From: Polyangiaceae bacterium
Lineage (GTDB): Bacteria; Myxococcota_A; Polyangia; Polyangiales; Polyangiaceae
Reading direction: 5' to 3'
Assembly: GCA_947475525.1 (NCBI GenBank)
Contig: CANJMI010000015.1
Location: forward strand, 1-64,000
Length of the DNA: 64,000 nt
Shown here: in pieces, positions 1 to 64,000 of the stretch
Numbering within the stretch: the stretch's first letter is position 1
How the letters are laid out: each line of letters opens with the position of its first letter
Program-made: the position numbers and the translations under genes
Notes under the pieces: generated by a model
The model's database searches: none
The model's input: the letters and a program-made list of their open reading frames with translations, nothing else
What the model was told of the DNA's origin: nothing

Positions 1-1379
1 CCGAGAAACTCGCCGCCGTCATTCGGATTGAAGCACGCGTAGTTCTCGTAGGTCGTGAGCTCGCCCGTCAGCGCATCGACCGACCCGCAGACATCGTCCG
101 CCGTCCCGAGGAACAGGGCGTCGATCTGGAGTCCCGCGGTCACAAGGTTCAGCGGAAGGGCAACGCCAGCGCGTGGCGTCGCATCGCTCGGCTCGTCGCC
201 GCCGTCACCTGAGCTCTCGCCCTCGGTGCTGCCTTCGCTCTCGCCTTTGGGTCCCTCTTCGCTCTGCTCGCAGCTGCCGTTCTGGCAGGAAAACCCGGTT
301 TGGCACTCTTCGGTCTTTTCGCAGGTTGCGCCCCAGCCCTTGTTGCCGCGTTGACCGGCTGCAATCTTCGCGTCTCCGCAGCCAGGGAAGTCCGGGGGGC
401 ACTCCACCGAGGAGCATTTCTTCGGTGCGTCTTCGCCCGGAAACGTCGGTTGGTCGCTCTCGAGCTGATTCTTAATCGTCACTTCGAGCGGAGTTTTCGC
501 GGTTCCCGCCTGCGCCACCGGCTCGCCGTCTTTGTCCTTCAGAAAGACATAGAGTTTGAGCTTGCCCGTGGTCGTGACTTGGGCGCAGGGGACAACGGCG
601 CCGAAGCCGCCGCTCATCTTCTTCATCGAGGTTGCGAGCCACTTCGTCTCGCCGAAAGGCTTGTAACGAAGCTTCGCGCTCTCGGCCCCGAGCCCCTCTT
701 CCACGGGGATGAAGATCGGCAGCGGCGTGTTCACCTGACCCTCCGCCGGGGGCTTCCAGTCCACCGCGCTCGCGGCCGCGCTGTCCTCCGACTCGTCGTC
801 GGATTTTTTGGGCTTCTTCTTGGGCCGGTCTTCGTCGGTCGCCTCGTCGTCCGCTTTATTGACGGCGGGCTTCTTCTTGGGCCGGTCTTCGTCGGTCGTC
901 TCCTCGTCGGCTTTATCGACGGGCGGCTTTTTCTTGGGCGGGTCTTCTTTGTCCGACTCCTCGCTGCCTCCCGAAGTTTTCTTGGATGCCTCGAAGAGCT
1001 TCTTCATCTCATCGGTGAAGTAAAGGTCGAGCGGTTTGGCATTCTTGTCGGCCTGGAACGCCTTATCGAACGCCGCTTTCGCTGCCTTGTTGTCACCTTT
1101 CCCCGCGCCGTGCACGACGGCCAATGCGACGTACAGCTTGCCAAGCAACGATTTGCTGCACTTCTTTCCGCATTGCTTGACGGCCTTGTCCAACTTGCCC
1201 AAGGCATCGCCGAACTTGGTGTTCAGATAATCGTTGTCCATCGCGTCGTCGTAGAGCGACTGCGCCTGGTCCTCCTGCGCGAAGGAGGGCGACGGTACGA
1301 CGGTGACCGTTACCGCTGCAACGAGCGCCGCGGCGAAGGTGGACTTGACGGACTTGGCGTATTGCGAGCGGGGCAACAT
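1..1379 (-). CDS. exported Lys/Glu-repeat protein, partial at 3' end
   Basis: The frame reads leftward from an ATG at 1377-1379 and stays open for 459 codons to the window edge, so the C-terminus is missing. Residues 1-34 form a signal peptide: a basic start, an Ala/Val core, and a likely cut after SPSFA. Residues 35-110 are Lys-rich and probably helical, with an AxxLYxxA-type pattern reminiscent of TPR-like helices. Three 19-residue repeats around KADEETTDEDRPKKKP follow, then a globular part with clustered cysteines (KKCSSVECPPDFPGC and GWGATCEKTEEC) and a Ser/Gly/Glu linker. The OmpA-family gene upstream stops only 2 bases before this ATG, so the two are probably co-transcribed in an envelope operon. 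I do not recognise the family; the missing end could be a beta-barrel, which is inference. Confidence 0.8.
   Translation of the reverse strand, partial: MLPRSQYAKSVKSTFAAALVAAVTVTVVPSPSFAQEDQAQSLYDDAMDNDYLNTKFGDALGKLDKAVKQCGKKCSKSLLGKLYVALAVVHGAGKGDNKAAKAAFDKAFQADKNAKPLDLYFTDEMKKLFEASKKTSGGSEESDKEDPPKKKPPVDKADEETTDEDRPKKKPAVNKADDEATDEDRPKKKPKKSDDESEDSAAASAVDWKPPAEGQVNTPLPIFIPVEEGLGAESAKLRYKPFGETKWLATSMKKMSGGFGAVVPCAQVTTTGKLKLYVFLKDKDGEPVAQAGTAKTPLEVTIKNQLESDQPTFPGEDAPKKCSSVECPPDFPGCGDAKIAAGQRGNKGWGATCEKTEECQTGFSCQNGSCEQSEEGPKGESEGSTEGESSGDGGDEPSDATPRAGVALPLNLVTAGLQIDALFLGTADDVCGSVDALTGELTTYENYACFNPNDGGEFL
811..963 (-). repeat. 57-bp in-frame tandem repeat, about 2.7 copies
   Basis: Units begin at 811, 868 and 925 with the same GGCTTCTTCTTGGG-type start and a period of 57 bases. 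They encode the acidic/basic 19-residue repeat of the partial exported protein. The third unit is shorter and more diverged. The period is a multiple of three, so the frame is kept. Confidence 0.8.
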
Positions 1380-1381
1380 CG

Positions 1382-2560
1382 TTAGCGTTTTTCCATTCGG
1401 ACGAACTGCACACGACGATTAAGTGCGCGGTTGCGCTCGTCGGAATTGGGGACCAGCGGATTGTCCTGGCCGTAGCCGACGGACGTGAGGCGATTGCCCG
1501 GAACGCCGTGGTCACTGACGTATTTTCGGACGGCGTCGGCACGCTGCTGGCTGAGCGGCTTGTTGACCGAGGCCCCACCGACGTTGTCCGTGTGACCCTG
1601 CACTTCGATCATCATCTTCGGGTATTCCTTCAACACTTGGACGACCGCATCGAGCACCGGGTAACTCTCCGGGCGAATAACGGCCTTGTTAAAGGCGAAG
1701 TGGATCTGCTGCGTTATTTTGATCTCCTTGTCGGTGACGACGACAAGCGTGTTCTTCTGCGGGCAGCCTGGTCGCGCGCCACCCTTGACGCCCGGGACCA
1801 TCGGGCACTCGTCGTCGAGGTCTGGGACCTCATCGGCGTCGTTGTCCGGGTCGGGGCAGCCATCTTCATCTTGGAAGCCATCCGGGTCTTCCGGTTGGTC
1901 GACGCATTCGGGTTTGGCTTCCTTCGTGTCGGGAACCCCGTCGAGGTCGTTGTCGTTGTCGGGGCAGCCGTCCGCATCGAGGTAGCCGTCGACGTCCTCG
2001 GGGACGAGCTCGCAGCCGTCCTTGCCGTCGACGATGCCGTCTCCGTCGGTGTCCGGATCGTCGGGGCAGCCGTCGAGATCCTCGTAGCCGTTGTATTTTT
2101 CCGGCTGTTCGACGCACTCATCGACGGTGTCGTCGTAGCCGTCACCGTCGGTATCGCCGGGCTTCGGCGGCGGTTTGACTTCAGGTTCGTCCATCACGAA
2201 GCGACGTTCGGAGCAACGAACCGCAGGAGAGAGGTCGTACGACGCCTGGGCGTTCGACCGCGCGATGATGAGGTGGTCCTCGGCGCGCGAAAGATTGGCC
2301 TCATCGAGCTCGAGCGTCGCGAAGGACGTGTGAGAGCGTGCGACAGCGAGTTCACGCGGGGCGCAGCGTTTGGCTCCGTTTCGCTCTGCCTGGGAGGTCA
2401 ACTTCTCGAGACCTTCGATCTCGCCACGCAACACTGGAACCCGCGAGCAGCCCGTCGCGAGTGCGACGATCAACAACGGGGCGACCACGCCAACGGACCG
2501 AGTCGCCCGTGAGGACACGAGGCTCATCATCCATCGAGCACCGCATCGCGACGCGTTCAT
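1382..2560 (-). CDS. OmpA-family lipoprotein with thrombospondin type 3 repeats
   Basis: 392 residues. A lipoprotein signal ends at the lipobox LATGC (Cys38). A helical, DUF4398-like stretch (about 45-110) comes next. Calcium-binding type 3 repeats cover about 130-265, with motifs such as DTDGDGYDDTVDEC and DTDGDGIVDGKDGC. A C-terminal OmpA peptidoglycan-binding domain covers about 275-390, with IEVQGHTDNVG and the NRALNRRVQF motif. By family knowledge it should sit in the outer membrane and tether it to the cell wall. The ATG at 2558-2560 overlaps the stop of the upstream gene as ATGA, which supports this start over the inner Met-Met pair at residues 11-12. The gene for the exported repeat protein follows 2 bases downstream. 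Confidence 0.9.
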   Translation of the reverse strand: MNASRCGARWMMSLVSSRATRSVGVVAPLLIVALATGCSRVPVLRGEIEGLEKLTSQAERNGAKRCAPRELAVARSHTSFATLELDEANLSRAEDHLIIARSNAQASYDLSPAVRCSERRFVMDEPEVKPPPKPGDTDGDGYDDTVDECVEQPEKYNGYEDLDGCPDDPDTDGDGIVDGKDGCELVPEDVDGYLDADGCPDNDNDLDGVPDTKEAKPECVDQPEDPDGFQDEDGCPDPDNDADEVPDLDDECPMVPGVKGGARPGCPQKNTLVVVTDKEIKITQQIHFAFNKAVIRPESYPVLDAVVQVLKEYPKMMIEVQGHTDNVGGASVNKPLSQQRADAVRKYVSDHGVPGNRLTSVGYGQDNPLVPNSDERNRALNRRVQFVRMEKR

Positions 2561-2937
2561 CGACCCGCTCCACGGTGCGCCGAGCGCGCCTGTTCGACCG
2601 CCCGATCGGCCGCGTCTTTTGCGAGGTCGGCGTAGACGATAGCATCTCCGTACGAAGCCTCCGCGGCCTCTTCCATCGCCTTTTGCAGGTGCTCGCGTGC
2701 GAAGTAATACTCGTATTCGGCGAGTCGATCCGCGCCGAGCGTCTTGGCTTGCTCGAGCGAAGCCGCCGCGGCGTTCGCCTTGTAGGCATAAACACCGCCG
2801 ACCACGCAGCCTGGGCCGGCGAACAGCGCGAGGATTGCTCCTGCGAACGTTGCGCCGACTCGGGAGCGAGCGGATAGGCTTGTTCGGTTAGGCTTCAACG
2901 CGTCCTCTGAACCCAATTCAAGCGCGGACGCTAGCAA
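2557..2937 (-). CDS. small DUF4398-like lipoprotein
   Basis: 126 residues from a TTG at 2937. The start is uncertain, because there is no good ATG and a later GTG or TTG closer to the signal peptide is possible. A hydrophobic stretch ends in the lipobox LFAGPGC (Cys44), followed by a long amphipathic helical region with YYFAREHLQKAMEEAAEA, typical of DUF4398 proteins. The next gene, an OmpA-family lipoprotein with a similar N-terminal helical stretch, starts inside this stop codon. The two products therefore probably act together at the outer membrane or cell wall. Their specific function is unknown. Confidence 0.75.
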   Translation of the reverse strand: MLASALELGSEDALKPNRTSLSARSRVGATFAGAILALFAGPGCVVGGVYAYKANAAAASLEQAKTLGADRLAEYEYYFAREHLQKAMEEAAEASYGDAIVYADLAKDAADRAVEQARSAHRGAGR

Positions 2938-3011
2938 CTCACGGCGCCCCGCGTCAACGACCGCCTGCCCACGATCGTAAGGTTCTCGCGATTGCCGTGC
3001 GGTCCGCCCCC

Positions 3012-3647
3012 TCAGAGGCGGCGGTAGAGGCCGACTACGATGCCGAGAAGCATGGTCGGACGGAAGTCACTCGCACGGACGAGAATCGGCGCCATCGCGC
3101 TGTTTTCTGGCTGAAAGCGAATGTAATCCTTCTCGGGGAAGTAGCGCTTTACGGTGGCTTCGTCGCCGATCAGCGCAACCACGATGTCTCCGCGGTCCGC
3201 CGTCGACTGCTTCCGCACGAACACGTAGTCGCCGTTGTGAATGCCCGCCTCAATCATCGAGTCGCCGCTCACCTTCAGGCCGAAAATCTCGCCCGAACGA
3301 AGCAGACTCTGATCGATCCGAACCGTATCGATCAGGTGTTCTTCCGCGTAGAGCGGCATCCCGGCGGCGACGCGGCCGAGAATTGCAACTTCGACAAGGT
3401 CGTCGTCGTTCGCTGGGGTCACCGTGTCGAGATGCAGGTCCTTTGGGCGCAGCGCGCGGGACTTCATGTCTTCGCGGGTCAGGTATCCCTTGCGCTCGAG
3501 AGCGCGGAGGTGGTCGTTGACCCCGTTGGTCGACTTGATGCCCATGTGGGCCCCGATCTCGCGCAAGGTTGGCGGGTATCCGCGATCGTGGATCGACTGG
3601 CGGATGTACTGAAGGACTTGGTCCTGGCGCGAGGTGAGACCTTGCAT
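3012..3647 (-). CDS. lexA: LexA repressor, SOS response
   Basis: 211 residues, the normal LexA length. The winged helix-turn-helix spans about 1-65, beginning [15 protein letters not shown] with the recognition region [12 protein letters not shown]. The self-cleavage site is Ala95-Gly96 in GRVAAGMPL. The catalytic Ser130 lies in [12 protein letters not shown] and Lys167 in DEATVKRYF, so the latent protease looks intact. It should repress SOS genes and cleave itself when RecA is activated by single-stranded DNA. The LTxRQ start matches the family, which fixes the initiation codon. A TTGACA promoter lies directly upstream with a GTTCAG element between its boxes, suggesting autoregulation. Confidence 0.97.
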
Positions 3648-3653
3648 CCGTTC

Positions 3654-3682
3654 ACCGTACTGAACAGGTGAGGGGCTGTCAA
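3654..3682 (-). promoter_or_regulatory. lexA promoter with possible LexA operator
   Basis: On the minus strand there is a perfect TTGACA (3682-3677), a 17-base spacer and TACGGT (3659-3654). The predicted transcription start falls at or next to the lexA ATG (3647), so the message may be leaderless; no Shine-Dalgarno sequence fits. The spacer ends in CCTGTTCAG. Its GTTCAG half resembles the myxobacterial LexA-box core as I recall it, but the other half matches only loosely. Confidence 0.5.
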
Positions 3683-3783
3683 ATTACCTACCGGTTCCAA
3701 ATCCACTGGCCCGCCGTACAGGGCTGGACGGGTGTTACGGGCGCCTACGTCGAGTGAGTGAAAGAGACGCCCCGGCCCGGCGC

Positions 3784-4251
3784 TCAGCGTTTCGCGGCGG
3801 CGCTCAGCATCGCGACCTTGTCGTTCGTTTCGCGGAGGCGACCGCAGAGAATGTGGACAAGGTTCCACGCTACTTCCAGTGCGACGTCCTGGCGCATCAG
3901 AAGGAGGTCGTCGAAGATGAGCCGTTCGAACACGAAGAGCCGGCAGTGGTCGCTTGCACGGGCAGTCGCCGAGCGGGTGGCACCTTCGAGCAGGGCGTTC
4001 TCGCCGAAGACGGAGCCCGGGCCGAGCAACGTGAGTGTCTCATCTCCGAGTCCCGCGATCTCGCGGCTGAGTCGGATGTTGCCCTCGAGCACGATGAACA
4101 AAGTCTCCCCTACGGCATCGTATTCGAAGATCGTGGTTCCCGAGTCGTACGCGACTTCTTGCCCGAGGTTCCCGAGTAACTCGAGAGCTTCGGCCGAGAG
4201 TCCCGCGAAGAGCGGAACGTGTTCGAGTCCGGTGAGCGAAGGCGAGGTCAT
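3784..4251 (-). CDS. stand-alone cyclic nucleotide-binding domain protein
   Basis: 155 residues consisting of one cNMP-binding beta-roll with flanking helices. The phosphate-binding cassette reads GSVFGENALLEGATRSATA, with the Gly-Glu pair and the Arg that normally contact the cyclic phosphate and ribose. Unlike CRP/FNR regulators there is no C-terminal helix-turn-helix: the chain ends with a helix finishing AMLSAAAKR. It is probably a cytoplasmic sensor that acts by protein-protein contact; the partner is not evident. It lies just downstream of lexA but 136 bases away, so coupling to SOS is doubtful. Confidence 0.85.
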   Translation of the reverse strand: MTSPSLTGLEHVPLFAGLSAEALELLGNLGQEVAYDSGTTIFEYDAVGETLFIVLEGNIRLSREIAGLGDETLTLLGPGSVFGENALLEGATRSATARASDHCRLFVFERLIFDDLLLMRQDVALEVAWNLVHILCGRLRETNDKVAMLSAAAKR

Positions 4252-4288
4252 TCGGGTCCGTCGCGGAGCTTAACATCGTCCGCGGCGC

Positions 4289-5149
4289 TCAGCGACTGAA
4301 CCGAAACCGCAGTGTCGGGGTGGGGCCGAGGATGGGCTCGCCGGCCGGACTGAGTGCGGGTTCGTAACGCATCGACAGAGCGCAACGCTTCGCTTGTGAA
4401 CCAAAGCCGTAGCCCGGGTCTGCGGCGACGGACGCTTGCGTCGGGCGCCCGCTCGCATCGACCGTGACGCTGACGTCGACGACGGCGCGGTCGACTTGCG
4501 CCATGTCGGCTTGCGGCGGAAAAGGGCAGTCGCTGAGGTTGCGGTTCAAGGGCATCGCCGGACGCGAGCGGTTGACGGCCGGAGCGGGGCGGGACTCGGT
4601 GCCCTTCTCGCCGCGGCCGCCTTCTTTACCCGTCGAGGTCGCGCGCGGGTCCTTCACGGGGGATTGCGCGGTGCCTTCGCCCGATGTGTAGCCGCCGCCA
4701 GTGACCTTCGAGCCTTCCTTGTGGACCATCGTCCATTGGCTCAGGTCTTCGGCGGCGCTGTCCTCTGCGCGAACCAGCACGTCGGGCGCTTGCGCGGCCG
4801 CCGGTGGAGGCGCTTCGCCATAAGAATCATCGGGTTTTGGCTGGATGGGCGCGTCAGGGTCGGGTTTTTCAGCCTCCACCTTTTCCGGCTCCGGTGGGGC
4901 GGGTTCGGGCTCGTCGGCTTTTTCCTCGGGCGGCTTCGTTTCCACGACGAAATCGATGGGTTCAAAGTAACCGCGGAGCTCCGTGCGCACGAGGCGGAGG
5001 TGCTGTCGCATTGGCAAAAGCGTCATCCGCGGGCTCGCGACCGCACCGGTGTGCGTGATGAGGGCCACCAAAAGCCACGCCGAGATCCCGAGCAGCGAAC
5101 GCTGCGGGCCGAGGCGGTTCAGTGCTTCCCACGGGTCGCGTGCCGTCAT
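4289..5149 (-). CDS. TonB-family energy transducer
   Basis: 286 residues from the ATG at 5149; a TTG two codons upstream is also in frame. One membrane helix lies near residues 17-37 (LLGISAWLLVALITHTG). A long Pro/Glu/Lys-rich periplasmic region follows (KPPEEKADEPEPAPPEPEK), then a C-terminal TonB-like domain (about 200-286) with VDVSVTVDASGRPTQASVA and a closing LRFRFSR strand. Such proteins carry inner-membrane proton-motive energy to outer-membrane partners. It is the last gene of an ExbB-ExbD-TonB set on the minus strand. No TonB-dependent receptor lies in the window, so the substrate is unknown. The C-terminal part also resembles AgmX/PglI-type TonB-like proteins of myxobacteria, and a motility or envelope role is an alternative. 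Confidence 0.85.
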   Translation of the reverse strand: MTARDPWEALNRLGPQRSLLGISAWLLVALITHTGAVASPRMTLLPMRQHLRLVRTELRGYFEPIDFVVETKPPEEKADEPEPAPPEPEKVEAEKPDPDAPIQPKPDDSYGEAPPPAAAQAPDVLVRAEDSAAEDLSQWTMVHKEGSKVTGGGYTSGEGTAQSPVKDPRATSTGKEGGRGEKGTESRPAPAVNRSRPAMPLNRNLSDCPFPPQADMAQVDRAVVDVSVTVDASGRPTQASVAADPGYGFGSQAKRCALSMRYEPALSPAGEPILGPTPTLRFRFSR

Positions 5150-5184
5150 GGTCAAGAGTTCCGCGGCTCCCCGATCAGCCAGGC

Positions 5185-5655
5185 TCAGTTCGGTGCCGGG
5201 CGGCCCTTGCCGCCGTCGTTCGAGGCAGGTTTGGCGCCTTCGATCTCGGCGGCTATCGGCGCGACTCCGAATGCGATCTTCGAGACCCCAGCCTGTTTCA
5301 GCAGGTCGAGTACGCGAATGATGCGCCCGTGCTGAACGGTCTTATCGGCGCGGATCACGGCACGCAGATCCTTGTTTTTCGCCAGCCCCTTTTTCGCCTC
5401 GTCGATAAGGCCTGTGTCGTCGGCGAGCTTTTTGCCGTCGACGTAGAGCGCGCCGTCGGCTTGGACTTCGAGGCCGAACACGAGCTGCGTTGTCTCGCCT
5501 TTGGCGGCTTTGGGCAGGTCGAGTGGCAGCGCGTTCGACGCGATGAAGCGCGCAGTCACCATCAGGATGACGAGCAGCACCAAGCAGACGTCGACCAGCG
5601 GCGTGACGTTGATACCCGCGACGAGGCCGTCGTCATCTTGGTTCGACATGCCCAT
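5185..5655 (-). CDS. exbD: ExbD/TolR-type biopolymer transport protein
   Basis: 156 residues. A short cytoplasmic tail leads to one membrane helix, INVTPLVDVCLVLLVILMVT. Its Asp in TPLVDVCLVLL is the conserved proton-carrying residue of ExbD/TolR. The periplasmic domain follows, with LYVDGKKLADD and VIRADKTVQHGRIIRVLDLL. It should form the stator motor with the ExbB-like protein encoded 1 base upstream and energise the TonB-like protein encoded downstream. Start choices are the ATG at 5655 (MGMSN) or at 5649 (MSN). Confidence 0.93.
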   Translation of the reverse strand: MGMSNQDDDGLVAGINVTPLVDVCLVLLVILMVTARFIASNALPLDLPKAAKGETTQLVFGLEVQADGALYVDGKKLADDTGLIDEAKKGLAKNKDLRAVIRADKTVQHGRIIRVLDLLKQAGVSKIAFGVAPIAAEIEGAKPASNDGGKGRPAPN

Positions 5656-5656
5656 G

Positions 5657-6478
5657 TCAGGTCTCGACGTTCTCGCTGTCGTTCGCGTCGTCTTTCGGAG
5701 TGCTTTCAGGTTTGCCGCCCGACTTCGAGGCGGCGCCCTTCTTCACGTTGCCCGATTTGGTCGCCGCGGGCTCAGCCTTGCCGACCTGGGAAACGTGCGC
5801 AATCGCTGCGGGAACGGCGCGCAGGTGCGCCAGCAAGACCTTCGAGAGCGCTTCGGTGTTGGCGAGCGTCGACTTGATCATGCGCTGAAACGTGTTGTTC
5901 GCAGCCACGGCCGGGATGGCGACCGCGATGCCGACGGCCGTGGCAACGAGCGCCTCGGCGATGGCTCCCATGACCTGCTTGTTCGCCATTTGGCCCGCGG
6001 CGTCGGCCGCCACTTTGCTCGTCTCGGCGTCGAGGGCCTTGAAGGCGCCGATGATACCGATGACCGTGCCGAAGAGGCCGATGAAGGGCGCATTGTTCCC
6101 GAGGGTCGCGAGGTAGGCAAGGCGTCGCTCGAGCTTGATCCGCTGAAGCGCGGCGGCTCCGTCCATCGCGGTTTCAACCGAAGCGGCGCCTTTTCCGACG
6201 AGCTCGAGCCCGGCTAAGACGACGGCAGCTTCGGCTGACGGAGAGGCTTCGAGGCGCTTTTTCGCAGCGTCGAACGACTCATCCAAGGCCTTACGGAGAT
6301 CGGAGGCGAGGAGCGCAAGATCGTCGCGCAAGGAATAAAAAAACCAGGCCCGTTCGAGAATGATCCCGAGGGATATCACGCTCAAACCCAACATTAGCCA
6401 CATGATCCAGCCGGCGCCGAACCCGACCATGATCTGTTCGAGCCAGGTGACGAGTTTGCTCTGCTGCTCGGAGGCCAT
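5657..6478 (-). CDS. exbB: ExbB/TolQ/MotA-family proton channel
   Basis: 273 residues with three expected membrane helices: about 18-38 (GAGWIMWLMLGLSVISLGI), about 125-150 (LATLGNNAPFIGLFGTVIG) and about 172-195 (AEALVATAVGIAVAIPAVA). The APFIGLFGTVIGIIGAF block and the Thr in ALVATAVG are the family signature that forms the proton path. The C-terminus is a charged Lys/Gly/Ser tail. It is first in the exbB-exbD-tonB operon. The family also includes TolQ and gliding-motor AglR-type subunits, so assignment to nutrient uptake is inference. Confidence 0.93.
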   Translation of the reverse strand: MASEQQSKLVTWLEQIMVGFGAGWIMWLMLGLSVISLGIILERAWFFYSLRDDLALLASDLRKALDESFDAAKKRLEASPSAEAAVVLAGLELVGKGAASVETAMDGAAALQRIKLERRLAYLATLGNNAPFIGLFGTVIGIIGAFKALDAETSKVAADAAGQMANKQVMGAIAEALVATAVGIAVAIPAVAANNTFQRMIKSTLANTEALSKVLLAHLRAVPAAIAHVSQVGKAEPAATKSGNVKKGAASKSGGKPESTPKDDANDSENVET

Positions 6479-6755
6479 CTTGTTGCGAGGTTTTCTAGTG
6501 ACGTTCGAATCGAAGGTAAAGCGGCATCTTGGGAGGGCCGGGGCGGGATGCTTTCCGCGGGTGGCGCTGAGAGGCGTTCGTTTCTATGACACTCGGCGGG
6601 CGCTTGCGCAACGCGCCTGCGGGGTGAGGTTGCTCAAGGTGGGGGTTTGAGGGTCGGCGTGGCGGGCGTTGCGAGCCTTTTGAGCCTTGCGAGCGTTGCT
6701 TAAAACCAGTCCTTCGCAAACGCGCGCATCCGTGCTTCGATTGCTGATCGCAATC

Positions 6756-8780
6756 ATGATGAGCTTTTTACGAACCTCCGTGGGCCTTCTGTTCGTAACC
6801 GTCGCGCTCGCGGCTTCCTGTAAGAATACCGGGTCGGACCCATCGGGTAGCGGCGGCGGTGAAACGTGCAAGAGTCCCCAGCAAGTTTGCGAAGGTGCCT
6901 GCGTCGACCCGCGGTTCGACCCGAAAAACTGCGGCGCGTGCGGCAACGCTTGCACGGACGGCAAGGTGTGTTTCGAGGGAATATGCGAGGTCAGCTGTCC
7001 CGCCGGTAGCGAAAAGTGCGCGCTTGAAGGCGCCGGCGGAGGGGCCGCGTTGTCGGTCTGCGCGAACGTAGCGGTGGATCGAAACCACTGTGGCGCGTGC
7101 GGAACGAAGTGCCCCGCGGCCGAAGTTTGTACCGAGAGCGCCTGCGCTCTCGAATGTGCCGGCGGCGCGACCAAGTGCGATGCGAAAGATGGCCCGGTTT
7201 GTGTCGACACGATGGTCGACGCCCTCAATTGTGGCGGGTGCGCCGCGGCGTGCGAGCCCGGTTTCGCGTGCGTGAGCGGAGCTTGCAAGACCGTGTGCGT
7301 CGCGGGAACCACGGTTTGCTCGGTGCCGGTTCCGGGTGGCGGAGCTGGCGGCGGCGGCGGAGCTGGCGGCGGCGGCGGCGCTGGCAGCACGTCGAGCGCG
7401 GGTGGGGCAGGCGGTCTCGGTGGCGCGGGTGGCGCGGGTGGCGCGGGCGGAATGGGTGGTGCAGGCGGCGCCCCGGCCCCCATGGTGATGGACATTTGCG
7501 TCGATACGCAGCTCGACCCCCGGCATTGCGGCAACTGCGAGACGGCGTGCCCAAAGGGCAAGGCGTGCCAGGGCGGCCAATGCCTCACGGACTGCGTAGG
7601 CGGCACGTCGAAGTGCGCGGACGAAAATGACGATGACGTGTGCGTTAAGCTCCTCTCCGACGAGAAGTATTGCGGTACCTGCACCAACGCGTGCGCGCCG
7701 AAGACGACCTGCGTCGGTGGCGTCTGTGAAGTTGCTTGCCAAGGTGGTTCGACCGAATGTGGCGGGACCTGCGTCAACACGGCGAATGACCCTGCGCACT
7801 GCGGCGGTTGCGGCATGGCGTGCACCGGCGGGAAGGTGTGCCAAGACAAGCAATGCGTGCTCAAGTGCGTCGGCGGCTCGGTGGATTGTCTCGGAAGCTG
7901 CGTCAACACGGCGAATGACCCCGCGAACTGCGGCGGTTGCGGCATGGCGTGCACGGGCGGCAAGGTGTGCCAAGACAAGCAATGCGTGCTCAAGTGCGTC
8001 GGCGGCTCGGTGGATTGTCTCGGGAGCTGCGTCACCGTCGCAAACGATCCGAACAACTGCGGCTTGTGCGGTAGCGCGTGCGCGAAGCCTCCGAACGCGA
8101 CGGGTTTCTGTGCCTCGATGACGTGCGGGTTTGGTTGCAAGGTTGGTTTCGGTGACTGCAATGCGCTAGGCGCAGATGGCTGCGAGGCGCCCCTCAACAC
8201 GGTCTCCGCTTGCGGCTCGTGCGGCAAGGCGTGCACGTCGGCGAACGCCACCTCGACGTGTGTCAATGCGACGTGCGGCCTTGGCGCTTGCAACACGGGC
8301 TTCGGCAATTGCAATGCCAACGCGACCGATGGCTGCGAGGTGAACCTGAAGACGGACTCGGCGAACTGCGGTACCTGCGGGAATGCGTGCGCTGGGAACG
8401 CGGCGTGCGTGAACGGCGTTTGTGGCGCCTCCACATGCAAAGTCGTGGCTGGCGCAGGCAACCTCACCTGGTGCGCCCACGCGGCGGCTACGAAGAACAC
8501 GAGCTGCAGCACCGTATGTCAGAGCGTGGGGTTGGTCGCGATGTCGAACACCACGACCTGGTTCAACGCGCAGAATGACATCGCTGAGTGCACGGCGCTC
8601 CGCGATGCCTTCGGCTTCGCCGCGGCGACGCCGACTGTCCTGAGCCAAAACTTGGCGTGCGCGGGGTACGAATCAGGTCAAAATCAACTCATTTGCTCTT
8701 CGAGCACCGCGTGCCCTGGGAACGTGACCGCAAATGCGCCCGGCTCGGCGACGATGACGCCGATCTGCGCCTGCCAGTGA
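6756..8780 (+). CDS. cysteine-rich repeat lipoprotein, MXAN_6577-like
   Basis: 674 residues from the ATG at 6756, with a lipobox LAASC (Cys22). The body is about ten copies of a Cys-rich unit of the form VDPxxCGxCxxxCxxGxxCxxGxC, for example PKNCGACGNACTDGKVC. A Gly/Ala low-complexity segment sits in the middle (about 195-240). The C-terminal 105 residues form a separate Cys-containing module with WFNAQNDIAECTALRDAFG. It is expected to be lipid-anchored and disulfide-stabilised on the outer membrane or surface. Its function is unknown; adhesion or matrix roles are only guesses. The upstream 277 bases (6479-6755) hold no gene I can support. A shorter paralogue follows 64 bases downstream on the same strand. 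Confidence 0.88.
   Translation: MMSFLRTSVGLLFVTVALAASCKNTGSDPSGSGGGETCKSPQQVCEGACVDPRFDPKNCGACGNACTDGKVCFEGICEVSCPAGSEKCALEGAGGGAALSVCANVAVDRNHCGACGTKCPAAEVCTESACALECAGGATKCDAKDGPVCVDTMVDALNCGGCAAACEPGFACVSGACKTVCVAGTTVCSVPVPGGGAGGGGGAGGGGGAGSTSSAGGAGGLGGAGGAGGAGGMGGAGGAPAPMVMDICVDTQLDPRHCGNCETACPKGKACQGGQCLTDCVGGTSKCADENDDDVCVKLLSDEKYCGTCTNACAPKTTCVGGVCEVACQGGSTECGGTCVNTANDPAHCGGCGMACTGGKVCQDKQCVLKCVGGSVDCLGSCVNTANDPANCGGCGMACTGGKVCQDKQCVLKCVGGSVDCLGSCVTVANDPNNCGLCGSACAKPPNATGFCASMTCGFGCKVGFGDCNALGADGCEAPLNTVSACGSCGKACTSANATSTCVNATCGLGACNTGFGNCNANATDGCEVNLKTDSANCGTCGNACAGNAACVNGVCGASTCKVVAGAGNLTWCAHAAATKNTSCSTVCQSVGLVAMSNTTTWFNAQNDIAECTALRDAFGFAAATPTVLSQNLACAGYESGQNQLICSSSTACPGNVTANAPGSATMTPICACQ
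7771..8028 (+). repeat. 129-bp near-perfect tandem duplication inside the cysteine-rich gene
   Basis: Unit 1 (7771-7899) and unit 2 (7900-8028) differ at only a few positions and each encode 43 residues, one Cys-rich module. A third, diverged copy starts at 8029. The near-identity at DNA level shows a recent duplication within an otherwise older repeat family. Confidence 0.9.
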
Positions 8781-8844
8781 CGGGCGGTGCTCGTCCGCGC
8801 TGAAGAATGTGACGAACGCATCGAAGATGTGGTTACCTAAGAGG

Positions 8845-10062
8845 ATGGTGACGTCTTCGATGCGCTCGGTTCGAATGCCAGCGGGTGCTCTCGTCCTCAC
8901 GGCGCTTTTTGGGGCGTGCAATGGCGGTAAGGTCGTGGTTCTCGGGCTGGAGCCGACGGGAACCGGCGGCACGGCCACGGTCGCGACGACAAGCGGCGAC
9001 GGCGGTAGCGCGGATGGCTGTTCCGGCGCCCTTACCGAGTGTGAAGGCGTGTGCGTCGACGCTCGGTTCGATCCGAAAAATTGCGGAACGTGTGGCCTTG
9101 AGTGCCCCGAAGGTGAGCTGTGTTCAGGCGGGACGTGCGGCGTGGCGTGCGGTGCCGGAGCATTGAAATGCGTCGATGGCATGGGCAAGGCCGCCTGTGT
9201 CGAACCGCTCTCGAGCTCCGCGAACTGCGGCGGCTGCGGCAAGGTTTGCCTGGCCGGCGAGTTGTGCGTAGCCGGCATGTGCACGCTCGCATGCGGCGGC
9301 GGAACCGTGCAATGCGGGGCGGTCTGCAGCAACGTGAACTACGATCCGCTGAACTGCGGCGGCTGCGGCATGGCGTGCCCCATCGGCGTCAACACCGTCG
9401 CCGTATGCGCCGATGGAAAGTGCGGCCTTGAGTGCAAGGATTCGTTCGGCGATTGCAACTTGAAACCGGCCGACGGTTGCGAGACCGCGCTGATGGCGAG
9501 CGTCACCAATTGCGGCGCATGCAGCAACGCGTGCGCGGTCGTGAACGGCACCCCGATCTGCGACACTGGGGCGTGCAAGGTGCTGACGTGCAACACCGGC
9601 TACGCGAACTGCGACAACGACACGAAGAGTTGCGAGACGAACGTCACGAGCGATGTGCAGAACTGCGGAGGCTGCAACAAGCCGTGCGCTGTCGGTCAGT
9701 CGTGCGTCGCCGGCGTGTGCCTGTCACTCCCGCCGTCGTGCCGGATCGTCAATGGTCTCAAATGGTGCACGAACCCCAACAACGTGAAGTCGCAAAACTG
9801 CAATCTCACGTGCGGCAGTGTCGGGCTTGTGCCACTCGCCGATACCAACGCTTGGTACAATGCGCAGGATGCGTTCGACGAGTGCACCGCGATCCGCGAC
9901 GCGTTTGGAATCGCGCTGCAAGTCTCGATTTCATCCTATACGTACGCTTGCGCGGAGATGACCGGCAACAACTTCCTCTGCTCGAATTACACCGGCTGCC
10001 CACAAGAGCATCTCAACAACTCCGATGGCGGGGACCATCAGGGTTTTTGCCCCTGCCAGTGA
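8845..10062 (+). CDS. cysteine-rich repeat lipoprotein, paralogue
   Basis: 405 residues from the ATG at 8845, which gives a 25-residue lipoprotein signal ending LTALFGAC. A GTG at 8809 and an ATG at 8860 are alternatives. It carries about five of the same CGxCxxxCxxGxxC modules as its upstream neighbour (DPKNCGTCGLECPEGELC, ANCGGCGKVCLAGELC) and the same C-terminal module with WYNAQDAFDECTAIRDAFG, ending CPCQ versus CACQ in the neighbour. The gene pair clearly arose by duplication and differential repeat expansion. Location is probably the outer membrane or surface; function is unknown. Confidence 0.85.
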   Translation: MVTSSMRSVRMPAGALVLTALFGACNGGKVVVLGLEPTGTGGTATVATTSGDGGSADGCSGALTECEGVCVDARFDPKNCGTCGLECPEGELCSGGTCGVACGAGALKCVDGMGKAACVEPLSSSANCGGCGKVCLAGELCVAGMCTLACGGGTVQCGAVCSNVNYDPLNCGGCGMACPIGVNTVAVCADGKCGLECKDSFGDCNLKPADGCETALMASVTNCGACSNACAVVNGTPICDTGACKVLTCNTGYANCDNDTKSCETNVTSDVQNCGGCNKPCAVGQSCVAGVCLSLPPSCRIVNGLKWCTNPNNVKSQNCNLTCGSVGLVPLADTNAWYNAQDAFDECTAIRDAFGIALQVSISSYTYACAEMTGNNFLCSNYTGCPQEHLNNSDGGDHQGFCPCQ

Positions 10063-10093
10063 GCGCAGCCGGGTGCGACGGCCCGGGCACTGC

Positions 10094-10125
10094 GTCAACC
10101 GGTCGGGGCGTCAACCGGTCGGGGC
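10094..10125. repeat. 16-bp perfect tandem repeat across the truD stop codon
   Basis: The 16-base unit GTCAACCGGTCGGGGC occurs at 10094-10109 and 10110-10125. The second copy contains the last codons and stop of truD; the first lies just past it and repeats them untranslated. Confidence 0.9.
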
Positions 10126-11208
10126 GTCTTCGGGCGTCGCCACGTCGCTCGGGGATTCGTCGCGGCGCGGCGGGGCCATCACGTCGCGTAGCTCGCACGC
10201 GCGCGAAAGGACCGTGGTCGCGTAACCGCCTTTGGTGAGCATGAAGCCCACGATCAGCGCGTCTTCGCCTTCGGGGCGCCACTCGAGGTCGTTCACCCAA
10301 AGGCGCAAGGCGCGTCGTGCGCCTTCGCCATAGTTCGAGAACTGCTCGAGGCGCGACGGCTCGTCGATCATGTTCGCCAGCGCCTCGCGTTCGAGTGCCG
10401 CGACATCGCCTTCGGGCCAGCGCATCTTCGAGCCGAACATCGGCCCCGTCGGAGACAGGAGGCCTTGCTCGCATCGTGCGCGCGCGTCTTCGAGCTCGGC
10501 TTCGCCCACGACGAACACTCCGCCGGAGTCATGCTTCTGCGCGACGTCGCCGAGAACGATGCTCGCCCAGGTGCCTTCGCGCTCGCGGCGTTCGAGGACT
10601 TCGTTGAACGAACGCGACTGCAGCGCCGAGAACAGCAGCTTGCGCTCGCGTTTGTCGCGCGGGCCACGCTCTTTGCCTTGCAGCCATGCGAGCGCCCGCT
10701 CGGGGTTGGCGCCGTCGCGGCCAAATCGCTGCGAGCCGAATGCGTTTGGGACGCCTTCTTGCTGGATGCGCGCGAGTCGTTCGATCACGATCTCGCGGCC
10801 CGGCAAGGTGAGCTCACGCAAGGTGATCGTGAAACGATTGCCGCGCAGATGGCCAGTTCGCAGCTTGTTCTTGTGCCGCTTTGCATCGAGGATCTCGACA
10901 CCGTCGAGGGTGATGGCGCGCGCTTCTTCAGGTTCGCGACCCTTGGCAAAAGGGAAGGAGGCGACTTGGGTCGTCACCGCGTGGCGGTCCTTCATGCCGG
11001 CGAATCCAACTTCGCGAGGATCGACGCCGAGTCCGTCGGCAAGCGCGCGCACCACCTGGAGCGTCGTTAGCCCCGTCTTCTTGAACGTGACGTACAAGTG
11101 GTCGCCTTCACCGCATGCTTCGTAGGCTGGAAGCTCGTCGACGATGAAGTCGCTCGGCTGTCGTCGCAGAACGGCCGAAACCTGCTCGGGTGAAAGGGAA
11201 TTGGACAT
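10111..11208 (-). CDS. truD: tRNA pseudouridine(13) synthase TruD
   Basis: 365 residues, normal for TruD. The signature GFAGMKDRHAVTTQ contains the catalytic Asp74, and NAFGSQRFGRDG is the second TruD-specific block. It isomerises uridine 13 of certain tRNAs in the cytoplasm. The start MSNSLSPEQVSAVLRRQPSDFIV fits the family N-terminus. It is divergent from the SUMF1-fold gene at 11238, whose start lies only 29 bases away, so both promoters must overlap the neighbouring coding ends. The C-terminal tail (RRDESPSDVATPEDAPTG) is low-complexity and runs into a 16-base duplication. Confidence 0.95.
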   Translation of the reverse strand: MSNSLSPEQVSAVLRRQPSDFIVDELPAYEACGEGDHLYVTFKKTGLTTLQVVRALADGLGVDPREVGFAGMKDRHAVTTQVASFPFAKGREPEEARAITLDGVEILDAKRHKNKLRTGHLRGNRFTITLRELTLPGREIVIERLARIQQEGVPNAFGSQRFGRDGANPERALAWLQGKERGPRDKRERKLLFSALQSRSFNEVLERREREGTWASIVLGDVAQKHDSGGVFVVGEAELEDARARCEQGLLSPTGPMFGSKMRWPEGDVAALEREALANMIDEPSRLEQFSNYGEGARRALRLWVNDLEWRPEGEDALIVGFMLTKGGYATTVLSRACELRDVMAPPRRDESPSDVATPEDAPTG

Positions 11209-11237
11209 GTTGGCTCGGGATCGGAGATAGGAAAGGC

Positions 11238-12128
11238 ATGCGACTCGCTCACGCAGTGTTGGCGCTCGGGCTCGCGGTCATGCCGTGGGTACCGCTCGCG
11301 CACGCGCAGGGCAAGCCCGCTCCAGCGAAATCGGTCCGGCGCGCCACGTGTCCCGCGGACATGGTGGCCGTGGGGGTGACCTGCGTCGATCGCTATGAGG
11401 CTTTCGTCGTCGAGCTGTTGCCCAGCGGAAAAACCAGGGCGCATTCGCCATTCGAGCCCGTGCAAGGGCTGCGCGTCAAAGCCGTGAACGCGCGCGGAAA
11501 ACATCCTCAAGCGCACCTCAGCCGTAACGAGGCGGAAGCGGCGTGCGTGCTCGCCGGAAAGCGCCTCTGCGCGGACACGGAATGGCTTCGCGCATGCAAA
11601 GGTAAACGCGAGACGACGTGGCCTTACGGACCGACGCGCGTGGTTGGGCGCTGCAACGATCACGGGACGAGCTCGTTCAACCTGCTCTTCGGCAAGGACG
11701 GTCGGCCGCCGCCGCAGAGCGAATACGACTTCGACCATTTGAACGATCCGCGGCTCAATCAACTGAAGGGCACGCTCGCGAAAGCGGGCGCGTTCTCGCG
11801 GTGCAAGACCACGGATGGCGTCTTCGACATGGTCGGCAATCTGCACGAGTGGACGGCCGCACCGGACGGGACGTTTCGCGGCGGCTATTACCTCGACGTC
11901 GAGCAGAATGGCCTCGGGTGCGACTATCGGACGACGGCGCACCACGACAAGTACCACGATTACTCGACCGGCTTTCGCTGCTGCAAGACGCCGGGCGCGC
12001 CCGTGACAAAGCCGGCGTCGTCAAAGACCGCAGCACCGAAGCTCGCCCCGCGAGCGGGCAAGCCGAAGCGTGGCGTGCCGAAGCCCGCGTTGAGACCTGC
12101 GCCGATTCCGCGAGCCGGGCAAGACTGA
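11238..12128 (+). CDS. exported SUMF1/formylglycine-fold protein
   Basis: 296 residues. The ATG at 11238 has a good upstream GGAAAGG and gives a signal peptide MRLAHAVLALGLAVMP... cut after AHA. The SUMF1-type fold is recognised from CPADMVAVGVTCVDRYEAF, LAGKRLCADTEWLRACKG, MVGNLHEWTA, FRGGYY and the terminal GFRCCK. Known members include formylglycine-generating enzyme, EgtB and PvdO. The paired catalytic cysteines of formylglycine-generating enzyme are not evident: a single Cys appears in GCDYRT. This copy is therefore more likely structural or ligand-binding in the periplasm. A Lys/Ala/Pro-rich tail ends the protein. Confidence 0.85.
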   Translation: MRLAHAVLALGLAVMPWVPLAHAQGKPAPAKSVRRATCPADMVAVGVTCVDRYEAFVVELLPSGKTRAHSPFEPVQGLRVKAVNARGKHPQAHLSRNEAEAACVLAGKRLCADTEWLRACKGKRETTWPYGPTRVVGRCNDHGTSSFNLLFGKDGRPPPQSEYDFDHLNDPRLNQLKGTLAKAGAFSRCKTTDGVFDMVGNLHEWTAAPDGTFRGGYYLDVEQNGLGCDYRTTAHHDKYHDYSTGFRCCKTPGAPVTKPASSKTAAPKLAPRAGKPKRGVPKPALRPAPIPRAGQD

Positions 12129-12180
12129 CTCGCGACATCCATCGCTCCCCGCAAGCTGTGCGGCCAGGTCGCGTTCGGCC

Positions 12181-13671
12181 TTACAGCTCGTGGTGCATCG
12201 CGTTGTGCGGCGAGCGAAAATGCTGGTTCGGCGAGTACGGCAAGAGATTCGAGACGCGACTGAGGTAGACGCATGCGTACTCGTTGACCTGCGCGCCAAA
12301 GAGTGAAAGCTCGCCGCCTTCCTTCAAGAGCGAGCCCCAATAGGGATGGAACCGCACGTCGATTTTGCGACGGAGTGAGCGGGCCTCGGTATCGAGCGTG
12401 CGGAGTTGGCGCCGGATCGATGCGAGCATGTCACGGATGCGTCGCAGCTCGTCGCGAGTGGCGGCGGTCGCCCCTCCGTTGCCGGCGTCGGTCGCGAGTG
12501 AGTGCGCCCGCTGCTGCAGGTGCCGCATCGCGTCTTCGAGCTCGGCGTGTCGCTGGTGAACCTCGAGCAGTGCGGCGGCATCGTCGCGGCTTCGTTCGTG
12601 AGCGCCGATCTCGTCTTCGAGTTCCTGCAAGACCATGGCGGTGCGCCACATCGAGTCCTTCTTCGAGCGGAGGATGTCTCCGTAGATGTGGTCGCCGACG
12701 TACATCACGCGGTGGCCCCCACCCATCGCCTCCTGAAGGTCGTCCAAGTTGCCGCCTTCGTAAATTTTTCCGCGCTCGAAGGGCAGCGTCGCCGGTGCGG
12801 TGCTTCCGTCGGGCAGCCGTTCGAGAAGTGGGTTCTTTTGCTGGAAAAACGTGGGTTTTTTCGCGGCAACGACCACCGCGTCGAAGTAGTCTTGGAATTC
12901 TGGATAGTCTGGCAGCGCCCCGCCCACCAGGTAGCGCATGATCGCGTTGGTGGACGCCCAGCGCGAGTTCGTTAGCAAGAAGAGCTTCTTGCCGGCCGCG
13001 CGCAGCTTGTGGAGAGTCGAGGGTAGCTCTGGGTCGCGCTCGAGGTAGCGCGGCAGGTCGGCGGCGATCGTGTCGACGACGGTGCCGTCGCGATGCGCTT
13101 CGTCGATCGAGTCGCGGATGTCGTCGAAGAGCGTGCCAAATTCGGGTTGAATGCCACGAGCCTCGTAGCCCGCGATCACCGTCATGAACACGCTGACTTC
13201 GCTCAACGCGTAGAGGGTGTCCACCCAGTGGTAGCGGGAGGTCTTGTGGCGGATTTTTTTCTCGTCGTAGAGCGCTCGCAGCTCGTTGCGGGTGAGCTCG
13301 CGGAGTCCGTGGTAGCCCCGGCGCACGATTTTGAAGCGATTCATCTTCAATACGTTGCCGAGCTGTTTGTCGACGAGGAGCCCCCGGATAGCGAAGTCGA
13401 GTGGATAGTCGAGCTCGAGCAACCACGCAGGATGGCCGCGTCCGACGAGCTTTTGCACCGTGGCATCGATGCTCAACCTGTCCATCGCCGCTTGGCGGTA
13501 GACGGCAAGCGTGTAGTCCATGTCGAACCCGATCCACTCGCAGCGGGCAAGCTTGAGGTCGCGGTTGACGTAGACGCGCCGCTCGGGGCGGATGAGCGGA
13601 GGCTTGGCCTCGTCGAGGTCAAGCCACGGGAGTTCGAGCTGTTCTGCGTGCAAAAGGGCGTCCAGCTCCAA
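12181..13671 (-). CDS. HAD-IG family 5'-nucleotidase
   Basis: 496 residues. The haloacid dehalogenase motif I is WIGFDMDYTLAVY, with nucleophile Asp50 and acid/base Asp52. KLFLLTNSRW fits motif II and MYVGDHIYGDILRSKK motif IV. Overall similarity is to the cytosolic purine 5'-nucleotidase group, which dephosphorylates nucleoside monophosphates. A long coiled coil (about 360-440, with RRIRDMLASIRRQLRTLD) precedes the C-terminal end YSPNQHFRSPHNAMHHEL. It is monocistronic by appearance. The substrate cannot be read from sequence. Confidence 0.9.
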   Translation of the reverse strand: MELDALLHAEQLELPWLDLDEAKPPLIRPERRVYVNRDLKLARCEWIGFDMDYTLAVYRQAAMDRLSIDATVQKLVGRGHPAWLLELDYPLDFAIRGLLVDKQLGNVLKMNRFKIVRRGYHGLRELTRNELRALYDEKKIRHKTSRYHWVDTLYALSEVSVFMTVIAGYEARGIQPEFGTLFDDIRDSIDEAHRDGTVVDTIAADLPRYLERDPELPSTLHKLRAAGKKLFLLTNSRWASTNAIMRYLVGGALPDYPEFQDYFDAVVVAAKKPTFFQQKNPLLERLPDGSTAPATLPFERGKIYEGGNLDDLQEAMGGGHRVMYVGDHIYGDILRSKKDSMWRTAMVLQELEDEIGAHERSRDDAAALLEVHQRHAELEDAMRHLQQRAHSLATDAGNGGATAATRDELRRIRDMLASIRRQLRTLDTEARSLRRKIDVRFHPYWGSLLKEGGELSLFGAQVNEYACVYLSRVSNLLPYSPNQHFRSPHNAMHHEL

Positions 13672-13715
13672 TCGTACGCTTCCCCGGCGCTACGTCAAAT
13701 CGCTCGACCAACGAG

Positions 13716-14261
13716 TCAACCCTCGACGTGGACGAGCGCGTCGGCGGCCGCGATGGCTTGTGCCAGTCCCGCGAACGAGCGCACGTGTGACGGAAGGCTT
13801 GCGCCTGCGAGCGTCTCGGCAAGCTCGGGTCGAACGGCGGCGAGCATCGCGGATACGCCGAGTAGTTTGATCCCGCGCGTGAGCGCCGCAATGTGCAGCG
13901 CATCCTCGGGTGTCGTCAGCAATGCGCCGCTGAGTTCGAGGATGACTACGCGGGGCTCGAGGCGAGCTGCCGCATCGAGCACGATGTTGCGAACGCGTTC
14001 ACGTCGCCGCTCGTTGACGCGCCCGATGATGGGGATGACGATCACGCCGCTTGCGATCGGCAGCACTGGAGTCGACACGCGCACGAGCTCTTCGGCGGCG
14101 CGCGAACTCTCCGCTCGAGCGGCCTCGAGCTCTTGGACTCGATTGTAGAGTTCACGGGTCGTGCGCTCGGCGATCCTCTCGGCCTCCTCGCGGGCCTGGC
14201 GTTCGCGAGCGAGGCGACGCTCGAGCCGGGCGATCAGAGCCCCCTGGTCGTCCGCGGTCAC
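13716..14261 (-). CDS. STAS-domain protein coupled to H-NOX
   Basis: 181 residues from a GTG at 14261, which overlaps the H-NOX stop as GTGA; this overlap decides the start. Residues about 5-60 form a charged coiled coil (ARLERRLARERQAREEAER). Residues about 62-178 are a STAS domain of the RsbR/RsbS type, with VVILELSGALLTTPEDA, IKLLGVSAMLAAVRPELA and a closing HVRSFAGLAQAI. In RsbR-like proteins a Thr or Ser in the D(I/L)TG-like loop is phosphorylated; here Ser111 in LELSG occupies it. The second RsbR site (LTGIRPE) is changed to LAAVRPE. It probably relays the signal of the adjoining heme sensor by partner switching, which is inference from context. Confidence 0.88.
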   Translation of the reverse strand: MTADDQGALIARLERRLARERQAREEAERIAERTTRELYNRVQELEAARAESSRAAEELVRVSTPVLPIASGVIVIPIIGRVNERRRERVRNIVLDAAARLEPRVVILELSGALLTTPEDALHIAALTRGIKLLGVSAMLAAVRPELAETLAGASLPSHVRSFAGLAQAIAAADALVHVEG

Positions 14262-14812
14262 GGAGTCGCTGCCAGAGGAAGGAAGGCACACTCGAGTCGA
14301 CACGACTCATCCGAGCGCAGCAGGCACCTGGGATGAGCGATCGTCACCGACTCTCCGTACATTCGAGCCGTGCCCTGAATGAGTCCTTCGGCCAATGCAC
14401 AGAGACGTTTGGACGATCGATAGATGATCACGATGCTCTCGCGTCCACCGAGCTCGAAGTCGAACTCGGGCACCTCGGCGCCGGGGTAGAGCTTGCGGAC
14501 TTCGGGGTGAATCACGTCGTTCAAGCGCGCGAGCAGCGCGGTGCTGTGCGAATGCCCAGCAAAAAGCTCGGGGTAGCGCGCGTGAAAAATGGCGATGGCC
14601 TCGGTCCCGAACCAGCGCAACACGTCGCCAGGTGATGCGCCCGTGAGCTCGGATGCCGCAACGACGAGGCCTATGAGCTCCGCATCCGGATAGCTCCCGA
14701 GCGCTGAGTAGACGCCGCTCGCGCCGGAGCGGTCGAGCAGGGTGTCCCACGTGTCGGCGCCGTGCGTGTCGGTGACGACGCGCTCGAGGATGTTGAAGAC
14801 GATGCCTTTCAT
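14258..14812 (-). CDS. H-NOX heme nitric-oxide-binding sensor
   Basis: 184 residues, the full length of a stand-alone H-NOX domain, starting MKGIVFNILERVV. Numbering coincides with the Thermoanaerobacter H-NOX. The proximal heme ligand is His102 in NDVIHPEVRKLYP, Pro115 is kept in AEVPEF, and Tyr131 and Ser133 of the YxSxR propionate clamp are present in YRSSKRLC. The Arg135 position is Lys, with Arg at 136. Position 140 is Leu rather than the distal Tyr that stabilises oxygen, so NO rather than O2 binding is expected. The C-terminus (RCLLRSDESCRLECAFL) has three cysteines. Its stop overlaps the start of the STAS gene, so the two products should be made together. Confidence 0.9.
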   Translation of the reverse strand: MKGIVFNILERVVTDTHGADTWDTLLDRSGASGVYSALGSYPDAELIGLVVAASELTGASPGDVLRWFGTEAIAIFHARYPELFAGHSHSTALLARLNDVIHPEVRKLYPGAEVPEFDFELGGRESIVIIYRSSKRLCALAEGLIQGTARMYGESVTIAHPRCLLRSDESCRLECAFLPLAATP

Positions 14813-14901
14813 GCGCGCCGAACCTTACGTCGGTGGACGGTAGCGCAGCCGATTCGGTTGCGTAATCGGTTTTTTTGCGTGTGCGTGATAGATCCGGGCG
14901 C

Positions 14902-16005
14902 GTGAGCGAACTTGCGTGGACCTGTGGCCAATTGGTCGTCGGTGGCTTCGATGGGACGGCACTCCCGGAGGGCGTTGCGCGTGAACTCCGTGCGGGGCGC
15001 CGCGCGGGCGTGATCGTGTTCAAGCGCAACCTCGAGTATCAAGGCGGGCAGCTCGTGCTCGAGCAGGTCTCGGGGCTCAATCAATCGATCATTGCGGCGA
15101 CGGCGAATCTCGAAGACCCGCCGTTTATCAGCGTCGACCAGGAGGGTGGCAAGGTCGCACGCCTCTTGGCTCCCGTGCTCGAACTGCCGCCGATGCGGAG
15201 GCTTGCGGAGCTCGCCGATCTCGAGCTTACGCAACGTGTGGGCGAAGAGCTTGGTCGGCAACTCGCGGCCCTTGGCTTCAACCTCGATTTCGCTCCCGTG
15301 ATGGATGTCGACTCGAACCCCGCGAACCCGATCATCGGTGATCGCGCTTTCGGTCGTGAGCCGCGCGTCGTGATGCGGCATGGCGTCGCCTTCATTCGAG
15401 GCTTGCAGTCCGTCGGTGTGCTCGGCTGCGCGAAGCACTACCCGGGGCACGGCGATACGTCCGTCGATAGCCACCTCGACTTGCCGGTGGTGGACGCCGA
15501 CGCCGCGCGGCTCGCCGAGCTTGAACTCCCGCCATTCCGCGCCGCGAGCGGAGCCGGGGTCGCGACCATGATGACCGCGCACGTCGTGTACCGCGGGCTC
15601 GATCCCTCCGTTCCGGCAACGTTTTCCCATCGAATTTGCACCGAGATGCTCCGCGGAAATATCGGGTTCGAGGGTGTGCTGTTCAGCGACGACCTCGAGA
15701 TGGGCGCGATCGCGAAGCATGGGGCGATCGATGATGCGGCGATTCGCGCGGTCGCGGCGGGCTGTGATGTCCTGCTCGTGTGCAGTGACGTCGAGGCCCA
15801 AGCGCGCGTCTATGAGGCTCTCGTGCGGGAGGCCGAGGGGTCGCCGGCGTTCGCGTTGCGTTGCAAAGAAGCGGCGGCTCGGAGCGTCCGGGTTCGCAAC
15901 CTCGCGCCACCGCGCATCGAAGGGGACAGGGCACGGCTCCGCGCGATCATCGGCAGCTTGCCGGCGCGTGAGCTCGCCCGGCGGGTGTTGGCGGAGGTCG
16001 AGTGA
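14902..16005 (+). CDS. nagZ: beta-N-acetylhexosaminidase, glycoside hydrolase family 3
   Basis: 367 residues from the GTG at 14902; an upstream GTG at 14875 is possible but adds no family sequence. NagZ hallmarks are FISVDQEGGKVARL, the KHYPGHGDTSVDSH loop bearing the His general acid/base, and VLFSDDLEMGAI with the nucleophile Asp. There is no signal peptide, matching cytoplasmic NagZ, which removes GlcNAc from anhydro-muropeptides during cell-wall recycling. The stop overlaps the hutI start as GTGA, so the two genes are translationally coupled although their pathways are unrelated. Confidence 0.92.
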   Translation: MSELAWTCGQLVVGGFDGTALPEGVARELRAGRRAGVIVFKRNLEYQGGQLVLEQVSGLNQSIIAATANLEDPPFISVDQEGGKVARLLAPVLELPPMRRLAELADLELTQRVGEELGRQLAALGFNLDFAPVMDVDSNPANPIIGDRAFGREPRVVMRHGVAFIRGLQSVGVLGCAKHYPGHGDTSVDSHLDLPVVDADAARLAELELPPFRAASGAGVATMMTAHVVYRGLDPSVPATFSHRICTEMLRGNIGFEGVLFSDDLEMGAIAKHGAIDDAAIRAVAAGCDVLLVCSDVEAQARVYEALVREAEGSPAFALRCKEAAARSVRVRNLAPPRIEGDRARLRAIIGSLPARELARRVLAEVE

Positions 16006-17219
16006 GCGCGACGCTGCTCGTGGCCGATCGGCTGCTTACCTGCGAGGCGAGGGGAGGGGATGCTCTCGGCAGTTTCGAGCCGGGTGCGGTTCTGTTCGAC
16101 GAGACGGGGATCCATGCGGTCGGCTCGCCGCAAGACGTCGTGCCCCTCGGTGGCGCGGCGACCCGTGTCGAGCATCGCGGTCTCGTGACTCCAGGCCTCG
16201 TCGATGCGCACACTCACGCGGCGTGGATGGGCAGCCGCGCGCGCGAATACGGCATGCGCATGGCCGGTGCCGATTACGAGACGATTGCGGCCGCGGGGGG
16301 CGGGATTGTGGCGAGCATGCGAGCGATTCGTGCGGCATCGCGGCGCGACATCGCGGAGACGCTCGCCGCCAGGCTCGCACGGATGGCCTCGCTTGGCGTG
16401 ACCACCGTCGAGGTGAAGAGCGGCTACGGTTTGTCGGAGGCGGACGAGCGCAAACAGCTTGAGGCTATCGCGATTGCCAGTGAAAATGCTGCACTGCCGC
16501 GCGTCGTGCCGACGTTTCTTGGTCTGCATGCGTTGCCGCCGGAGGCCCGCACGGGCGCGTCCGATGACCGCGTGCGTTACGCCGGGCAGGTGCTCTCGTG
16601 GCTCGATGGCATCGCGCAAGAAGGGCTCGCGGCGTTCGTCGATGCGTATGTCGATCGAGCCGCCTTTTCGGTGACGGAGGTGCGCCCCGTGCTCCTTCGG
16701 GCGCGCGAGCTTGGACTTGGCGTGCGGCTCCACATCGGTCAGTTTGCCGACGTTGGAGGGGCCGCGCTCGCAGCCGAGGTCGGGGCCGCGAGTGTCGACC
16801 ACCTCGAGCATCTTTCGGCCGAAGGAGCCGCACTCCTTGCCGCCACGCGAACGGCCGCCGTGCTGCTGCCGACAGCGAGCTTCACCTTGGGTCAGGCGCC
16901 GCCGGACGTGCCGATACTGCGAGCGGCCGGCGTGTCGATCGTCGTGGCGAGCGACGCGAACCCGGGCACGGCTCCTACCGAGAGTCTGCCTCTCGCGATG
17001 GCGCTGGCCGCCCGCGCGTACGGCCTCGACCTAACCGAAATCATTCTCGGCGTAACCGCCCGGGCGGCATCTTCGCTCGGTACCTCGGGCGGTCGCCTTG
17101 CCGTCGGGGCCCCCTCCGATCTCGTGCTTTGGAGCTTCGAGCACGAGGCCGAGTTGCTCCAGCCGTGGGGCCTAGCGCGCGCTCGTGCCGTCTACCGCGG
17201 CGGCCGCTCGATTGCCTGA
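16002..17219 (+). CDS. hutI: imidazolonepropionase, histidine degradation
   Basis: 405 residues from a GTG inside the nagZ stop. It is an amidohydrolase-fold enzyme with metal-binding His70/His72 in LVDAHTHAAW, the HutI-specific AGADYETIAAAGGGI and EVKSGYGL blocks, FLGLHALPPE, and a late SDANPGTAPTESL in place of the more usual S-T-D-x-N-P-G-S. It opens the imidazolone ring to give N-formimino-glutamate in the third step of histidine breakdown. No hutH, hutU or hutG gene is nearby. Confidence 0.93.
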   Translation: MSATLLVADRLLTCEARGGDALGSFEPGAVLFDETGIHAVGSPQDVVPLGGAATRVEHRGLVTPGLVDAHTHAAWMGSRAREYGMRMAGADYETIAAAGGGIVASMRAIRAASRRDIAETLAARLARMASLGVTTVEVKSGYGLSEADERKQLEAIAIASENAALPRVVPTFLGLHALPPEARTGASDDRVRYAGQVLSWLDGIAQEGLAAFVDAYVDRAAFSVTEVRPVLLRARELGLGVRLHIGQFADVGGAALAAEVGAASVDHLEHLSAEGAALLAATRTAAVLLPTASFTLGQAPPDVPILRAAGVSIVVASDANPGTAPTESLPLAMALAARAYGLDLTEIILGVTARAASSLGTSGGRLAVGAPSDLVLWSFEHEAELLQPWGLARARAVYRGGRSIA

Positions 17220-17308
17220 ACGGACGAATCGGGTCAGCGGGTGGCGCATAGGCTGTCTTTTCGAACTGAACCCTGTTAATAGCCCGCTCCGAGAAGCGGA
17301 CACCCCTT

Positions 17309-19816
<2,508 letters not shown>

Positions 19817-19912
19817 GCCGAAAACGCTCGTTCGGCCTTCACCGGGAATCGTGCCCGAGTGACCGAGCGAGCTTGACGAACTCTCTGATTTAAGCGATAG
19901 GAATCCTCTCTC

Positions 19913-20083
19913 ATGTCGAATTTCAAGACCTGGAACATCCGTAAGCGCCACGAGTGGCTCTCGACCCCGATGAAGAAGACGCGCCTCAAGCGCCGCACCG
20001 CGCGACGCTGCGGACTTCTCGAAGCGATGGAGCGCAAGGCTCCGGTCGTTGTGGAAGTTGCGCCCGAAGCCGCGACGGCGTGA
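19913..20083 (+). CDS. 56-residue highly basic protein
   Basis: Starts MSNFKTWNIRKRHEWL and ends PEAATA. The ATG at 19913 is preceded by GATAGGAATCC. The first 45 residues carry about 15 Lys/Arg, including MKKTRLKRRTARR, and the tail is Val/Ala/Pro/Glu. There is no signal peptide or membrane helix. The composition suits a nucleic-acid- or ribosome-associated protein, but I do not recognise the family. It lies 96 bases after hppA, behind that gene's hairpin, and is followed by a good terminator. A TTGACG at 19873 could be its own -35 box. Confidence 0.7.
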   Translation: MSNFKTWNIRKRHEWLSTPMKKTRLKRRTARRCGLLEAMERKAPVVVEVAPEAATA

Positions 20084-20135
20084 GCTCTGTTTTCTGCCTC
20101 TTCGGCTGACGCGTCGGCGCGGCGGAGAATTGAAG

Positions 20136-20174
20136 ACGGCGGGTTCCTTCGGGGGCTCGCCGTTTTGCTTTTTT
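20136..20174 (+). terminator. rho-independent terminator after the small basic gene
   Basis: Stem ACGGCGGG (20136-20143) pairs with CTCGCCGT (20156-20163), with one G-U pair, across a 12-base loop containing TTCG. The stem is followed by TTTGCTTTTTT on the plus strand. It ends the hppA/small-protein unit and separates it from the convergent PEGA lipoprotein. Confidence 0.8.
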
Positions 20175-20219
20175 GTAATTCCGTTTTGGGATCCCGTGAC
20201 GGCGCTTAGGTGACGGCGC

Positions 20220-20519
20220 TTACTCGGGGATGCTCTCGAGTGCGACGTCGACTTTCGTTGCGCCGTTGCCGGGAACGGTGACGAGCTGGTCGTGGGGGAA
20301 GTGCCCATTCGCTTCGACGGTGAGGCGATGTTCGCCCGCCGGAACCTTGATCCCAAACCGCTTCAATCGGCTGAGCTTGCCGATGTACTGGTCGTCGACC
20401 GTCACGAGGGCGTCGTCGGGCATGCCACCGACGCGCAGCACGCCGACCATCGGGGGCGTGCACGCTGCGGCGAGGGCAACGCAGGTGAGAGCGGCGAGAG
20501 GGGGCCACGCGGCTGGCAT
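20220..20519 (-). CDS. PEGA-domain lipoprotein
   Basis: 99 residues from the ATG at 20519, immediately after guaA (2 bases). The signal MPAAWPPLAALTCVALAAAC carries a lipobox at Cys20. The rest is a single PEGA-like beta-sandwich with VTVDDQYIGKLSRLKRFGI, VPAGEHRLTVEANGHFP and a final VDVALESIPE strand. PEGA domains occur in surface and S-layer-type proteins and are probably structural. The gene is probably co-transcribed with guaA without functional relation. Confidence 0.85.
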   Translation of the reverse strand: MPAAWPPLAALTCVALAAACTPPMVGVLRVGGMPDDALVTVDDQYIGKLSRLKRFGIKVPAGEHRLTVEANGHFPHDQLVTVPGNGATKVDVALESIPE

Positions 20520-20521
20520 CG

Positions 20522-22069
20522 TCACTCCCACTCGATGGTGGCGGGGGGCTTCGACGAGATGTCGTAAACGACGCGGTTGACGCCCCGTACTTCGTTGATG
20601 ATGCGGTTCGAGACGTGGGCCAGGAACTCGTACGGCAAGCGCGCCCAATCGGCCGTCATGCCGTCTTGCGAGGTGACGGCACGGAGCGAGATGACTTCGT
20701 CGTAGGTGCGGTCGTCGCCCATCACGCCGACGGACCGGACGGGCAAGAGCACCGTGAACGCCTGCCAGACGGTGTCGTAGAGGCCCTTGGAGCGCAGCTC
20801 GTCGATGAAGATCGCGTCCGCGCGTCGGAGGACGTCGAGTCGCTCGCGGGTGAGATCACCGATGCAGCGAACCGCGAGGCCGGGTCCCGGGAACGGATGG
20901 CGCTGCAGCGCTTCGGATGGAATCGCGAGCGTGCGACCGGCCGCGCGAACCTCGTCTTTGAAGAGCTCGCGTAGGGGCTCAATCAACTTGAGCTTCATTC
21001 GAGCAGGCAGACCACCCACGTTGTGGTGGCTCTTGATCACGGCGCTCGACCCGTGGATGGGAACGCTCTCGATCACGTCGGGGTAGAGCGTGCCTTGGAC
21101 GAGCCATGCGACGTTGCCGATGCGCTTGGCTTCGCGCTCGAAGACGTCGATGAAGGTTGTGCCAATGATTTTGCGCTTCTTTTCGGGATCGGTCTGCCCG
21201 TCGAGCGCGGCGAGGAATTCTTCGGAGGCGTCGATTGCGATGAGCTCGATGCCGAGTCGCTCGCGAAACATCTCGGTGACTTGTTTGGCTTCATCCAGCC
21301 GCATGAGCCCGTTGTCGACGAAAATGCACGTCAGACGGTCACCGAGGGCGCGACGGCACAAGACGGCGGCAACCGTGGAGTCGACTCCGCCACTCAACCC
21401 GAGCACGACGCGTTCGTTCTCGGCAACGGTACGCCGTACGCGCGCGACGGCCTCTTCCACGAAGGATGCTGGCGTCCAGTCGCGGGTCATGCCGGCGACG
21501 TCGAAGAGAAATGCCTCGATGAGCTCGCTGCCGCGTTTGGTGTGCGTGACCTCAGGATGAAATTGCACGCCGTAGATGCGCCGCGCGTCGTCTGCGATGG
21601 CGCACGCCGGGGTCGAAGGGTTGCTCCCGATCGCACGGAAACCCGGCGGCAATTCCGCGATACGATCGCCATGGCTCATCCACACGTCGAGCGACTCTCC
21701 CGCAGCGAAACGAGCGAACGGACCGACGGATTCTTCGACGCGGACGGGTGCGGCACCGAACTCACGCGTGTCGGCGCGTTCAACGCGGCCACCCAGCAAT
21801 TGAGCAGTCAGCTGCACGCCGTAGCAGATGCCGAGGATCGGAATTCCTCGGGAAAACAGGCTCGAATCAAGGGTTGGAGCCCCGGTTCCGTAGACGCTTG
21901 CGGGGCCTCCCGACAGAATCACTGCGCGAGGTGCGAGTGCGTCGATGCGCTCGGGAGCGAGCGAAAATGGGTGGATTTCGCAGTAGACGCCGGCTTCGCG
22001 TACGCGCCGGGCGATAAGCTGGGTGGTCTGCGAGCCGAAGTCGAGGATGAGAACGAGTTGGTGTGTCAT
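20522..22069 (-). CDS. guaA: GMP synthase (glutamine-hydrolysing)
   Basis: 515 residues, full length. The class I glutamine amidotransferase domain (1-190) has the triad Cys82 in [11 protein letters not shown] and His171/Glu173 in [10 protein letters not shown]. The ATP pyrophosphatase domain carries the P-loop SGGVDS at 226-231 and [15 protein letters not shown]. The C-terminal dimerisation domain ends [15 protein letters not shown]. It converts XMP to GMP with ATP and glutamine in the cytoplasm. The ATG overlaps the upstream lipoprotein stop as ATGA. No guaB or purine riboswitch is visible nearby. Confidence 0.97.
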
Positions 22070-22299
22070 GGAACCGCGGGGGCGCTAGGTTGGGTGGCGG
22101 GCGGAGCGGCGACGGGCGGAGCTGCGGCGGGCGGAGCTGCGGCGGTCGCGCTCGGTGCGACGGCTGTGCCATCGATCGCGGTTGGCGGATCGTAGTCACG
22201 TGGCGTCTCGTAGTCAGGTGGTGGGCCCGCGGGTGGCGTTTTCGGCGCACTCGAGCACGCGAGAACGAGAAAAGGGAGGAGCGACAAGGCGATACGCAT
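22066..22299 (-). CDS. small Pro/Ala-rich lipoprotein
   Basis: 77 residues from the ATG at 22299. [17 protein letters not shown] is a clear lipoprotein signal (Cys15). The mature part is almost wholly Pro/Ala/Thr ([19 protein letters not shown], then [11 protein letters not shown] repeats), so it is unfolded and perhaps spans the periplasm. The 3' half contains 15-base GC-rich tandem repeats. Its stop overlaps the guaA start. Function is unknown. Confidence 0.7.
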
Positions 22300-22303
22300 A
22301 GGC

Positions 22304-22612
22304 TCAGAGCTCGGTCGGTTTGGCAGGCGGTTTCGGGATGGGCCCGCCGGTTGGTGGCTGCGGCATCGGAGACGGCGTTGAGTCGACACCGCCGTCGGCA
22401 GTAGCGGATGGGCTCGACTCGATCGGTGCGCCGTCGGGCGAAGGGACCGCCTTCGGCACTCGAGGGCTTTGGCGCCGCGGCACGTCGGCACCGCGCGCGT
22501 TCGCGGCAGCTTCGATAATCGGTCTGACCGTGGGGCTTGCCGGTGGGGCGACCTCGCCTCCGTCTGCGCACGCCGCGATGACCATGAAGGCAGCACAACA
22601 CGCTTTCGGCAC
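22304..22612 (-). CDS. small Pro/Ser-rich lipoprotein
   Basis: 102 residues from a GTG at 22612. The signal MPKACCAAFMVIAAC has a lipobox Cys at 15. The mature chain is hydrophilic and low-complexity, with RRQSPRVPKAVPSPDGAP and a final PPTGGPIPKPPAKPTEL. It stops 4 bases before the next lipoprotein start, so the order is lipoprotein, lipoprotein, guaA, PEGA lipoprotein. I recognise no family. It is divergent from proA, whose start lies 90 bases away. Confidence 0.6.
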   Translation of the reverse strand: MPKACCAAFMVIAACADGGEVAPPASPTVRPIIEAAANARGADVPRRQSPRVPKAVPSPDGAPIESSPSATADGGVDSTPSPMPQPPTGGPIPKPPAKPTEL

Positions 22613-22702
22613 GGGCGGACGCTAGCACACGGTCCGGTTGCCGCCTCGCCCAACGCGCTCGTGTTGCTGGTGCCCGAGCGCACGCCGTCGTAAGCGCTGG
22701 CC

Positions 22703-23953
22703 ATGGATCTGCGCGACGAACTTATCCTGCGTGCCGAGCGGGCGCGGGCTGCGTCGGTGGTCTTGGCGCCGGCCGGTCGAGCCGAAAAAGACCGTGCGCT
22801 CATGGCAATCGCCGAGGCTCTGATCGAGCGGGCGGCCGAGGTCATCGCGGTGAACGCGGAGGATGTGGCCGAGGCTCGGGTAGCCGGGCTCGACGAGGCC
22901 ATGCTCGACCGGTTGTTGCTCGACACGGCGCGGGTTCACGCGATGGCGGCAGCGGTCCGTGCGATTGCCGCCGCGGACGACCCGGTGGGCGAGGTGGTCG
23001 GCATGAAGCGTCGGCCGAACGGCATGCTGGCGGGGCAAGTGCGCATTCCTCTCGGGGTCATTGCGATGATCTACGAGTCGCGCCCGAACGTGACCGTCGA
23101 CGCGGCGGCGCTCTGCTTGAAGAGCGGCAACGCGGTGATGCTGCGAGGCGGCAAAGAGGCTCGCCGCAGCAATGAGGTCTTGGGCGCGATAGTCCGCGCC
23201 TCGCTCGTGCGGACGGGTCTTCCACAAGACGCGGTGCAGGTTATCGAGCCGCTCGGTCGCGAAGAGACGATCGTCCTCGTGGGCTTGACCGGCCTTATCG
23301 ATCTGCTGATCCCGCGAGGCGGCGAGGGGTTGATCCGCTTCGTGGTCGAGCACGCGCGCGTCCCCGTTGTGCAGCATTACAAGGGCGTCTGTCACCTTTA
23401 CGTCGATTCCGCGGCCGACCTCGACATGGCATTGGCGCTGACCGACAACGGCAAGATGAGTCGTCCCGGCGTGTGCAACGCCCTCGAATGCGTGCTCGTT
23501 CACGAGGCCATCGCCGCGGACTTCGTTCCGCGATTGGGCACGCTCGTGGACCGCGGCCTCGAGGTCCGAGGGGATGCGCCGACGCAAGCTCTCCTCGCTC
23601 GCGCAATGCGCGCCACCGAGGCTGACTGGGGCCAGGAGTTTCTGGCCAAAATCCTCGCGGTGAAAGTCGTGCCGAGCTACGAGGCCGCGGTCGCCCATAT
23701 TCGCAGGCACGGCTCGCACCACTCCGAGGCCATTTGCACAAACGACCACCGCCTGGCCGAACGATTCCTGCGGGAGGTTGACGCGAGCTGCGTTCTCGTT
23801 AACGCGTCGACGCGATTCAACGACGGAGGGGAGCTCGGCCTCGGTGCCGAGGTGGGAATTTCGACCACCAAGCTCCATGCCTACGGGCCGATGGGGCTCG
23901 CAAGTCTGACGGCGTTGAAGTGGATCGTGCAGGGTGACGGGCAGGTGCGGTAG
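22703..23953 (+). CDS. proA: glutamate-5-semialdehyde dehydrogenase
   Basis: 416 residues, the usual ProA length, of the aldehyde dehydrogenase fold. The NADPH-binding region is around GVIAMIYESRPNVTVDAAALCLKSGN. The catalytic Cys258 lies in SRPGVCNALECVLVH. The C-terminal ELGLGAEVGISTTKLHAYGPMGL is a ProA signature. It reduces gamma-glutamyl phosphate to glutamate semialdehyde in proline synthesis. proB is not in the window; in many bacteria proA, rsfS and rlmH are neighbours, as here. Confidence 0.96.
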   Translation: MDLRDELILRAERARAASVVLAPAGRAEKDRALMAIAEALIERAAEVIAVNAEDVAEARVAGLDEAMLDRLLLDTARVHAMAAAVRAIAAADDPVGEVVGMKRRPNGMLAGQVRIPLGVIAMIYESRPNVTVDAAALCLKSGNAVMLRGGKEARRSNEVLGAIVRASLVRTGLPQDAVQVIEPLGREETIVLVGLTGLIDLLIPRGGEGLIRFVVEHARVPVVQHYKGVCHLYVDSAADLDMALALTDNGKMSRPGVCNALECVLVHEAIAADFVPRLGTLVDRGLEVRGDAPTQALLARAMRATEADWGQEFLAKILAVKVVPSYEAAVAHIRRHGSHHSEAICTNDHRLAERFLREVDASCVLVNASTRFNDGGELGLGAEVGISTTKLHAYGPMGLASLTALKWIVQGDGQVR

Positions 23954-23984
23954 AGTCCGCGCCTTTGCGTAAGGATGTGATGAC

Positions 23985-24458
23985 GTGACTGTGATCGAGA
24001 AGCGCGAAGCGAAGAGCAAAGTCCGCAAACCGAAGGCTGCTCCGAAGGGCCCGACGGCGACTGCGGGCGACGATGCGCGGAAGCTCGCCCTGGCGATCGC
24101 CGCCGCGGGGCTCGACAAAAAAGCGGCCGGCATCGAGATCATCGATGTCGCCGATAAGGTCGACTACACCGAAATGCTCGTGTTGATGAGCGGTCTCAGC
24201 GACCGGCACGTTTCGTCCATTGCGCGGGGCATCGTCGACGAGCTCAAAGAGAAGCGGCGTACCGTTCCGCTCTCCATCGAGGGGATGACGGCGGGCCAGT
24301 GGGTGCTGCTCGACTTCAATGACGTCGTCGTGCATGTGTTTCAGCAGGCGAGCCGCTGCTACTACGATCTCGAGGGACTGTGGATCGACGCCGGTCGCGT
24401 GAAGGTTCCGCAACCTATCGCGAGACTCGAGACGGACGAGCCGAACGACGGCGGCTGA
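23985..24458 (+). CDS. rsfS: ribosomal silencing factor RsfS
   Basis: 157 residues from a GTG at 23985. A basic, disordered N-terminal extension (KREAKSKVRKPKAAPK) precedes the RsfS/Iojap core. The core has KKAAGIEIIDVADKVDYTEMLVLMSGLSDRHV and GQWVLLDFNDVVVHVF, the latter being the surface that binds ribosomal protein uL14. It blocks subunit joining in starved cells. It sits between proA and rlmH, the standard arrangement, with only 4 bases to rlmH. Confidence 0.95.
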   Translation: MTVIEKREAKSKVRKPKAAPKGPTATAGDDARKLALAIAAAGLDKKAAGIEIIDVADKVDYTEMLVLMSGLSDRHVSSIARGIVDELKEKRRTVPLSIEGMTAGQWVLLDFNDVVVHVFQQASRCYYDLEGLWIDAGRVKVPQPIARLETDEPNDGG

Positions 24459-24462
24459 ACGT

Positions 24463-24915
24463 GTGAGGCTGCGCATCGTGGCGGTAGGCGCGCTGAAGGG
24501 CAGCGCCGAGCGGGAGCTTTGCGCCGAGTATCTCGGTAGGCTCGCGCATTATTGCAAGGTCGACGAGCTCGTACTGAAGCCCGACTCGCCGCCGAAGGAA
24601 GCCGCTGCGATTCGAAAGGCGTGCGAGGGCGCGGGCGTCGTGCTCCTGGACGAGCGCGGCGCGCAATTGACGAGTGAGAAGCTTGCCCGCAAGGTCGAGG
24701 CGCTCGCTTCGCGCGGCAAGGGTGACGTCGCATTCGTGATCGGTGGCTCGCACGGTCTGCCGGCCGGTCTCGACGCGCTCGTAACTTCTGCGGCACCGGT
24801 CGACCGTTGGAGCTTGTCGCTATTGACGTTCCCGCACAGGCTTGCGCGCGTCGTGTTGTGCGAGCAACTCTACCGAGCGATGACGATTCTACGCGGCGAG
24901 CCCTACCATCATTGA
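24463..24915 (+). CDS. rlmH: 23S rRNA (pseudouridine1915-N3)-methyltransferase
   Basis: 150 residues from a GTG at 24463. It is a SPOUT methyltransferase with VVLLDERGAQLTSEKLA, the SAM-binding knot VAFVIGGSHGLP and the C-terminal LTFPHRLARVVLCEQLYRA ending RGEPYHH, which is the invariant RlmH tail. It methylates pseudouridine 1915 of 23S rRNA on assembled 70S ribosomes. The 87 bases to tatB hold no gene. Confidence 0.96.
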   Translation: MRLRIVAVGALKGSAERELCAEYLGRLAHYCKVDELVLKPDSPPKEAAAIRKACEGAGVVLLDERGAQLTSEKLARKVEALASRGKGDVAFVIGGSHGLPAGLDALVTSAAPVDRWSLSLLTFPHRLARVVLCEQLYRAMTILRGEPYHH

Positions 24916-25002
24916 AGGGGGGGCGTCGCTTGGCGGGCGGCGCCGACACGCCGCGTGGGAACGGGGTGGCTTCGCTGAAGCCGACGGGTTAGCGTCCCGC
25001 TC

Positions 25003-25566
25003 GTGTTCGGCCTGAGCCTCGGTGAGGTTGTCGTGATTGCCATTTTGGCACTCGTGGTCCTCGGGCCGAAGGAGCTACCAAAAGTGCTCCGAACGCTCGG
25101 GAGGACGCTTGCCAAGCTTCGCCGGATGAGCACGGAGCTCCGTCAGCAAAGCGGAATCGACGCGATCATTCGCGACGAGGGACTGCACGAGGAGCTCGCG
25201 ACGCTGCGGCGTCTACGAGGGGTGTCGGCGGCCGGCATGGTCGATTCGTTCATCGAAAGCTCCTCACAGCGCGCAAAAAAAGTAGCGAGCTTGGCAGCCG
25301 CCGCGACGCCCCTCGGCGACGATCCGTACCTTCCCGACGCCGCCGCGCCGGTCGAATCGCCGCCGATAACACTCGACGGGACCCCGCCCGATCCGGCAGT
25401 CGAATATCCGGAGGCCGGCTGCGATGCCTACGGCTCGGCGGAGGAGCCGCCGGCGAAGCCGGATGGTGACGCTGAGCCTGAGGGTGCTGCTGAGCCTGAG
25501 GGTGCTGCTGAGCCTGAGGGTGCCGCCATGGCCACGGAGCCGCCTCTCGCCGGAAGCCTGCCGTGA
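25003..25566 (+). CDS. tatB: twin-arginine translocase TatA/TatB subunit, TatB-like
   Basis: 187 residues from a GTG at 25003. The N-terminal membrane helix FGLSLGEVVVIAILALVVLG continues into the hinge GPKELPKVLRTLG and an amphipathic helix, as in TatB. The Glu at position 8 and the length favour TatB over TatA. The C-terminal third is a low-complexity acidic tail with three AEPEGA repeats. It forms the Tat receptor with TatC, encoded directly downstream with a GTGA overlap. No separate tatA lies in the window, so a bifunctional subunit or a distant tatA is possible. Confidence 0.88.
   Translation: MFGLSLGEVVVIAILALVVLGPKELPKVLRTLGRTLAKLRRMSTELRQQSGIDAIIRDEGLHEELATLRRLRGVSAAGMVDSFIESSSQRAKKVASLAAAATPLGDDPYLPDAAAPVESPPITLDGTPPDPAVEYPEAGCDAYGSAEEPPAKPDGDAEPEGAAEPEGAAEPEGAAMATEPPLAGSLP
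25471..25524 (+). repeat. 18-bp tandem repeat, three copies, in tatB
   Basis: Units 25471-25488, 25489-25506 and 25507-25524 share GCTGAGCCTGAGGGTGC and differ only in the last base. They encode AEPEGA three times in the disordered tail of the TatB-like protein. Copy number could vary by slippage without shifting the frame. Confidence 0.92.
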
Positions 25567-26420
25567 GCGCCGCGCCCGTGGCTGAGGAGGAGGGTGCGAA
25601 GCCGACCGAGGACGGCGATCGCCCCATGACGATCTGGCAACACTTGAGCGAGCTCCGCAAGCGGCTCTTCTATTCGGCTGTCGCCGTCTTCGTATGCGCG
25701 AGCGCCGCCTGGACCTACCACGAGAAAATCCTCGCCTTTCTCGCGAAGCCGTTCTGTGACTCGTGGCGCGCGAGCCACTTGGCGGGCAAGTGTGCCCTGA
25801 ACTTCTCGTCGCCGTCGGGAGCCTTCACAAGCTACTTCCAAGTGTCCTTCGTGGCCGGCCTTCTCGTGGCCGCGCCGTTCGTCTTTTTCCAGCTGTGGGC
25901 TTTCATCGCTCCGGGGCTTTACGCGCGCGAAAAAAAATTCGTCATCCCGTTCGTGCTCTCCTCGACGCTCTTGTTCGTAGGTGGCTCGTATTTTTGCTGG
26001 CGCGCGGCGTTTCCAATCACCTTCGATTACTTCCTCGGCCTCTCCGGAACGATCGAGGGCATCGACATGCAGGTCGTGCCCACGGTGATGATGGACGACT
26101 ACGTAAGCTTCGTAACCCAGATGCTCATCGGCTTCGGGATCGTGTTCGAGCTGCCTCTCGTGATCTTTTTTCTCTCGCTCGCCGGCATCGTCAATTACCT
26201 CCAGCTGATTCACTACGGGCGCTATTTCATCGTCGGTGCCTTCGTCGTTGCTGCCGCGCTGACCCCACCCGATGTGACAAGTCAGCTCGTCATGGCCATT
26301 CCGATGCTCATCCTCTACGGCGGTTCCATCGCGCTCGCGTTCTTGTTCGGAAAGCCGCCGACGGAGGCGCACCGCGAGTGGTTCCGCGAGCAGCGTCGCA
26401 GCCGCAAGGCGGCGAGCTGA
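25563..26420 (+). CDS. tatC: Sec-independent translocase TatC
   Basis: 285 residues. A hydrophilic start leads to the TatC signature MTIWQHLSELRKRLFYSAV, with the conserved Glu of HLSELRxRL, then six membrane helices. FVFFQLWAFIAPGLYAREKKF is the family block binding the signal peptide, and FGIVFELPLVIFFL the conserved helix with Glu. It recognises twin-arginine signals in the inner membrane with TatB. The GTG start overlaps the tatB stop. The C-terminal tail is basic (REQRRSRKAAS). Confidence 0.95.
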   Translation: MSAAPVAEEEGAKPTEDGDRPMTIWQHLSELRKRLFYSAVAVFVCASAAWTYHEKILAFLAKPFCDSWRASHLAGKCALNFSSPSGAFTSYFQVSFVAGLLVAAPFVFFQLWAFIAPGLYAREKKFVIPFVLSSTLLFVGGSYFCWRAAFPITFDYFLGLSGTIEGIDMQVVPTVMMDDYVSFVTQMLIGFGIVFELPLVIFFLSLAGIVNYLQLIHYGRYFIVGAFVVAAALTPPDVTSQLVMAIPMLILYGGSIALAFLFGKPPTEAHREWFREQRRSRKAAS

Positions 26421-26479
26421 GAGGCGCGGAGCTGTCCGGGCCGCGGCGACGCGCGCGGTTCGGTGAAGCACGATGGCCC

Positions 26480-27772
26480 ATGGCGAAGCTCGCGCCGCTC
26501 TCGTTCGCCGGACTTGCGCTCGGGCTCCTCGGAGTGGTGAGCCGCGTGGAGGCCTCGCCTCAAAACGTGCTCGGTTTCGGTGCTCGCGCGATGGGCATGG
26601 CAAGCACCGGGGCTGCGAGCGCGGAGGGGCCCGATGCGGTCTATGGAAACCCGGCACTCTTGTCGGCGAATCGCGTGACGCAACTGCAGCTCGGCTTCGA
26701 AGGTGCCGTGTTTTCGCTGCGCGCCGATGGACCCGCTGTGCGAGGGCAAGTGCCGGCGTCGCCTTTCCGTGCGACGACGATCGGTGCCGTCTTGCCGCTG
26801 CCGTTTGGCGGCGGCCTGCGCGACAGGTTGACGCTTGGCCTTGGCTTTGTGACGCCGACGGATGTCGTGGTGCGAGCGCGCATTTTGTATCCCGAGCGCG
26901 TTCAGTTTCCGGTCGCGGATCGCGTCCAGAGCGTTGCGGTGCAGGTCGGCGTGGGACTCGCGCTTGGTCATGGTTTTCGGCTCGGCGGTGGGGTCGCCGC
27001 GCTGGCCGCGCTCCGTGGTTCCGTCGTCGTGCAGACGGATTCTTCGGGCCGGGTTGGGACGCAAGTCGAGGATACGTTGGTCGCAAGCTATGCGCCCTCC
27101 GCCGGGCTCTCGTGGGAGTCGGCAAGCGGGCGCTACCGCGTCGGTGTCGCTTTTCGCGGCGCGCTCATCGGGCGCTTTAATGTCGTAATCCGAGCGGAAA
27201 ACCTCGGTTCCCTCACAATCCCGCCGCTCAACATCTCGGGCGTCGCGCAATTCGATCCGTCGCAAGTGGCTTGGGAAGCTGCACGCATCGAGGGTCCGTG
27301 GCGAGCCGCGCTCGGTGCGACCTACGCCCATTGGGTGTCCTACCCTGGGCCCGCCGAAGCTACCGTGCGTTGTTCCGATGCGGCCCCGCCGGCAGCCGAG
27401 TGTTCGGCGCCGCTGCCGACGCCCCCCGGCTATCGGTCTGTGGTCACGCCGCGACTCGGCGTCGAGCGTCGGGTCGAACTCGCTTCGGCGACGGTGATGG
27501 CGCTCCGTGCGGGGTACGCTTTCGAGCCGACTCCTGTCCCCGAACAGGTCGGTCGGGGCAATGCCTTCGATATGCATCGGAGCGTTGTCACCGCGGGCTT
27601 CGGTGTCGTGTTTGGGAGGCTGCCTCTCGGCATCGACGGGTTCGCGCAGGTTCACGTCCTGCATCCGCGCGACCATCGCAAACACGTGGTCGACGGCGCG
27701 CCTGTCGACGGCACGCTCACGACATCGGGACACGTGCTGGCCGGAGGCATTGCCGTGACGGCGCGGTTATGA
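26480..27772 (+). CDS. FadL/OmpP1-type outer membrane protein
   Basis: 430 residues from the ATG at 26480, giving a signal peptide MAKLAPLSFAGLALGLLG... cut after VEA. The mature start FGARAMGMASTGAASAEGPDAVYGNPALL is the typical FadL-family plug region. The rest alternates beta strands and ends in an aromatic-poor strand, ITVTARL-like (GIAVTARL). Members carry hydrophobic compounds such as long-chain fatty acids across the outer membrane. It overlaps the next, related gene as ATGA, and the two products may form a set. The reading frame is open far upstream, but that region is tatC in another frame. Confidence 0.85.
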   Translation: MAKLAPLSFAGLALGLLGVVSRVEASPQNVLGFGARAMGMASTGAASAEGPDAVYGNPALLSANRVTQLQLGFEGAVFSLRADGPAVRGQVPASPFRATTIGAVLPLPFGGGLRDRLTLGLGFVTPTDVVVRARILYPERVQFPVADRVQSVAVQVGVGLALGHGFRLGGGVAALAALRGSVVVQTDSSGRVGTQVEDTLVASYAPSAGLSWESASGRYRVGVAFRGALIGRFNVVIRAENLGSLTIPPLNISGVAQFDPSQVAWEAARIEGPWRAALGATYAHWVSYPGPAEATVRCSDAAPPAAECSAPLPTPPGYRSVVTPRLGVERRVELASATVMALRAGYAFEPTPVPEQVGRGNAFDMHRSVVTAGFGVVFGRLPLGIDGFAQVHVLHPRDHRKHVVDGAPVDGTLTTSGHVLAGGIAVTARL

Positions 27773-29112
27773 CGGCTCACTCCGCGCTCGGTGTCGCGCT
27801 CGGTTTTTTTGCCGCGAGTGCGGTGTCGGCCGAGGCTCGCGCGGCGCTGCCAGAGAGCTACGGTTTGGGGTCGCGCGCCGCAAGCATGGCCGGAGCCGTT
27901 GGCGCGGATGCCAAGGATTTTTCGGCGGTTGCGTACAATCCCGCTGGTCTCGTCGAGGCGCGAGGGCTCTCGATCTCGGTCGGCTACACCGCGAACTTTC
28001 ACGCGCTGCGGTCGAGCGGCGGAGATGCCGACGTCGATGACGTGCGCGGGATGGTTGCCGGCGTCGTGGCGCCTGGAAAAGTCATGGGTGTTCCGTTTGC
28101 GTTCGGCGTGGCTGTGCATCTGCCGGACAGTGGGCTCAGCTTCTTGAAGGCGCGGAAGCAAGATGCGCCTCGATTCGAGCTCTACGACACACGGCAACAA
28201 CTCTTGTTCCTGGCGGCGACGCTCGCGCTGCGCCCGCTCCCATGGCTCGAGGTGGGCGGTGGCATGGGCTATCTTTCCGCCACGCGCGGCAGGTTCTCGA
28301 TTCGCGGCAGCGCGAACCTCGCGTCACCGTTCGACTCCGCGCTCGAGCACGAGGTCGATGCGGATCTGACGTCGGTTCGCTATCCAATCCTTGGTGTGCG
28401 CGCGTGGCGAAAACGGTGGGGAGCCGTAGGCGTTGCGTATCGTGGCTCGAGTCAGCTCGAGCTCGAACTCGATGCTCGCCTGGCCGGTACGGTGGCCCTC
28501 GGCGCGCTCGCGATTCCGCTCGTCTATGAACTCGAGGCACGCACGTTTAGCGCCTTCACACCGGCGCAACTCACGAGCTCGTTCAGCTTCCAGCGCATCG
28601 CGAATCTCAACGTCAACCTCGACCTCAGCTGGGTGCAGTGGAGCGCCTACGAGAGTCCCGCGGCGCGCATCAACGCCAAGCTCGCGGTCGAGGTCCCGCC
28701 CGGTGCGCCGGTTTCACTTCCCGCGTCGGCGTTGCCGGCCACCCCGACAGCTCCGCACTTTCGCGATCGCATCGTTCCGCGCGTGGGGGTCGAGTGGCGG
28801 CTCCCCATCGGTGCGCGGATCGAGGTCCCTTTGCGGTGCGGTTATGCGTACGAGGCAAGCCCGGTGCCCGACCAGCGTGGGGCGACGACGTTTCTCGATG
28901 CGGACCGGCACTCGTTCGCGCTTGGTGCGGGGCTCGCCTTGTCCGAGCTTGGCGCGGTGCTGCCTGGGACCCTGCGATTCGACGTGCACGCGGCACTCGG
29001 CGTGTTGCCGACTCGGCGTATTTTGAAGCAAAATCCAGCCGATTTCGTCGGCGATGCGAGCGCGGGCGGGCACATTGTCGGGCTTGGTGCGAACGCGGAG
29101 CTGGCGTTTTGA
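27769..29112 (+). CDS. second FadL/OmpP1-type outer membrane protein
   Basis: 447 residues from the ATG at 27769, overlapping the previous stop. The signal peptide MTAHSALGVALGFFAASAVSA is followed by the FadL-like plug YGLGSRAASMAGAVGADAKD and VAYNPAGL. A barrel of alternating strands follows, with FSFQRIANLNVNLDLSWVQW and VEWRLP. It is homologous to its neighbour in plan but not closely similar in sequence. Hydrophobic-substrate transport is inferred from the family. Its stop overlaps the TTG start of a lipoprotein gene, making a tight three-gene operon. Confidence 0.85.
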   Translation: MTAHSALGVALGFFAASAVSAEARAALPESYGLGSRAASMAGAVGADAKDFSAVAYNPAGLVEARGLSISVGYTANFHALRSSGGDADVDDVRGMVAGVVAPGKVMGVPFAFGVAVHLPDSGLSFLKARKQDAPRFELYDTRQQLLFLAATLALRPLPWLEVGGGMGYLSATRGRFSIRGSANLASPFDSALEHEVDADLTSVRYPILGVRAWRKRWGAVGVAYRGSSQLELELDARLAGTVALGALAIPLVYELEARTFSAFTPAQLTSSFSFQRIANLNVNLDLSWVQWSAYESPAARINAKLAVEVPPGAPVSLPASALPATPTAPHFRDRIVPRVGVEWRLPIGARIEVPLRCGYAYEASPVPDQRGATTFLDADRHSFALGAGLALSELGAVLPGTLRFDVHAALGVLPTRRILKQNPADFVGDASAGGHIVGLGANAELAF

Positions 29113-30137
29113 AGCGGGCCTTCGTGCTGATGGTCGCGGGGTGCTCGACGCTCGCGGACGCCGGTGGTGGGGACGCCAATGCGCCCAATGCCCTGGCAGG
29201 TCCGTTTCGCGAGGTCCGTCGCGAGGAGCTCGGGCAGGGGCGAACGGCGCCTTATGCGTTGCGGGACGAAGACGGCGGTGTGCGCGACGTGAGCGTGCTC
29301 GATGACGATGGCGACCCCGCGACACTCGGTGTGATCGCGCTCGCCGCGCGCCGCGGGGCTTCGGCAGGTTCGACTCCCGATGCGTCGCTGCCCACGAACG
29401 AACTCGTGAGATTCTCGGCGCGCGACGGTCGCTCGTTCGAGCTTGTGCCAACGGTCGTCCTCGCAGCGCAGGCCGCGGGGGAGGGGGGCGTCGTTGGTGC
29501 ACCAAGCGCGCTCCGCCTCGCCGATGGCGTCTGGCTCTACTACGCGGCGGCTGACGGCATCCGTCTCGCGCATGCGACCGACGGCCTCACGTTCGAACGT
29601 GATTCGACGAACCCGGTTCTAGCGACCGCGACGGGAGGCTGGGACGAAGGTCACACGCCGTCGAGCCCCTCGATCGTTCGCCTTCCCGACGGCTCGTGGC
29701 GCATGTTTTACGAAGCGCTGGGCGCGGTCGGCGAGGCTCGCTCGCAGGATGGTCGGCAGTGGACTCGCGGCGTCGAAGCGGTGCTGCGGCCGCCCGATGG
29801 TGCAGCGGGGCTCGTCGCTCCGTGCGCTGTGCTCTCGCGGTCGGCGCTAGGGCGCGAGAGGTTGTGGCTCTACCATTCGCTCGAGTCCGCCGACGGACGT
29901 CGGACGATCGAGGTGGCTGCGCGCGAGGGTTTCGATGGGCCGTTCATCGGGGGTACCGCCACGGTGTTCGGGTTTGGCTCCGAGCTTGCCCCGACCGAAC
30001 CGAATGTTGTGCGATTCGCTGATTTTTCGCTGCTTTTTGTGACGCAGCGCGCAGGAAAGAGCGCGGCTCAAGCGTACCCTGGCGTCGCAGTGGGCGTGGC
30101 CCCAGCGGCCCTTGGGCTACCCGCACCGAACCCCTGA
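29109..30137 (+). CDS. beta-propeller-like lipoprotein
   Basis: 342 residues from a TTG at 29109 within the previous stop (TTGA). MKRAFVLMVAGCS gives a lipobox at Cys12. Blades repeat the pattern of GH43/GH130-type five-bladed propellers: VWLYYAAADGIRLAHATDG, then HTPSSPSIVRLPDGSWRMFYEA, then EARSQDGRQWTRG. The catalytic carboxylates of glycosidases cannot be assigned by eye, so this may be a binding protein. It is third in the operon with two FadL-like porins and may work with them at the outer membrane. It converges on the lipoprotein gene at 30161. Confidence 0.75.
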   Translation: MKRAFVLMVAGCSTLADAGGGDANAPNALAGPFREVRREELGQGRTAPYALRDEDGGVRDVSVLDDDGDPATLGVIALAARRGASAGSTPDASLPTNELVRFSARDGRSFELVPTVVLAAQAAGEGGVVGAPSALRLADGVWLYYAAADGIRLAHATDGLTFERDSTNPVLATATGGWDEGHTPSSPSIVRLPDGSWRMFYEALGAVGEARSQDGRQWTRGVEAVLRPPDGAAGLVAPCAVLSRSALGRERLWLYHSLESADGRRTIEVAAREGFDGPFIGGTATVFGFGSELAPTEPNVVRFADFSLLFVTQRAGKSAAQAYPGVAVGVAPAALGLPAPNP

Positions 30138-30160
30138 TGTGACGCTCGCGGAGACGCGCG

Positions 30161-31033
30161 TCAGAGCGGCTTGTCGACCGGAGCGATGGTCGTGCTGCCA
30201 GCGCCCCAGAAGCTGAGCCCGATAGGAGCATTCGCCACGGGGAGCTTGACGCTGTTGACGGTAGTGGCGCCAAATTGAATCTCGAACAAGTCACCGGAGT
30301 CGGCAAAACCGTAGGCGCTGCCTGCCCAGTACGCGAGTCCGAACACCGAACCGAAGCCAACGGCTCCCCAGTTTTTCGTCATCTTGCCGGTCTTCGGATC
30401 GACCTCGACGAGGCAGTCACCGCAGCCGCTTCCCTTCACGGTGAGGTAGGTCCCGCCGCCTTTCACCGAGACGACGTCGCCGCTCGATTCGTAGCCGGCG
30501 CCGAGGTTTCCAACCGGCGTGACCGCTCCGGTGAGCGTGTCGATGCGCACGTAGCTCGAGCCGTTGTATCCGACGAGCGCTTCGGCGTTCGGCAGGAGGG
30601 TTCCCTCCGGTACGAACGAGAGCGAGTTCGGGTAGTTCCCTTTGGCGACGGGGCTGCAAACCGCGGACTTTTTGTCGATGCGGTAGAGGCCGCCGAACGT
30701 TGTTGCGAAGATGTTGCTGCTCGCGTCGATGGCGATGTCGATGACGCTCGAGCAATTCGTGAAAGGACCGACGACCGCCACCTGTTTGGTGGTCGGATCG
30801 AATCGGTAGAGCGTGGTGTCGCTGTGGCCGTAGACCTCCGAAGCTTGAGGCTCTCCGCCGCTGCCCGTCGAGGTCGCCTGAGGGTCGAACCCCCCAGCGC
30901 CGACGCTCACCACGTCAACCGTCGACGTCCCGCCTTCGCCGCCGCCCGCGTTGGTACCCCCGCTCTTGAACGTGGCGCTCGAAGCCGAGCAGGCGACCGT
31001 CGCTGAAAGGAGGAGAAAGCAAGTCAACCGCAT
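30161..31033 (-). CDS. lipoprotein with propeller-like repeats
   Basis: 290 residues; the signal MRLTCFLLLSATVAC has a lipobox Cys at 15. A Gly/Thr/Ser linker (about 20-60) precedes strands such as TTLYRFDPTTKQVAVVGP, IDIAIDASSNIFATTFGGL and YVRIDTLTGAVTPVGNLG. These look like blades of an irregular beta-propeller. No enzyme motif is visible. The location is periplasmic or surface, and function is unknown. It stands alone between the plus-strand FadL operon and the minus-strand membrane genes. Confidence 0.75.
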   Translation of the reverse strand: MRLTCFLLLSATVACSASSATFKSGGTNAGGGEGGTSTVDVVSVGAGGFDPQATSTGSGGEPQASEVYGHSDTTLYRFDPTTKQVAVVGPFTNCSSVIDIAIDASSNIFATTFGGLYRIDKKSAVCSPVAKGNYPNSLSFVPEGTLLPNAEALVGYNGSSYVRIDTLTGAVTPVGNLGAGYESSGDVVSVKGGGTYLTVKGSGCGDCLVEVDPKTGKMTKNWGAVGFGSVFGLAYWAGSAYGFADSGDLFEIQFGATTVNSVKLPVANAPIGLSFWGAGSTTIAPVDKPL

Positions 31034-31120
31034 AGAAAACTGTGCTTATCACATCCTGCGGTGCCGCGCGCGGAGGTCCACGGCCTCAGCCGAAGAGTTC
31101 GCGGCGCTGTCTCCGCAGTG

Positions 31121-32065
31121 TCACATTCGTTTCACTTGGGTTGTGCGCTGAATGCCCGCGGAGCGCTGCGCAACCTTGAAGGCTTCTTGCTCGAGCGCCG
31201 GATGCACCCCTTTCGGGTTCACGCCTCCGGGGAGCTTTTTCTTCGTGATAAAGCCCATCAGGAGCTGCACGTTGAGCTTCTCGAGCTGACGGACCGCGCT
31301 GCGCATCTTCGTCATCTGGTCGGCCCAGGCGTAGGCAAAGGCGAGCGAACGCAGGAGCTGGGGCTTCAGGTCGCGGTATTCCACATCGTCGAGGTCGAAG
31401 GTCTCGAGAAGGTCGATGGCGCGCTTGGACTGGCCGGACCGCGCCCATGCCTCGCCGATAACGGAAGCCATGGTGGCGCGCGCACGGGCCTCTTTTTGAC
31501 GCGAGAGATCGATGCCGTCCGCGAGGGCGCGAGCTTGGTCGGTCTCACCGAGAACCAGATGGATCATCGCGCGCTGCGAGCGAGCCTCGTCGGCGACGCT
31601 CGCCATCACGCGGTCGAGTTTGATCATCTCGAGCGTCGTGAGCGCGCCGCGCGGATCGTCCTGCATCAGCAACTGGGCTTTGGCGAACGTGGCGGCCGGA
31701 TCACCCACTTTGAACTCCTTCTCGAGGCGCTCCATCGCCTGCTTGCGGCCTTCGGTGGTGTCGGCGGACTTCAGGATCTCGGTGACGGTTTTCGTGCGCG
31801 TCGTGAAGCGCCAGGCCCAAACGAGTACGCCGATAACGAGGAGCGTGAGGACGGCAGCGACCGCGAGGGCGATCCAATGGCCGACGGCTGCCGCGATGCC
31901 CCACACGACCAGGGCGCCGATACCGATGCGGAGCCCGATCTTCTTCAGGTTCGCGGGCGAGAGCGGATCGGGCACCTGCTCCAAGCGCTGCCGCTGCTCT
32001 GCCAGCAGGTCCTCACGAGCAAGACGTGCGGCGTGCTTCTTTTTTTTCGAATTGTCGTCGCTCAA
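31121..32065 (-). CDS. two-TM membrane protein with helical repeat domain
   Basis: 314 residues. A Lys-rich N-terminus (MSDDNSKKKKHAARL) leads to two adjacent membrane helices, about 45-65 (IGIGALVVWGIAAAVGHWIA) and 67-87 (VAAVLTLLVIGVLVWAW). A long helical region follows that resembles TPR-type hairpins (MERLEKEFKVGDPAATFAKA, AMIHLVLGETDQARALADG). It starts 9 bases after the stop of the AI-2E-family permease gene, so the two are probably co-transcribed. The function is not recognised; a scaffold at the cytoplasmic face is an inference. Confidence 0.75.
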   Translation of the reverse strand: MSDDNSKKKKHAARLAREDLLAEQRQRLEQVPDPLSPANLKKIGLRIGIGALVVWGIAAAVGHWIALAVAAVLTLLVIGVLVWAWRFTTRTKTVTEILKSADTTEGRKQAMERLEKEFKVGDPAATFAKAQLLMQDDPRGALTTLEMIKLDRVMASVADEARSQRAMIHLVLGETDQARALADGIDLSRQKEARARATMASVIGEAWARSGQSKRAIDLLETFDLDDVEYRDLKPQLLRSLAFAYAWADQMTKMRSAVRQLEKLNVQLLMGFITKKKLPGGVNPKGVHPALEQEAFKVAQRSAGIQRTTQVKRM

Positions 32066-32074
32066 GGCACCGCT

Positions 32075-33406
32075 TCATACCACAGGCTCGGAGGCCGAGC
32101 CGAGCGGAACGTCTGCAGCGCCGCCTCGGCGAGACGTAGGCTCGTCGGGCGGGAGTCCGGCGTCGTGAAGGCCGAGCACCGATTCGCGAAAATGCATGAA
32201 CACCGCTTGGACGACGGCGAGGCAGGGAACGGCGAGGAGAGCACCGGTGATAGCGAAGAGGCTTTCTCCGACGAGGAGGGCGAAGACGACGAGCACCGGA
32301 TGAATCTTGGCTTGGTCGCCGATGATCTTCGGGTTGAGAAAATTCGCCTCGAGCTGATGGATCCCGATGATCCACAGCAGCACGCCGAACGCGGTACCGG
32401 GGCCTTGCGCAAGACCGATGGCGACGGCCGGCACGCTCGACAGGATCGACCCGAAAATCGGGATGATCGACATGGCGGCGGCAATCAAGGAGAGGACGGG
32501 CCAGTACTTGACGTGGAAGATCCAAAGACCGACGGCCGTGAGCACCCCGTTGACGAGGCAGATCAGGAGCTGTCCACGCACGACGCCGGCGAGGCCGCGA
32601 TCGACTCGGCGCAAAAACCGGTCGAAGGAGCGCTGGTGTGGATCCGTCAACATTTCATCGAAAAACTGGCGAATTCGCTCCCACGTGATCATCAAGTACG
32701 CCGCGAGCATCAGCGTGATGAAGAAGAAAAAGATGCCGCGCGAGATGCCGCCGATGATCTGTCGACCGACCTGAACGAGCTCCGCGGAGTGGGCTTGGAT
32801 GTGGCTGAGCGAGCGGTCGAAGGCGTCTCGGAGGGCACGCTCACTCGAGAAAGGTCGAGGAGCCTCTTCGCGCGGGGCGAGGACCCAGCTCCCGTCGTGG
32901 GTCGGTTTGAATTGGAGCTCGTCTTGGAGGCGAATCTCGAAGCCACCATCGGGACGCGGCGTCACCAGCAGAGGCGGCAGGGAGGCGCTCGGCGGCGAGC
33001 CTTCGCCCACGATCGGCGTGCTCGGTTCCGAAGGGCTCAACGTGCGGAGGCGAGCGTCGACTCTCGGAAGCCAGTCGTTGCGCACTCGCTGGGTGATCGT
33101 CGGCAGATCACCTGCGAGCGACTTCACTTCACCGAATAGCGTCGGCAGTGCCGACCACGCGAATGCGCCAATCGCACCTACGCCGAGGATGTAGACCAGC
33201 AGGATCGCCGCCCACCGCGGCACGCGCCTCCGTTCGACTCGCCGCACGATTGGAAACAAGACGTAGGCGACGAGCACCGCGAGCAGGAAGGGCAGCAACA
33301 CCGCGTGGCCGAGCACCAGGACGACGACTCCGGCGAAGGCACTCGACGCAAAGAAAACCCTGCGCGCACGCAGGTTGACGACATACGGCGCTGCTTCATC
33401 GCTCAC
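32075..33406 (-). CDS. AI-2E family transporter (PerM/TqsA type)
   Basis: 443 residues, with eight expected membrane helices in the family order: two near the N-terminus (VVLVLGHAVLLPFLLAVLVA), a periplasmic domain (about 90-230), then a cluster after GGISRGIFFFFITLMLAAYL. GVLLWIIGIHQLEANFLNPKIIG is the family signature. Members export autoinducer-2, act as ion/proton antiporters or have unknown substrates, so no substrate can be assigned. The central domain is longer than usual and Pro/Ser-rich (PSEPSTPIVGEGSPP). Confidence 0.88.
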   Translation of the reverse strand: MSDEAAPYVVNLRARRVFFASSAFAGVVVLVLGHAVLLPFLLAVLVAYVLFPIVRRVERRRVPRWAAILLVYILGVGAIGAFAWSALPTLFGEVKSLAGDLPTITQRVRNDWLPRVDARLRTLSPSEPSTPIVGEGSPPSASLPPLLVTPRPDGGFEIRLQDELQFKPTHDGSWVLAPREEAPRPFSSERALRDAFDRSLSHIQAHSAELVQVGRQIIGGISRGIFFFFITLMLAAYLMITWERIRQFFDEMLTDPHQRSFDRFLRRVDRGLAGVVRGQLLICLVNGVLTAVGLWIFHVKYWPVLSLIAAAMSIIPIFGSILSSVPAVAIGLAQGPGTAFGVLLWIIGIHQLEANFLNPKIIGDQAKIHPVLVVFALLVGESLFAITGALLAVPCLAVVQAVFMHFRESVLGLHDAGLPPDEPTSRRGGAADVPLGSASEPVV

Positions 33407-33490
33407 GTGCGCAGGCTAGCACTACCCCTCTGTTCGAATGCCTTGATTCGGATTCGCGCATGGGTGAGGCGGCGAGAGCGAGCCCGTTCA

Positions 33491-33545
33491 AAATAAAAAA
33501 AGGTGGCTGCTCTTGGCGCGCTCGTGAAGAGCACAGCAGCCACCT
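33491..33545 (-). terminator. rho-independent terminator of rpsA
   Basis: AGGTGGCTGCT (33501-33511) pairs perfectly with AGCAGCCACCT (33535-33545), and the inner arms extend it (CTCTT with AAGAG). On the minus strand the stem is followed by TTTTTTTATTTT. It lies about 58 bases past the rpsA stop. It is one of the strongest hairpins in the window. Confidence 0.9.
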
Positions 33546-33602
33546 CAGCCTGCCCGTTCAAGCGTCCGGTCGAACGCTCACGGGCATGCGGTCACTCGCG
33601 GA

Positions 33603-35381
33603 TCATTCGTCGTCGTCCGCGTCGTCCTCGGACTCGACAATCGCTGCGCGCTTGCCTTTTTTGCCGGTTTTGAGATCCAGCTTGCCGCCGAGCTTCTCTT
33701 TGATGAGGTCACCGATGGTGCCCGGCATCGCGTCGGCTTGGGCCTTCAAGGCCTTGCGCTGACGCTGTGCCGCGCCTTCCTTGTCGGAGCCGATGTTCTT
33801 CATGTTGAGGAACACGCGGCGGTCCATCGTGTCGACGCTGGATACCTCGACCTTGACCTTCTGCTTCGCCTTGATGCCGCCCTCGGGCTGGTCGGCGTCG
33901 GTGGCGGGCACCATGCCTTCGATGCCCTCCTTGATGCGAACGAAGATGCCGTACTCGCAGGTCGAGATGACCTCGGCTTCCTCGAGGATCGTGCCGATCG
34001 GCAGGTCGCTGAGGAGCGTGGGCCACGGGTCGTCAAAGAGTTGCTTGCAGCCGAGTGACACCTTCTTCTCGTCGTGGTTGATCGAGAGGATGATGGCTTG
34101 GATGGTCTCGCCCTTCTTGTAGAGGTCGGCCGGATTGTTGAGCTTGACGGTCCATGACAGGTCGGTCTTGTGGACCATGCCGTCGACGCCATCTTCGATA
34201 CCGACGAAGACGCCGTAGTCCGTGATCGAGCGAATCTTGCCCTCGATCTTTTCGCCCGGGTGGTACTTCTCGGTGAAGAGTTCCCACGGATCCGCCTCGA
34301 GCTGCTTCATGCCGAGGCTGATGCGCTTGGCGGTCGCATCGACTTCGAGGACCTGGCAGTCGACCTCTTGCGTGAGCTCGAGCACCTTCGAGGGGTGCTT
34401 GATCTTCTTGGTCCAGCTCATCTCGCTTACGTGGATGAGACCCTCGATGCCCGGCTCGATCTCGACGAACGCGCCGTAGTCGGTGAGGCTCATCACCTTG
34501 CCGCGGACACGCTTACCAGGCGGGTAAGCCTCGGCTGCGTGGGTCCATGGATCTTCTTGCGTCTGCTTCAAGCCGAGCGAAACGCGCTCGGTTTCCACGT
34601 TGTACTTGAGGACCTTGACTTCGACCTTGTCACCGACGTTGAACACCTCGCTCGGGTGATTCACGCGGCCCCACGACATGTCGGTGATGTGGAGCAGACC
34701 ATCGATGCCACCGAGATCGACGAACGCGCCGTACTCGGTGATGTTCTTGATCACGCCGATGACCATCATGCCCTCTTGCAAGGTCTCGAGGGTCTTCTGC
34801 TTCAGGGTGTCGCGCTCCTGTTCGAGGAGGACACGGCGCGAAAGAACGATGTTCCCGCGCTTTTTGTTGAACTTGATGACCTTGAAATCGAGCGTCTGCC
34901 CGATGAGGCGATCGAGGTTGCGGATCGGGCGCAGATCGACCTGCGAGCCCGGTAGGAATGCCTTCACGCCGCCCTTGATGGTGACCGCGAGGCCGCCCTT
35001 CACGCGTTGCGCGATCGTTCCTTCGATCAGCTGGTCCTGCTCACAGGCCGCCGAGATGTCGTCCCACACCTTCAGGCGATCGGCTTTCTCTTTCGAGATC
35101 TTGACGAGGCCGTCGTCGCTCTCGCGGCTCTCGACGAACACGTCGACGACGTCGCCGATTTTTACGGCGGACTTGCCGTCTGGGCCTTCGCCGAATTCCT
35201 TCAGCGAGATGACGCCTTCGCTCTTGCCGCCGATGTCGATGATGACGTAGTCGCGGTCGATGCCGACCACCGTACCGTGAATGATCTCGCCTTCTTTTGC
35301 GAAGGCATCCGTCGCAGCGATTTGCTCAAAGAGCGCCGCGAAGGAATCTTGGGACGTCGAAGTCTGAAAGTCTTGGCTCAT
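33603..35381 (-). CDS. rpsA: 30S ribosomal protein S1
   Basis: 592 residues with six S1 RNA-binding domains, at about 28-96, 115-180, 200-272, 285-357, 372-445 and 460-527. Domains 3 to 5 carry the strong consensus, for example EYGAFVDLGGIDGLLHITDMSW. The C-terminal tail is Lys-rich, then acidic (VESEDDADDDE). It brings mRNA to the small subunit. The start MSQDFQTSTSQDSFAALFEQ is fixed by the ATG at 35381. The gene has its own TTGACA promoter, a structured leader and a strong terminator. The cmk and aroA-like genes lie upstream in the classic order but are separated from it by three envelope or membrane genes. Confidence 0.97.
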   Translation of the reverse strand: MSQDFQTSTSQDSFAALFEQIAATDAFAKEGEIIHGTVVGIDRDYVIIDIGGKSEGVISLKEFGEGPDGKSAVKIGDVVDVFVESRESDDGLVKISKEKADRLKVWDDISAACEQDQLIEGTIAQRVKGGLAVTIKGGVKAFLPGSQVDLRPIRNLDRLIGQTLDFKVIKFNKKRGNIVLSRRVLLEQERDTLKQKTLETLQEGMMVIGVIKNITEYGAFVDLGGIDGLLHITDMSWGRVNHPSEVFNVGDKVEVKVLKYNVETERVSLGLKQTQEDPWTHAAEAYPPGKRVRGKVMSLTDYGAFVEIEPGIEGLIHVSEMSWTKKIKHPSKVLELTQEVDCQVLEVDATAKRISLGMKQLEADPWELFTEKYHPGEKIEGKIRSITDYGVFVGIEDGVDGMVHKTDLSWTVKLNNPADLYKKGETIQAIILSINHDEKKVSLGCKQLFDDPWPTLLSDLPIGTILEEAEVISTCEYGIFVRIKEGIEGMVPATDADQPEGGIKAKQKVKVEVSSVDTMDRRVFLNMKNIGSDKEGAAQRQRKALKAQADAMPGTIGDLIKEKLGGKLDLKTGKKGKRAAIVESEDDADDDE

Positions 35382-35507
35382 GATTGTGATGGATCCTCAG
35401 TCGCCCTGACCGTGATGTTCCCGTCACACCAGCGTGACGGGGGCTCCCAATTCGTTGTCGCTTCCTGAGTTCGCCGACAACGCCCGGGGGCCTATCCTCG
35501 TAGGGGA
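35382..35507 (-). promoter_or_regulatory. structured 5' leader of rpsA with three hairpins
   Basis: From the predicted start (about 35507) to the ATG there are about 125 bases without a gene. Three inverted repeats lie in order on the minus strand: CCTA/TAGG (35504-35491, loop CGAGGA), GTTGTCG/CGACAAC (35481-35454, loop containing AGGAAG) and CCCGTCAC/GTGACGGG (35441-35420, loop GCTGGT). The last is not followed by a T tract, so it is no terminator. By analogy with the autoregulated rpsA leader of gammaproteobacteria, a translational control element is possible. GAGGA lies 12-17 bases before the ATG. Confidence 0.55.
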
Positions 35508-35513
35508 GTCGTG

Positions 35514-35542
35514 CGTTTAATCGAAGGAGCACTGCGTGTCAA
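35514..35542 (-). promoter_or_regulatory. rpsA promoter
   Basis: On the minus strand there is a perfect -35 TTGACA (35542-35537), a 17-base spacer and TAAACG (35519-35514). The predicted transcription start near 35507 gives a leader of about 125 bases. It sits between the stop of the DUF420 gene (35607) and rpsA, so rpsA can be transcribed independently of the upstream genes. Confidence 0.6.
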
Positions 35543-35606
35543 ACGCGGAGCGGAACCGCGTTTCTCGTACACGACGGCGGCGCGCATCGGGCTTCTCACG
35601 TGCGTT

Positions 35607-36152
35607 TCACGAGTAGAGCATCGCGTAGATCACGACGCCGGTGACCGATACGTAGAGCCACAGGGGGAGGGTAATCTTGGCGAGCTTCCGATGCTGCGGG
35701 CGCTGGTTCACCCAACCGCGGTAGAGCGTGACGAGCGCGAGCGGCAGGATGACGACGGCGAGGATGATGTGGCTGCCCAGGATCGCGAGGTAGAGGCCGC
35801 GGTAGGCGCCGGTGTACGCCTTCGGCCCGCTCTTGAACCAATGATAGATGACGTAAGTCACGAGGAAGGTCGCCGATGTGGCGAAGGCGCAGAGCATCAC
35901 GTTGCGATGCTGGATGAGCTTGCGCTGGCGGATGAGCGCGTAGCCCGTGAGCAGCAGCACGGTCGTTGTGCCGTTCAGGCTCGCGTTGACGAGGGGCAGG
36001 GCGGAGACGTCTAGCGAACCTCCACCCGTCGGGCGCGGCCCAAGAATGAGAAAAGCCACGGCGCCGCACACGAGCGCGGACACGATGTAGATGATGCGCA
36101 GCCAGAAGCCGTCCCGTGCGCTGGTCTCGAGCGCTTTTTCTTCGGTCGTCAC
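35607..36152 (-). CDS. DUF420 family membrane protein
   Basis: 181 residues with five or so membrane helices: IIYIVSALVCGAVAFLILG, GTTTVLLLTGYALI, VMLCAFATSATFLVTYVIYH, SHIILAVVILPLALVTLYRG and LWLYVSVTGVVIYAML. LPLVNASLNGTTTVLL, the HR-N-M motif (IQHRNVMLCA) and VTYVIYHWFKSG match DUF420/YozB proteins, often found next to cytochrome oxidase assembly genes. Conserved His residues suggest a heme- or copper-related role, which is inference. No oxidase gene is in the window. It lies 10 bases after the upstream membrane-anchored gene. Confidence 0.85.
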   Translation of the reverse strand: MTTEEKALETSARDGFWLRIIYIVSALVCGAVAFLILGPRPTGGGSLDVSALPLVNASLNGTTTVLLLTGYALIRQRKLIQHRNVMLCAFATSATFLVTYVIYHWFKSGPKAYTGAYRGLYLAILGSHIILAVVILPLALVTLYRGWVNQRPQHRKLAKITLPLWLYVSVTGVVIYAMLYS

Positions 36153-36162
36153 GGGGGTGTGG

Positions 36163-37206
36163 CTACTTCAGCCGCGGTGTTTGTGCAAGGAGAGCGGAGA
36201 GCATGTCGGCGAGGCGTTGAACTTCACCTTCGAGTGCCGCAAACGGCCAGGCTGCGGCAACAAGGACGTTGTCTCCTTCGGCTCGAATGGTGGCTGACGT
36301 GAGGGCCTGACGCGCGCCCCCAAAATCACTCGGGGAAAAGATCAGCGCGAGTTTTACCGTCGCGAGGTCGGATTGGAGCGCCGACGCAAGCTCGGCGGCG
36401 GTCACTCCACGCGGGCGAAGTTGCAGGTCGACGCGAGGCGAGTCGTCGAGTGTGAACGTGCCGTTCAAGCGGTCGATCGTCGACAGGGTACGAATGGCGG
36501 AGAAGAGAGGAGGAAGGCTGTCGAGAGCGCGTCGGGACGCGGCGCTCTTCACCATGAAGGTGAGTGCTCCACGGGTCGGCAACGGCAGGTCGCTCGCACT
36601 CGATTCGGGGTCGCGCGCAGGGAGCGCGGCGAGCACGATGGACTTGGTGGTGCCGACGAGGATCGTTCCGTCAGCGGCTTGGCCGACGGTCGCGCCGAGC
36701 GTGTGCACGAGCACCTCACCGTCGCGCTTCCAGCCGCCTATCGCTTCCTCCTTGAGCACGGTTTCGAGGCCGTCCACAAACCGGCCGGCTTCGAGCGTGC
36801 CTCCGAAAGCGGCTACCCATTGCGTGCCGTCGAGCGAGCCCACGACCACCTCCCGCAAGTCCGTTGGCAGAGAAACGCCGGTGAGTTTTCGGAGACGGTC
36901 GAGACGCTCTTTGGCCCTGGTCGGTTGGTCTGGCGTGGCTCCTGCGTTTTCGAACACGGGGAGCAGTTTCTCCCGCACCGGTCTGAATGCGAGGAGCTGC
37001 AAGGCGTCCACGCGCACGGCGATGGTCGAACCCTCTGGCAAGTGCAGGTGAGCACGCGGCGGCGGGTGCAGGACTGCGAAGTAGAGGTAGGCGCCGACGC
37101 CGCCAACGACCGCGACCAACGTGAGCGCGACGACAACCCAGCGGAGTGAACCGCCGCGGCGCGTGGACTTCGAGGCCGGTGACGGCGTGGCTTGGGCTGG
37201 GTTCAT
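36163..37206 (-). CDS. membrane-anchored protein of unknown function
   Basis: 347 residues. One N-terminal membrane helix (about 22-44, WVVVALTLVAVVGGVGAYLY) is followed by a soluble, mostly beta/alpha region with LHLPEGSTIAVRVDALQLLAF and LREVVVGSLDGTQWVAAFGG. The pattern resembles proteins that measure or buffer envelope components (DUF3352-like), but I cannot fix a family. The start overlaps the upstream lipoprotein stop as ATGA. The neighbouring lipoprotein has a comparable layout (PGDLDVVLRLDLASIRDAL), so the two may be distant relatives working as a pair. Confidence 0.75.
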   Translation of the reverse strand: MNPAQATPSPASKSTRRGGSLRWVVVALTLVAVVGGVGAYLYFAVLHPPPRAHLHLPEGSTIAVRVDALQLLAFRPVREKLLPVFENAGATPDQPTRAKERLDRLRKLTGVSLPTDLREVVVGSLDGTQWVAAFGGTLEAGRFVDGLETVLKEEAIGGWKRDGEVLVHTLGATVGQAADGTILVGTTKSIVLAALPARDPESSASDLPLPTRGALTFMVKSAASRRALDSLPPLFSAIRTLSTIDRLNGTFTLDDSPRVDLQLRPRGVTAAELASALQSDLATVKLALIFSPSDFGGARQALTSATIRAEGDNVLVAAAWPFAALEGEVQRLADMLSALLAQTPRLK

Positions 37207-38231
37207 CGGGTGGGGTCAGAGTCTAGCGCGCGTTGTGAGGAAATTGGCGCGTCGGGCGCGACGGCGTGGTCTTGCATCAGGTCGAAAAGCACCGCCGCAG
37301 GGATTGGCCAACGCACCGTCACGCTGCGGTCGCGACGCTCGACCGTGAGCTTCCCGAGGAGCGCGGAGAGCTGCGCGCGTTCGGCTCCCGCTTCATGAAA
37401 TGCCAATAAAAATCGGGCAACGCGTTCGGCCGAGCGCTCCGTCCGACAACGGAGGCGCGCGGCGACGGCGAGCTCCCGACTGTGCACTTCGAGCACCGCC
37501 TCGACACGCTCGATGCCGCGGAGCAGTGTCCCTATCGACGGGCGCTCGCGAAGCCATGTTCCCGATGCGCGTTCGAGCCGCGCGTCGATGCTGAGCAGGC
37601 CGCGCGCTTCGGGATCGCCACGCCGCGGATCGGGGCCACGTGCGAGTACGCGACGTACGCTCGCGGCTTCGACCGGAGAGACGAATGCTCGCGCGTGTTC
37701 GAAGTCGAGGAGCTCGGCTGTGCCGCCACGGGGAGCGGGGCTGGTGGCGACGTAGCGGCTGACTCCGGCCACTCCGCTCGGCTGCGGCGACCAGGCGTCG
37801 GGCGAGGGCCGGGCGAGGGAGCGGTCTTTTAAGTCGACGACGAGAACGCGATCGCCCGCTCGCCAATCGGCGAGCCGCGTGCCGAGCCAGACAATTTGCG
37901 CCTCGCCGAGAGCGCGCGCCACGTCGCGGTCGATGCCGGCTTCAGCGATGCCGCGCTGGAGGAGTTCTTCCGTTGCGCGCTGGCCGAGCGCGTCTCGGAT
38001 CGAGGCGAGGTCGAGGCGAAGGACGACATCGAGGTCGCCGGGCATGAGCTCGACGGGATCGAGTGGGTGCGGCTTCACGCGCGCGCGTGCGGCGTTCAGA
38101 GTCTGCCCACCGCTCGTCTCGCCGCCGTGGGGCACGACTCGCCCGCAGCCAACGAGGAGCGAGCCCACCAAGAGCGAGCCCGTTAGAAACGCCGCGGCGA
38201 GCGTGTCACCCAGCGGCACGCAGGACGGCAT
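37203..38231 (-). CDS. lipoprotein related to its downstream neighbour
   Basis: 342 residues. The signal contains a 15-base duplication, encoding GSLLVGSLLVGCG, and the lipobox Cys29. The mature domain has MPGDLDVVLRLDLASIRDAL and IVWLGTRLADWRAGDRVLVV, resembling the strand-helix pattern of the membrane-anchored protein encoded next (HLPEGSTIAVRVDALQLL). Its start lies 26 bases inside the end of cmk; a GTG four codons in is an alternative. Location is the periplasmic side of a membrane, and function is unknown. It sits inside what is normally an aroA-cmk-rpsA cluster. Confidence 0.75.
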   Translation of the reverse strand: MPSCVPLGDTLAAAFLTGSLLVGSLLVGCGRVVPHGGETSGGQTLNAARARVKPHPLDPVELMPGDLDVVLRLDLASIRDALGQRATEELLQRGIAEAGIDRDVARALGEAQIVWLGTRLADWRAGDRVLVVDLKDRSLARPSPDAWSPQPSGVAGVSRYVATSPAPRGGTAELLDFEHARAFVSPVEAASVRRVLARGPDPRRGDPEARGLLSIDARLERASGTWLRERPSIGTLLRGIERVEAVLEVHSRELAVAARLRCRTERSAERVARFLLAFHEAGAERAQLSALLGKLTVERRDRSVTVRWPIPAAVLFDLMQDHAVAPDAPISSQRALDSDPTR

Positions 38232-38916
38232 CTTTCAGCTCGGCAACGATGTCGGGGACATCGCGCCCGCCCGAGTCGATGAGGATCGCGTCTTCCGCTT
38301 GGCGCAGCGGAGCGACGGCGCGTTCACTGTCACGTCGGTCGCGTAGCTCGACCTCGCCCCGAACCTGGTCGATGTCGGCTGCGTGACCGCTCGTCATGAG
38401 CTCGTCGTAGCGGCGCTCCGAACGAATCGCGACGCTCGCGGTGAGAAAGAATTTTACGTTGGCGTTCGGGAACACGACCGTTCCGATGTCGCGCCCTTCC
38501 GCGACGACTCCGCCGCTCGCGCCGAGCGCGCGCTGCAACTCGAGTAGTGCGGCACGTACCCGCGGAACGGACGACACGAGGCTTGCACCGAGGCTTATCT
38601 CCGCGGTTCGGAGCTCGCTTGTCACGTCGTCGCCGTCGAGCCAGACGCGGACGCCTTTTCCGCCGATCTCGGGTGCCGACTCGAGACGCAGCCCTTCGCG
38701 CGCAGTCAGCGACTCGGTGAGAGCCGCAACGCCGGTTTCGTCGTCCCATGCGACACCGGCACGAACCGCCGCCAACGCGACCGCGCGATAAATGGCGCCG
38801 GTGTCGAGCAGCACGTAGCCGAGAGCTTGCGCGAGCCGCTGGGCGACGGTGCTCTTGCCAGCCCCGGCCGGTCCGTCGATCGCCACCACCATCCGCTTTT
38901 CGCCAAGGCCGCTCAT
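38206..38916 (-). CDS. cmk: cytidylate kinase
   Basis: 236 residues from the ATG at 38916. The P-loop is AIDGPAGAGKSTVAQRLA, followed by LLDTGAIYRAVALAA, LDGDDVTSELRTAEISLGAS for the CMP-binding insert, VVAEGRDIGTVVFPNANVKF and a lid with RSERRYDEL. It phosphorylates CMP and dCMP. It starts 14 bases after the aroA-like gene, and the pair keeps the classical aroA-cmk order. An upstream in-frame extension to 39003 exists but overlaps the aroA-like gene and has no family sequence. Confidence 0.96.
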   Translation of the reverse strand: MSGLGEKRMVVAIDGPAGAGKSTVAQRLAQALGYVLLDTGAIYRAVALAAVRAGVAWDDETGVAALTESLTAREGLRLESAPEIGGKGVRVWLDGDDVTSELRTAEISLGASLVSSVPRVRAALLELQRALGASGGVVAEGRDIGTVVFPNANVKFFLTASVAIRSERRYDELMTSGHAADIDQVRGEVELRDRRDSERAVAPLRQAEDAILIDSGGRDVPDIVAELKDAVLRAAG

Positions 38917-38929
38917 CGCGGGGGCGAGC

Positions 38930-40369
38930 CTACAACGTCTCGGTCGCCGTTGCCTCGCTCGTTCTGCTCGCATCGAGGACGACGACGTCGACGCCGAGGG
39001 CACGGAACGTGGCGGCGATGCGGGGGAACGAATCGACGAGATCGCCGAGGCCGTCGATCGTCGTCGAGCGAGGGGTGCCGACTGCCAGCATCAACGCTGC
39101 GAGAGCGAGGTCCGCATCGCCACGGCAATCGATGTGAATTTCCTGACTAAACTCTTGACCAATGCCGCCTACGACAATGCCGCCTACGACGAGACCTTCG
39201 CTTTGCACTGTGCACGACGCACCGAAGCGCTCGAGCAGCGATTGTAGCGCTCGCGGGTCGAAGTCTCCGAACGTCGGGAGGTCGAACAATTGCGAGTGGG
39301 CACCACGCGGTGCGCGCGCTGCGAGCGAGGCCAATACGGGAATGGAGACACCGACGCGGTGCGCACGCTCGCCGCCAAGCGCGAGGCCGCGCGCTAGCCC
39401 AGAAGAAAGCGTGACGTCGGCGGCGGGTAGCCCGAGCGCGTCGTGCTTGGCCTCGACGTTAAGGCGAGCTCCGGCGTCGGCTAGGGCTTCGAGCCAGCCG
39501 AGTGCCGTCGGGCGTGTAGGCAACCTTCGAACGCCGACGTGGCTCCCCGGTCGTTGCAAAGCCGCGCCTAGAATCGCGGCGCTGAAGTTCGCGTCGGCCG
39601 GTAGTGGACCGCAAAGCCCACGGAGCCGCACTGGCCCCTCGAGCTCCAGCATCGGGCCGAGCGATTGGATGGGGGCACCGGCTGCCGTCAGCATGCGCTC
39701 GAGCACATCATGGCTGACGATGCGTTCGAAGAGTTGCGTGGCGCCCTCCGCGTCGATTCCCGACAGCAGCGCGGTCGCCTTCGCGAGGTCACGCATGTCG
39801 GGCCACGCTTCCGTTTCACCGAGCTCGTAATTTAGCGGGGAGAGGGGGATGTCGGATGGGCCGAGCGCGAACGGCGGGCCCATCTTGCCCGCTCGTGGGC
39901 GTCCCGCGCCCGTGACTTCTTCGAGGACGGGCTGCCCCTCGATCGTGCCGCCCCGCATTCGCAAAACGCGAGCGATGGGAGCCATCACGCGACGCATGAC
40001 GTCGGGATCGCCGATGAGGCAGGTCGCGAACGGCAAACTTGCACCTATTGCGGCGAGCGACGCCATCGCTGCGGGTGAGCGCCCCGCATCGAGCTCCCGA
40101 CCGGGCGCGCGCATGCCGCTGAGGCCCGTGCCGCGTATCCGAAAACCATGCCGTCGGCCGGCCTGGTCCGTCATGCTTTCGATGGCGACACCGAGGGACC
40201 TCAGCGCGAGGGCGATGCCAAGCTCCGGCACGCCACGTCCTTCGAGCACGCTCTCGCATCCTTCGGCGAGTGCCGCTATCACGAGGGCGTAGGTCGCGGC
40301 GGCGGAGTCGATTGGACCCGGAACGATGCCGCGGAGGGGCGAGTCGGAGGGCGTGACGAGTAAGCGCAT
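38930..40369 (-). CDS. EPSP-synthase-fold protein (AroA-like), catalytic residues apparently lost
   Basis: 479 residues from the ATG at 40369. Length, repeat architecture and position before cmk identify it as AroA-related. LNPTRTG-like LPTRPTALGWLEALADAGARL and TIDGLGDLVDSFPRI are recognisable. Yet the shikimate-3-phosphate/PEP residues differ by eye alignment to E. coli AroA. PGSKSxSxR is replaced by GPIDSAAATYAL (18-29), GNAGTAMRP by GRSPAAMAS (96-104), the SSQ region by PDMRD (190-194), and Asp313 by Val345. RxKExDR is replaced by LPTFGDFD (364-371), DHRMAM by GDADLAL, and Lys411 by Asp446. Arg127 or Arg128 may remain. EPSP synthesis by this protein is doubtful. The frame is intact, so it is maintained, perhaps with a new role. 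Confidence 0.8.
   Translation of the reverse strand: MRLLVTPSDSPLRGIVPGPIDSAAATYALVIAALAEGCESVLEGRGVPELGIALALRSLGVAIESMTDQAGRRHGFRIRGTGLSGMRAPGRELDAGRSPAAMASLAAIGASLPFATCLIGDPDVMRRVMAPIARVLRMRGGTIEGQPVLEEVTGAGRPRAGKMGPPFALGPSDIPLSPLNYELGETEAWPDMRDLAKATALLSGIDAEGATQLFERIVSHDVLERMLTAAGAPIQSLGPMLELEGPVRLRGLCGPLPADANFSAAILGAALQRPGSHVGVRRLPTRPTALGWLEALADAGARLNVEAKHDALGLPAADVTLSSGLARGLALGGERAHRVGVSIPVLASLAARAPRGAHSQLFDLPTFGDFDPRALQSLLERFGASCTVQSEGLVVGGIVVGGIGQEFSQEIHIDCRGDADLALAALMLAVGTPRSTTIDGLGDLVDSFPRIAATFRALGVDVVVLDASRTSEATATETL
39161..39190 (-). repeat. 15-bp perfect tandem repeat in the AroA-like gene
   Basis: The unit AATGCCGCCTACGAC (plus-strand sense) at 39161-39175 is repeated at 39176-39190. 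It encodes a doubled VVGGI in a surface-type loop (LVVGGIVVGGIGQEF). The length is a multiple of three, so the frame is kept. Confidence 0.9.
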
Positions 40370-40412
40370 CGAAAGTCGGTGAGACCCTAGCGATGTCGTC
40401 CATTCCACGCCC

Positions 40413-40451
40413 GAAAAAAAACGCCCGCGACCTTGGGAGCCGCGGGCAGGC
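40413..40451 (-). terminator. rho-independent terminator of the L,D-transpeptidase gene
   Basis: CGCCCGCG (40422-40429) pairs with CGCGGGC (40441-40447) over an 11-base loop. On the minus strand the stem is followed by TTTTTTTTCGG. It lies about 20 bases past the stop codon at 40471 and 44 bases before the AroA-like start at 40369, so it insulates that gene. Confidence 0.85.
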
Positions 40452-40470
40452 GTGTGGAGAACGACCGACG

Positions 40471-42132
40471 TTACGGTCGAATGTGAATCATTGTGCTCTT
40501 CGCCACCGGGGCGTAGGGCGAGACCGCGTACCAACCATCGGGCATCGGCGGGTCCATCCAGCCGAAGAGGTGGCGCGCATCGGGTGGTGACACGTTGATG
40601 CAGCCATGGCTCTTCGGACGGCCGAAGTCGTCGTGCCACCAAGCTCCGTGGAGGGCAAAATTGTCCCGGTAATATTGCACCCAGGGGACTTCCTGGACGT
40701 ACCAATCTGAGCCTTTGTCGCGCCCGGACATGTCGCCGGAGAGCAGCTTCCACTGGACGTAGTGTTTGCCGCGCGCGGTCGAGTACGCGCTATTGGCGAT
40801 GCCGTCCTGGCCAGGCGAAATGGCGGTGGCGTACACGGGTTCGTGCCCTTCGTAGGCGAGCAGGTAGCCCCAGGTCACGCGGACCTCGACCCACTTGTCG
40901 CGCGGGCCGATGTGCGGGGCGATGTACTCCGCCTTCTTGATGATCGAGACCGTGTTGTAGGCGACCCACGCGTCGTCATCGACGTTCCAGTAGACGAGCC
41001 CATGCGGTCCGCGCACCTGCTTCAAGCTCGTCCGCACGAACGAATGGCGCTTGAACTTCTCGGCGGTCTCGATGAGCTTACCGTCGCTGCCCATTCGAAA
41101 CTTCGTGGTGTCGTCGGTCCAGAAGTACGCGAGCGGCAGCTTCATCGACGGATTCGCCTTGAGGTCGATGCCTCGAAGATCCGGCAGCGGCTTCTGCCGA
41201 ACCTTGTCTTTCGGGAGAATCGTCATGTCGGGCGTGAGCAACCAGGTGCGGCCGTTGGCGTCGAATTCTTGCGTCCACGACACCTTCATTCCGCTGAAAG
41301 CAGGCTTCTCGTCGACGAGCGGTAGCTTCGTCGTCTCGAGGTAACGGAGGAACGCGGGGGTTGGCGGTTTTCCCGCGGGCGTCGAGCTGACAGCGCCTCC
41401 CTTTTCGTCGTCGCTCTCGACCGGATGCGCGAGGTGGGCATCGAGGTCTTTCTCCTGCTCGCGCTGCTCGATCGCGGTGGGAAGCCGCCGGTACTGCGGG
41501 GCACCGACCGACACTCCGTAGTGAAAAGGGTAGTCGGCATTGACGTCAGGTAGCGACGCCATCGCCGCGACTACCCGCGGGTCGTTTCCGTCACGCGTGG
41601 CATGCTCGCCGCCTCCGACGCACACGAAGCCGCGTGGCTCGACGGGGTACCAACCTTCGTCGCAAAGGTATTCGCGGTTCAATTTACGGTCGGGCGTGAG
41701 CGTGCTGTCCTTCATCGCGACGGACTGCCCGCCACGGAACGCGCCGATCACGGGTGCGTCGCGATGCGGCTTGTCGAAAATGCGGACGAGTCCCGCAGGT
41801 GCGAACAAGCGGCCTCGTTCGTCGGCAGGCTTCGGCTCGATAGGTCCGAATGCGGTGCCGCCGGAACCGTCGGACTTCGCCTTCGGATGCTCCTCGAGGG
41901 ACAGCGATGGTTCGGCATCGCTCGGCATCGCAGCGTCCCCGTGAGCGGGAACCGCGGCAGCCGTTCGTCTGTTCGCGAGCGGAGCGTCGACCTCATCCGC
42001 GGGGGAGGTCGACGCGGACGGAGACGCGCCGCAGCCGATGACGAGTGCCGCTGCGAGCCCCGCGTGCCACCGTCCTCCACGGCTACGAAACGCATCTGGA
42101 CCACCACCAGAAAACGAACCCTGCGCCGACAT
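40471..42132 (-). CDS. L,D-transpeptidase lipoprotein (YkuD domain)
   Basis: 553 residues. The lipoprotein signal ends LVIGC (Cys34). A disordered Ser/Glu/Pro part precedes an SH3-like segment (about 115-150, LVRIFDKPHRDAPVIGAFRG). The C-terminal YkuD domain (about 400-553) has the catalytic set HGAWWHDDFGRPKSHGCIN with nucleophile Cys511. It should form 3-3 peptide cross-links or attach proteins to peptidoglycan in the periplasm. It is long for the family, the extra middle region (about 180-400) being unassigned. It has its own strong terminator. Confidence 0.92.
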   Translation of the reverse strand: MSAQGSFSGGGPDAFRSRGGRWHAGLAAALVIGCGASPSASTSPADEVDAPLANRRTAAAVPAHGDAAMPSDAEPSLSLEEHPKAKSDGSGGTAFGPIEPKPADERGRLFAPAGLVRIFDKPHRDAPVIGAFRGGQSVAMKDSTLTPDRKLNREYLCDEGWYPVEPRGFVCVGGGEHATRDGNDPRVVAAMASLPDVNADYPFHYGVSVGAPQYRRLPTAIEQREQEKDLDAHLAHPVESDDEKGGAVSSTPAGKPPTPAFLRYLETTKLPLVDEKPAFSGMKVSWTQEFDANGRTWLLTPDMTILPKDKVRQKPLPDLRGIDLKANPSMKLPLAYFWTDDTTKFRMGSDGKLIETAEKFKRHSFVRTSLKQVRGPHGLVYWNVDDDAWVAYNTVSIIKKAEYIAPHIGPRDKWVEVRVTWGYLLAYEGHEPVYATAISPGQDGIANSAYSTARGKHYVQWKLLSGDMSGRDKGSDWYVQEVPWVQYYRDNFALHGAWWHDDFGRPKSHGCINVSPPDARHLFGWMDPPMPDGWYAVSPYAPVAKSTMIHIRP

Positions 42133-42302
42133 GAACCCGACTTTCGAAGGACGAAAAAAGCGTCCCCTGAATTGAAGATACGGGTCGTGTTTCTTCTGCG
42201 CTACTTACCCGCAGCGATTTTCGTGCCTGACGCGTTTGCTGCGTCGCGTCACGATCGCCCTGAAATTGCTGGGACTCGCGAAGTGGGGCGCGGCGGCTCC
42301 CG

Positions 42303-43100
42303 TCACGGAATGACGTAGACGGCGCCCTTCATCCCCGCGACGTAGTGGTAGTCGCAGTAGAAGCCGTACGCGCCGGGCGTGTTGAACGCGAACGTGGCAT
42401 TTTGCCCTGCCGCGGTCTTTAGAATCGGGCTCGTGGGGTCCTCGATCTTGGTCGACCCGTCGGCGAGGCCACCGACCAGCGGGTGGGCTGCGAAGGTTGT
42501 GTTGTTGCCGAGAAACAACACGCTCTGCCCGACTTTGATCTTGATGCAGGCGGGCGTGTACTCGAGCCCTGCGCCAGGGAACGTGATCGCGGGAGTCGGA
42601 TTCTGCGAATAGTCGACGAGGGCGGCCGCCCCGCCGGGCATCGCGTTGGGATCGCACCCATTCAGCGGCAGCGTGAGGTCCCCGCCACCGGTGGCCGACG
42701 AGCTGACCGCGGTGGAGCTTGCGGTGGAGCTTGCGGTGGAGCTTGCGGTCGTGGTCGCAACCATGTCACCGCCGGACCCGGCGTGCATCCCGCCCGAGCC
42801 GTGCATCATCGAACCGCCTTCGCCCGAGCTGCTCACGGTCTGCGCGTCGTAGATCTCTTTGGTGACGCAAGCGTTCAGGAGCGGGCTGCAATACTTGTCG
42901 TTCCCAGGATGAACGGTGCAGCTATCGTACGAAAGCTCGTTGTTTGCGCCGCAGAGCTCGATGCGGTTGCCGACGCAGCGCGATTGCCCGACGCGCTCGT
43001 CTGCGCAGTCCTTGCCTTTGCAAGCGCTCGCAAGTGAGGAGGCCGCGAGCGCCAACATGCCGATGCCAAAGCCAACTCGGTAGATCAAGGTACTCGCCAT
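42303..43100 (-). CDS. cupredoxin-domain lipoprotein, type 1 copper
   Basis: 265 residues from the ATG at 43100. The signal ends in lipobox SLASAC (Cys27). A Cys-rich head (about 28-85, CADERVGQSRCVGNRIELC) is followed by a Gly/Ser/Met/His linker with GGSMMHGSGGMHAGSGG and a Ser/Thr/Ala repeat. The C-terminal plastocyanin-like domain (about 165-265) carries the type 1 copper ligands His206 (FAAHPLVGG) and Cys249, His252 and Met257 (YCDYHYVAGM). It is probably an outer-membrane-anchored electron carrier or copper-binding protein. The His/Met linker could also bind copper. No redox partner is encoded nearby. Confidence 0.88.
   Translation of the reverse strand: MASTLIYRVGFGIGMLALAASSLASACKGKDCADERVGQSRCVGNRIELCGANNELSYDSCTVHPGNDKYCSPLLNACVTKEIYDAQTVSSSGEGGSMMHGSGGMHAGSGGDMVATTTASSTASSTASSTAVSSSATGGGDLTLPLNGCDPNAMPGGAAALVDYSQNPTPAITFPGAGLEYTPACIKIKVGQSVLFLGNNTTFAAHPLVGGLADGSTKIEDPTSPILKTAAGQNATFAFNTPGAYGFYCDYHYVAGMKGAVYVIP
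42711..42746 (-). repeat. 12-bp tandem repeat, three copies, in the cupredoxin linker
   Basis: GGTGGAGCTTGC (plus-strand sense) at 42711, 42723 and 42735. It encodes repeated Ala-Ser-Ser-Thr (STASSTASSTA) in the linker between head and copper domain. Confidence 0.9.
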
Positions 43101-43209
43101 GACGTGCTCGTTTGCGAAAACGTAGTAGAAGTGAACGAACAGCCTAACTGATTCAAGGGACTCCACACAAGCTTGGACTCCCGGTCGGCGGCGACGCGAG
43201 GCCAAGATA

Positions 43210-44607
43210 ATGACTGAACCCGTTTTTACCGCTCCCGCGGCCTTCCTCGCCCGTCGCCGTGCTCTTCACGCGGGCCTCTCGGGACCGGCGTTGCTCGCGG
43301 CGGGGGAGCCTGCTTCCCGCAACTATCCCGCAAATCGCTACGGTTTTCGCGCAGCGAGTCATTTTCTCTACTTCGTCGGGCGACCGATGGCGGGTTCCGC
43401 GCTGCTCTTCGAGGGAGGTCGAACCACGCTCTTTACGCACCCTCCCGATCCAGAGGATGCGCTCTGGCATGGGCCCCGGCCGAATCTCGAGGTGCTCGCC
43501 GCCGAACACGGCTTCGATGCGGTGCTGCCGCTCGCCGAGCTCGACGCGGTCCTCGGGCCGATTCGCGCAACGGTGGCGACGCTGCCTACGCAAGATGCCC
43601 CCAGCGCGGCTTGGCTCTCCGAGCGCGTCGGCCGACCGGTTCTCGCGCGGACGGGCGCGCACCTCGTTGACTCGCGTGATGCGGCGCTCGCAGACGCCAT
43701 GATTGCGCTGCGCCTCACGCACGACGCCGCAGCGGTGGACCAACTTCGAATGGCGGCGCGGATGAGTGCGGAGGCCCATGTCGCGGGCATGCGCGCCACC
43801 CGACCTGAAGGCCGCGAAAGCGACGTGCATGCCGCGATGCTCGCGGTCTTGCGTAGGCATGGGCTCGACGACGCGTACGGCCCGATCGTCACCGTTCACG
43901 GTGAAGTGCTCCACTCGGACACTCACGCGAACGTGATGCGCGCAGGCGACCTCCTGCTCGCGGACGTTGGCGGTGAGACGCCGGAAGGATGGGCCGCCGA
44001 TATCACCCGTACCTGGCCCGTCGGCGGTCGCTTTTCGACTACGCAGCGCGCGATCTACGACGTTGTCCTCGAGGCGCAATACGCCGCGATTGCCGTAGCG
44101 ACGCCCGGGCGACGCTACCGCGATGTCCACGAAATGGCGAAGCGCACGATCGTCGGCGGGCTCGTCGCGCTCGGTATTTTTCGAGGCGATGTGGACGGCC
44201 TGCTCGAGCGCGGAGCCGCTGCGTTGTTCTTCCCGCATGGCATCGGCCATCTTCTCGGGCTCGACGTTCACGACATGGAAGACCTCGGCGATCGAGCCGG
44301 CTACGCGGCTGGACGCACGCGCACGACGCGTTTCGGTGACCGCTATTTGAGGCTCGATCGCGACCTCGAGGCCGGGATGGCCGTGACGATCGAACCAGGT
44401 TTTTATCAGGTCCCAGGGATTCTCGGCGATGCGCGGCTCACCGCTCCGCTCGGTGCCGATCTGTGCCGAGATGTCCTCGCTCAGTACGCCGATGTGCGTG
44501 GCATCCGAATCGAGGACGACGTGCTGATCACGTCGGACGGCAACGAGGTGATGACGAGCGGGGTCCCGAAGCTCGCCACCGAAATCGAAGCCCTGATGCG
44601 CGGCTAG
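43210..44607 (+). CDS. pepP: M24 family Xaa-Pro aminopeptidase
   Basis: 465 residues. An N-terminal creatinase/AMP_N-type domain (about 1-140, with SHFLYFVGRPMAGSALLF) precedes a pita-bread catalytic domain. Metal ligands are Asp in LLADVGGE, Asp in AADITRTWPV, His in FFPHGIGHLLGLDVHDM, Glu in VTIEPGFY and Glu in IRIEDDVLI, all present. It should release N-terminal residues preceding proline in the cytoplasm. It starts 110 bases from the cupredoxin start and is divergent from it. The pepP symbol is by family; other M24 substrates are possible. Confidence 0.9.
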   Translation: MTEPVFTAPAAFLARRRALHAGLSGPALLAAGEPASRNYPANRYGFRAASHFLYFVGRPMAGSALLFEGGRTTLFTHPPDPEDALWHGPRPNLEVLAAEHGFDAVLPLAELDAVLGPIRATVATLPTQDAPSAAWLSERVGRPVLARTGAHLVDSRDAALADAMIALRLTHDAAAVDQLRMAARMSAEAHVAGMRATRPEGRESDVHAAMLAVLRRHGLDDAYGPIVTVHGEVLHSDTHANVMRAGDLLLADVGGETPEGWAADITRTWPVGGRFSTTQRAIYDVVLEAQYAAIAVATPGRRYRDVHEMAKRTIVGGLVALGIFRGDVDGLLERGAAALFFPHGIGHLLGLDVHDMEDLGDRAGYAAGRTRTTRFGDRYLRLDRDLEAGMAVTIEPGFYQVPGILGDARLTAPLGADLCRDVLAQYADVRGIRIEDDVLITSDGNEVMTSGVPKLATEIEALMRG

Positions 44608-44695
44608 AGTCAGGCGGTCGAGCAAGGGCCGCCGAGGGCAGTCCCCCACTCTAGGGGCCCGGCCCGCCGGAAAAAATGGTAACTGCCAACCCAAG

Positions 44696-46171
44696 ATGCC
44701 TGGGTTTGCGGTCACCACGTTCGGTTGCCAGATGAACCAGCACGACTCCGAACGAATGGAGGAGGTGCTGAAGAGCGGAGGCGCGACCTCCGTTCTGCCC
44801 GACGATGCCGACGTCGTGATCTTGAACACGTGCAGCGTGCGCGAGAAGGCGGAGCAAAAGCTGCGGAGCGAGGTCGGGCGCTGGGCGAAAGTGAAGCGCG
44901 ACCGGCCGGATTTGATCTTGGTCGTCGCGGGCTGCATGGCGCAACAAGAAGGCCGAAAGATCCTGACGCGGATGCCGGCGGTCGACATCGTCGTCGGACC
45001 CGACAACATCGCCGAGCTGCCCGAGTTGCTGGCCGAGTTGCGGCTCGGTGGACCGCCGATGGTGCGCACCCAGTTTGACCTCGACGCGCCGCGGTTCTTG
45101 ACGGCGCCGAGCATCGCGAGCGGCCGACCCACGGCCTTCATCACGACGATGAAGGGGTGCAATGAGCGCTGCACATTCTGCGTGGTGCCGAACACGCGCG
45201 GTCCGGAGCGCTACCGGGCGAGCGCCGAGATCCTCGCGGAAATTGCCGAGCTCGTGAGTCGCGGGGTGCGGGAAGTGACGCTCCTCGGCCAGACCGTGAA
45301 CAGCTACCGCGATCCGCTGAGTGCGCTTGCGCGCGCGCCCGAAGCGAACCCCGACGATCCGGATGAGAGTGAGTTTGCGGCCCTTCTGCGGGCGATTGTC
45401 GAGCACGTGCCCGACCTCTCGCGGCTCCGCTACACGAGCCCGCACCCTCGGCATTTTACCGCGTCGCTCATCGCGGCGCACCGGGAGTTGCCGCAGATGC
45501 CGCGTCACGTCCACATGCCCGTTCAGTCGGGCAGCGACCGGGTGCTCAAGCGGATGAGCCGCCGTCACAAACGCGAGGAATACACAGCTCGGCTCGCTCG
45601 CCTTCGCGCCGCGGTGCCGGACGTGACGATCTCGACCGATCTCATCGTCGGATTTCCGGGTGAGACCGAAGAGGATTTCCTCGAGACGCTGTCGCTTATC
45701 GAGGAGGTTGGATTTGTCGGCGTCTATGGCTTCAAGTACTCGACGCGCCCCAATACCCCGGCACTGCGGCTCGGTGATGATGTCCCCGAGTCCGAGAAGG
45801 CGACGCGACTCGCTCGGGTCTTCGAGGTGTCCGAACGGCTCGTGCAAGAGCACCTCGCGAGCCTCGTTGGAGTCACGCTTCGGGTGCTCATCGAAGGGCC
45901 GAGTAAATCACGCGAGGAGAACGCGACTGGGCGCAGCGAGCGCAACGAGATCGTCCACATTGAAGGAGCGGCGCTCGATTCGTCGGCGAAGGTGGGGTCC
46001 GAGCCTGGGGCGGATGCGCTCGCGCGTCGTGGAGAGATCGTGTCCGTCGAGGTCGTCGAGGCTTACAAGCATTCGCTCCTCGGTCGATTGACCGCGGAGG
46101 AACGGGGCCGGACGCCCATGCTCACGCCTCCGAAGCCGAGACGCATGCTGCCGCTACTGAACGCGGAGTGA
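44696..46171 (+). CDS. miaB: tRNA-2-methylthio-N6-dimethylallyladenosine synthase
   Basis: 491 residues. The UPF0004 domain has cluster cysteines Cys11 (TFGCQMNQHDSERM), Cys46 (LNTCSVREKA) and Cys80 (VAGCMAQQE). The radical-SAM motif CNERCTFC holds Cys155, Cys159 and Cys162. A TRAM domain (about 390-470) binds tRNA, with RVLIEGPSKSRE and GEIVSVEVVEAYKHSLLG. It thiomethylates i6A37 of tRNAs reading U-initial codons. The gene is followed after 3 bases by the gamma-carbonic-anhydrase-like gene. Confidence 0.95.
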   Translation: MPGFAVTTFGCQMNQHDSERMEEVLKSGGATSVLPDDADVVILNTCSVREKAEQKLRSEVGRWAKVKRDRPDLILVVAGCMAQQEGRKILTRMPAVDIVVGPDNIAELPELLAELRLGGPPMVRTQFDLDAPRFLTAPSIASGRPTAFITTMKGCNERCTFCVVPNTRGPERYRASAEILAEIAELVSRGVREVTLLGQTVNSYRDPLSALARAPEANPDDPDESEFAALLRAIVEHVPDLSRLRYTSPHPRHFTASLIAAHRELPQMPRHVHMPVQSGSDRVLKRMSRRHKREEYTARLARLRAAVPDVTISTDLIVGFPGETEEDFLETLSLIEEVGFVGVYGFKYSTRPNTPALRLGDDVPESEKATRLARVFEVSERLVQEHLASLVGVTLRVLIEGPSKSREENATGRSERNEIVHIEGAALDSSAKVGSEPGADALARRGEIVSVEVVEAYKHSLLGRLTAEERGRTPMLTPPKPRRMLPLLNAE

Positions 46172-46174
46172 CCT

Positions 46175-46693
46175 ATGACACAGAGGATCGCCTTTCAGGG
46201 AAACGTGCCGGTGGTCGGCGAGCGATGTTTCATTGCGCCGACGGCGACCTTGATCGGCGACGTGTCGATCGGGGAAGAATCAAGCGTCTGGTTCGGTTGC
46301 GTCGTGCGCGGTGACGTCGGCTGGATTCGCATTGGAAAGCGCACGAACATTCAGGACCTCACGACCATCCACGTCACCGGCGGACTCGCGAACACGACCG
46401 TCGGTGATGAGGTGACCATCGGGCACCGCGCGGTCATTCATGGCTGCACCGTGGAGGATGGCTGCCTCATCGGCATGGGTGCGGTCGTGCTCGATGGCGC
46501 CGTGATCGGCGCGGGCTCGGTCGTGGGTGCGGGCGCGGTGGTGACGCCAGGTACGCGCATTCCGCCGCATTCGATGGTGCTCGGCACGCCGGGGCGCGTC
46601 GTGCGGCCGCTTCACCCGCACGAGCTCGATATGGGCCGCCTCGGAGCCGCCGCGTACCTCGAGTTGTCACGACTTTACTTAGGTCCTGTCTGA
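46175..46693 (+). CDS. gamma-carbonic anhydrase family protein
   Basis: 172 residues with a left-handed beta-helix made of hexapeptide repeats ([58 protein letters not shown]). The His pair in [21 protein letters not shown] matches metal ligands of gamma-class carbonic anhydrases such as YrdA/CaiE. Many members show weak or no carbonic anhydrase activity, so the enzymatic call is tentative. It is probably a cytoplasmic trimer. Its stop and the next start overlap as TGATG. Confidence 0.9.
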
Positions 46694-46893
46694 TGCGAGT
46701 CGTTCTGAACGGAGAGGACCATGAGCTCGCCTCTGGGCTCACGGTGCGGCAGCTCGTGGAAGCGCTCGGGCTTGGGCTTGGACCCGTGGCCGTTGAGGTG
46801 AACCAAGCCGTCGTCCCGCGGGCGGAGCATGCGACGAGCGTGCTTGCCGACGGCGACAAGGTTGAGGTTGTGCACTTCGTCGGCGGTGGCTGA
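46693..46893 (+). CDS. thiS: ThiS-like sulfur carrier protein
   Basis: 66 residues of ubiquitin-like fold. The N-terminus [21 protein letters not shown] and the C-terminal [10 protein letters not shown], ending in Gly-Gly for thiocarboxylation, are typical of ThiS. It donates sulfur for the thiazole ring of thiamine with ThiG and is loaded by ThiF. Neither partner is adjacent here, and no TPP riboswitch is apparent, so another sulfur pathway (MoaD- or CysO-like) cannot be excluded. It begins inside the stop of the gamma-carbonic-anhydrase-like gene. Confidence 0.88.
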
Positions 46894-46976
46894 CGCCCGC
46901 GCGTTGTGCGAGCGCGACGGGGTTCGCCCAGTAAAATTAGGCAAATTGCCGCCGTTGTCGCTACGATTCTTCGCGA

Positions 46977-48392
46977 GTGAAGCGGCGTTCTTCGGTCGTG
47001 CTGTCCGTCCTGTTTGGGGCGAGCGTGGGGCTCTTGGGCCTTCGCGCGGCCGCGCCGTGGTTGCCGTCGGCGCCGCTATGTGAGGGGATTCGCCTCGAAG
47101 GCGAGACCGTTCCGCGCGGCTCGTCGCTCGAGCGTTTCTTCGACGAACGGGAGACGCGCGCTCGGGCGCGACAGGTCCGCCTCGTGCACGGACTCGACGG
47201 CTTCGAGCTGACCCTCGCCGAGGCTGGTCTTCACGTGGACAGGGGCCGTACAGCGGAGCGCGTCCTCGCGGTTGGACACAAGGGCCCGCTCGCGTCGCGG
47301 CTGCGCGCGGCGCGGCTCGCCCGTCGCGGGGGCGTTGACCTTCCGATGACCTACGTGGTCGATCGCGCCACCCTCGCGTTGCGGCTACAGGCGCTCTCGA
47401 CGAGCTTCGAGCGCGCCCCGGTCAATGCCGGGATTGACCTCGCTCGACACTCGCGCGCGCCCGACGTTTCGGGGCGTGCCCTCGATGTCGAGGCGACGGT
47501 TGATGCGCTCATCGGCAGTCTCGATGCGCTCGCATCAGGGGTCGAGACGCAGCTCGACCTCGTCGTCGTTGAACGTCGGGCGGCCGTGACGCTCGCCGAC
47601 TTGCAGGACATCGACGTGACGAAGGTGCTCGCAAGTTTTGAGACGAGCTATTCGATTCACAAGGTCGGCCGCGCTGGCAATGTCGAGCTAGCTGCGACGA
47701 AGCTCGATGGTCTCGTGGTGCCACCGGGCGGGGTGATAAGTTTCAACGAACGCGTTGGCCCGCGCACGCGTGCAGTCGGTTTTCACGAGGCCCCCGAGAT
47801 CGTGGGTGACGAACTCACCACGGGGATCGGCGGTGGCACATGCCAGGTCTCGAGCACGCTCTACGGGGCCGCGCTCAATGGTGCCCTCGAGGTCGTCTCT
47901 CGGCGCAGCCACTCGCGTCCCTCGGACTACACGGCGCTCGGCATGGACGCGACGGTCAAGTACCCCGAAGTCGATCTGCGCCTGCGGAATCCTTACTCGT
48001 ATGCGGTGATCGTCCACGCGTTTGTCGTAAAACCCGGCAAGTTGCGCGTGGAGTTGCTCGGCGGCGAGGAGGTCGAGAAGGTCCACTACCGTTACACGGT
48101 CTCGAAGGTCGAGCCGTACCTCCGGCGCATCACCGAGAAGGCATTTCTTCCGCCGGGCAAAGTGATGCGCAAGCAAAAGGGCACGCGCGGCATGGACGTT
48201 CACTCGACCGTCGTCATCCGTTACCGTGACGGCCGCTCGGAGACCCGCACCTTTTTCAGCGGCTACCGTGCGACGCCCGAAGTCTTTTGGGTCGCGCCCG
48301 GCTTCGATCGCGGGCAACTGCCGGTGCTCCCCGAGCACGCGAAGGGCGTCGAAGGCGAGCAAAGCGCGAGCGACGACGTGTACGCGGGTTGA
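46977..48392 (+). CDS. VanW family protein
   Basis: 471 residues from a GTG at 46977, with an N-terminal signal anchor (SVVLSVLFGASVGLLGLRAA). Residues about 35-230 resemble the peptidoglycan-binding-type repeats (YkuD-like PG_binding_4) common in VanW proteins. The VanW domain follows at about 245-390 with GGVISFNERVGPRTRAVGF and IGGGTCQVSSTLYGAAL. A G5-like or acidic tail ends the protein. VanW proteins are linked to glycopeptide-resistance loci and cell-wall processes, but their reaction is unknown. It converges on the SUMF1-fold gene at 48424. Confidence 0.92.
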   Translation: MKRRSSVVLSVLFGASVGLLGLRAAAPWLPSAPLCEGIRLEGETVPRGSSLERFFDERETRARARQVRLVHGLDGFELTLAEAGLHVDRGRTAERVLAVGHKGPLASRLRAARLARRGGVDLPMTYVVDRATLALRLQALSTSFERAPVNAGIDLARHSRAPDVSGRALDVEATVDALIGSLDALASGVETQLDLVVVERRAAVTLADLQDIDVTKVLASFETSYSIHKVGRAGNVELAATKLDGLVVPPGGVISFNERVGPRTRAVGFHEAPEIVGDELTTGIGGGTCQVSSTLYGAALNGALEVVSRRSHSRPSDYTALGMDATVKYPEVDLRLRNPYSYAVIVHAFVVKPGKLRVELLGGEEVEKVHYRYTVSKVEPYLRRITEKAFLPPGKVMRKQKGTRGMDVHSTVVIRYRDGRSETRTFFSGYRATPEVFWVAPGFDRGQLPVLPEHAKGVEGEQSASDDVYAG

Positions 48393-48423
48393 GCCGGTTG
48401 GGGCTCCTCGAAGACTTCGGTTC

Positions 48424-49143
48424 TCAACCTCGCGATGCCACAGCCTGGCAGCAGCGAAAGCCGACCTGATAGTAGCGGAACGAACCGCCGTGCCGTTCGT
48501 TCGTACCGCGGCAGCCGCTCCAAGGCTTCGACCAATAGCCGCCCTTCAGGCTCGACGGGAATGGCCACTCTTTGCGTGACGTGCGCACCCACTCCTCGAC
48601 GTTGCCGACCATGTCTTGCGCGCCGAAAGGGCTCACGCATTGTGGAAATTGGCCCGAGGGCGCCCCTTGCCAGAGCCGCGTCACTTCGCGTTGTCGGAGC
48701 GGGTCGTCCTCGGAGGTGATCTTCGCTTCATCGTACGCGCGGAACGGACGGTCGCTGTTGCACATGCCTTCGGAACGCTGCCAGCCGTACGGCCACGGGA
48801 GGTGCTCGGGCCCTTCGCACGCGAGCTCCCATTCGAACTCGCTGCAGAGGCGCTTACCCACCGACGCGCAGCTTTTCTCGGCCTCTCCGAAGCGCACCAT
48901 CACCGTCGGCGCGGCGCCGGCGCGGTTCGGCCACTCGAAGCGATCCATGCACACGTCGACGGGCGTGTCGGCCGGCTCGACGAGCACGAGCAGTGGGGCA
49001 AAGGCGACGCATTTTTCCCACTTTTTCTCAATGCAAACGCGCTGCACGTGTTCGTGATGAACGCCCGATACGTGGAGCGCATCGACCGGGCAGGGCGCGC
49101 CAAGTCCGAGTGCGTAGCTGAGGAGCAGTTGGAGCGGAGTCAC
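48424..49143 (-). CDS. second exported SUMF1/formylglycine-fold protein
   Basis: 239 residues from a GTG at 49143 with a short hydrophobic start (LQLLLSYALGLGAPC). SUMF1-fold blocks are VDVCMDRFEWPN, VGKRLCSEFEWELACEG, MVGNVEEWVRTS, LKGGYWSKPWSGC and the terminal YQVGFRCC. It has eight or more cysteines, suggesting an oxidising compartment. As in the copy at 11238, the Cys pair that activates oxygen in formylglycine-generating enzyme is not apparent. It lies downstream of an SRPBCC gene and the bactofilin on the same strand. It is similar in plan but not closely related to the other copy. Confidence 0.82.
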   Translation of the reverse strand: MTPLQLLLSYALGLGAPCPVDALHVSGVHHEHVQRVCIEKKWEKCVAFAPLLVLVEPADTPVDVCMDRFEWPNRAGAAPTVMVRFGEAEKSCASVGKRLCSEFEWELACEGPEHLPWPYGWQRSEGMCNSDRPFRAYDEAKITSEDDPLRQREVTRLWQGAPSGQFPQCVSPFGAQDMVGNVEEWVRTSRKEWPFPSSLKGGYWSKPWSGCRGTNERHGGSFRYYQVGFRCCQAVASRG

Positions 49144-49161
49144 GGCGAATGGGCCTCCGGG

Positions 49162-49851
49162 TCAGTCTTTCGCCACCGTGCTCGTGCCGCACTCGGCCAT
49201 GTCGCGCACGGCGGTGACGCTCTTGCGGCAGGCCCACAAGAGCCACTTGGTGACGATCCGACTCGGGATCGGTAGGCCCACTTCGCAGAAGAGTTCGACT
49301 TTGACGAGCGTGCGTCGCTCACCGCAAGGGAAGGCCATCCATCGGCCGGTCCACTTTTGGATGTTCCCGCTCACGAGTGACCCTGTGAGTTGGATGCCGC
49401 GCGTGCGCCACGGAGCCACCGGCGCGAAGCGCGCCACGCCCCAAATCGCGGCGAGTCCGTTCATGATTGGCGCGCGCATGTAGACGTCCGTCGCGCCCTC
49501 GGACTCGGCGACGACGCGGCTCTGTTGCAGGCGCGGAAGAATCTCTTTGTAACGATGAAACGTTAGTAGAACGCGTTTCACTGAGGCGAGAGGAGCGTTG
49601 ACGCCGATCGTGGCTCCACAGATGACGAGGTCCGTTCCGGCGACGGGCAGCGAGTAATTCTCCGCGACCGAACGGTCCCTTTCGGGGGCGTCGTCCGGCA
49701 CCGGGGGGATCGCGGACTCCGACGGCGGTGCTTTCGGCTCGTCACCCGTCGCGACGTTCGGCAAGAGGAGCGTGACGAGGCCGACGACGGCGTGGCGGCG
49801 GCCGAGGCGTGCGGTCGGCGGGCCATTCGGTTCGAGTTGTTGCCGTGGCAT
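49162..49851 (-). CDS. exported SRPBCC/START-like protein
   Basis: 229 residues from the ATG at 49851. A signal-like segment (HAVVGLVTLLLPNVATG) contains RLGRRHAVVG, so Tat export is conceivable. A Pro/Glu/Ser linker follows, then a domain of about 150 residues with KRVLLTFHRYKEILPRLQQS, GATDVYMRAPIMNGLAAIWG and RTLVKVELFCEVGLPIPSR. This matches the helix-grip fold (polyketide cyclase/START), which binds lipophilic ligands. The C-terminus has three Cys or polar turns (CGTSTVAKD). It is 4 bases downstream of the bactofilin gene. The ligand is unknown. Confidence 0.8.
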   Translation of the reverse strand: MPRQQLEPNGPPTARLGRRHAVVGLVTLLLPNVATGDEPKAPPSESAIPPVPDDAPERDRSVAENYSLPVAGTDLVICGATIGVNAPLASVKRVLLTFHRYKEILPRLQQSRVVAESEGATDVYMRAPIMNGLAAIWGVARFAPVAPWRTRGIQLTGSLVSGNIQKWTGRWMAFPCGERRTLVKVELFCEVGLPIPSRIVTKWLLWACRKSVTAVRDMAECGTSTVAKD

Positions 49852-49855
49852 CGCG

Positions 49856-50278
49856 TCAGGCCTCGTCGGTCTCGCGCTCGGCGGCGAGGGGACTTTCGTC
49901 GAGCGGGGCCATGCGGCAAGTGCCTTCGAATTGTACCCCGCGGTCGATGAACACGTTCGGAGCATGGAGATCGCCGACGACGATGGCGGGCAGGTGCAAT
50001 TCAATCGCCTCTCTCGCGCGGATGTTCCCCCGCACCGAACCGCCGACGATGATGCACACGCCGACTTCGATGTCCGCGACGACCTCGGCGCCATCGCCGA
50101 TCACCAGGACGTCATCGCCTCGAATCTCTCCCTCGAACTGGCCTTCGATGCGGACGCGACCTTCGAAGTAAAGCTTGCCGCTGTAGCGCGTCCCGCGGCC
50201 TAGCAGTGCGCTGAGCTCGACGAGCGAGCCATCCTGCCCCGTGGTCTTCGGCGCGCCCTCGGGGTCGGTTGTGCTCAT
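49856..50278 (-). CDS. bactofilin cytoskeletal protein
   Basis: 140 residues. Short disordered ends flank a DUF583 beta-helix (about 20-115) with SALLGRGTRYSGKLYFEGRV, RIEGQFEGEIRGDDVLVIG and VGGSVRGNIRAREAIELHL. Bactofilins polymerise into filaments that position cell-wall enzymes or chromosome segregation factors; myxobacteria have several. The acidic tail (LAAERETDEA) is short. It is first in an operon with the SRPBCC and SUMF1-fold genes, which suggests an envelope task. Confidence 0.92.
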   Translation of the reverse strand: MSTTDPEGAPKTTGQDGSLVELSALLGRGTRYSGKLYFEGRVRIEGQFEGEIRGDDVLVIGDGAEVVADIEVGVCIIVGGSVRGNIRAREAIELHLPAIVVGDLHAPNVFIDRGVQFEGTCRMAPLDESPLAAERETDEA

Positions 50279-50434
50279 GGAAAACGACTATCGCCCCCCG
50301 GCGGCGTCGGCAAGTCCGGCCGTTCTTACGGCGAGTCGGTTTCACGATGCGGTTAGCGTTTGAGTTATCGAAGTCATGTCAGGTCGCGCGTTGAGATGGT
50401 TCGTCGAGCGCGGCTCGTGCTGTAATTCGGCACG

Positions 50435-51118
50435 ATGATTCCAGGACCCAGATTGAGTCGCTTCGGGGGGGTCGTGCTCGGTGTCTTTAGCGCAGCGTGC
50501 GCTTCGGGCTTCGAGGGGCAGCTCGATCCAAAGGAGGGCAACCGGACCGATGCCGACATCGAGCAGAAGGTCGGCCCGGGGAGTTTGTTGGGCGCGGTTC
50601 CGGTCGGGGCACAACTTCCCGCGGACGAGGAAGACGAGGCGTCGTTGGGGGCTCCGACGGATGGCCCGCCGATCGTCACCTATCCTGGATTTCGCTCACT
50701 CGATGCCGGCCAATCTCGCGTGTTCGTCGATATATCAAAGCGCGTCGAGGTGACTGAGACCGCCGAGGGGAACGTGCTGACGCTCCACTTGAAGGGGGTG
50801 ACCGTGCCCGAAAAAGTGAACCGGCTCGCACTGCCGACCGCTCACTTCGAGTCGCCGGTGCTGCGCGCTCTCATCGTGCCGAGCGGAGACGGCGCCGATC
50901 TCGTGATCGAGCTGCGGACGAAGACCACTCACTCGACCAAACTCCGGGCGAGTCGCTTCGGTGTCCGCCTCGCCGTCGAGTTTCCAAAGTGGACCCCGCG
51001 TCGTCCGGATGCGCTGAGCGACCCCACCGTGCGGGACGTGCAAGAGCCGCCGTCCGCATTGCCGCCCCCGCCGATCGCGCCCAAGGCCATCGCGCCCAAG
51101 GCCATTCCGAAGAAGTGA
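50435..51118 (+). CDS. AMIN-like domain lipoprotein
   Basis: 227 residues. The signal ends SAACASG (lipobox Cys22). Residues about 80-190 form a beta-rich domain with FRSLDAGQSRVFVDISKRVE, LTLHLKGVTVPEKVNRLALP and ADLVIELRTKT, resembling AMIN domains that target proteins to peptidoglycan or secretin complexes. The Pro/Lys tail ends IAPKAIAPKAIPKK, with a short duplication. It precedes the TolC-family gene by 51 bases and may belong with it. Function is inferred from the domain only. Confidence 0.78.
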   Translation: MIPGPRLSRFGGVVLGVFSAACASGFEGQLDPKEGNRTDADIEQKVGPGSLLGAVPVGAQLPADEEDEASLGAPTDGPPIVTYPGFRSLDAGQSRVFVDISKRVEVTETAEGNVLTLHLKGVTVPEKVNRLALPTAHFESPVLRALIVPSGDGADLVIELRTKTTHSTKLRASRFGVRLAVEFPKWTPRRPDALSDPTVRDVQEPPSALPPPPIAPKAIAPKAIPKK

Positions 51119-51169
51119 GCCGCGCGACGCGCTCGTTGACCCGGCGCGCTGCCGTTGTACGGTGACTCG

Positions 51170-52519
51170 GTGATTCGGCCCGCGGTGCTCGCTCTCGGAT
51201 TCGTCGTCACCGTGACGGCTCAGGTCCGCGCCGCCTCACCCGCGCATTCGGAGGGGGTAACGCTCGGGCGTTGTCTCGAGCTTGCGGAGAGAAATCACCC
51301 GAATTTGCTCGCGGAACGTGCGCGCCTCGGGCGAACGCGCGCGCAGTTGAAGGAGGCCCATGTCGCTCCGTTCAGTCAGTTTCGAACGACCGGTGGCGTC
51401 GGGATCGCGCCTACCGTTCGAGGCGATGGCGTGTTCAGCCCGAACACCGATCAGTCCCTGACCGGGAACGTCGGGATGGCCTGGCGCTTCGATGTGTCGG
51501 GTGTCGTGCCGCTTTGGACCTTCGGGAAAATCTCGAACCTGTGGGACGCCGCGGAGGCCGCCGTCAAAGTCGGCGAGCAACAGCTTCAGGTCACGCGGGA
51601 CGAGATCCGCTTCGACGTTCGCAAGGCGTACTACGGCCTGCTGCTCGCTCGCGACGGTCAGAACCTGCTCGCCGAGGCGCAGGCGCGTATCGATGAAGCG
51701 GCGGCGAAGCTCGAAAAGGAGGTCGATGCCGAAGACGGCGATCCTGTCGATCTCCTCAAGCTGCAGACCTACCAGGCGGAGCTCCTCGCTCGGGTATCGG
51801 AGGCGCAGAAGTACGAGCAGGTGGCTCGCGCAGGCTTGCGTTTTTATACCGGCATCGCCGAACTCGAAGTCAAGGCGGCATCGCTCGACCTCGCCAAGCA
51901 CCACCTCGGCGCGCTGCCCACCTACCTGTCTGCGGCTCGGGTGCATCGGCCCGACATCCTCATGGCTCACGCCGGATTGCAGGCGCGCCAGGCTCAGGTG
52001 CGGCTCGCGCAGTCGCAACTGTTTCCGGACTTCGGCCTCGGTATGTCCCTCGGCGCGAGCTACGCGCCCGAGGTGGCGAACCAAATCAACCCGTTCGTTC
52101 CCGATCCCGGTAACTACTTTCGCTACGGTCTCGGGGTCGTATTCCAATGGAATCTGGACTTCCCCGCATCCCACGCGCGCCTCTTGCAGGCTCAGGCCCA
52201 GCTCGAGGAGATGGTGGCCCTCGATCGCAAGGCGCTCGGTGGTGTCGCAGCGGAAGTCGAGGCCGCTCATGCCGATGCGGTCGATTGGAAAAAACGCATC
52301 GACGCGTTCGAAAAAGCCGAAAAATACGCGCGAAAATGGCTCGTGATCGTCCAGCAGTCGATCGACGTCGGCACGATGGATGAAAAAGACCTGATCGAGC
52401 CGGCACGCCGCTGGGCCGAGAACCGCTACAGCCGGCTCAGCGCCACGATGGAGTACAACGTCGCGCTCGCGAAGCTCGCCCGAGTGACGGGTTGGGACGC
52501 CATCGCTCCGGGTGGATGA
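51170..52519 (+). CDS. TolC-family outer membrane efflux protein
   Basis: 449 residues from the GTG at 51170; a TTG at 51155 is also in frame. The signal peptide ends VRAASPA. Two homologous halves of coiled-coil helices and short strands follow, typical of TolC: LGRCLELAERNHPNLLAERA, RFDVRKAYYGLLLARDGQNL and VHRPDILMAHAGLQARQAQV. The product should form a trimeric outer-membrane duct for a tripartite efflux or secretion pump. No inner-membrane pump or adaptor gene is present nearby, so the partners are unknown. Confidence 0.9.
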   Translation: MIRPAVLALGFVVTVTAQVRAASPAHSEGVTLGRCLELAERNHPNLLAERARLGRTRAQLKEAHVAPFSQFRTTGGVGIAPTVRGDGVFSPNTDQSLTGNVGMAWRFDVSGVVPLWTFGKISNLWDAAEAAVKVGEQQLQVTRDEIRFDVRKAYYGLLLARDGQNLLAEAQARIDEAAAKLEKEVDAEDGDPVDLLKLQTYQAELLARVSEAQKYEQVARAGLRFYTGIAELEVKAASLDLAKHHLGALPTYLSAARVHRPDILMAHAGLQARQAQVRLAQSQLFPDFGLGMSLGASYAPEVANQINPFVPDPGNYFRYGLGVVFQWNLDFPASHARLLQAQAQLEEMVALDRKALGGVAAEVEAAHADAVDWKKRIDAFEKAEKYARKWLVIVQQSIDVGTMDEKDLIEPARRWAENRYSRLSATMEYNVALAKLARVTGWDAIAPGG

Positions 52520-52581
52520 CCTCCCATCGGGCGTGGGGGAGGTTGAACGTGGCGCTCTGGCGGGCTAGGGTCTCCACGCGA

Positions 52582-53298
52582 ATGAGTCCGTCGACGCGCG
52601 CCTCCGACAAGCCTTTCCTCGCGGTCCTCGCGGCCACCGCGGTGAGCCTCATCGTGGCCCTTCAGGTGATTTTCCTGAAGGCGCCAGTCGAAGCGTCGAT
52701 GGGGATCGTTCAGAAGATCTTCTACTTTCACGTGCCCGCGGCGTACGGCATGTACATCGGTGCATTCGTGTGTTTTCTCGGCTCGGCGGGCTACCTCGCG
52801 CGAGGCACCGCACGCTCCGATGCCTTCGCGAAGGCCGGTGCAGAGGTCGCCGTGACCATGGGCATGATGGTCCTGATCACCGGACCGCTGTGGGCGGCCA
52901 AAGCGTGGGGTCGCTACTGGACGTGGGATCCGCGGCTCACGACCTCGATGCTGAGCGTGCTCGTGTACGTCGCGTACGTCGTCCTTCGAGCGTTCACCGG
53001 CGATGGCGAAGCGGAGCGCAAGTTCGCGGCCGCCCTCGGTGTGCTCGGCGCGGCGAACCTCCCCATCATCCACTACTCGGTACAAAAGTGGGGAGGGCAG
53101 CATCCGAAGGTGATCTCGACCGGCGGTGGCGGCCTCAGGCATCCCGACATGAAGCTCGCGCTGACGCTGGGCTTCGTCACCTTCACGTTGCTCGCGATTA
53201 CGCTCGTGTGGCATCGGACGCGGCTGCACCTCTTGGCGGGGCGCGTCGACGACTTGGAGCAAGAGGCCATCGAGCTCGGCCTCGCAGGAGACGGTTGA
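52582..53298 (+). CDS. ccmC: cytochrome c biogenesis protein CcmC/CcsA type
   Basis: 238 residues from the ATG at 52582, with six membrane helices. The family signatures are QKIFYFHVPAAYGMYIGAF, with a heme-ligand His, then the tryptophan-rich WGRYWTWDPRLTTSM and LPIIHYSVQKWGGQHP with the second His. It delivers heme to CcmE at the periplasmic face of the inner membrane in system I cytochrome c maturation. A CcmD-like gene follows 1 base later, as in ccm operons. The remaining ccm genes are not in the window. Confidence 0.93.
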   Translation: MSPSTRASDKPFLAVLAATAVSLIVALQVIFLKAPVEASMGIVQKIFYFHVPAAYGMYIGAFVCFLGSAGYLARGTARSDAFAKAGAEVAVTMGMMVLITGPLWAAKAWGRYWTWDPRLTTSMLSVLVYVAYVVLRAFTGDGEAERKFAAALGVLGAANLPIIHYSVQKWGGQHPKVISTGGGGLRHPDMKLALTLGFVTFTLLAITLVWHRTRLHLLAGRVDDLEQEAIELGLAGDG

Positions 53299-53299
53299 G

Positions 53300-53635
53300 A
53301 TGGGCGAAGGACAATTGACTACGCAAGCGTTGCCGCCGACCTCGGCGGTGTCGATCATTGCCGCGGCGCCGCCGTCGGTGGCCTCGGCTGAGACGGTGAC
53401 GCCGCCGGCACCGAGTGGCGTCCCCGCGTCGCCCGAAGCGCGCAGCACCGAGTTCCGCGCGGTCGAAGGTGGCAGCGAGATGCAGAGTGGTACCGCTCTG
53501 CTGACCGAGGCATACGCCGCGATTTGGTTGTGCGCATTCGCGCTCCTCTTCGCGGGGGTGCGCAGGATGAAGAAGCTCGACCAGCGCATTGACGCTCTCG
53601 CCGAAGAAGTCGCGCGTTCCCGAAAGAAGGAATGA
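53300..53635 (+). CDS. CcmD-like small membrane protein
   Basis: 111 residues. A disordered Ala/Pro/Ser N-terminal part of about 65 residues precedes one membrane helix (LLTEAYAAIWLCAFALLFAG) and a basic coiled coil (RRMKKLDQRIDALAEEVARS). The C-terminal half has the layout of CcmD, which stabilises CcmC and CcmE. The N-terminal extension is unusual, because CcmD is normally only 50-70 residues. Position directly after ccmC supports the assignment. Confidence 0.75.
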   Translation: MGEGQLTTQALPPTSAVSIIAAAPPSVASAETVTPPAPSGVPASPEARSTEFRAVEGGSEMQSGTALLTEAYAAIWLCAFALLFAGVRRMKKLDQRIDALAEEVARSRKKE

Positions 53636-53781
53636 GCGTGCCGGACTTCGGCGCCATGACCCCGCAGCACGTCATCTACATCCCGTCGGTGGCAATCTTG
53701 GGGCTTATTACTGGATACATTCTCGGCTCGCGGGCCGTACGGGCCGAGGTCGACCGTCGCCGCAAACGTCTCAAGGAGTAA
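53632..53781 (+). CDS. 49-residue single-TM protein after ccmCD
   Basis: Starts at an ATG overlapping the previous stop (ATGA) and reads MSVPDFGAMTPQHVIYIPSV, then a membrane helix (AILGLITGYILGSRA) and a basic tail (AEVDRRRKRLKE). It resembles very small CcmD-like or cytochrome-maturation accessory proteins, but no motif secures this. Coupling to the CcmD-like gene argues that it is real. Eight bases separate it from the acyl-CoA dehydrogenase gene. Confidence 0.72.
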   Translation: MSVPDFGAMTPQHVIYIPSVAILGLITGYILGSRAVRAEVDRRRKRLKE

Positions 53782-53789
53782 CCCACACC

Positions 53790-54932
53790 ATGCTCGATTT
53801 TTCGATGTCCGAAGAGCACCAACAGCTCATCCAAATGGCCCGCCGCTACGCTGCGGAACGCATCATTCCCGTCGCGGCTGAGTGCGATCGCGACTCGAAG
53901 TTTCCGATGGATGTGTTCCGCGGGGCTTGGGAGCTTGGCCTCGTGAACGTGCCCGTTCCGACCGAGTACGGCGGTACGGGCATGGGCGAGCTCGAGAACG
54001 CGATGGTGACCGAGGAGCTCGCGTACGGGTGCTCGGGCATCACGACAAGCATCCTCGCGAATGGTCTTGCGCTCACGCCGATCAAACTTGCCGGGAGCGA
54101 GGACCAGAAGAAAAAATACCTCGGAATGCTGACCTCCGAGCCCATCCTCGCGGCCTACGCGACGACCGAGCCCGGCGCCGGCAGCGACGTGGCCGGCCTC
54201 AAGACCATGTTCCGTGCGGTCGGTGATGACTTCGTCCTCAACGGCCAAAAATGCTGGATCACCAACGCTTCGTACGCACGCTGGTACGTCGTCTTCGCGA
54301 CCTCGAACCCGGACTCGCGCCACAAGGGGATTGCCGCGTTCATCATCGATCGCGACACGCCGGGCCTCACGGTCGGCAAGAAAGAAGACAAGCTCGGGCA
54401 ACGTGCGAGCGACACCTCGCAGCTCTTTCTCGAGGACGTAAAAATCCCGAAGTCTCAGCTGCTCGCGCCCGAGGGCAAGGGCTTCAAGCTCGCGATGGAG
54501 ACCTTCAACCAGACGCGTCCCGACATTGGAGCGATGGCCACCGGCCTGATGCGCCGCTGTTTGGACGAGTGTGTAAAATACGCGCGGGAGCGTGAGACGT
54601 TCGGTAAGCCTATCGCGGAGCATCAAATGGTTCAGGCGATGATCGCCGACATGGCGGTCCGCGTCGAAGCCACGCGACTCCTCTACCAAAAGGCCGCCTG
54701 GAATCTCGACAGCGGCGTGCGCGATCCTATCGTCTCGAGCTTTGCCAAGGTCTACGGCGCGGATAGCGCCATGGCGACAGCGACCGATGCGGTGCAGGTG
54801 TTCGGCGGCAACGGCTACGTCAAGGAGTACCCGGTGGAGAAGTTGTTCCGCGACGCGAAGCTCCTGCAAATCTACGAAGGCACGAGCCAGATTCAGCGCG
54901 TGGTGATTGCGAAGAACGTTCTCGCCGGCTGA
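53790..54932 (+). CDS. acyl-CoA dehydrogenase
   Basis: 380 residues from the ATG at 53790. It has the N-terminal helical domain, the FAD-contact block AAYATTEPGAGSDVAGLKTM and the middle beta domain (QKCWITNASYARWYVVFA). The C-terminal helical domain has the catalytic Glu363 in QIYEGTSQIQR, the position used by short- and medium-chain enzymes. It introduces the alpha-beta double bond of acyl-CoA and passes electrons to ETF. The closest type by eye is the broad medium-chain/butyryl-CoA group. The chain-length preference cannot be read. Confidence 0.94.
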   Translation: MLDFSMSEEHQQLIQMARRYAAERIIPVAAECDRDSKFPMDVFRGAWELGLVNVPVPTEYGGTGMGELENAMVTEELAYGCSGITTSILANGLALTPIKLAGSEDQKKKYLGMLTSEPILAAYATTEPGAGSDVAGLKTMFRAVGDDFVLNGQKCWITNASYARWYVVFATSNPDSRHKGIAAFIIDRDTPGLTVGKKEDKLGQRASDTSQLFLEDVKIPKSQLLAPEGKGFKLAMETFNQTRPDIGAMATGLMRRCLDECVKYARERETFGKPIAEHQMVQAMIADMAVRVEATRLLYQKAAWNLDSGVRDPIVSSFAKVYGADSAMATATDAVQVFGGNGYVKEYPVEKLFRDAKLLQIYEGTSQIQRVVIAKNVLAG

Positions 54933-55030
54933 CGCGGCGGTGCTTGCGGTCTCTTTGGCAGAAGGCGATGAGCGTTCTGCCGCGCGACTCGACGTTTGAT
55001 TCATGGCGTGCAAGCGGCTAAACCCCCGCC

Positions 55031-56215
55031 ATGGAGATGTCCTTCACCCCAGAGCAGCTCGCCTTCCGCGAGGAAGTGAAGAGCTGGATTGCCGACAACA
55101 TGCCTTCTCACATCCGAGAGAAGGCAGCGGTCGACGCGTACTTCGGTCACGCGGACGTGATGGAGTGGCACAAGGTCCTCGCGAAGAAGGGCTGGGTTGC
55201 GCCGAACTGGTCCCAGGCGCATGGAGGCCCGGGGCTGGATGCCGCGAGCCGCTTCATCCTCACCGAGGAGCTCGAGCTCGCCGGGACGCCGTTCCTCTCC
55301 CCATTCGGGCTCGTCATGGTCGGTCCGCTGCTCATGCAGTTTGGCAGTGACGCGCAAAAGCAGCGCTATTTGCCGACGATCCTGAGCGGCGAGGAGGTGT
55401 GGTGCCAGGGCTATTCGGAACCGAACTCGGGCAGTGATCTCGCGTCACTCAAGCTCTCCGCGGAGGACGATGGCCAGGGCAACTTCATCCTCAACGGGCA
55501 GAAGACCTGGACGACCTATGCTCAGTACGCCGATTGGATTTTCCTCCTCGCGCGCACCGATGCCCACGTGAAAAAGCAGGCGGGGATCAGTTTCTTTCTC
55601 TGCCACATGAAGTCGCCAGGCGTGACGGTGCGGCCAACCTTGACGACTGGCGGCACGCCCGCATTTTGCGACACCTTCTTCGAGAACGTCGTCGTACCGA
55701 AGGAGAACCTCGTCGGCCCACTGAACGGCGGGTGGACTCTTGCGAAGGCCCTTCTCGGCCATGAGCGCACGCTGATCGCGGCTGTTGGAGCATCGACCCG
55801 CGCGATCGGGCGGATCAAGCGAATCGCGGCAGGCACCAAGGTTGGGAGCCAGTCGCTGCTCGAAGACCCGGCGTTCCGCGGCAAGATCGCGCGTCTCGAG
55901 GTGAAGCTCGAAGCGCTTCGCATGGCGAACTACCGCACCCTGGCAGGTGCGCAGGGCGGGCACGCCCCCGGTCCGGAGTCCTCGATTCTCAAGATCCGCG
56001 GCTCCGAGATCAACCAACAGTGCTTCGAGCTCGCCATGGAAGTGATGGGCCACGACTCGCTCGAGTGGTTCAACGAAGCGGGCACCGTACCTGCGCTCGA
56101 GCAGTGGGTCCCGTCGGCGTTTAACTACACCCGCGCCACCACCATCTACGGCGGCTCAAACGAGATCCAGCGCAACATCATCGCGAAATTGATTCTCGGG
56201 CTGCCGAGCCTCTGA
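55031..56215 (+). CDS. acyl-CoA dehydrogenase, catalytic subunit of a probable heteromer
   Basis: 394 residues. CQGYSEPNSGSDLASLKLSA contacts FAD. The usual catalytic position near the C-terminus reads TIYGGSNEIQRNIIA, Gly instead of Glu. Glu245 in LGHERTLIA instead occupies the position used by isovaleryl-CoA-type and some alpha2beta2 enzymes. The next gene encodes a homologue without that Glu. By analogy with actinobacterial FadE28/FadE29-type heterotetramers, this is probably the active subunit. The reading starts at an ATG 98 bases after the previous gene; that gap holds nothing recognisable. Confidence 0.9.
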   Translation: MEMSFTPEQLAFREEVKSWIADNMPSHIREKAAVDAYFGHADVMEWHKVLAKKGWVAPNWSQAHGGPGLDAASRFILTEELELAGTPFLSPFGLVMVGPLLMQFGSDAQKQRYLPTILSGEEVWCQGYSEPNSGSDLASLKLSAEDDGQGNFILNGQKTWTTYAQYADWIFLLARTDAHVKKQAGISFFLCHMKSPGVTVRPTLTTGGTPAFCDTFFENVVVPKENLVGPLNGGWTLAKALLGHERTLIAAVGASTRAIGRIKRIAAGTKVGSQSLLEDPAFRGKIARLEVKLEALRMANYRTLAGAQGGHAPGPESSILKIRGSEINQQCFELAMEVMGHDSLEWFNEAGTVPALEQWVPSAFNYTRATTIYGGSNEIQRNIIAKLILGLPSL

Positions 56216-56234
56216 CGATCGAAAGGAAACCCCC

Positions 56235-57377
56235 ATGGATTTTCAGCTCTCCGCAGACCAAAAGATGATCGTCGACACCGCCGCGAGCTTCGTTAAACGA
56301 GAGCTCCCGGTCGAACGGATGCGCCACATGCGCGAGGACGCGACCGGCTGGTCGAGGGACGTCTGGAAGCAGATGGGCGACCTTGGCTGGCTCGGCATCA
56401 TGCACCCCGAAGATGTCGGTGGTTTCGGCGGAAGTTTCTGCGACGCGGCGTTGATTCTGGAGCGCTTCGGAGCAAACCTCGTCAGCGAGCCCTTCACTGC
56501 GTCGGCGATCGTCGCGGCGATGGCCGTTCGTTCGGGAAGCCCGGAGCAGCAAGAGCGTTGGCTTGCGCCGATGGTCGCGGGAGACACGAGCCTCGCGCTC
56601 GCCTGGGCTGAGCGTGGCGGTCGCTTCGATGCGAACAGTTGCGCGACGCGCGCCGAGAAGACGGGCACGGGTTATCGGCTGCGCGGTGAAAAAATTTGGG
56701 TGTTGAACGGGCACGCGGCCGACCACCTCGTGGTTTCGGCGCGCACGGCCGGAGCCGACCACGAGGCTGAGGGTGTGAGCCTGTTCGTCCTCGATGCGAG
56801 CGCGCCCGGCCTCGTTAGAAAAACCGTGAAGACGATGGACGGACAGAAGGCGGCGATGGTCACCTTTGACTGTACCGTCGGCGAAGAGCAACGCCTCGGA
56901 GCCGAAGGTGCCGCCCTCCCGGCGCTCGAACGCGCGCTTGATTACGGTGCGGCCGCGGCCGTCGCCGAAGGGCACGGCGTCATGAAGGCGTCGCTCGACA
57001 TGACGGTCGAGTACTTGAAGACCCGCGAGCAATTTGGCGTGAAAATCGGCGTATTTCAGGCGCTTCAGCACAAGGCCGTCGATATGTTCATCGAGACGGA
57101 GCTCACCCGAAGCGTGATGCTGTTGGCCGCGATCAAAGCCGATGTGGATGACGTCGCCGAGCGCCAGCGCGCCGTCTCGGTGGCCAAAGCTCAATTCGCG
57201 ATGAGCGGACGCTTCGTGTCGCAGCAGTCGATTCAACTCCACGGCGGCGTCGGCGTAACGGACGAGCACGACATCGGTCTCTACTTCAAGCGCATGCACG
57301 TTCTGACGACGCTCTGGGGCGACGAGGAGTTTCACCTCGCTCGCTTTGCAAGGTTGCCGGCCTTCGGCGCACGCTGA
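56235..57377 (+). CDS. acyl-CoA dehydrogenase-like, probable non-catalytic partner
   Basis: 380 residues, 19 bases after the preceding subunit, with GAAAGGAAACCCCC before the ATG. It has the ACAD fold: MDFQLSADQKMIVDTAASFV, WLGIMHPEDVGGFGGSFCDA and YLKTREQFGVKIGVFQALQH. The equivalent of Glu245 in the partner is Gly (region LDYGAAAAVAEGHGVM), and the C-terminal active-site region reads HDIGLYFKRMHVL, so neither catalytic Glu position is filled. QQSIQLHGGVGVTDEH is the conserved FAD-contact region. It is best read as the beta subunit of an alpha2beta2 enzyme. Confidence 0.88.
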   Translation: MDFQLSADQKMIVDTAASFVKRELPVERMRHMREDATGWSRDVWKQMGDLGWLGIMHPEDVGGFGGSFCDAALILERFGANLVSEPFTASAIVAAMAVRSGSPEQQERWLAPMVAGDTSLALAWAERGGRFDANSCATRAEKTGTGYRLRGEKIWVLNGHAADHLVVSARTAGADHEAEGVSLFVLDASAPGLVRKTVKTMDGQKAAMVTFDCTVGEEQRLGAEGAALPALERALDYGAAAAVAEGHGVMKASLDMTVEYLKTREQFGVKIGVFQALQHKAVDMFIETELTRSVMLLAAIKADVDDVAERQRAVSVAKAQFAMSGRFVSQQSIQLHGGVGVTDEHDIGLYFKRMHVLTTLWGDEEFHLARFARLPAFGAR

Positions 57378-57384
57378 CCTGCCT

Positions 57385-58167
57385 TCAGGGTGGAGGGTCG
57401 CTTGCGGTGAGCTTCTCGCCGACGGCGGTCCCGTTGCATCGCCACCGGTCGCCGAGCGGCTCACAGCTGGCTTCGGCAAGCGCGAAGGCCCCCGCTTCGG
57501 CGGCGGCATGCTTCAATCCGCGTCGCGCGACGGCACTCGAGCAACTCGATTCGCATTCGGACCAGACCTGTCCAAGCGGGACACTGCCGCTCGGAGTTCG
57601 CTCGAGCTCGGTCACATCGTCGGTCGTGCGGGGTGCTCGCGCTGCCTGGCCGCTCCAGGCGATACGCCACACCGTGAGCGACATGCCTCCCACTGTGATG
57701 TGTGCGCGACCGTGAGTCGGGGATGCCTGAGTTTTCCGCGCAAGGACAGGTTGCCGCGGGTCCGTTGACTCCGCGAGCGCCACACTCGCGCGGCACTGGA
57801 GCCTCCGCCGCGTATGCCCTTTCGCCCCTCCGTTCTTCACTTGCTCGAGCGAACGCTCGATGACTTGATTCTCGCAATGCGGCTCGACCAGGAGCATGCC
57901 GCCGACCTCGGACGCCTTCGCGCGCGCATCGAGGAGGAGTCCCTCTTCGCTGCACGGGCGCTCGAGCAATCCGCTCGCGTCATCGTAGGTTTCGCACGTC
58001 GCCGTGACGACGCCGAGCACCGTGAAGCCGGTCGGAACCTCGGCTGCCGAATGAACCTCCACGGCCTCGGGCGAGGCGATGCTCGGTCGCTCGTTACCCA
58101 CAAATCGAGCCCGCCCACTCGGCCCGCACGCGAGGAGACACGGCAGGAGGAACGGCGCGAGTCGCAT
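57385..58167 (-). CDS. lipoprotein of unknown function
   Basis: 260 residues from the ATG at 58167. MRLAPFLLPCLLAC is a lipoprotein signal (Cys14). The mature part has AAEVPTGFTVLGVVTATCET, EEGLLLDARAKASEVGGMLL and further Cys-containing stretches. The centre resembles the small beta-alpha-beta domain of DUF4156/RcsF-like lipoproteins that bind periplasmic partners through a Cys pair, but this is only a resemblance. It converges closely (7 bases) on the acyl-CoA dehydrogenase-like gene. It is divergent from the lipoprotein gene at 58287. Confidence 0.72.
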   Translation of the reverse strand: MRLAPFLLPCLLACGPSGRARFVGNERPSIASPEAVEVHSAAEVPTGFTVLGVVTATCETYDDASGLLERPCSEEGLLLDARAKASEVGGMLLVEPHCENQVIERSLEQVKNGGAKGHTRRRLQCRASVALAESTDPRQPVLARKTQASPTHGRAHITVGGMSLTVWRIAWSGQAARAPRTTDDVTELERTPSGSVPLGQVWSECESSCSSAVARRGLKHAAAEAGAFALAEASCEPLGDRWRCNGTAVGEKLTASDPPP

Positions 58168-58286
58168 AACCGACGTAAGCCTAATCGACCGACCCGCGAG
58201 TTCACTCACGTTTCTCGGCGCAGCTCTTTGGCGCATCCGAGCGGCTCGCACTTCTACCGCGCGGCTCGATGCGCTTGAATGCCGCG

Positions 58287-59084
58287 ATGAAGACGCACAT
58301 CCCTATCGTTGCCGCCGTCGCTCTCGTGGGTTGCGCGCCGCCGAGCCCTTCGCCGAAGGTGCCGGTCACCTCGTCGCCGTCAGAGCGGCTCGCGGATGCA
58401 GGTGACACGAACCCTGGCTCGGCTCCGCATCCGGCGGCGGCCCCCGAGCCCCCACGCAGCGAACCTTCGCCCGAGCCGTCGAGCGTCATGCCGACGCGCT
58501 GCTCCGACGCTTCTGTCGACGGGTATTGTTTGCCGCCGCCGTACCTCGCCAAGGCGCTCTGCAACGAAGACTGGGCGACGGTCGCGCTCGTGATGTTCCA
58601 GAAGGGGACGCCATGGAAGCGCGGCTATTCGGTGACCACTTCGGCGGCCTGGAACGCCTCGGGGGGAGCGTCGTCAAACGAGGCGATGGCGATGTACGAG
58701 GAGCTCGTCGTCCTGCGCCGCCGCGGCCCGGAATCAAGCGGCATTCAGGTGAGCGGGGCCGGCACAAGTTACGATGTGCTGCGCTGGGACGGCTCATGCG
58801 TGACGCTGCAAGACGGTGAACTCACGTTCCAAGTGCCGCCGAAGGTGACGAGCGCGCGGGTCGTTCCGAAGCGGCTCGAGGTCCACGTGCGGGACGCGTT
58901 GAAAGACACGCCCGAGCTCGAGAAGCTCTTCCGCGCACATCGCAAGGAGTGCAAGGGCGTCACGCTCGGTGACGTGAGCAAGGAGTGCGTGAAGGTCGAC
59001 GGACAGCTTTCGCTCGCAATTGCGGGCTACGTGCGCGATCACGGCGGACTGCCGGAACCCCACAAGCTTCCCAAGCGAAAGTGA
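58287..59084 (+). CDS. lipoprotein with Pro/Ser linker
   Basis: 265 residues from the ATG at 58287; an ATG at 58269 is also in frame. MKTHIPIVAAVALVGCAPP gives a lipobox Cys at 16. A Pro/Ser/Glu linker (about 20-70) is followed by a globular domain with Cys pairs (MPTRCSDASVDGYCLPP, ALCNEDWATVALVMF, HRKECKGVTLGDVSKEC). No family is recognised. The 122 bases after it carry the promoter of the papain-like peptidase gene. Confidence 0.72.
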   Translation: MKTHIPIVAAVALVGCAPPSPSPKVPVTSSPSERLADAGDTNPGSAPHPAAAPEPPRSEPSPEPSSVMPTRCSDASVDGYCLPPPYLAKALCNEDWATVALVMFQKGTPWKRGYSVTTSAAWNASGGASSNEAMAMYEELVVLRRRGPESSGIQVSGAGTSYDVLRWDGSCVTLQDGELTFQVPPKVTSARVVPKRLEVHVRDALKDTPELEKLFRAHRKECKGVTLGDVSKECVKVDGQLSLAIAGYVRDHGGLPEPHKLPKRK

Positions 59085-59116
59085 CATTTCAGCAACGGGT
59101 CGGCTGGACGGTTTGG

Positions 59117-59144
59117 TTGGAATTATCGGATGCAAGCATATATT
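59117..59144 (+). promoter_or_regulatory. promoter of the papain-like peptidase gene
   Basis: TTGGAA (59117-59122), a 16-base spacer and TATATT (59139-59144) lie in a markedly AT-rich island in otherwise GC-rich DNA. A GGCCGGCTGGCCGG repeat (59163-59176) and an AGGAGG Shine-Dalgarno sequence follow before the ATG at 59207. This is one of the most canonical housekeeping-type promoters visible here. Confidence 0.55.
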
Positions 59145-59206
59145 TTCATTTGATTTGCAGTAGGCCGGCTGGCCGGTTTATGGTTTGTCTCGTAGGAGGC
59201 AACACG

Positions 59207-62071
59207 ATGAAACGCTACAACTCAATTTGGTTTCTGGGCACGGCATTGGTCCTCGGTGGCTGCGCGCTCCGTTACGATGATCGCATCGAAGACGAGAGTG
59301 ATTCGGCGTACCCGACGATTGACGTGAACTCGAAGTATTTCAAGCCAGGGCCTGTGTTGGCGACGACCGATGCACCCGAACGTGCGAAGCGGCTCGCCTA
59401 TCACAAGGCCGTTATCGACGCGTACAAGTTCAGCTACACGATCGGTGAGACGCCAAAGACCAAGCAAAATCTTTTTGAGCTCGTCGGGTTCAACCGGCCG
59501 GCCGATGTAGGCAACCTCAAGCCCATTAAGGAGCTCGAGAACACCGCGTGGGACCTCAAGCTTCCCGAGAAGTGGGATTGGCGGTCGCAAGGGGCGGGCA
59601 TTACGCCGATCCGCAATCAAAGCTCATGCGGCAGCTGCTGGGCCTTCGGTACGGTGGCCGCGCTCGAAGGCGCGATCGCGATGAGCGACAAGCAGCTCGT
59701 CAACCTCAGCGAGCAGCACGTGCTCGACTGCAGCAACGAAGGCACCTGCGGCGGTGGCTACTGGGCCTACAGCCTGCTTCAGAACAAGGGGGCCGTCTTG
59801 GAGGAGGGCTACCCGTACAAGGGGTACGATCAGAGCTGCAAGGCGCAGAAGGAGTACCCGTATACGATCGAGTCGTACCATGGCGTGAAGAGCGGCGACG
59901 TCGAGGGCATGAAGGCCGCGATCATGAAGTACGGCACCGTGGGCGTCACGATGAGCGTCTGCGGTTCGATCCCGGGCTACAGCGGCGGCGTCTACGACTC
60001 GAAGGAGTGCAACAACTACTACACCAATCACATCGTGGCGCTCGTCGGCTGGGACGACACCGTTCAGCACAAGTACGGCCACGGCGTGTGGATCGTGCGC
60101 AACAGCTGGGGTACCGGTTGGGGTGACAACGGCTACGGGCTCTTCGCCTACGGCACAGCCAAGCTCGAGGAGGATCCGACCTACGTCGTCTACAAGCCGG
60201 AGGACCCGACCGACACGGACATGGACGGGATCCGCGACATCAATGACAACTGCAAGCTGCAGTCGAACTCGGATCAGAAAGACATCGACCACGACGGCAA
60301 AGGCGACGCCTGCGACGAAACGTTCGACCCTTTCGAGGCGCCCGTCACGCTGACGGACGATGACAGTCGCAAGCTCGACCTCGGATTTCCGTTCTCGTTT
60401 TACGGCACGGCCTACCAGGCGGTGTACCTGAACTCGGACGGCAATCTCACCTTCGGAGCGGCCGACGATGACACGCCCGCGCGTGACAAGCAGCGCTTCC
60501 TGACGAAGGCGCCCCGCATTGCCGCGCTGTATGCCGACCTCAATCCCGGTGTGAACGGCGGCAAGGTCGTTTGGGGCAAGAAGGACGCGGAGAGCATCTT
60601 CGTACGCTTCGAGAACGTGGCGAGGTTTGACTCGACCGGTAAGGGGACCGTCACCGTGACGCTGACCTCGAACGGCCAGGTTGCGTTGAGCTACGGCAAC
60701 GTCAGCGGTGCCTACATCGTTGGCGTGTCGAGAGGTGGCTCGAGCAACAGTGCGGCCGAGTCGACCCTCGTAGGCTCGCTCGCAATGGGCGGAACCAACG
60801 CGGTCTACTCGGTGTTCGGTTCGCAAAAGCCGTTCTCGCTTTCGAACCAAACGCTGACGTTCACGCCAGGTGCGAGCCCCGATCCTGGACCGAACCCGAA
60901 CCCGAACCCGAACCCGAACCCCGAGCCGCAACCGACCGAGATCGCGCTCGCACTCAATGACGACGCGACGGCACAGGTGGCACTCGGTTTCGACTTCCCG
61001 TTCTTCGGGCAGACGTATTCGAGCGTCTACGTCAACTCAGACGGCAACCTCACTCTCGGCAAAGGCGATGGGGTGGCTGCCACACGCGACAGCGCCCGAT
61101 TCCTCACTGGGGCTCCGCGGATCGCGGCGCTCTACGCCGACCTCGATCCGTCGACTGGCGGCGCGGTTACCTACGAAAAAGCTGCAAATAAGCTGACAAT
61201 TCGCTACAAAGCTGTTGCCGCATACGGCTCGAAGCAGGGCAACACCGTGACCGTTGTTCTGCACGGTTCGGGGCTCGTCGAGCTGACCTACGGGCAGGTC
61301 TCCGGCTCGTCCTACATCGTCGGTGTCTCGAAGGGCGGCTCGGGCAACACGGGCAACGCGAAGGTGCTCTCCTCGCTCGCGATGCCCATCGCCTACGGCG
61401 GCACCGATACGATCTACCAGGCCTTCGGCAATCAGCCGTTCGACCTCGTTGGTAAGACGATCTCGTTCGCGACGGATGGCGGAGTTGGACCTTCGCCGAA
61501 CCCCCCGGCGCCGCCGTCCCCGGACGCCGGCATCCTCGTTCTCGCTGACGACGACACCAAGGCGGTCCCGCTCGGGTTCACCTTCCCGTTCTACGGCGTG
61601 ATGTACGACACGGTGTACGTCAACGCGGACGGCAACGTTACGTTCGGTAAAGGCGACGGCGCCACGGCCGAGCGCACCAAACAGCGTTTTCTCACCGGCG
61701 CGCCGCGCATCGGCATGCTCTACGCGGACTGCGACCCGTCAGCCGGCGGGACGGTCAGCTACAAGCACGACGACGCCAATTCGATCACCATCAGCTTCAC
61801 GAGCGTGCCTGTCTGGGGTTCATCCAGCGGCAACACGTTCCGGCTGAAGCTCACATCCTCAGGGAAGCTCACGATTTACCTCGATTCGCTCGCGGCCGCG
61901 GACGGCATCATCGGCATCTCCAAAGGTGGGCAGGGCAACTCGGCCGACCCGTTCGTCCTCTCGTCGATGATGGAGAGCACCTGGCTTTATCAGGGTGACA
62001 ACATGTTCGGCATGTACACCTCGGAGAACGCCGCATCCTTCGTCGGCAAGTCGATCTCCTTCTCGCCGTGA
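59207..62071 (+). CDS. exported papain-like cysteine peptidase with three beta-rich repeats
   Basis: 954 residues. The ATG at 59207 follows AGGAGG. The lipoprotein signal ends VLGGC (Cys19). A C1A peptidase domain (about 115-330) has oxyanion Gln138, nucleophile Cys144 in CGSCWAFG, His275 in TNHIVALVGW and Asn299 in VRNSWGTGWG. A thrombospondin type 3 segment (about 335-371) follows. Three similar domains then cover about 378-555, 580-755 and 777-954, each with the pattern LGFxFxFYGxxYxxVYxNxDGN and APRI(A/G)xLYADxxP. Linkers are Pro-rich, including a run of Pro-Asn. It is probably a cell-surface or outer-membrane protease with adhesive or carbohydrate-binding modules. Family members are common in predators and polymer degraders. 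Confidence 0.9.
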   Translation: MKRYNSIWFLGTALVLGGCALRYDDRIEDESDSAYPTIDVNSKYFKPGPVLATTDAPERAKRLAYHKAVIDAYKFSYTIGETPKTKQNLFELVGFNRPADVGNLKPIKELENTAWDLKLPEKWDWRSQGAGITPIRNQSSCGSCWAFGTVAALEGAIAMSDKQLVNLSEQHVLDCSNEGTCGGGYWAYSLLQNKGAVLEEGYPYKGYDQSCKAQKEYPYTIESYHGVKSGDVEGMKAAIMKYGTVGVTMSVCGSIPGYSGGVYDSKECNNYYTNHIVALVGWDDTVQHKYGHGVWIVRNSWGTGWGDNGYGLFAYGTAKLEEDPTYVVYKPEDPTDTDMDGIRDINDNCKLQSNSDQKDIDHDGKGDACDETFDPFEAPVTLTDDDSRKLDLGFPFSFYGTAYQAVYLNSDGNLTFGAADDDTPARDKQRFLTKAPRIAALYADLNPGVNGGKVVWGKKDAESIFVRFENVARFDSTGKGTVTVTLTSNGQVALSYGNVSGAYIVGVSRGGSSNSAAESTLVGSLAMGGTNAVYSVFGSQKPFSLSNQTLTFTPGASPDPGPNPNPNPNPNPEPQPTEIALALNDDATAQVALGFDFPFFGQTYSSVYVNSDGNLTLGKGDGVAATRDSARFLTGAPRIAALYADLDPSTGGAVTYEKAANKLTIRYKAVAAYGSKQGNTVTVVLHGSGLVELTYGQVSGSSYIVGVSKGGSGNTGNAKVLSSLAMPIAYGGTDTIYQAFGNQPFDLVGKTISFATDGGVGPSPNPPAPPSPDAGILVLADDDTKAVPLGFTFPFYGVMYDTVYVNADGNVTFGKGDGATAERTKQRFLTGAPRIGMLYADCDPSAGGTVSYKHDDANSITISFTSVPVWGSSSGNTFRLKLTSSGKLTIYLDSLAAADGIIGISKGGQGNSADPFVLSSMMESTWLYQGDNMFGMYTSENAASFVGKSISFSP

Positions 62072-62123
62072 CCTCGCACTCGGGGTGAGGGGGGCATCTC
62101 CCTCGCCGCCAACGGACAAAAGA

Positions 62124-62152
62124 AAGCCGACCGGATGTCCTCCGGCCGGCTT
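62124..62152. terminator. bidirectional rho-independent terminator
   Basis: AAGCCGACCGGA (62124-62135) pairs with TCCGGCCGGCTT (62141-62152), with one mismatch, over a 5-base loop. A T tract follows on the plus strand (TTTTTTGC), and the minus strand reads TTTCTTTTG. It separates the convergent peptidase and FG-GAP genes and can serve both. Confidence 0.88.
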
Positions 62153-62169
62153 TTTTGCTTGCGCTCGCC

Positions 62170-64000
62170 TCAGGAAGTGCGGCGTCGGCGGGCTGCGACT
62201 CCGAGTACCAACGCGCCAAGTGCGGCGATCCCCCCGAGTGCGTTGTGCTCGCTCTGCGACCCCACGGAGCAGCTCGCGAGGCAGCCGCCGGTGAGCTGCA
62301 CACCGCCATCGGCATTCGGATCGACGGGCGTGAGAAACTGCGTGCAGAGCTCAACCGTGAGCGGCTTGGAAGCCCGCTTGCCGGAGACGCCCTGCTCGAG
62401 CTTCACGTCCTTGTTTCCGGTGTTGCGGTTGTCGTGGTGGTAGCTCTCCCACTCGATGAGGCCGTCGCTCTTGCCTTCCGTGTGCCACGCGTAGATCCAG
62501 CCGCCGCGCGTGCCGGTGACGACCTCGAGCGTGTTGTCGCCATCGATGTCACCGACGGCCGCGGTCGGAATGATCCATTGCCCAGTGAACTTCGGCCAGC
62601 CTTTCGGCTCGCGTCCGCAACCGTCCCATGCGTGCAGGTAATATGCGCCGCTCCCTTGGATGACCTCGGGGTAGTCGTCGTTGTTGAGGTCGACGACCGC
62701 TTGGCTATTGAAGAAGCTGTAATCCTCCAGCACGAACGGTGCGGCCGGCATCATCGAGCCTGTGCGTCCGCTCCACACCGCCACGAGGTGCTCGCCCGGT
62801 GCAGCCGAGGCTGCGACGCCACCTTGAAGCTGAATCGCGAGATTGAGCGAGCCGCCTGCCGTGATGACGTCGGGAGTGCCGTCTTGGTCGACGTCGCCGA
62901 GCGATGGTTGCGCGAAGAGCGGAAACATCGTGTTGGGTCGGTATGCAGGCGAGAGCTCGCCGAATGTGCTCGAGGGCGCCAGGCCTTTGCGAACCGTGCC
63001 CGTGTCCGGATCCGTGTATTGCGGCAAGACGTTCGGGGGCGTCTGATTCAGAAGCGTTTGCTTGCCCGGGTCCTGCGGCATGATCAGGGGTGAGCTTGCG
63101 TTGCCATGGGCGACTGCGGCGAGCTTGCCATCGAAAGTGCCGATGACCGGCGAGTTTGGGACACCTTCGGCCACGAGCGGAAAGAGATAAAACGACGTCA
63201 TCGTCACCGGCCAATTGGGCAGGTAAGTCGAGGGCGCCTTCGTTCCGCGGCCGTCGATCATGTACACCGCGCCGGATTGCTGGCCTTCGCCGAGGCGCTC
63301 GTTCGAGCCGACCACCACCTCGGGGTAGCCGTCGCCATTGAAGTCAGCGACCGCCGGCGTCGCGATGACGCGACTGCGCTTCGGGATGGCTGTGAGCTTG
63401 CCGTTGTAGTGCACGTCGACCGGCCATCCGTCGACCGCCTTGCCGTCGGCATCGAAGACGTAGACCTTGCCGTCGAACGCGCTCTGCACGATGTCGAGCT
63501 TGCCGTCCTTGTTCATGTCCTCGAGCACCGGTGCGCCGAACGCGCCTTGATCGATGGTGGCTTTGGTGCTGCTGCAAGGTGCGAGCGGAGTTGTGCCATC
63601 GAGTGGACACGAGGGCACGTCGGGCAATTGAATCGGCCAGCCGCTTCGGCGGCTTCCGTCGCTGTTGATGACGTAGATGCGGCCGTTCCACGTGCTGGCG
63701 ACAATCTCGGGTTTGCCGTCGCCATCGAGATCGGCGATCGCGGGCGCGTCGCTGAACGAGTCTCCCGCGAGGGCCGGATCGACCGCTTGGCTCGCGTAGC
63801 CTTTCGAGCCGAGGTAGTTCGGACGACCGGGCACCGGCGTCTCTGAGAGGCCATCGATGCGGTCCGCGAGGAACGGGAAGCCGGGCAAGGGCACAGGGCC
63901 CGAGGGCGTGATGCGGAGCACGTGCAGTCGACCGCCGCTTGTGGGGTAGATGAGGTCGCGGGTGCCGTCGCCGTCGATGTCGGCGAGCTTCGGGCTGCCT
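62170..64000 (-). CDS. FG-GAP/VCBS repeat surface protein with MYXO-CTERM-like tail, partial
   Basis: The frame is open to the right edge, so the N-terminus is missing; about 610 residues are visible. It consists of FG-GAP/VCBS-type propeller blades with calcium-loop motifs such as LADIDGDGTRDLIYP, IADLDGDGKPEIVAS, VADFNGDGYPEVVVG, LGDVDQDGTPDVITA and VGDIDGDNTLEVVTG. The C-terminus (LASCSVGSQSEHNALGG, then a membrane stretch IAALGALVLGVA and ARRRRTS) matches the MYXO-CTERM sorting-tag plan: Cys, helix, then Arg cluster. It is therefore probably displayed on the outer surface and processed by the myxosortase system. The ligand is unknown. Confidence 0.9.
   Translation of the reverse strand, partial: GSPKLADIDGDGTRDLIYPTSGGRLHVLRITPSGPVPLPGFPFLADRIDGLSETPVPGRPNYLGSKGYASQAVDPALAGDSFSDAPAIADLDGDGKPEIVASTWNGRIYVINSDGSRRSGWPIQLPDVPSCPLDGTTPLAPCSSTKATIDQGAFGAPVLEDMNKDGKLDIVQSAFDGKVYVFDADGKAVDGWPVDVHYNGKLTAIPKRSRVIATPAVADFNGDGYPEVVVGSNERLGEGQQSGAVYMIDGRGTKAPSTYLPNWPVTMTSFYLFPLVAEGVPNSPVIGTFDGKLAAVAHGNASSPLIMPQDPGKQTLLNQTPPNVLPQYTDPDTGTVRKGLAPSSTFGELSPAYRPNTMFPLFAQPSLGDVDQDGTPDVITAGGSLNLAIQLQGGVAASAAPGEHLVAVWSGRTGSMMPAAPFVLEDYSFFNSQAVVDLNNDDYPEVIQGSGAYYLHAWDGCGREPKGWPKFTGQWIIPTAAVGDIDGDNTLEVVTGTRGGWIYAWHTEGKSDGLIEWESYHHDNRNTGNKDVKLEQGVSGKRASKPLTVELCTQFLTPVDPNADGGVQLTGGCLASCSVGSQSEHNALGGIAALGALVLGVAARRRRTS

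Follow-up and report, generated by a model that had tools for sequence, protein, structure and literature searches.

An AroA-derived protein without the EPSP synthase active site is retained beside cmk in Polyangiaceae

AroA, the EPSP synthase, belongs to textbook biochemistry and is the enzyme that glyphosate targets. In fungi, the DHQ synthase and EPSP synthase domains of AROM gave rise to the protein QutA. AROM is likewise the source of the QutR-type repressors, which are regarded as inactive but inducer-binding (PMC10512348). Fusion proteins of AroA and the cytidylate kinase Cmk constitute a curated family, PRK11860 (NCBIfam NF008816). Pseudoenzymes are already known as a kind, and a review of them names no example from EPSP synthase, AroA or the shikimate pathway (PMC10211241). 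Full-text literature searches of open-licence papers yielded nothing on a pseudoenzyme of EPSP synthase, on myxobacterial AroA paralogues or on a Sorangium EPSP synthase, and nothing useful on a link between AroA and cytidylate kinase. The protein described here is, on the evidence of sequence comparison, largely supported as an AroA-derived pseudoenzyme, and the data suggest that a retired AroA has retained a non-catalytic job of a sort not described before.

The window is a stretch of 64,000 nucleotides from a Polyangiaceae bacterium (GenBank assembly GCA_947475525.1, contig CANJMI010000015.1, positions 1 to 64,000). The intact 479-codon frame of the original prediction does stand directly before cmk, but on the minus strand: it occupies 38930-40369, is read from its ATG at 40369 down to 38930, and the plus strand of the same interval is full of stops. 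After a gap of 13 nt follows cmk (38916 to 38206, minus strand; PF02224, 221.9 bits). Further downstream on this strand are a lipoprotein-like gene without a Pfam match (37203-38231), a second gene of the same run whose product has no Pfam match either (36163-37206), and rpsA, encoding ribosomal protein S1 (33603-35381; PF00575, six stretches). A YkuD-type L,D-transpeptidase gene (40471-42132, minus strand; PF03734) lies 101 nt upstream. This gene is also found upstream in the relatives G051 and G045 and on the corresponding locus of G061, and is absent from the canonical relatives checked; a gene similar to the lipoprotein-like one follows cmk in locus L139. The two adjoining genes at 36163-38231 are secreted or lipoprotein-like, and in several other Polyangiales genomes the AroA copy is immediately preceded by a gene whose start is similar (LLPxGAIG..DAKxLFAS). 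At 42303-43205 the window also encodes a lipoprotein-like product that bears a copper-binding domain of the plastocyanin/azurin type. Upstream neighbors of cmk-locus AroA copies differ among the genomes compared, with no shared partner gene. On the 3' side, the AroA copy is followed by cmk in all other genomes checked, altered ones included.

The 479-residue protein is AroA by fold and synteny. EPSP_synthase is its sole Pfam match (49 bits, E 4.6e-13), and its AlphaFold model (pLDDT 91.4, pTM 0.91) has the two-domain inside-out alpha/beta barrel fold of EPSP synthase. The best structural matches of the model are class II EPSP synthases, for example that of Coxiella (3slh; Z 42.1, rmsd 2.5, 430 residues). 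An identity as MurA or another enolpyruvyl transferase was rejected, as AroA structures rank first, MurA structures rank lower (Z 33 or less versus 42), and a separate canonical MurA is encoded on contig C10 of the same genome. The native enzyme of the Polyangiales cmk locus is of class II (CP4/Coxiella type). Fold, length, repeat structure and the place before cmk are common to the window's protein and class II EPSP synthases (3slh from Coxiella, 2gg6 from CP4, 3rmt from Bacillus halodurans), to which it is orthologous by position. It differs from them in its active site, as detailed below, and in failing the NCBIfam aroA model TIGR01356, with 52.2 bits against a curated cut-off of 287.25. 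Its top-scoring family is the TyrA-AroA fusion enzyme (NCBIfam NF011381, PRK14806; 118 bits), matched through the class II AroA half; the protein has no TyrA part and stays far under the cut-off of 902 for that family.

Twenty active-site columns were compared between the protein, E. coli AroA, 24 canonical cmk-locus orthologues and class II EPSP synthases. The canonical residue is kept in only two of the 20, the equivalents of R124 and D384; among the 122 columns outside the active site at which the canonical orthologues do not vary, it is kept in 76 (Fisher 1e-5). Changed positions include K22, S23, R27, N94, G96, S169-A170-Q171, D313, K340, E341, R344, H385 and R386, and the known PEP ligands are all gone except for the R124 equivalent. 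Every replacement that had been listed from the sequence alone is present. One of them, at the Lys411 position of E. coli AroA, is uninformative: canonical class II relatives already carry Thr there, so the change is not evidence of loss. Alignment to AroA and MurA structures returned the AroA fold and left no room for catalytic residues elsewhere in it. The protein thus combines AroA homology with loss of the catalytic motif, as pseudoenzymes do.

A complete EPSP synthase is encoded elsewhere in the same genome (5.15 Mb, 98.9% complete). A search by family identified three EPSP-synthase-family proteins, namely the MurA on C10, the cmk-locus protein and a canonical AroA on contig C8. The C8 AroA scores 325.7 bits against the NCBIfam aroA model and has every catalytic residue present, which places EPSP synthesis there rather than at the cmk locus and settles the original choice between synthesis elsewhere and none in favor of the former. 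Its gene stands in an aroB-aroDE-aroA cluster in which aroDE is a fusion, and chorismate synthase is also present in the genome. Among 26 genomes searched, full-length matches to the aroDE fusion occur only in those with a C8-type AroA; one such AroD-AroE fusion lies at 5272-6747 of locus L089. These patterns suggest that the cluster was gained as one unit. The second AroA was probably imported by transfer.

The cmk-locus protein is maintained by selection despite the loss of its active site. As many dS values are saturated, omega is quoted as an estimate only at dS under about 2. For the closest congener pair (G000/G051, 71% identical), the cmk-locus omega of 0.058 is to be read with caution at a saturated dS of 3.6; the same two genomes give 0.068 for the working AroA, where dS is also saturated, and 0.043 for MurA. 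This agrees with the maintained pseudoenzyme that had been proposed for the locus. In less saturated comparisons, a pair of dead copies (G041/G107) has an omega of 0.114 at dS 0.52 and the closest pair of genus g22 (G122/G125) one of 0.027 at dS 1.3, all with intact frames. Across Polyangiales, the comparison of dN/dS showed purifying selection on dead copies (omega 0.03-0.11), like that on working AroA; for pairs with less saturation, the likelihood ratios were 143-444. Pairs within genus g19 range from 0.09 to 0.13, and canonical pairs mostly from 0.03 to 0.06. Active-site columns are perfectly conserved among canonical pairs, while in dead copies they evolve at an ordinary or fast rate; in G118/G119, for instance, they are 0.47 identical versus 0.83 at other ancestral invariants.

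The same state is found in all five genomes of the window's genus and recurs widely beyond it. Altered cmk-locus copies with intact frames occur in 30 sampled Polyangiales genomes. The active site is almost gone in 18 of these (members of g1, g45, g41, g3, g40 and g7, two of g5, one of g31, and two of another family, f5) and partly changed in 12 (six of g22 and six of g19, a genus with 11-15 Mb chromosomes). Named relatives, identified at five loci, are metagenome bins classed as Polyangiaceae or Myxococcales, and their isolate names suggest lakes. A second AroA is present in 30/30 genomes with an altered copy; in the 27 such second copies read, of the C8 type or an E. coli-like type, the catalytic residues are nearly complete. 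No second full-length AroA was found in the 24 checked genomes with a canonical cmk-locus copy. In G056 (locus L084), the canonical AroA is split in two frames, yet it is 93% identical to that of congener G014; the probable cause is an error of sequencing or a frameshift of recent date.

Because these genomes are not independent, the count on a tree weighs more than the counts of genomes. The AroA tree joins long branches and leaves the number of origins unsettled, so origins were counted on MurA and on MurA plus Cmk. With 73 genomes on the MurA tree, six changes are required for the label of dead copy, five of which are forced by well supported branches, and nine for the split of altered or lost versus canonical. 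This tree indicates at least five or six separate inactivations of the cmk-locus AroA. Within g5, G118 is dead amid canonical congeners; within g31, G127 is dead and G031 canonical. Intermediate stages are also found. The cmk-locus AroA of G134 (genus g19; locus L146, 1501-2847, plus strand) is a snapshot of mid-transition, with 13 of 20 active-site residues changed versus 6 of 123 other invariants, whereas its congeners G019, G133 and G136 have lost only three active-site residues (K340Q and two in the SAQ motif). As the erosion recurs in independent lineages, in frames that are under purifying selection, it is not due to chance. Several other lineages have deleted the gene instead: in G009, G024, G016 and G101, all with a second AroA, no AroA-like sequence was found in roughly 1.4 kb before cmk, and the retained role is therefore dispensable for some lineages.

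On balance, we consider it probable that AroA was replaced by a second gene and that the old protein has been kept under selection for a non-catalytic role, probably that of binding a partner. The cmk-locus gene would be what has become of the native class II Polyangiales aroA, still in its old aroA-cmk place, and a second AroA, here that of the aroB-aroDE-aroA cluster on another contig, would have taken over catalysis. Freed from this duty, the native protein would have lost substrate and PEP binding and kept its fold, being retained for a task that needs fold and surface but not the pocket. Strong purifying selection on a protein with its active site lost means that it most likely works without catalysis; we infer that it has no activity as an EPSP synthase and that it acts by binding to protein. 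The partner may be Cmk, as the best candidate, or another chorismate-pathway enzyme. Cmk is the most natural choice since it stays adjacent in every altered genome checked and is fused to AroA in a curated family; this adjacency is ancestral, however, and is weak evidence for binding, and Cmk taken by itself is rather unlikely to be the partner. A broader version, for which the chances seem slightly below even, is that a second job without catalysis, such as that of partnering Cmk, is an old property of native Polyangiales AroA. Selection would have kept this job alone after each takeover and so made the enzyme a pseudoenzyme at least five or six times independently.

The pocket might instead have been turned to another ligand, bound or converted, in which case the protein would act as an enzyme or sense a small molecule rather than serve purely as a scaffold. 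This idea draws most from g22, all six genomes of which (L147-L151, L024) share the pocket replacements Arg for K22, Asp for A170, His for Q171 and Asp or Glu for K340, with the low omega of their closest pair given above; these conserved residues could be a true new ligand site. New residues have also been fixed in the window's clade, for example Arg334 in GGERAxR and Asp419 in place of R386, and its GGERAHR strand is more conserved than in canonical AroA. A fungal parallel is seen in the QutR-type repressors, probably inactive yet still able to bind inducer (PMC10512348). In the window's genus, however, conservation in the columns of the former pocket does not exceed that of the rest (G000-G005: 0.35 versus 0.49), the K340-E341-R344 loop is among the least conserved parts of the protein in the window's clade (0.24 versus 0.80 in canonical copies), and all known PEP ligands but the R124 equivalent have gone. 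A paralogue with a new ligand, the other option of the original prediction, is not supported for the window's genus and possible for g22, and as a general explanation we find it distinctly unlikely.

Three further explanations fare worse. The gene could be a decaying remnant whose frame stays open only because its translation feeds cmk and rpsA downstream. Both of these genes are usually essential, the gap between stop codon and cmk start is short (13 nt), and no broken frames were seen among the altered copies read. Translational coupling puts no constraint on amino acids and cannot alone explain their conservation, as seen in the low omega values, the high likelihood ratios and the selective keeping of ancestral non-catalytic residues; in several lineages, moreover, the gene is absent with cmk intact. 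This makes coupling improbable as the whole account. It is harder still to credit that the protein remains an EPSP synthase whose catalytic residues have moved or been misaligned. AroA fold and length are preserved and closure of the two domains would remain possible, but a complete AroA exists elsewhere in the genome, and the register is not in doubt given the unambiguous motif alignment to class II EPSP synthases and the intermediates G019, G134, G022 and G119. The possibility that the second AroA entered from another organism through assembly or binning is next to negligible. Many of the genomes are indeed metagenome bins, but G133, G134 and G135 each carry both copies on one chromosome-sized contig, which excludes such an artefact there, and all five congeners of the window bear the same second AroA type on their own contigs.

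Read in this way, soil and lake myxobacteria have repeatedly handed the task of an essential enzyme of aromatic amino acid biosynthesis to a second gene copy. That the active site was lost several times, each time independently, with the fold kept is strong natural evidence for a second job of a metabolic enzyme, and the many intermediate stages open the transition to experiment. If a long-standing second job is the true cause, natural loss-of-catalysis experiments would have brought to light a function hidden in an enzyme of central metabolism. There is also a practical consequence for annotation. The partly altered copy of G019 passes the NCBIfam aroA cut-off, and annotation by homology names some such copies AroA, a labeling that would lead metabolic models astray, along with predicted sensitivities to glyphosate.

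Compared with pseudoenzymes generally, the cmk-locus protein is likewise an enzyme fold with its catalytic motif lost and under selection (PMC10211241). The AROM-derived fungal regulators QutR, TanX and GaaX are likewise shikimate-pathway proteins that have lost catalysis and been kept for another job (PMC10512348). They are fungal and multi-domain, however, and the QutR type derives from the last three domains of AROM, the EPSP synthase domain not being its source; in the cmk-locus protein, Pfam matched EPSP_synthase alone and detected no DNA-binding or activator domain. In the AroA-Cmk fusion enzymes (NF008816, PRK11860), the same two proteins are linked, but there an active AroA is joined to Cmk, whereas here the genes are separate and the AroA is dead.
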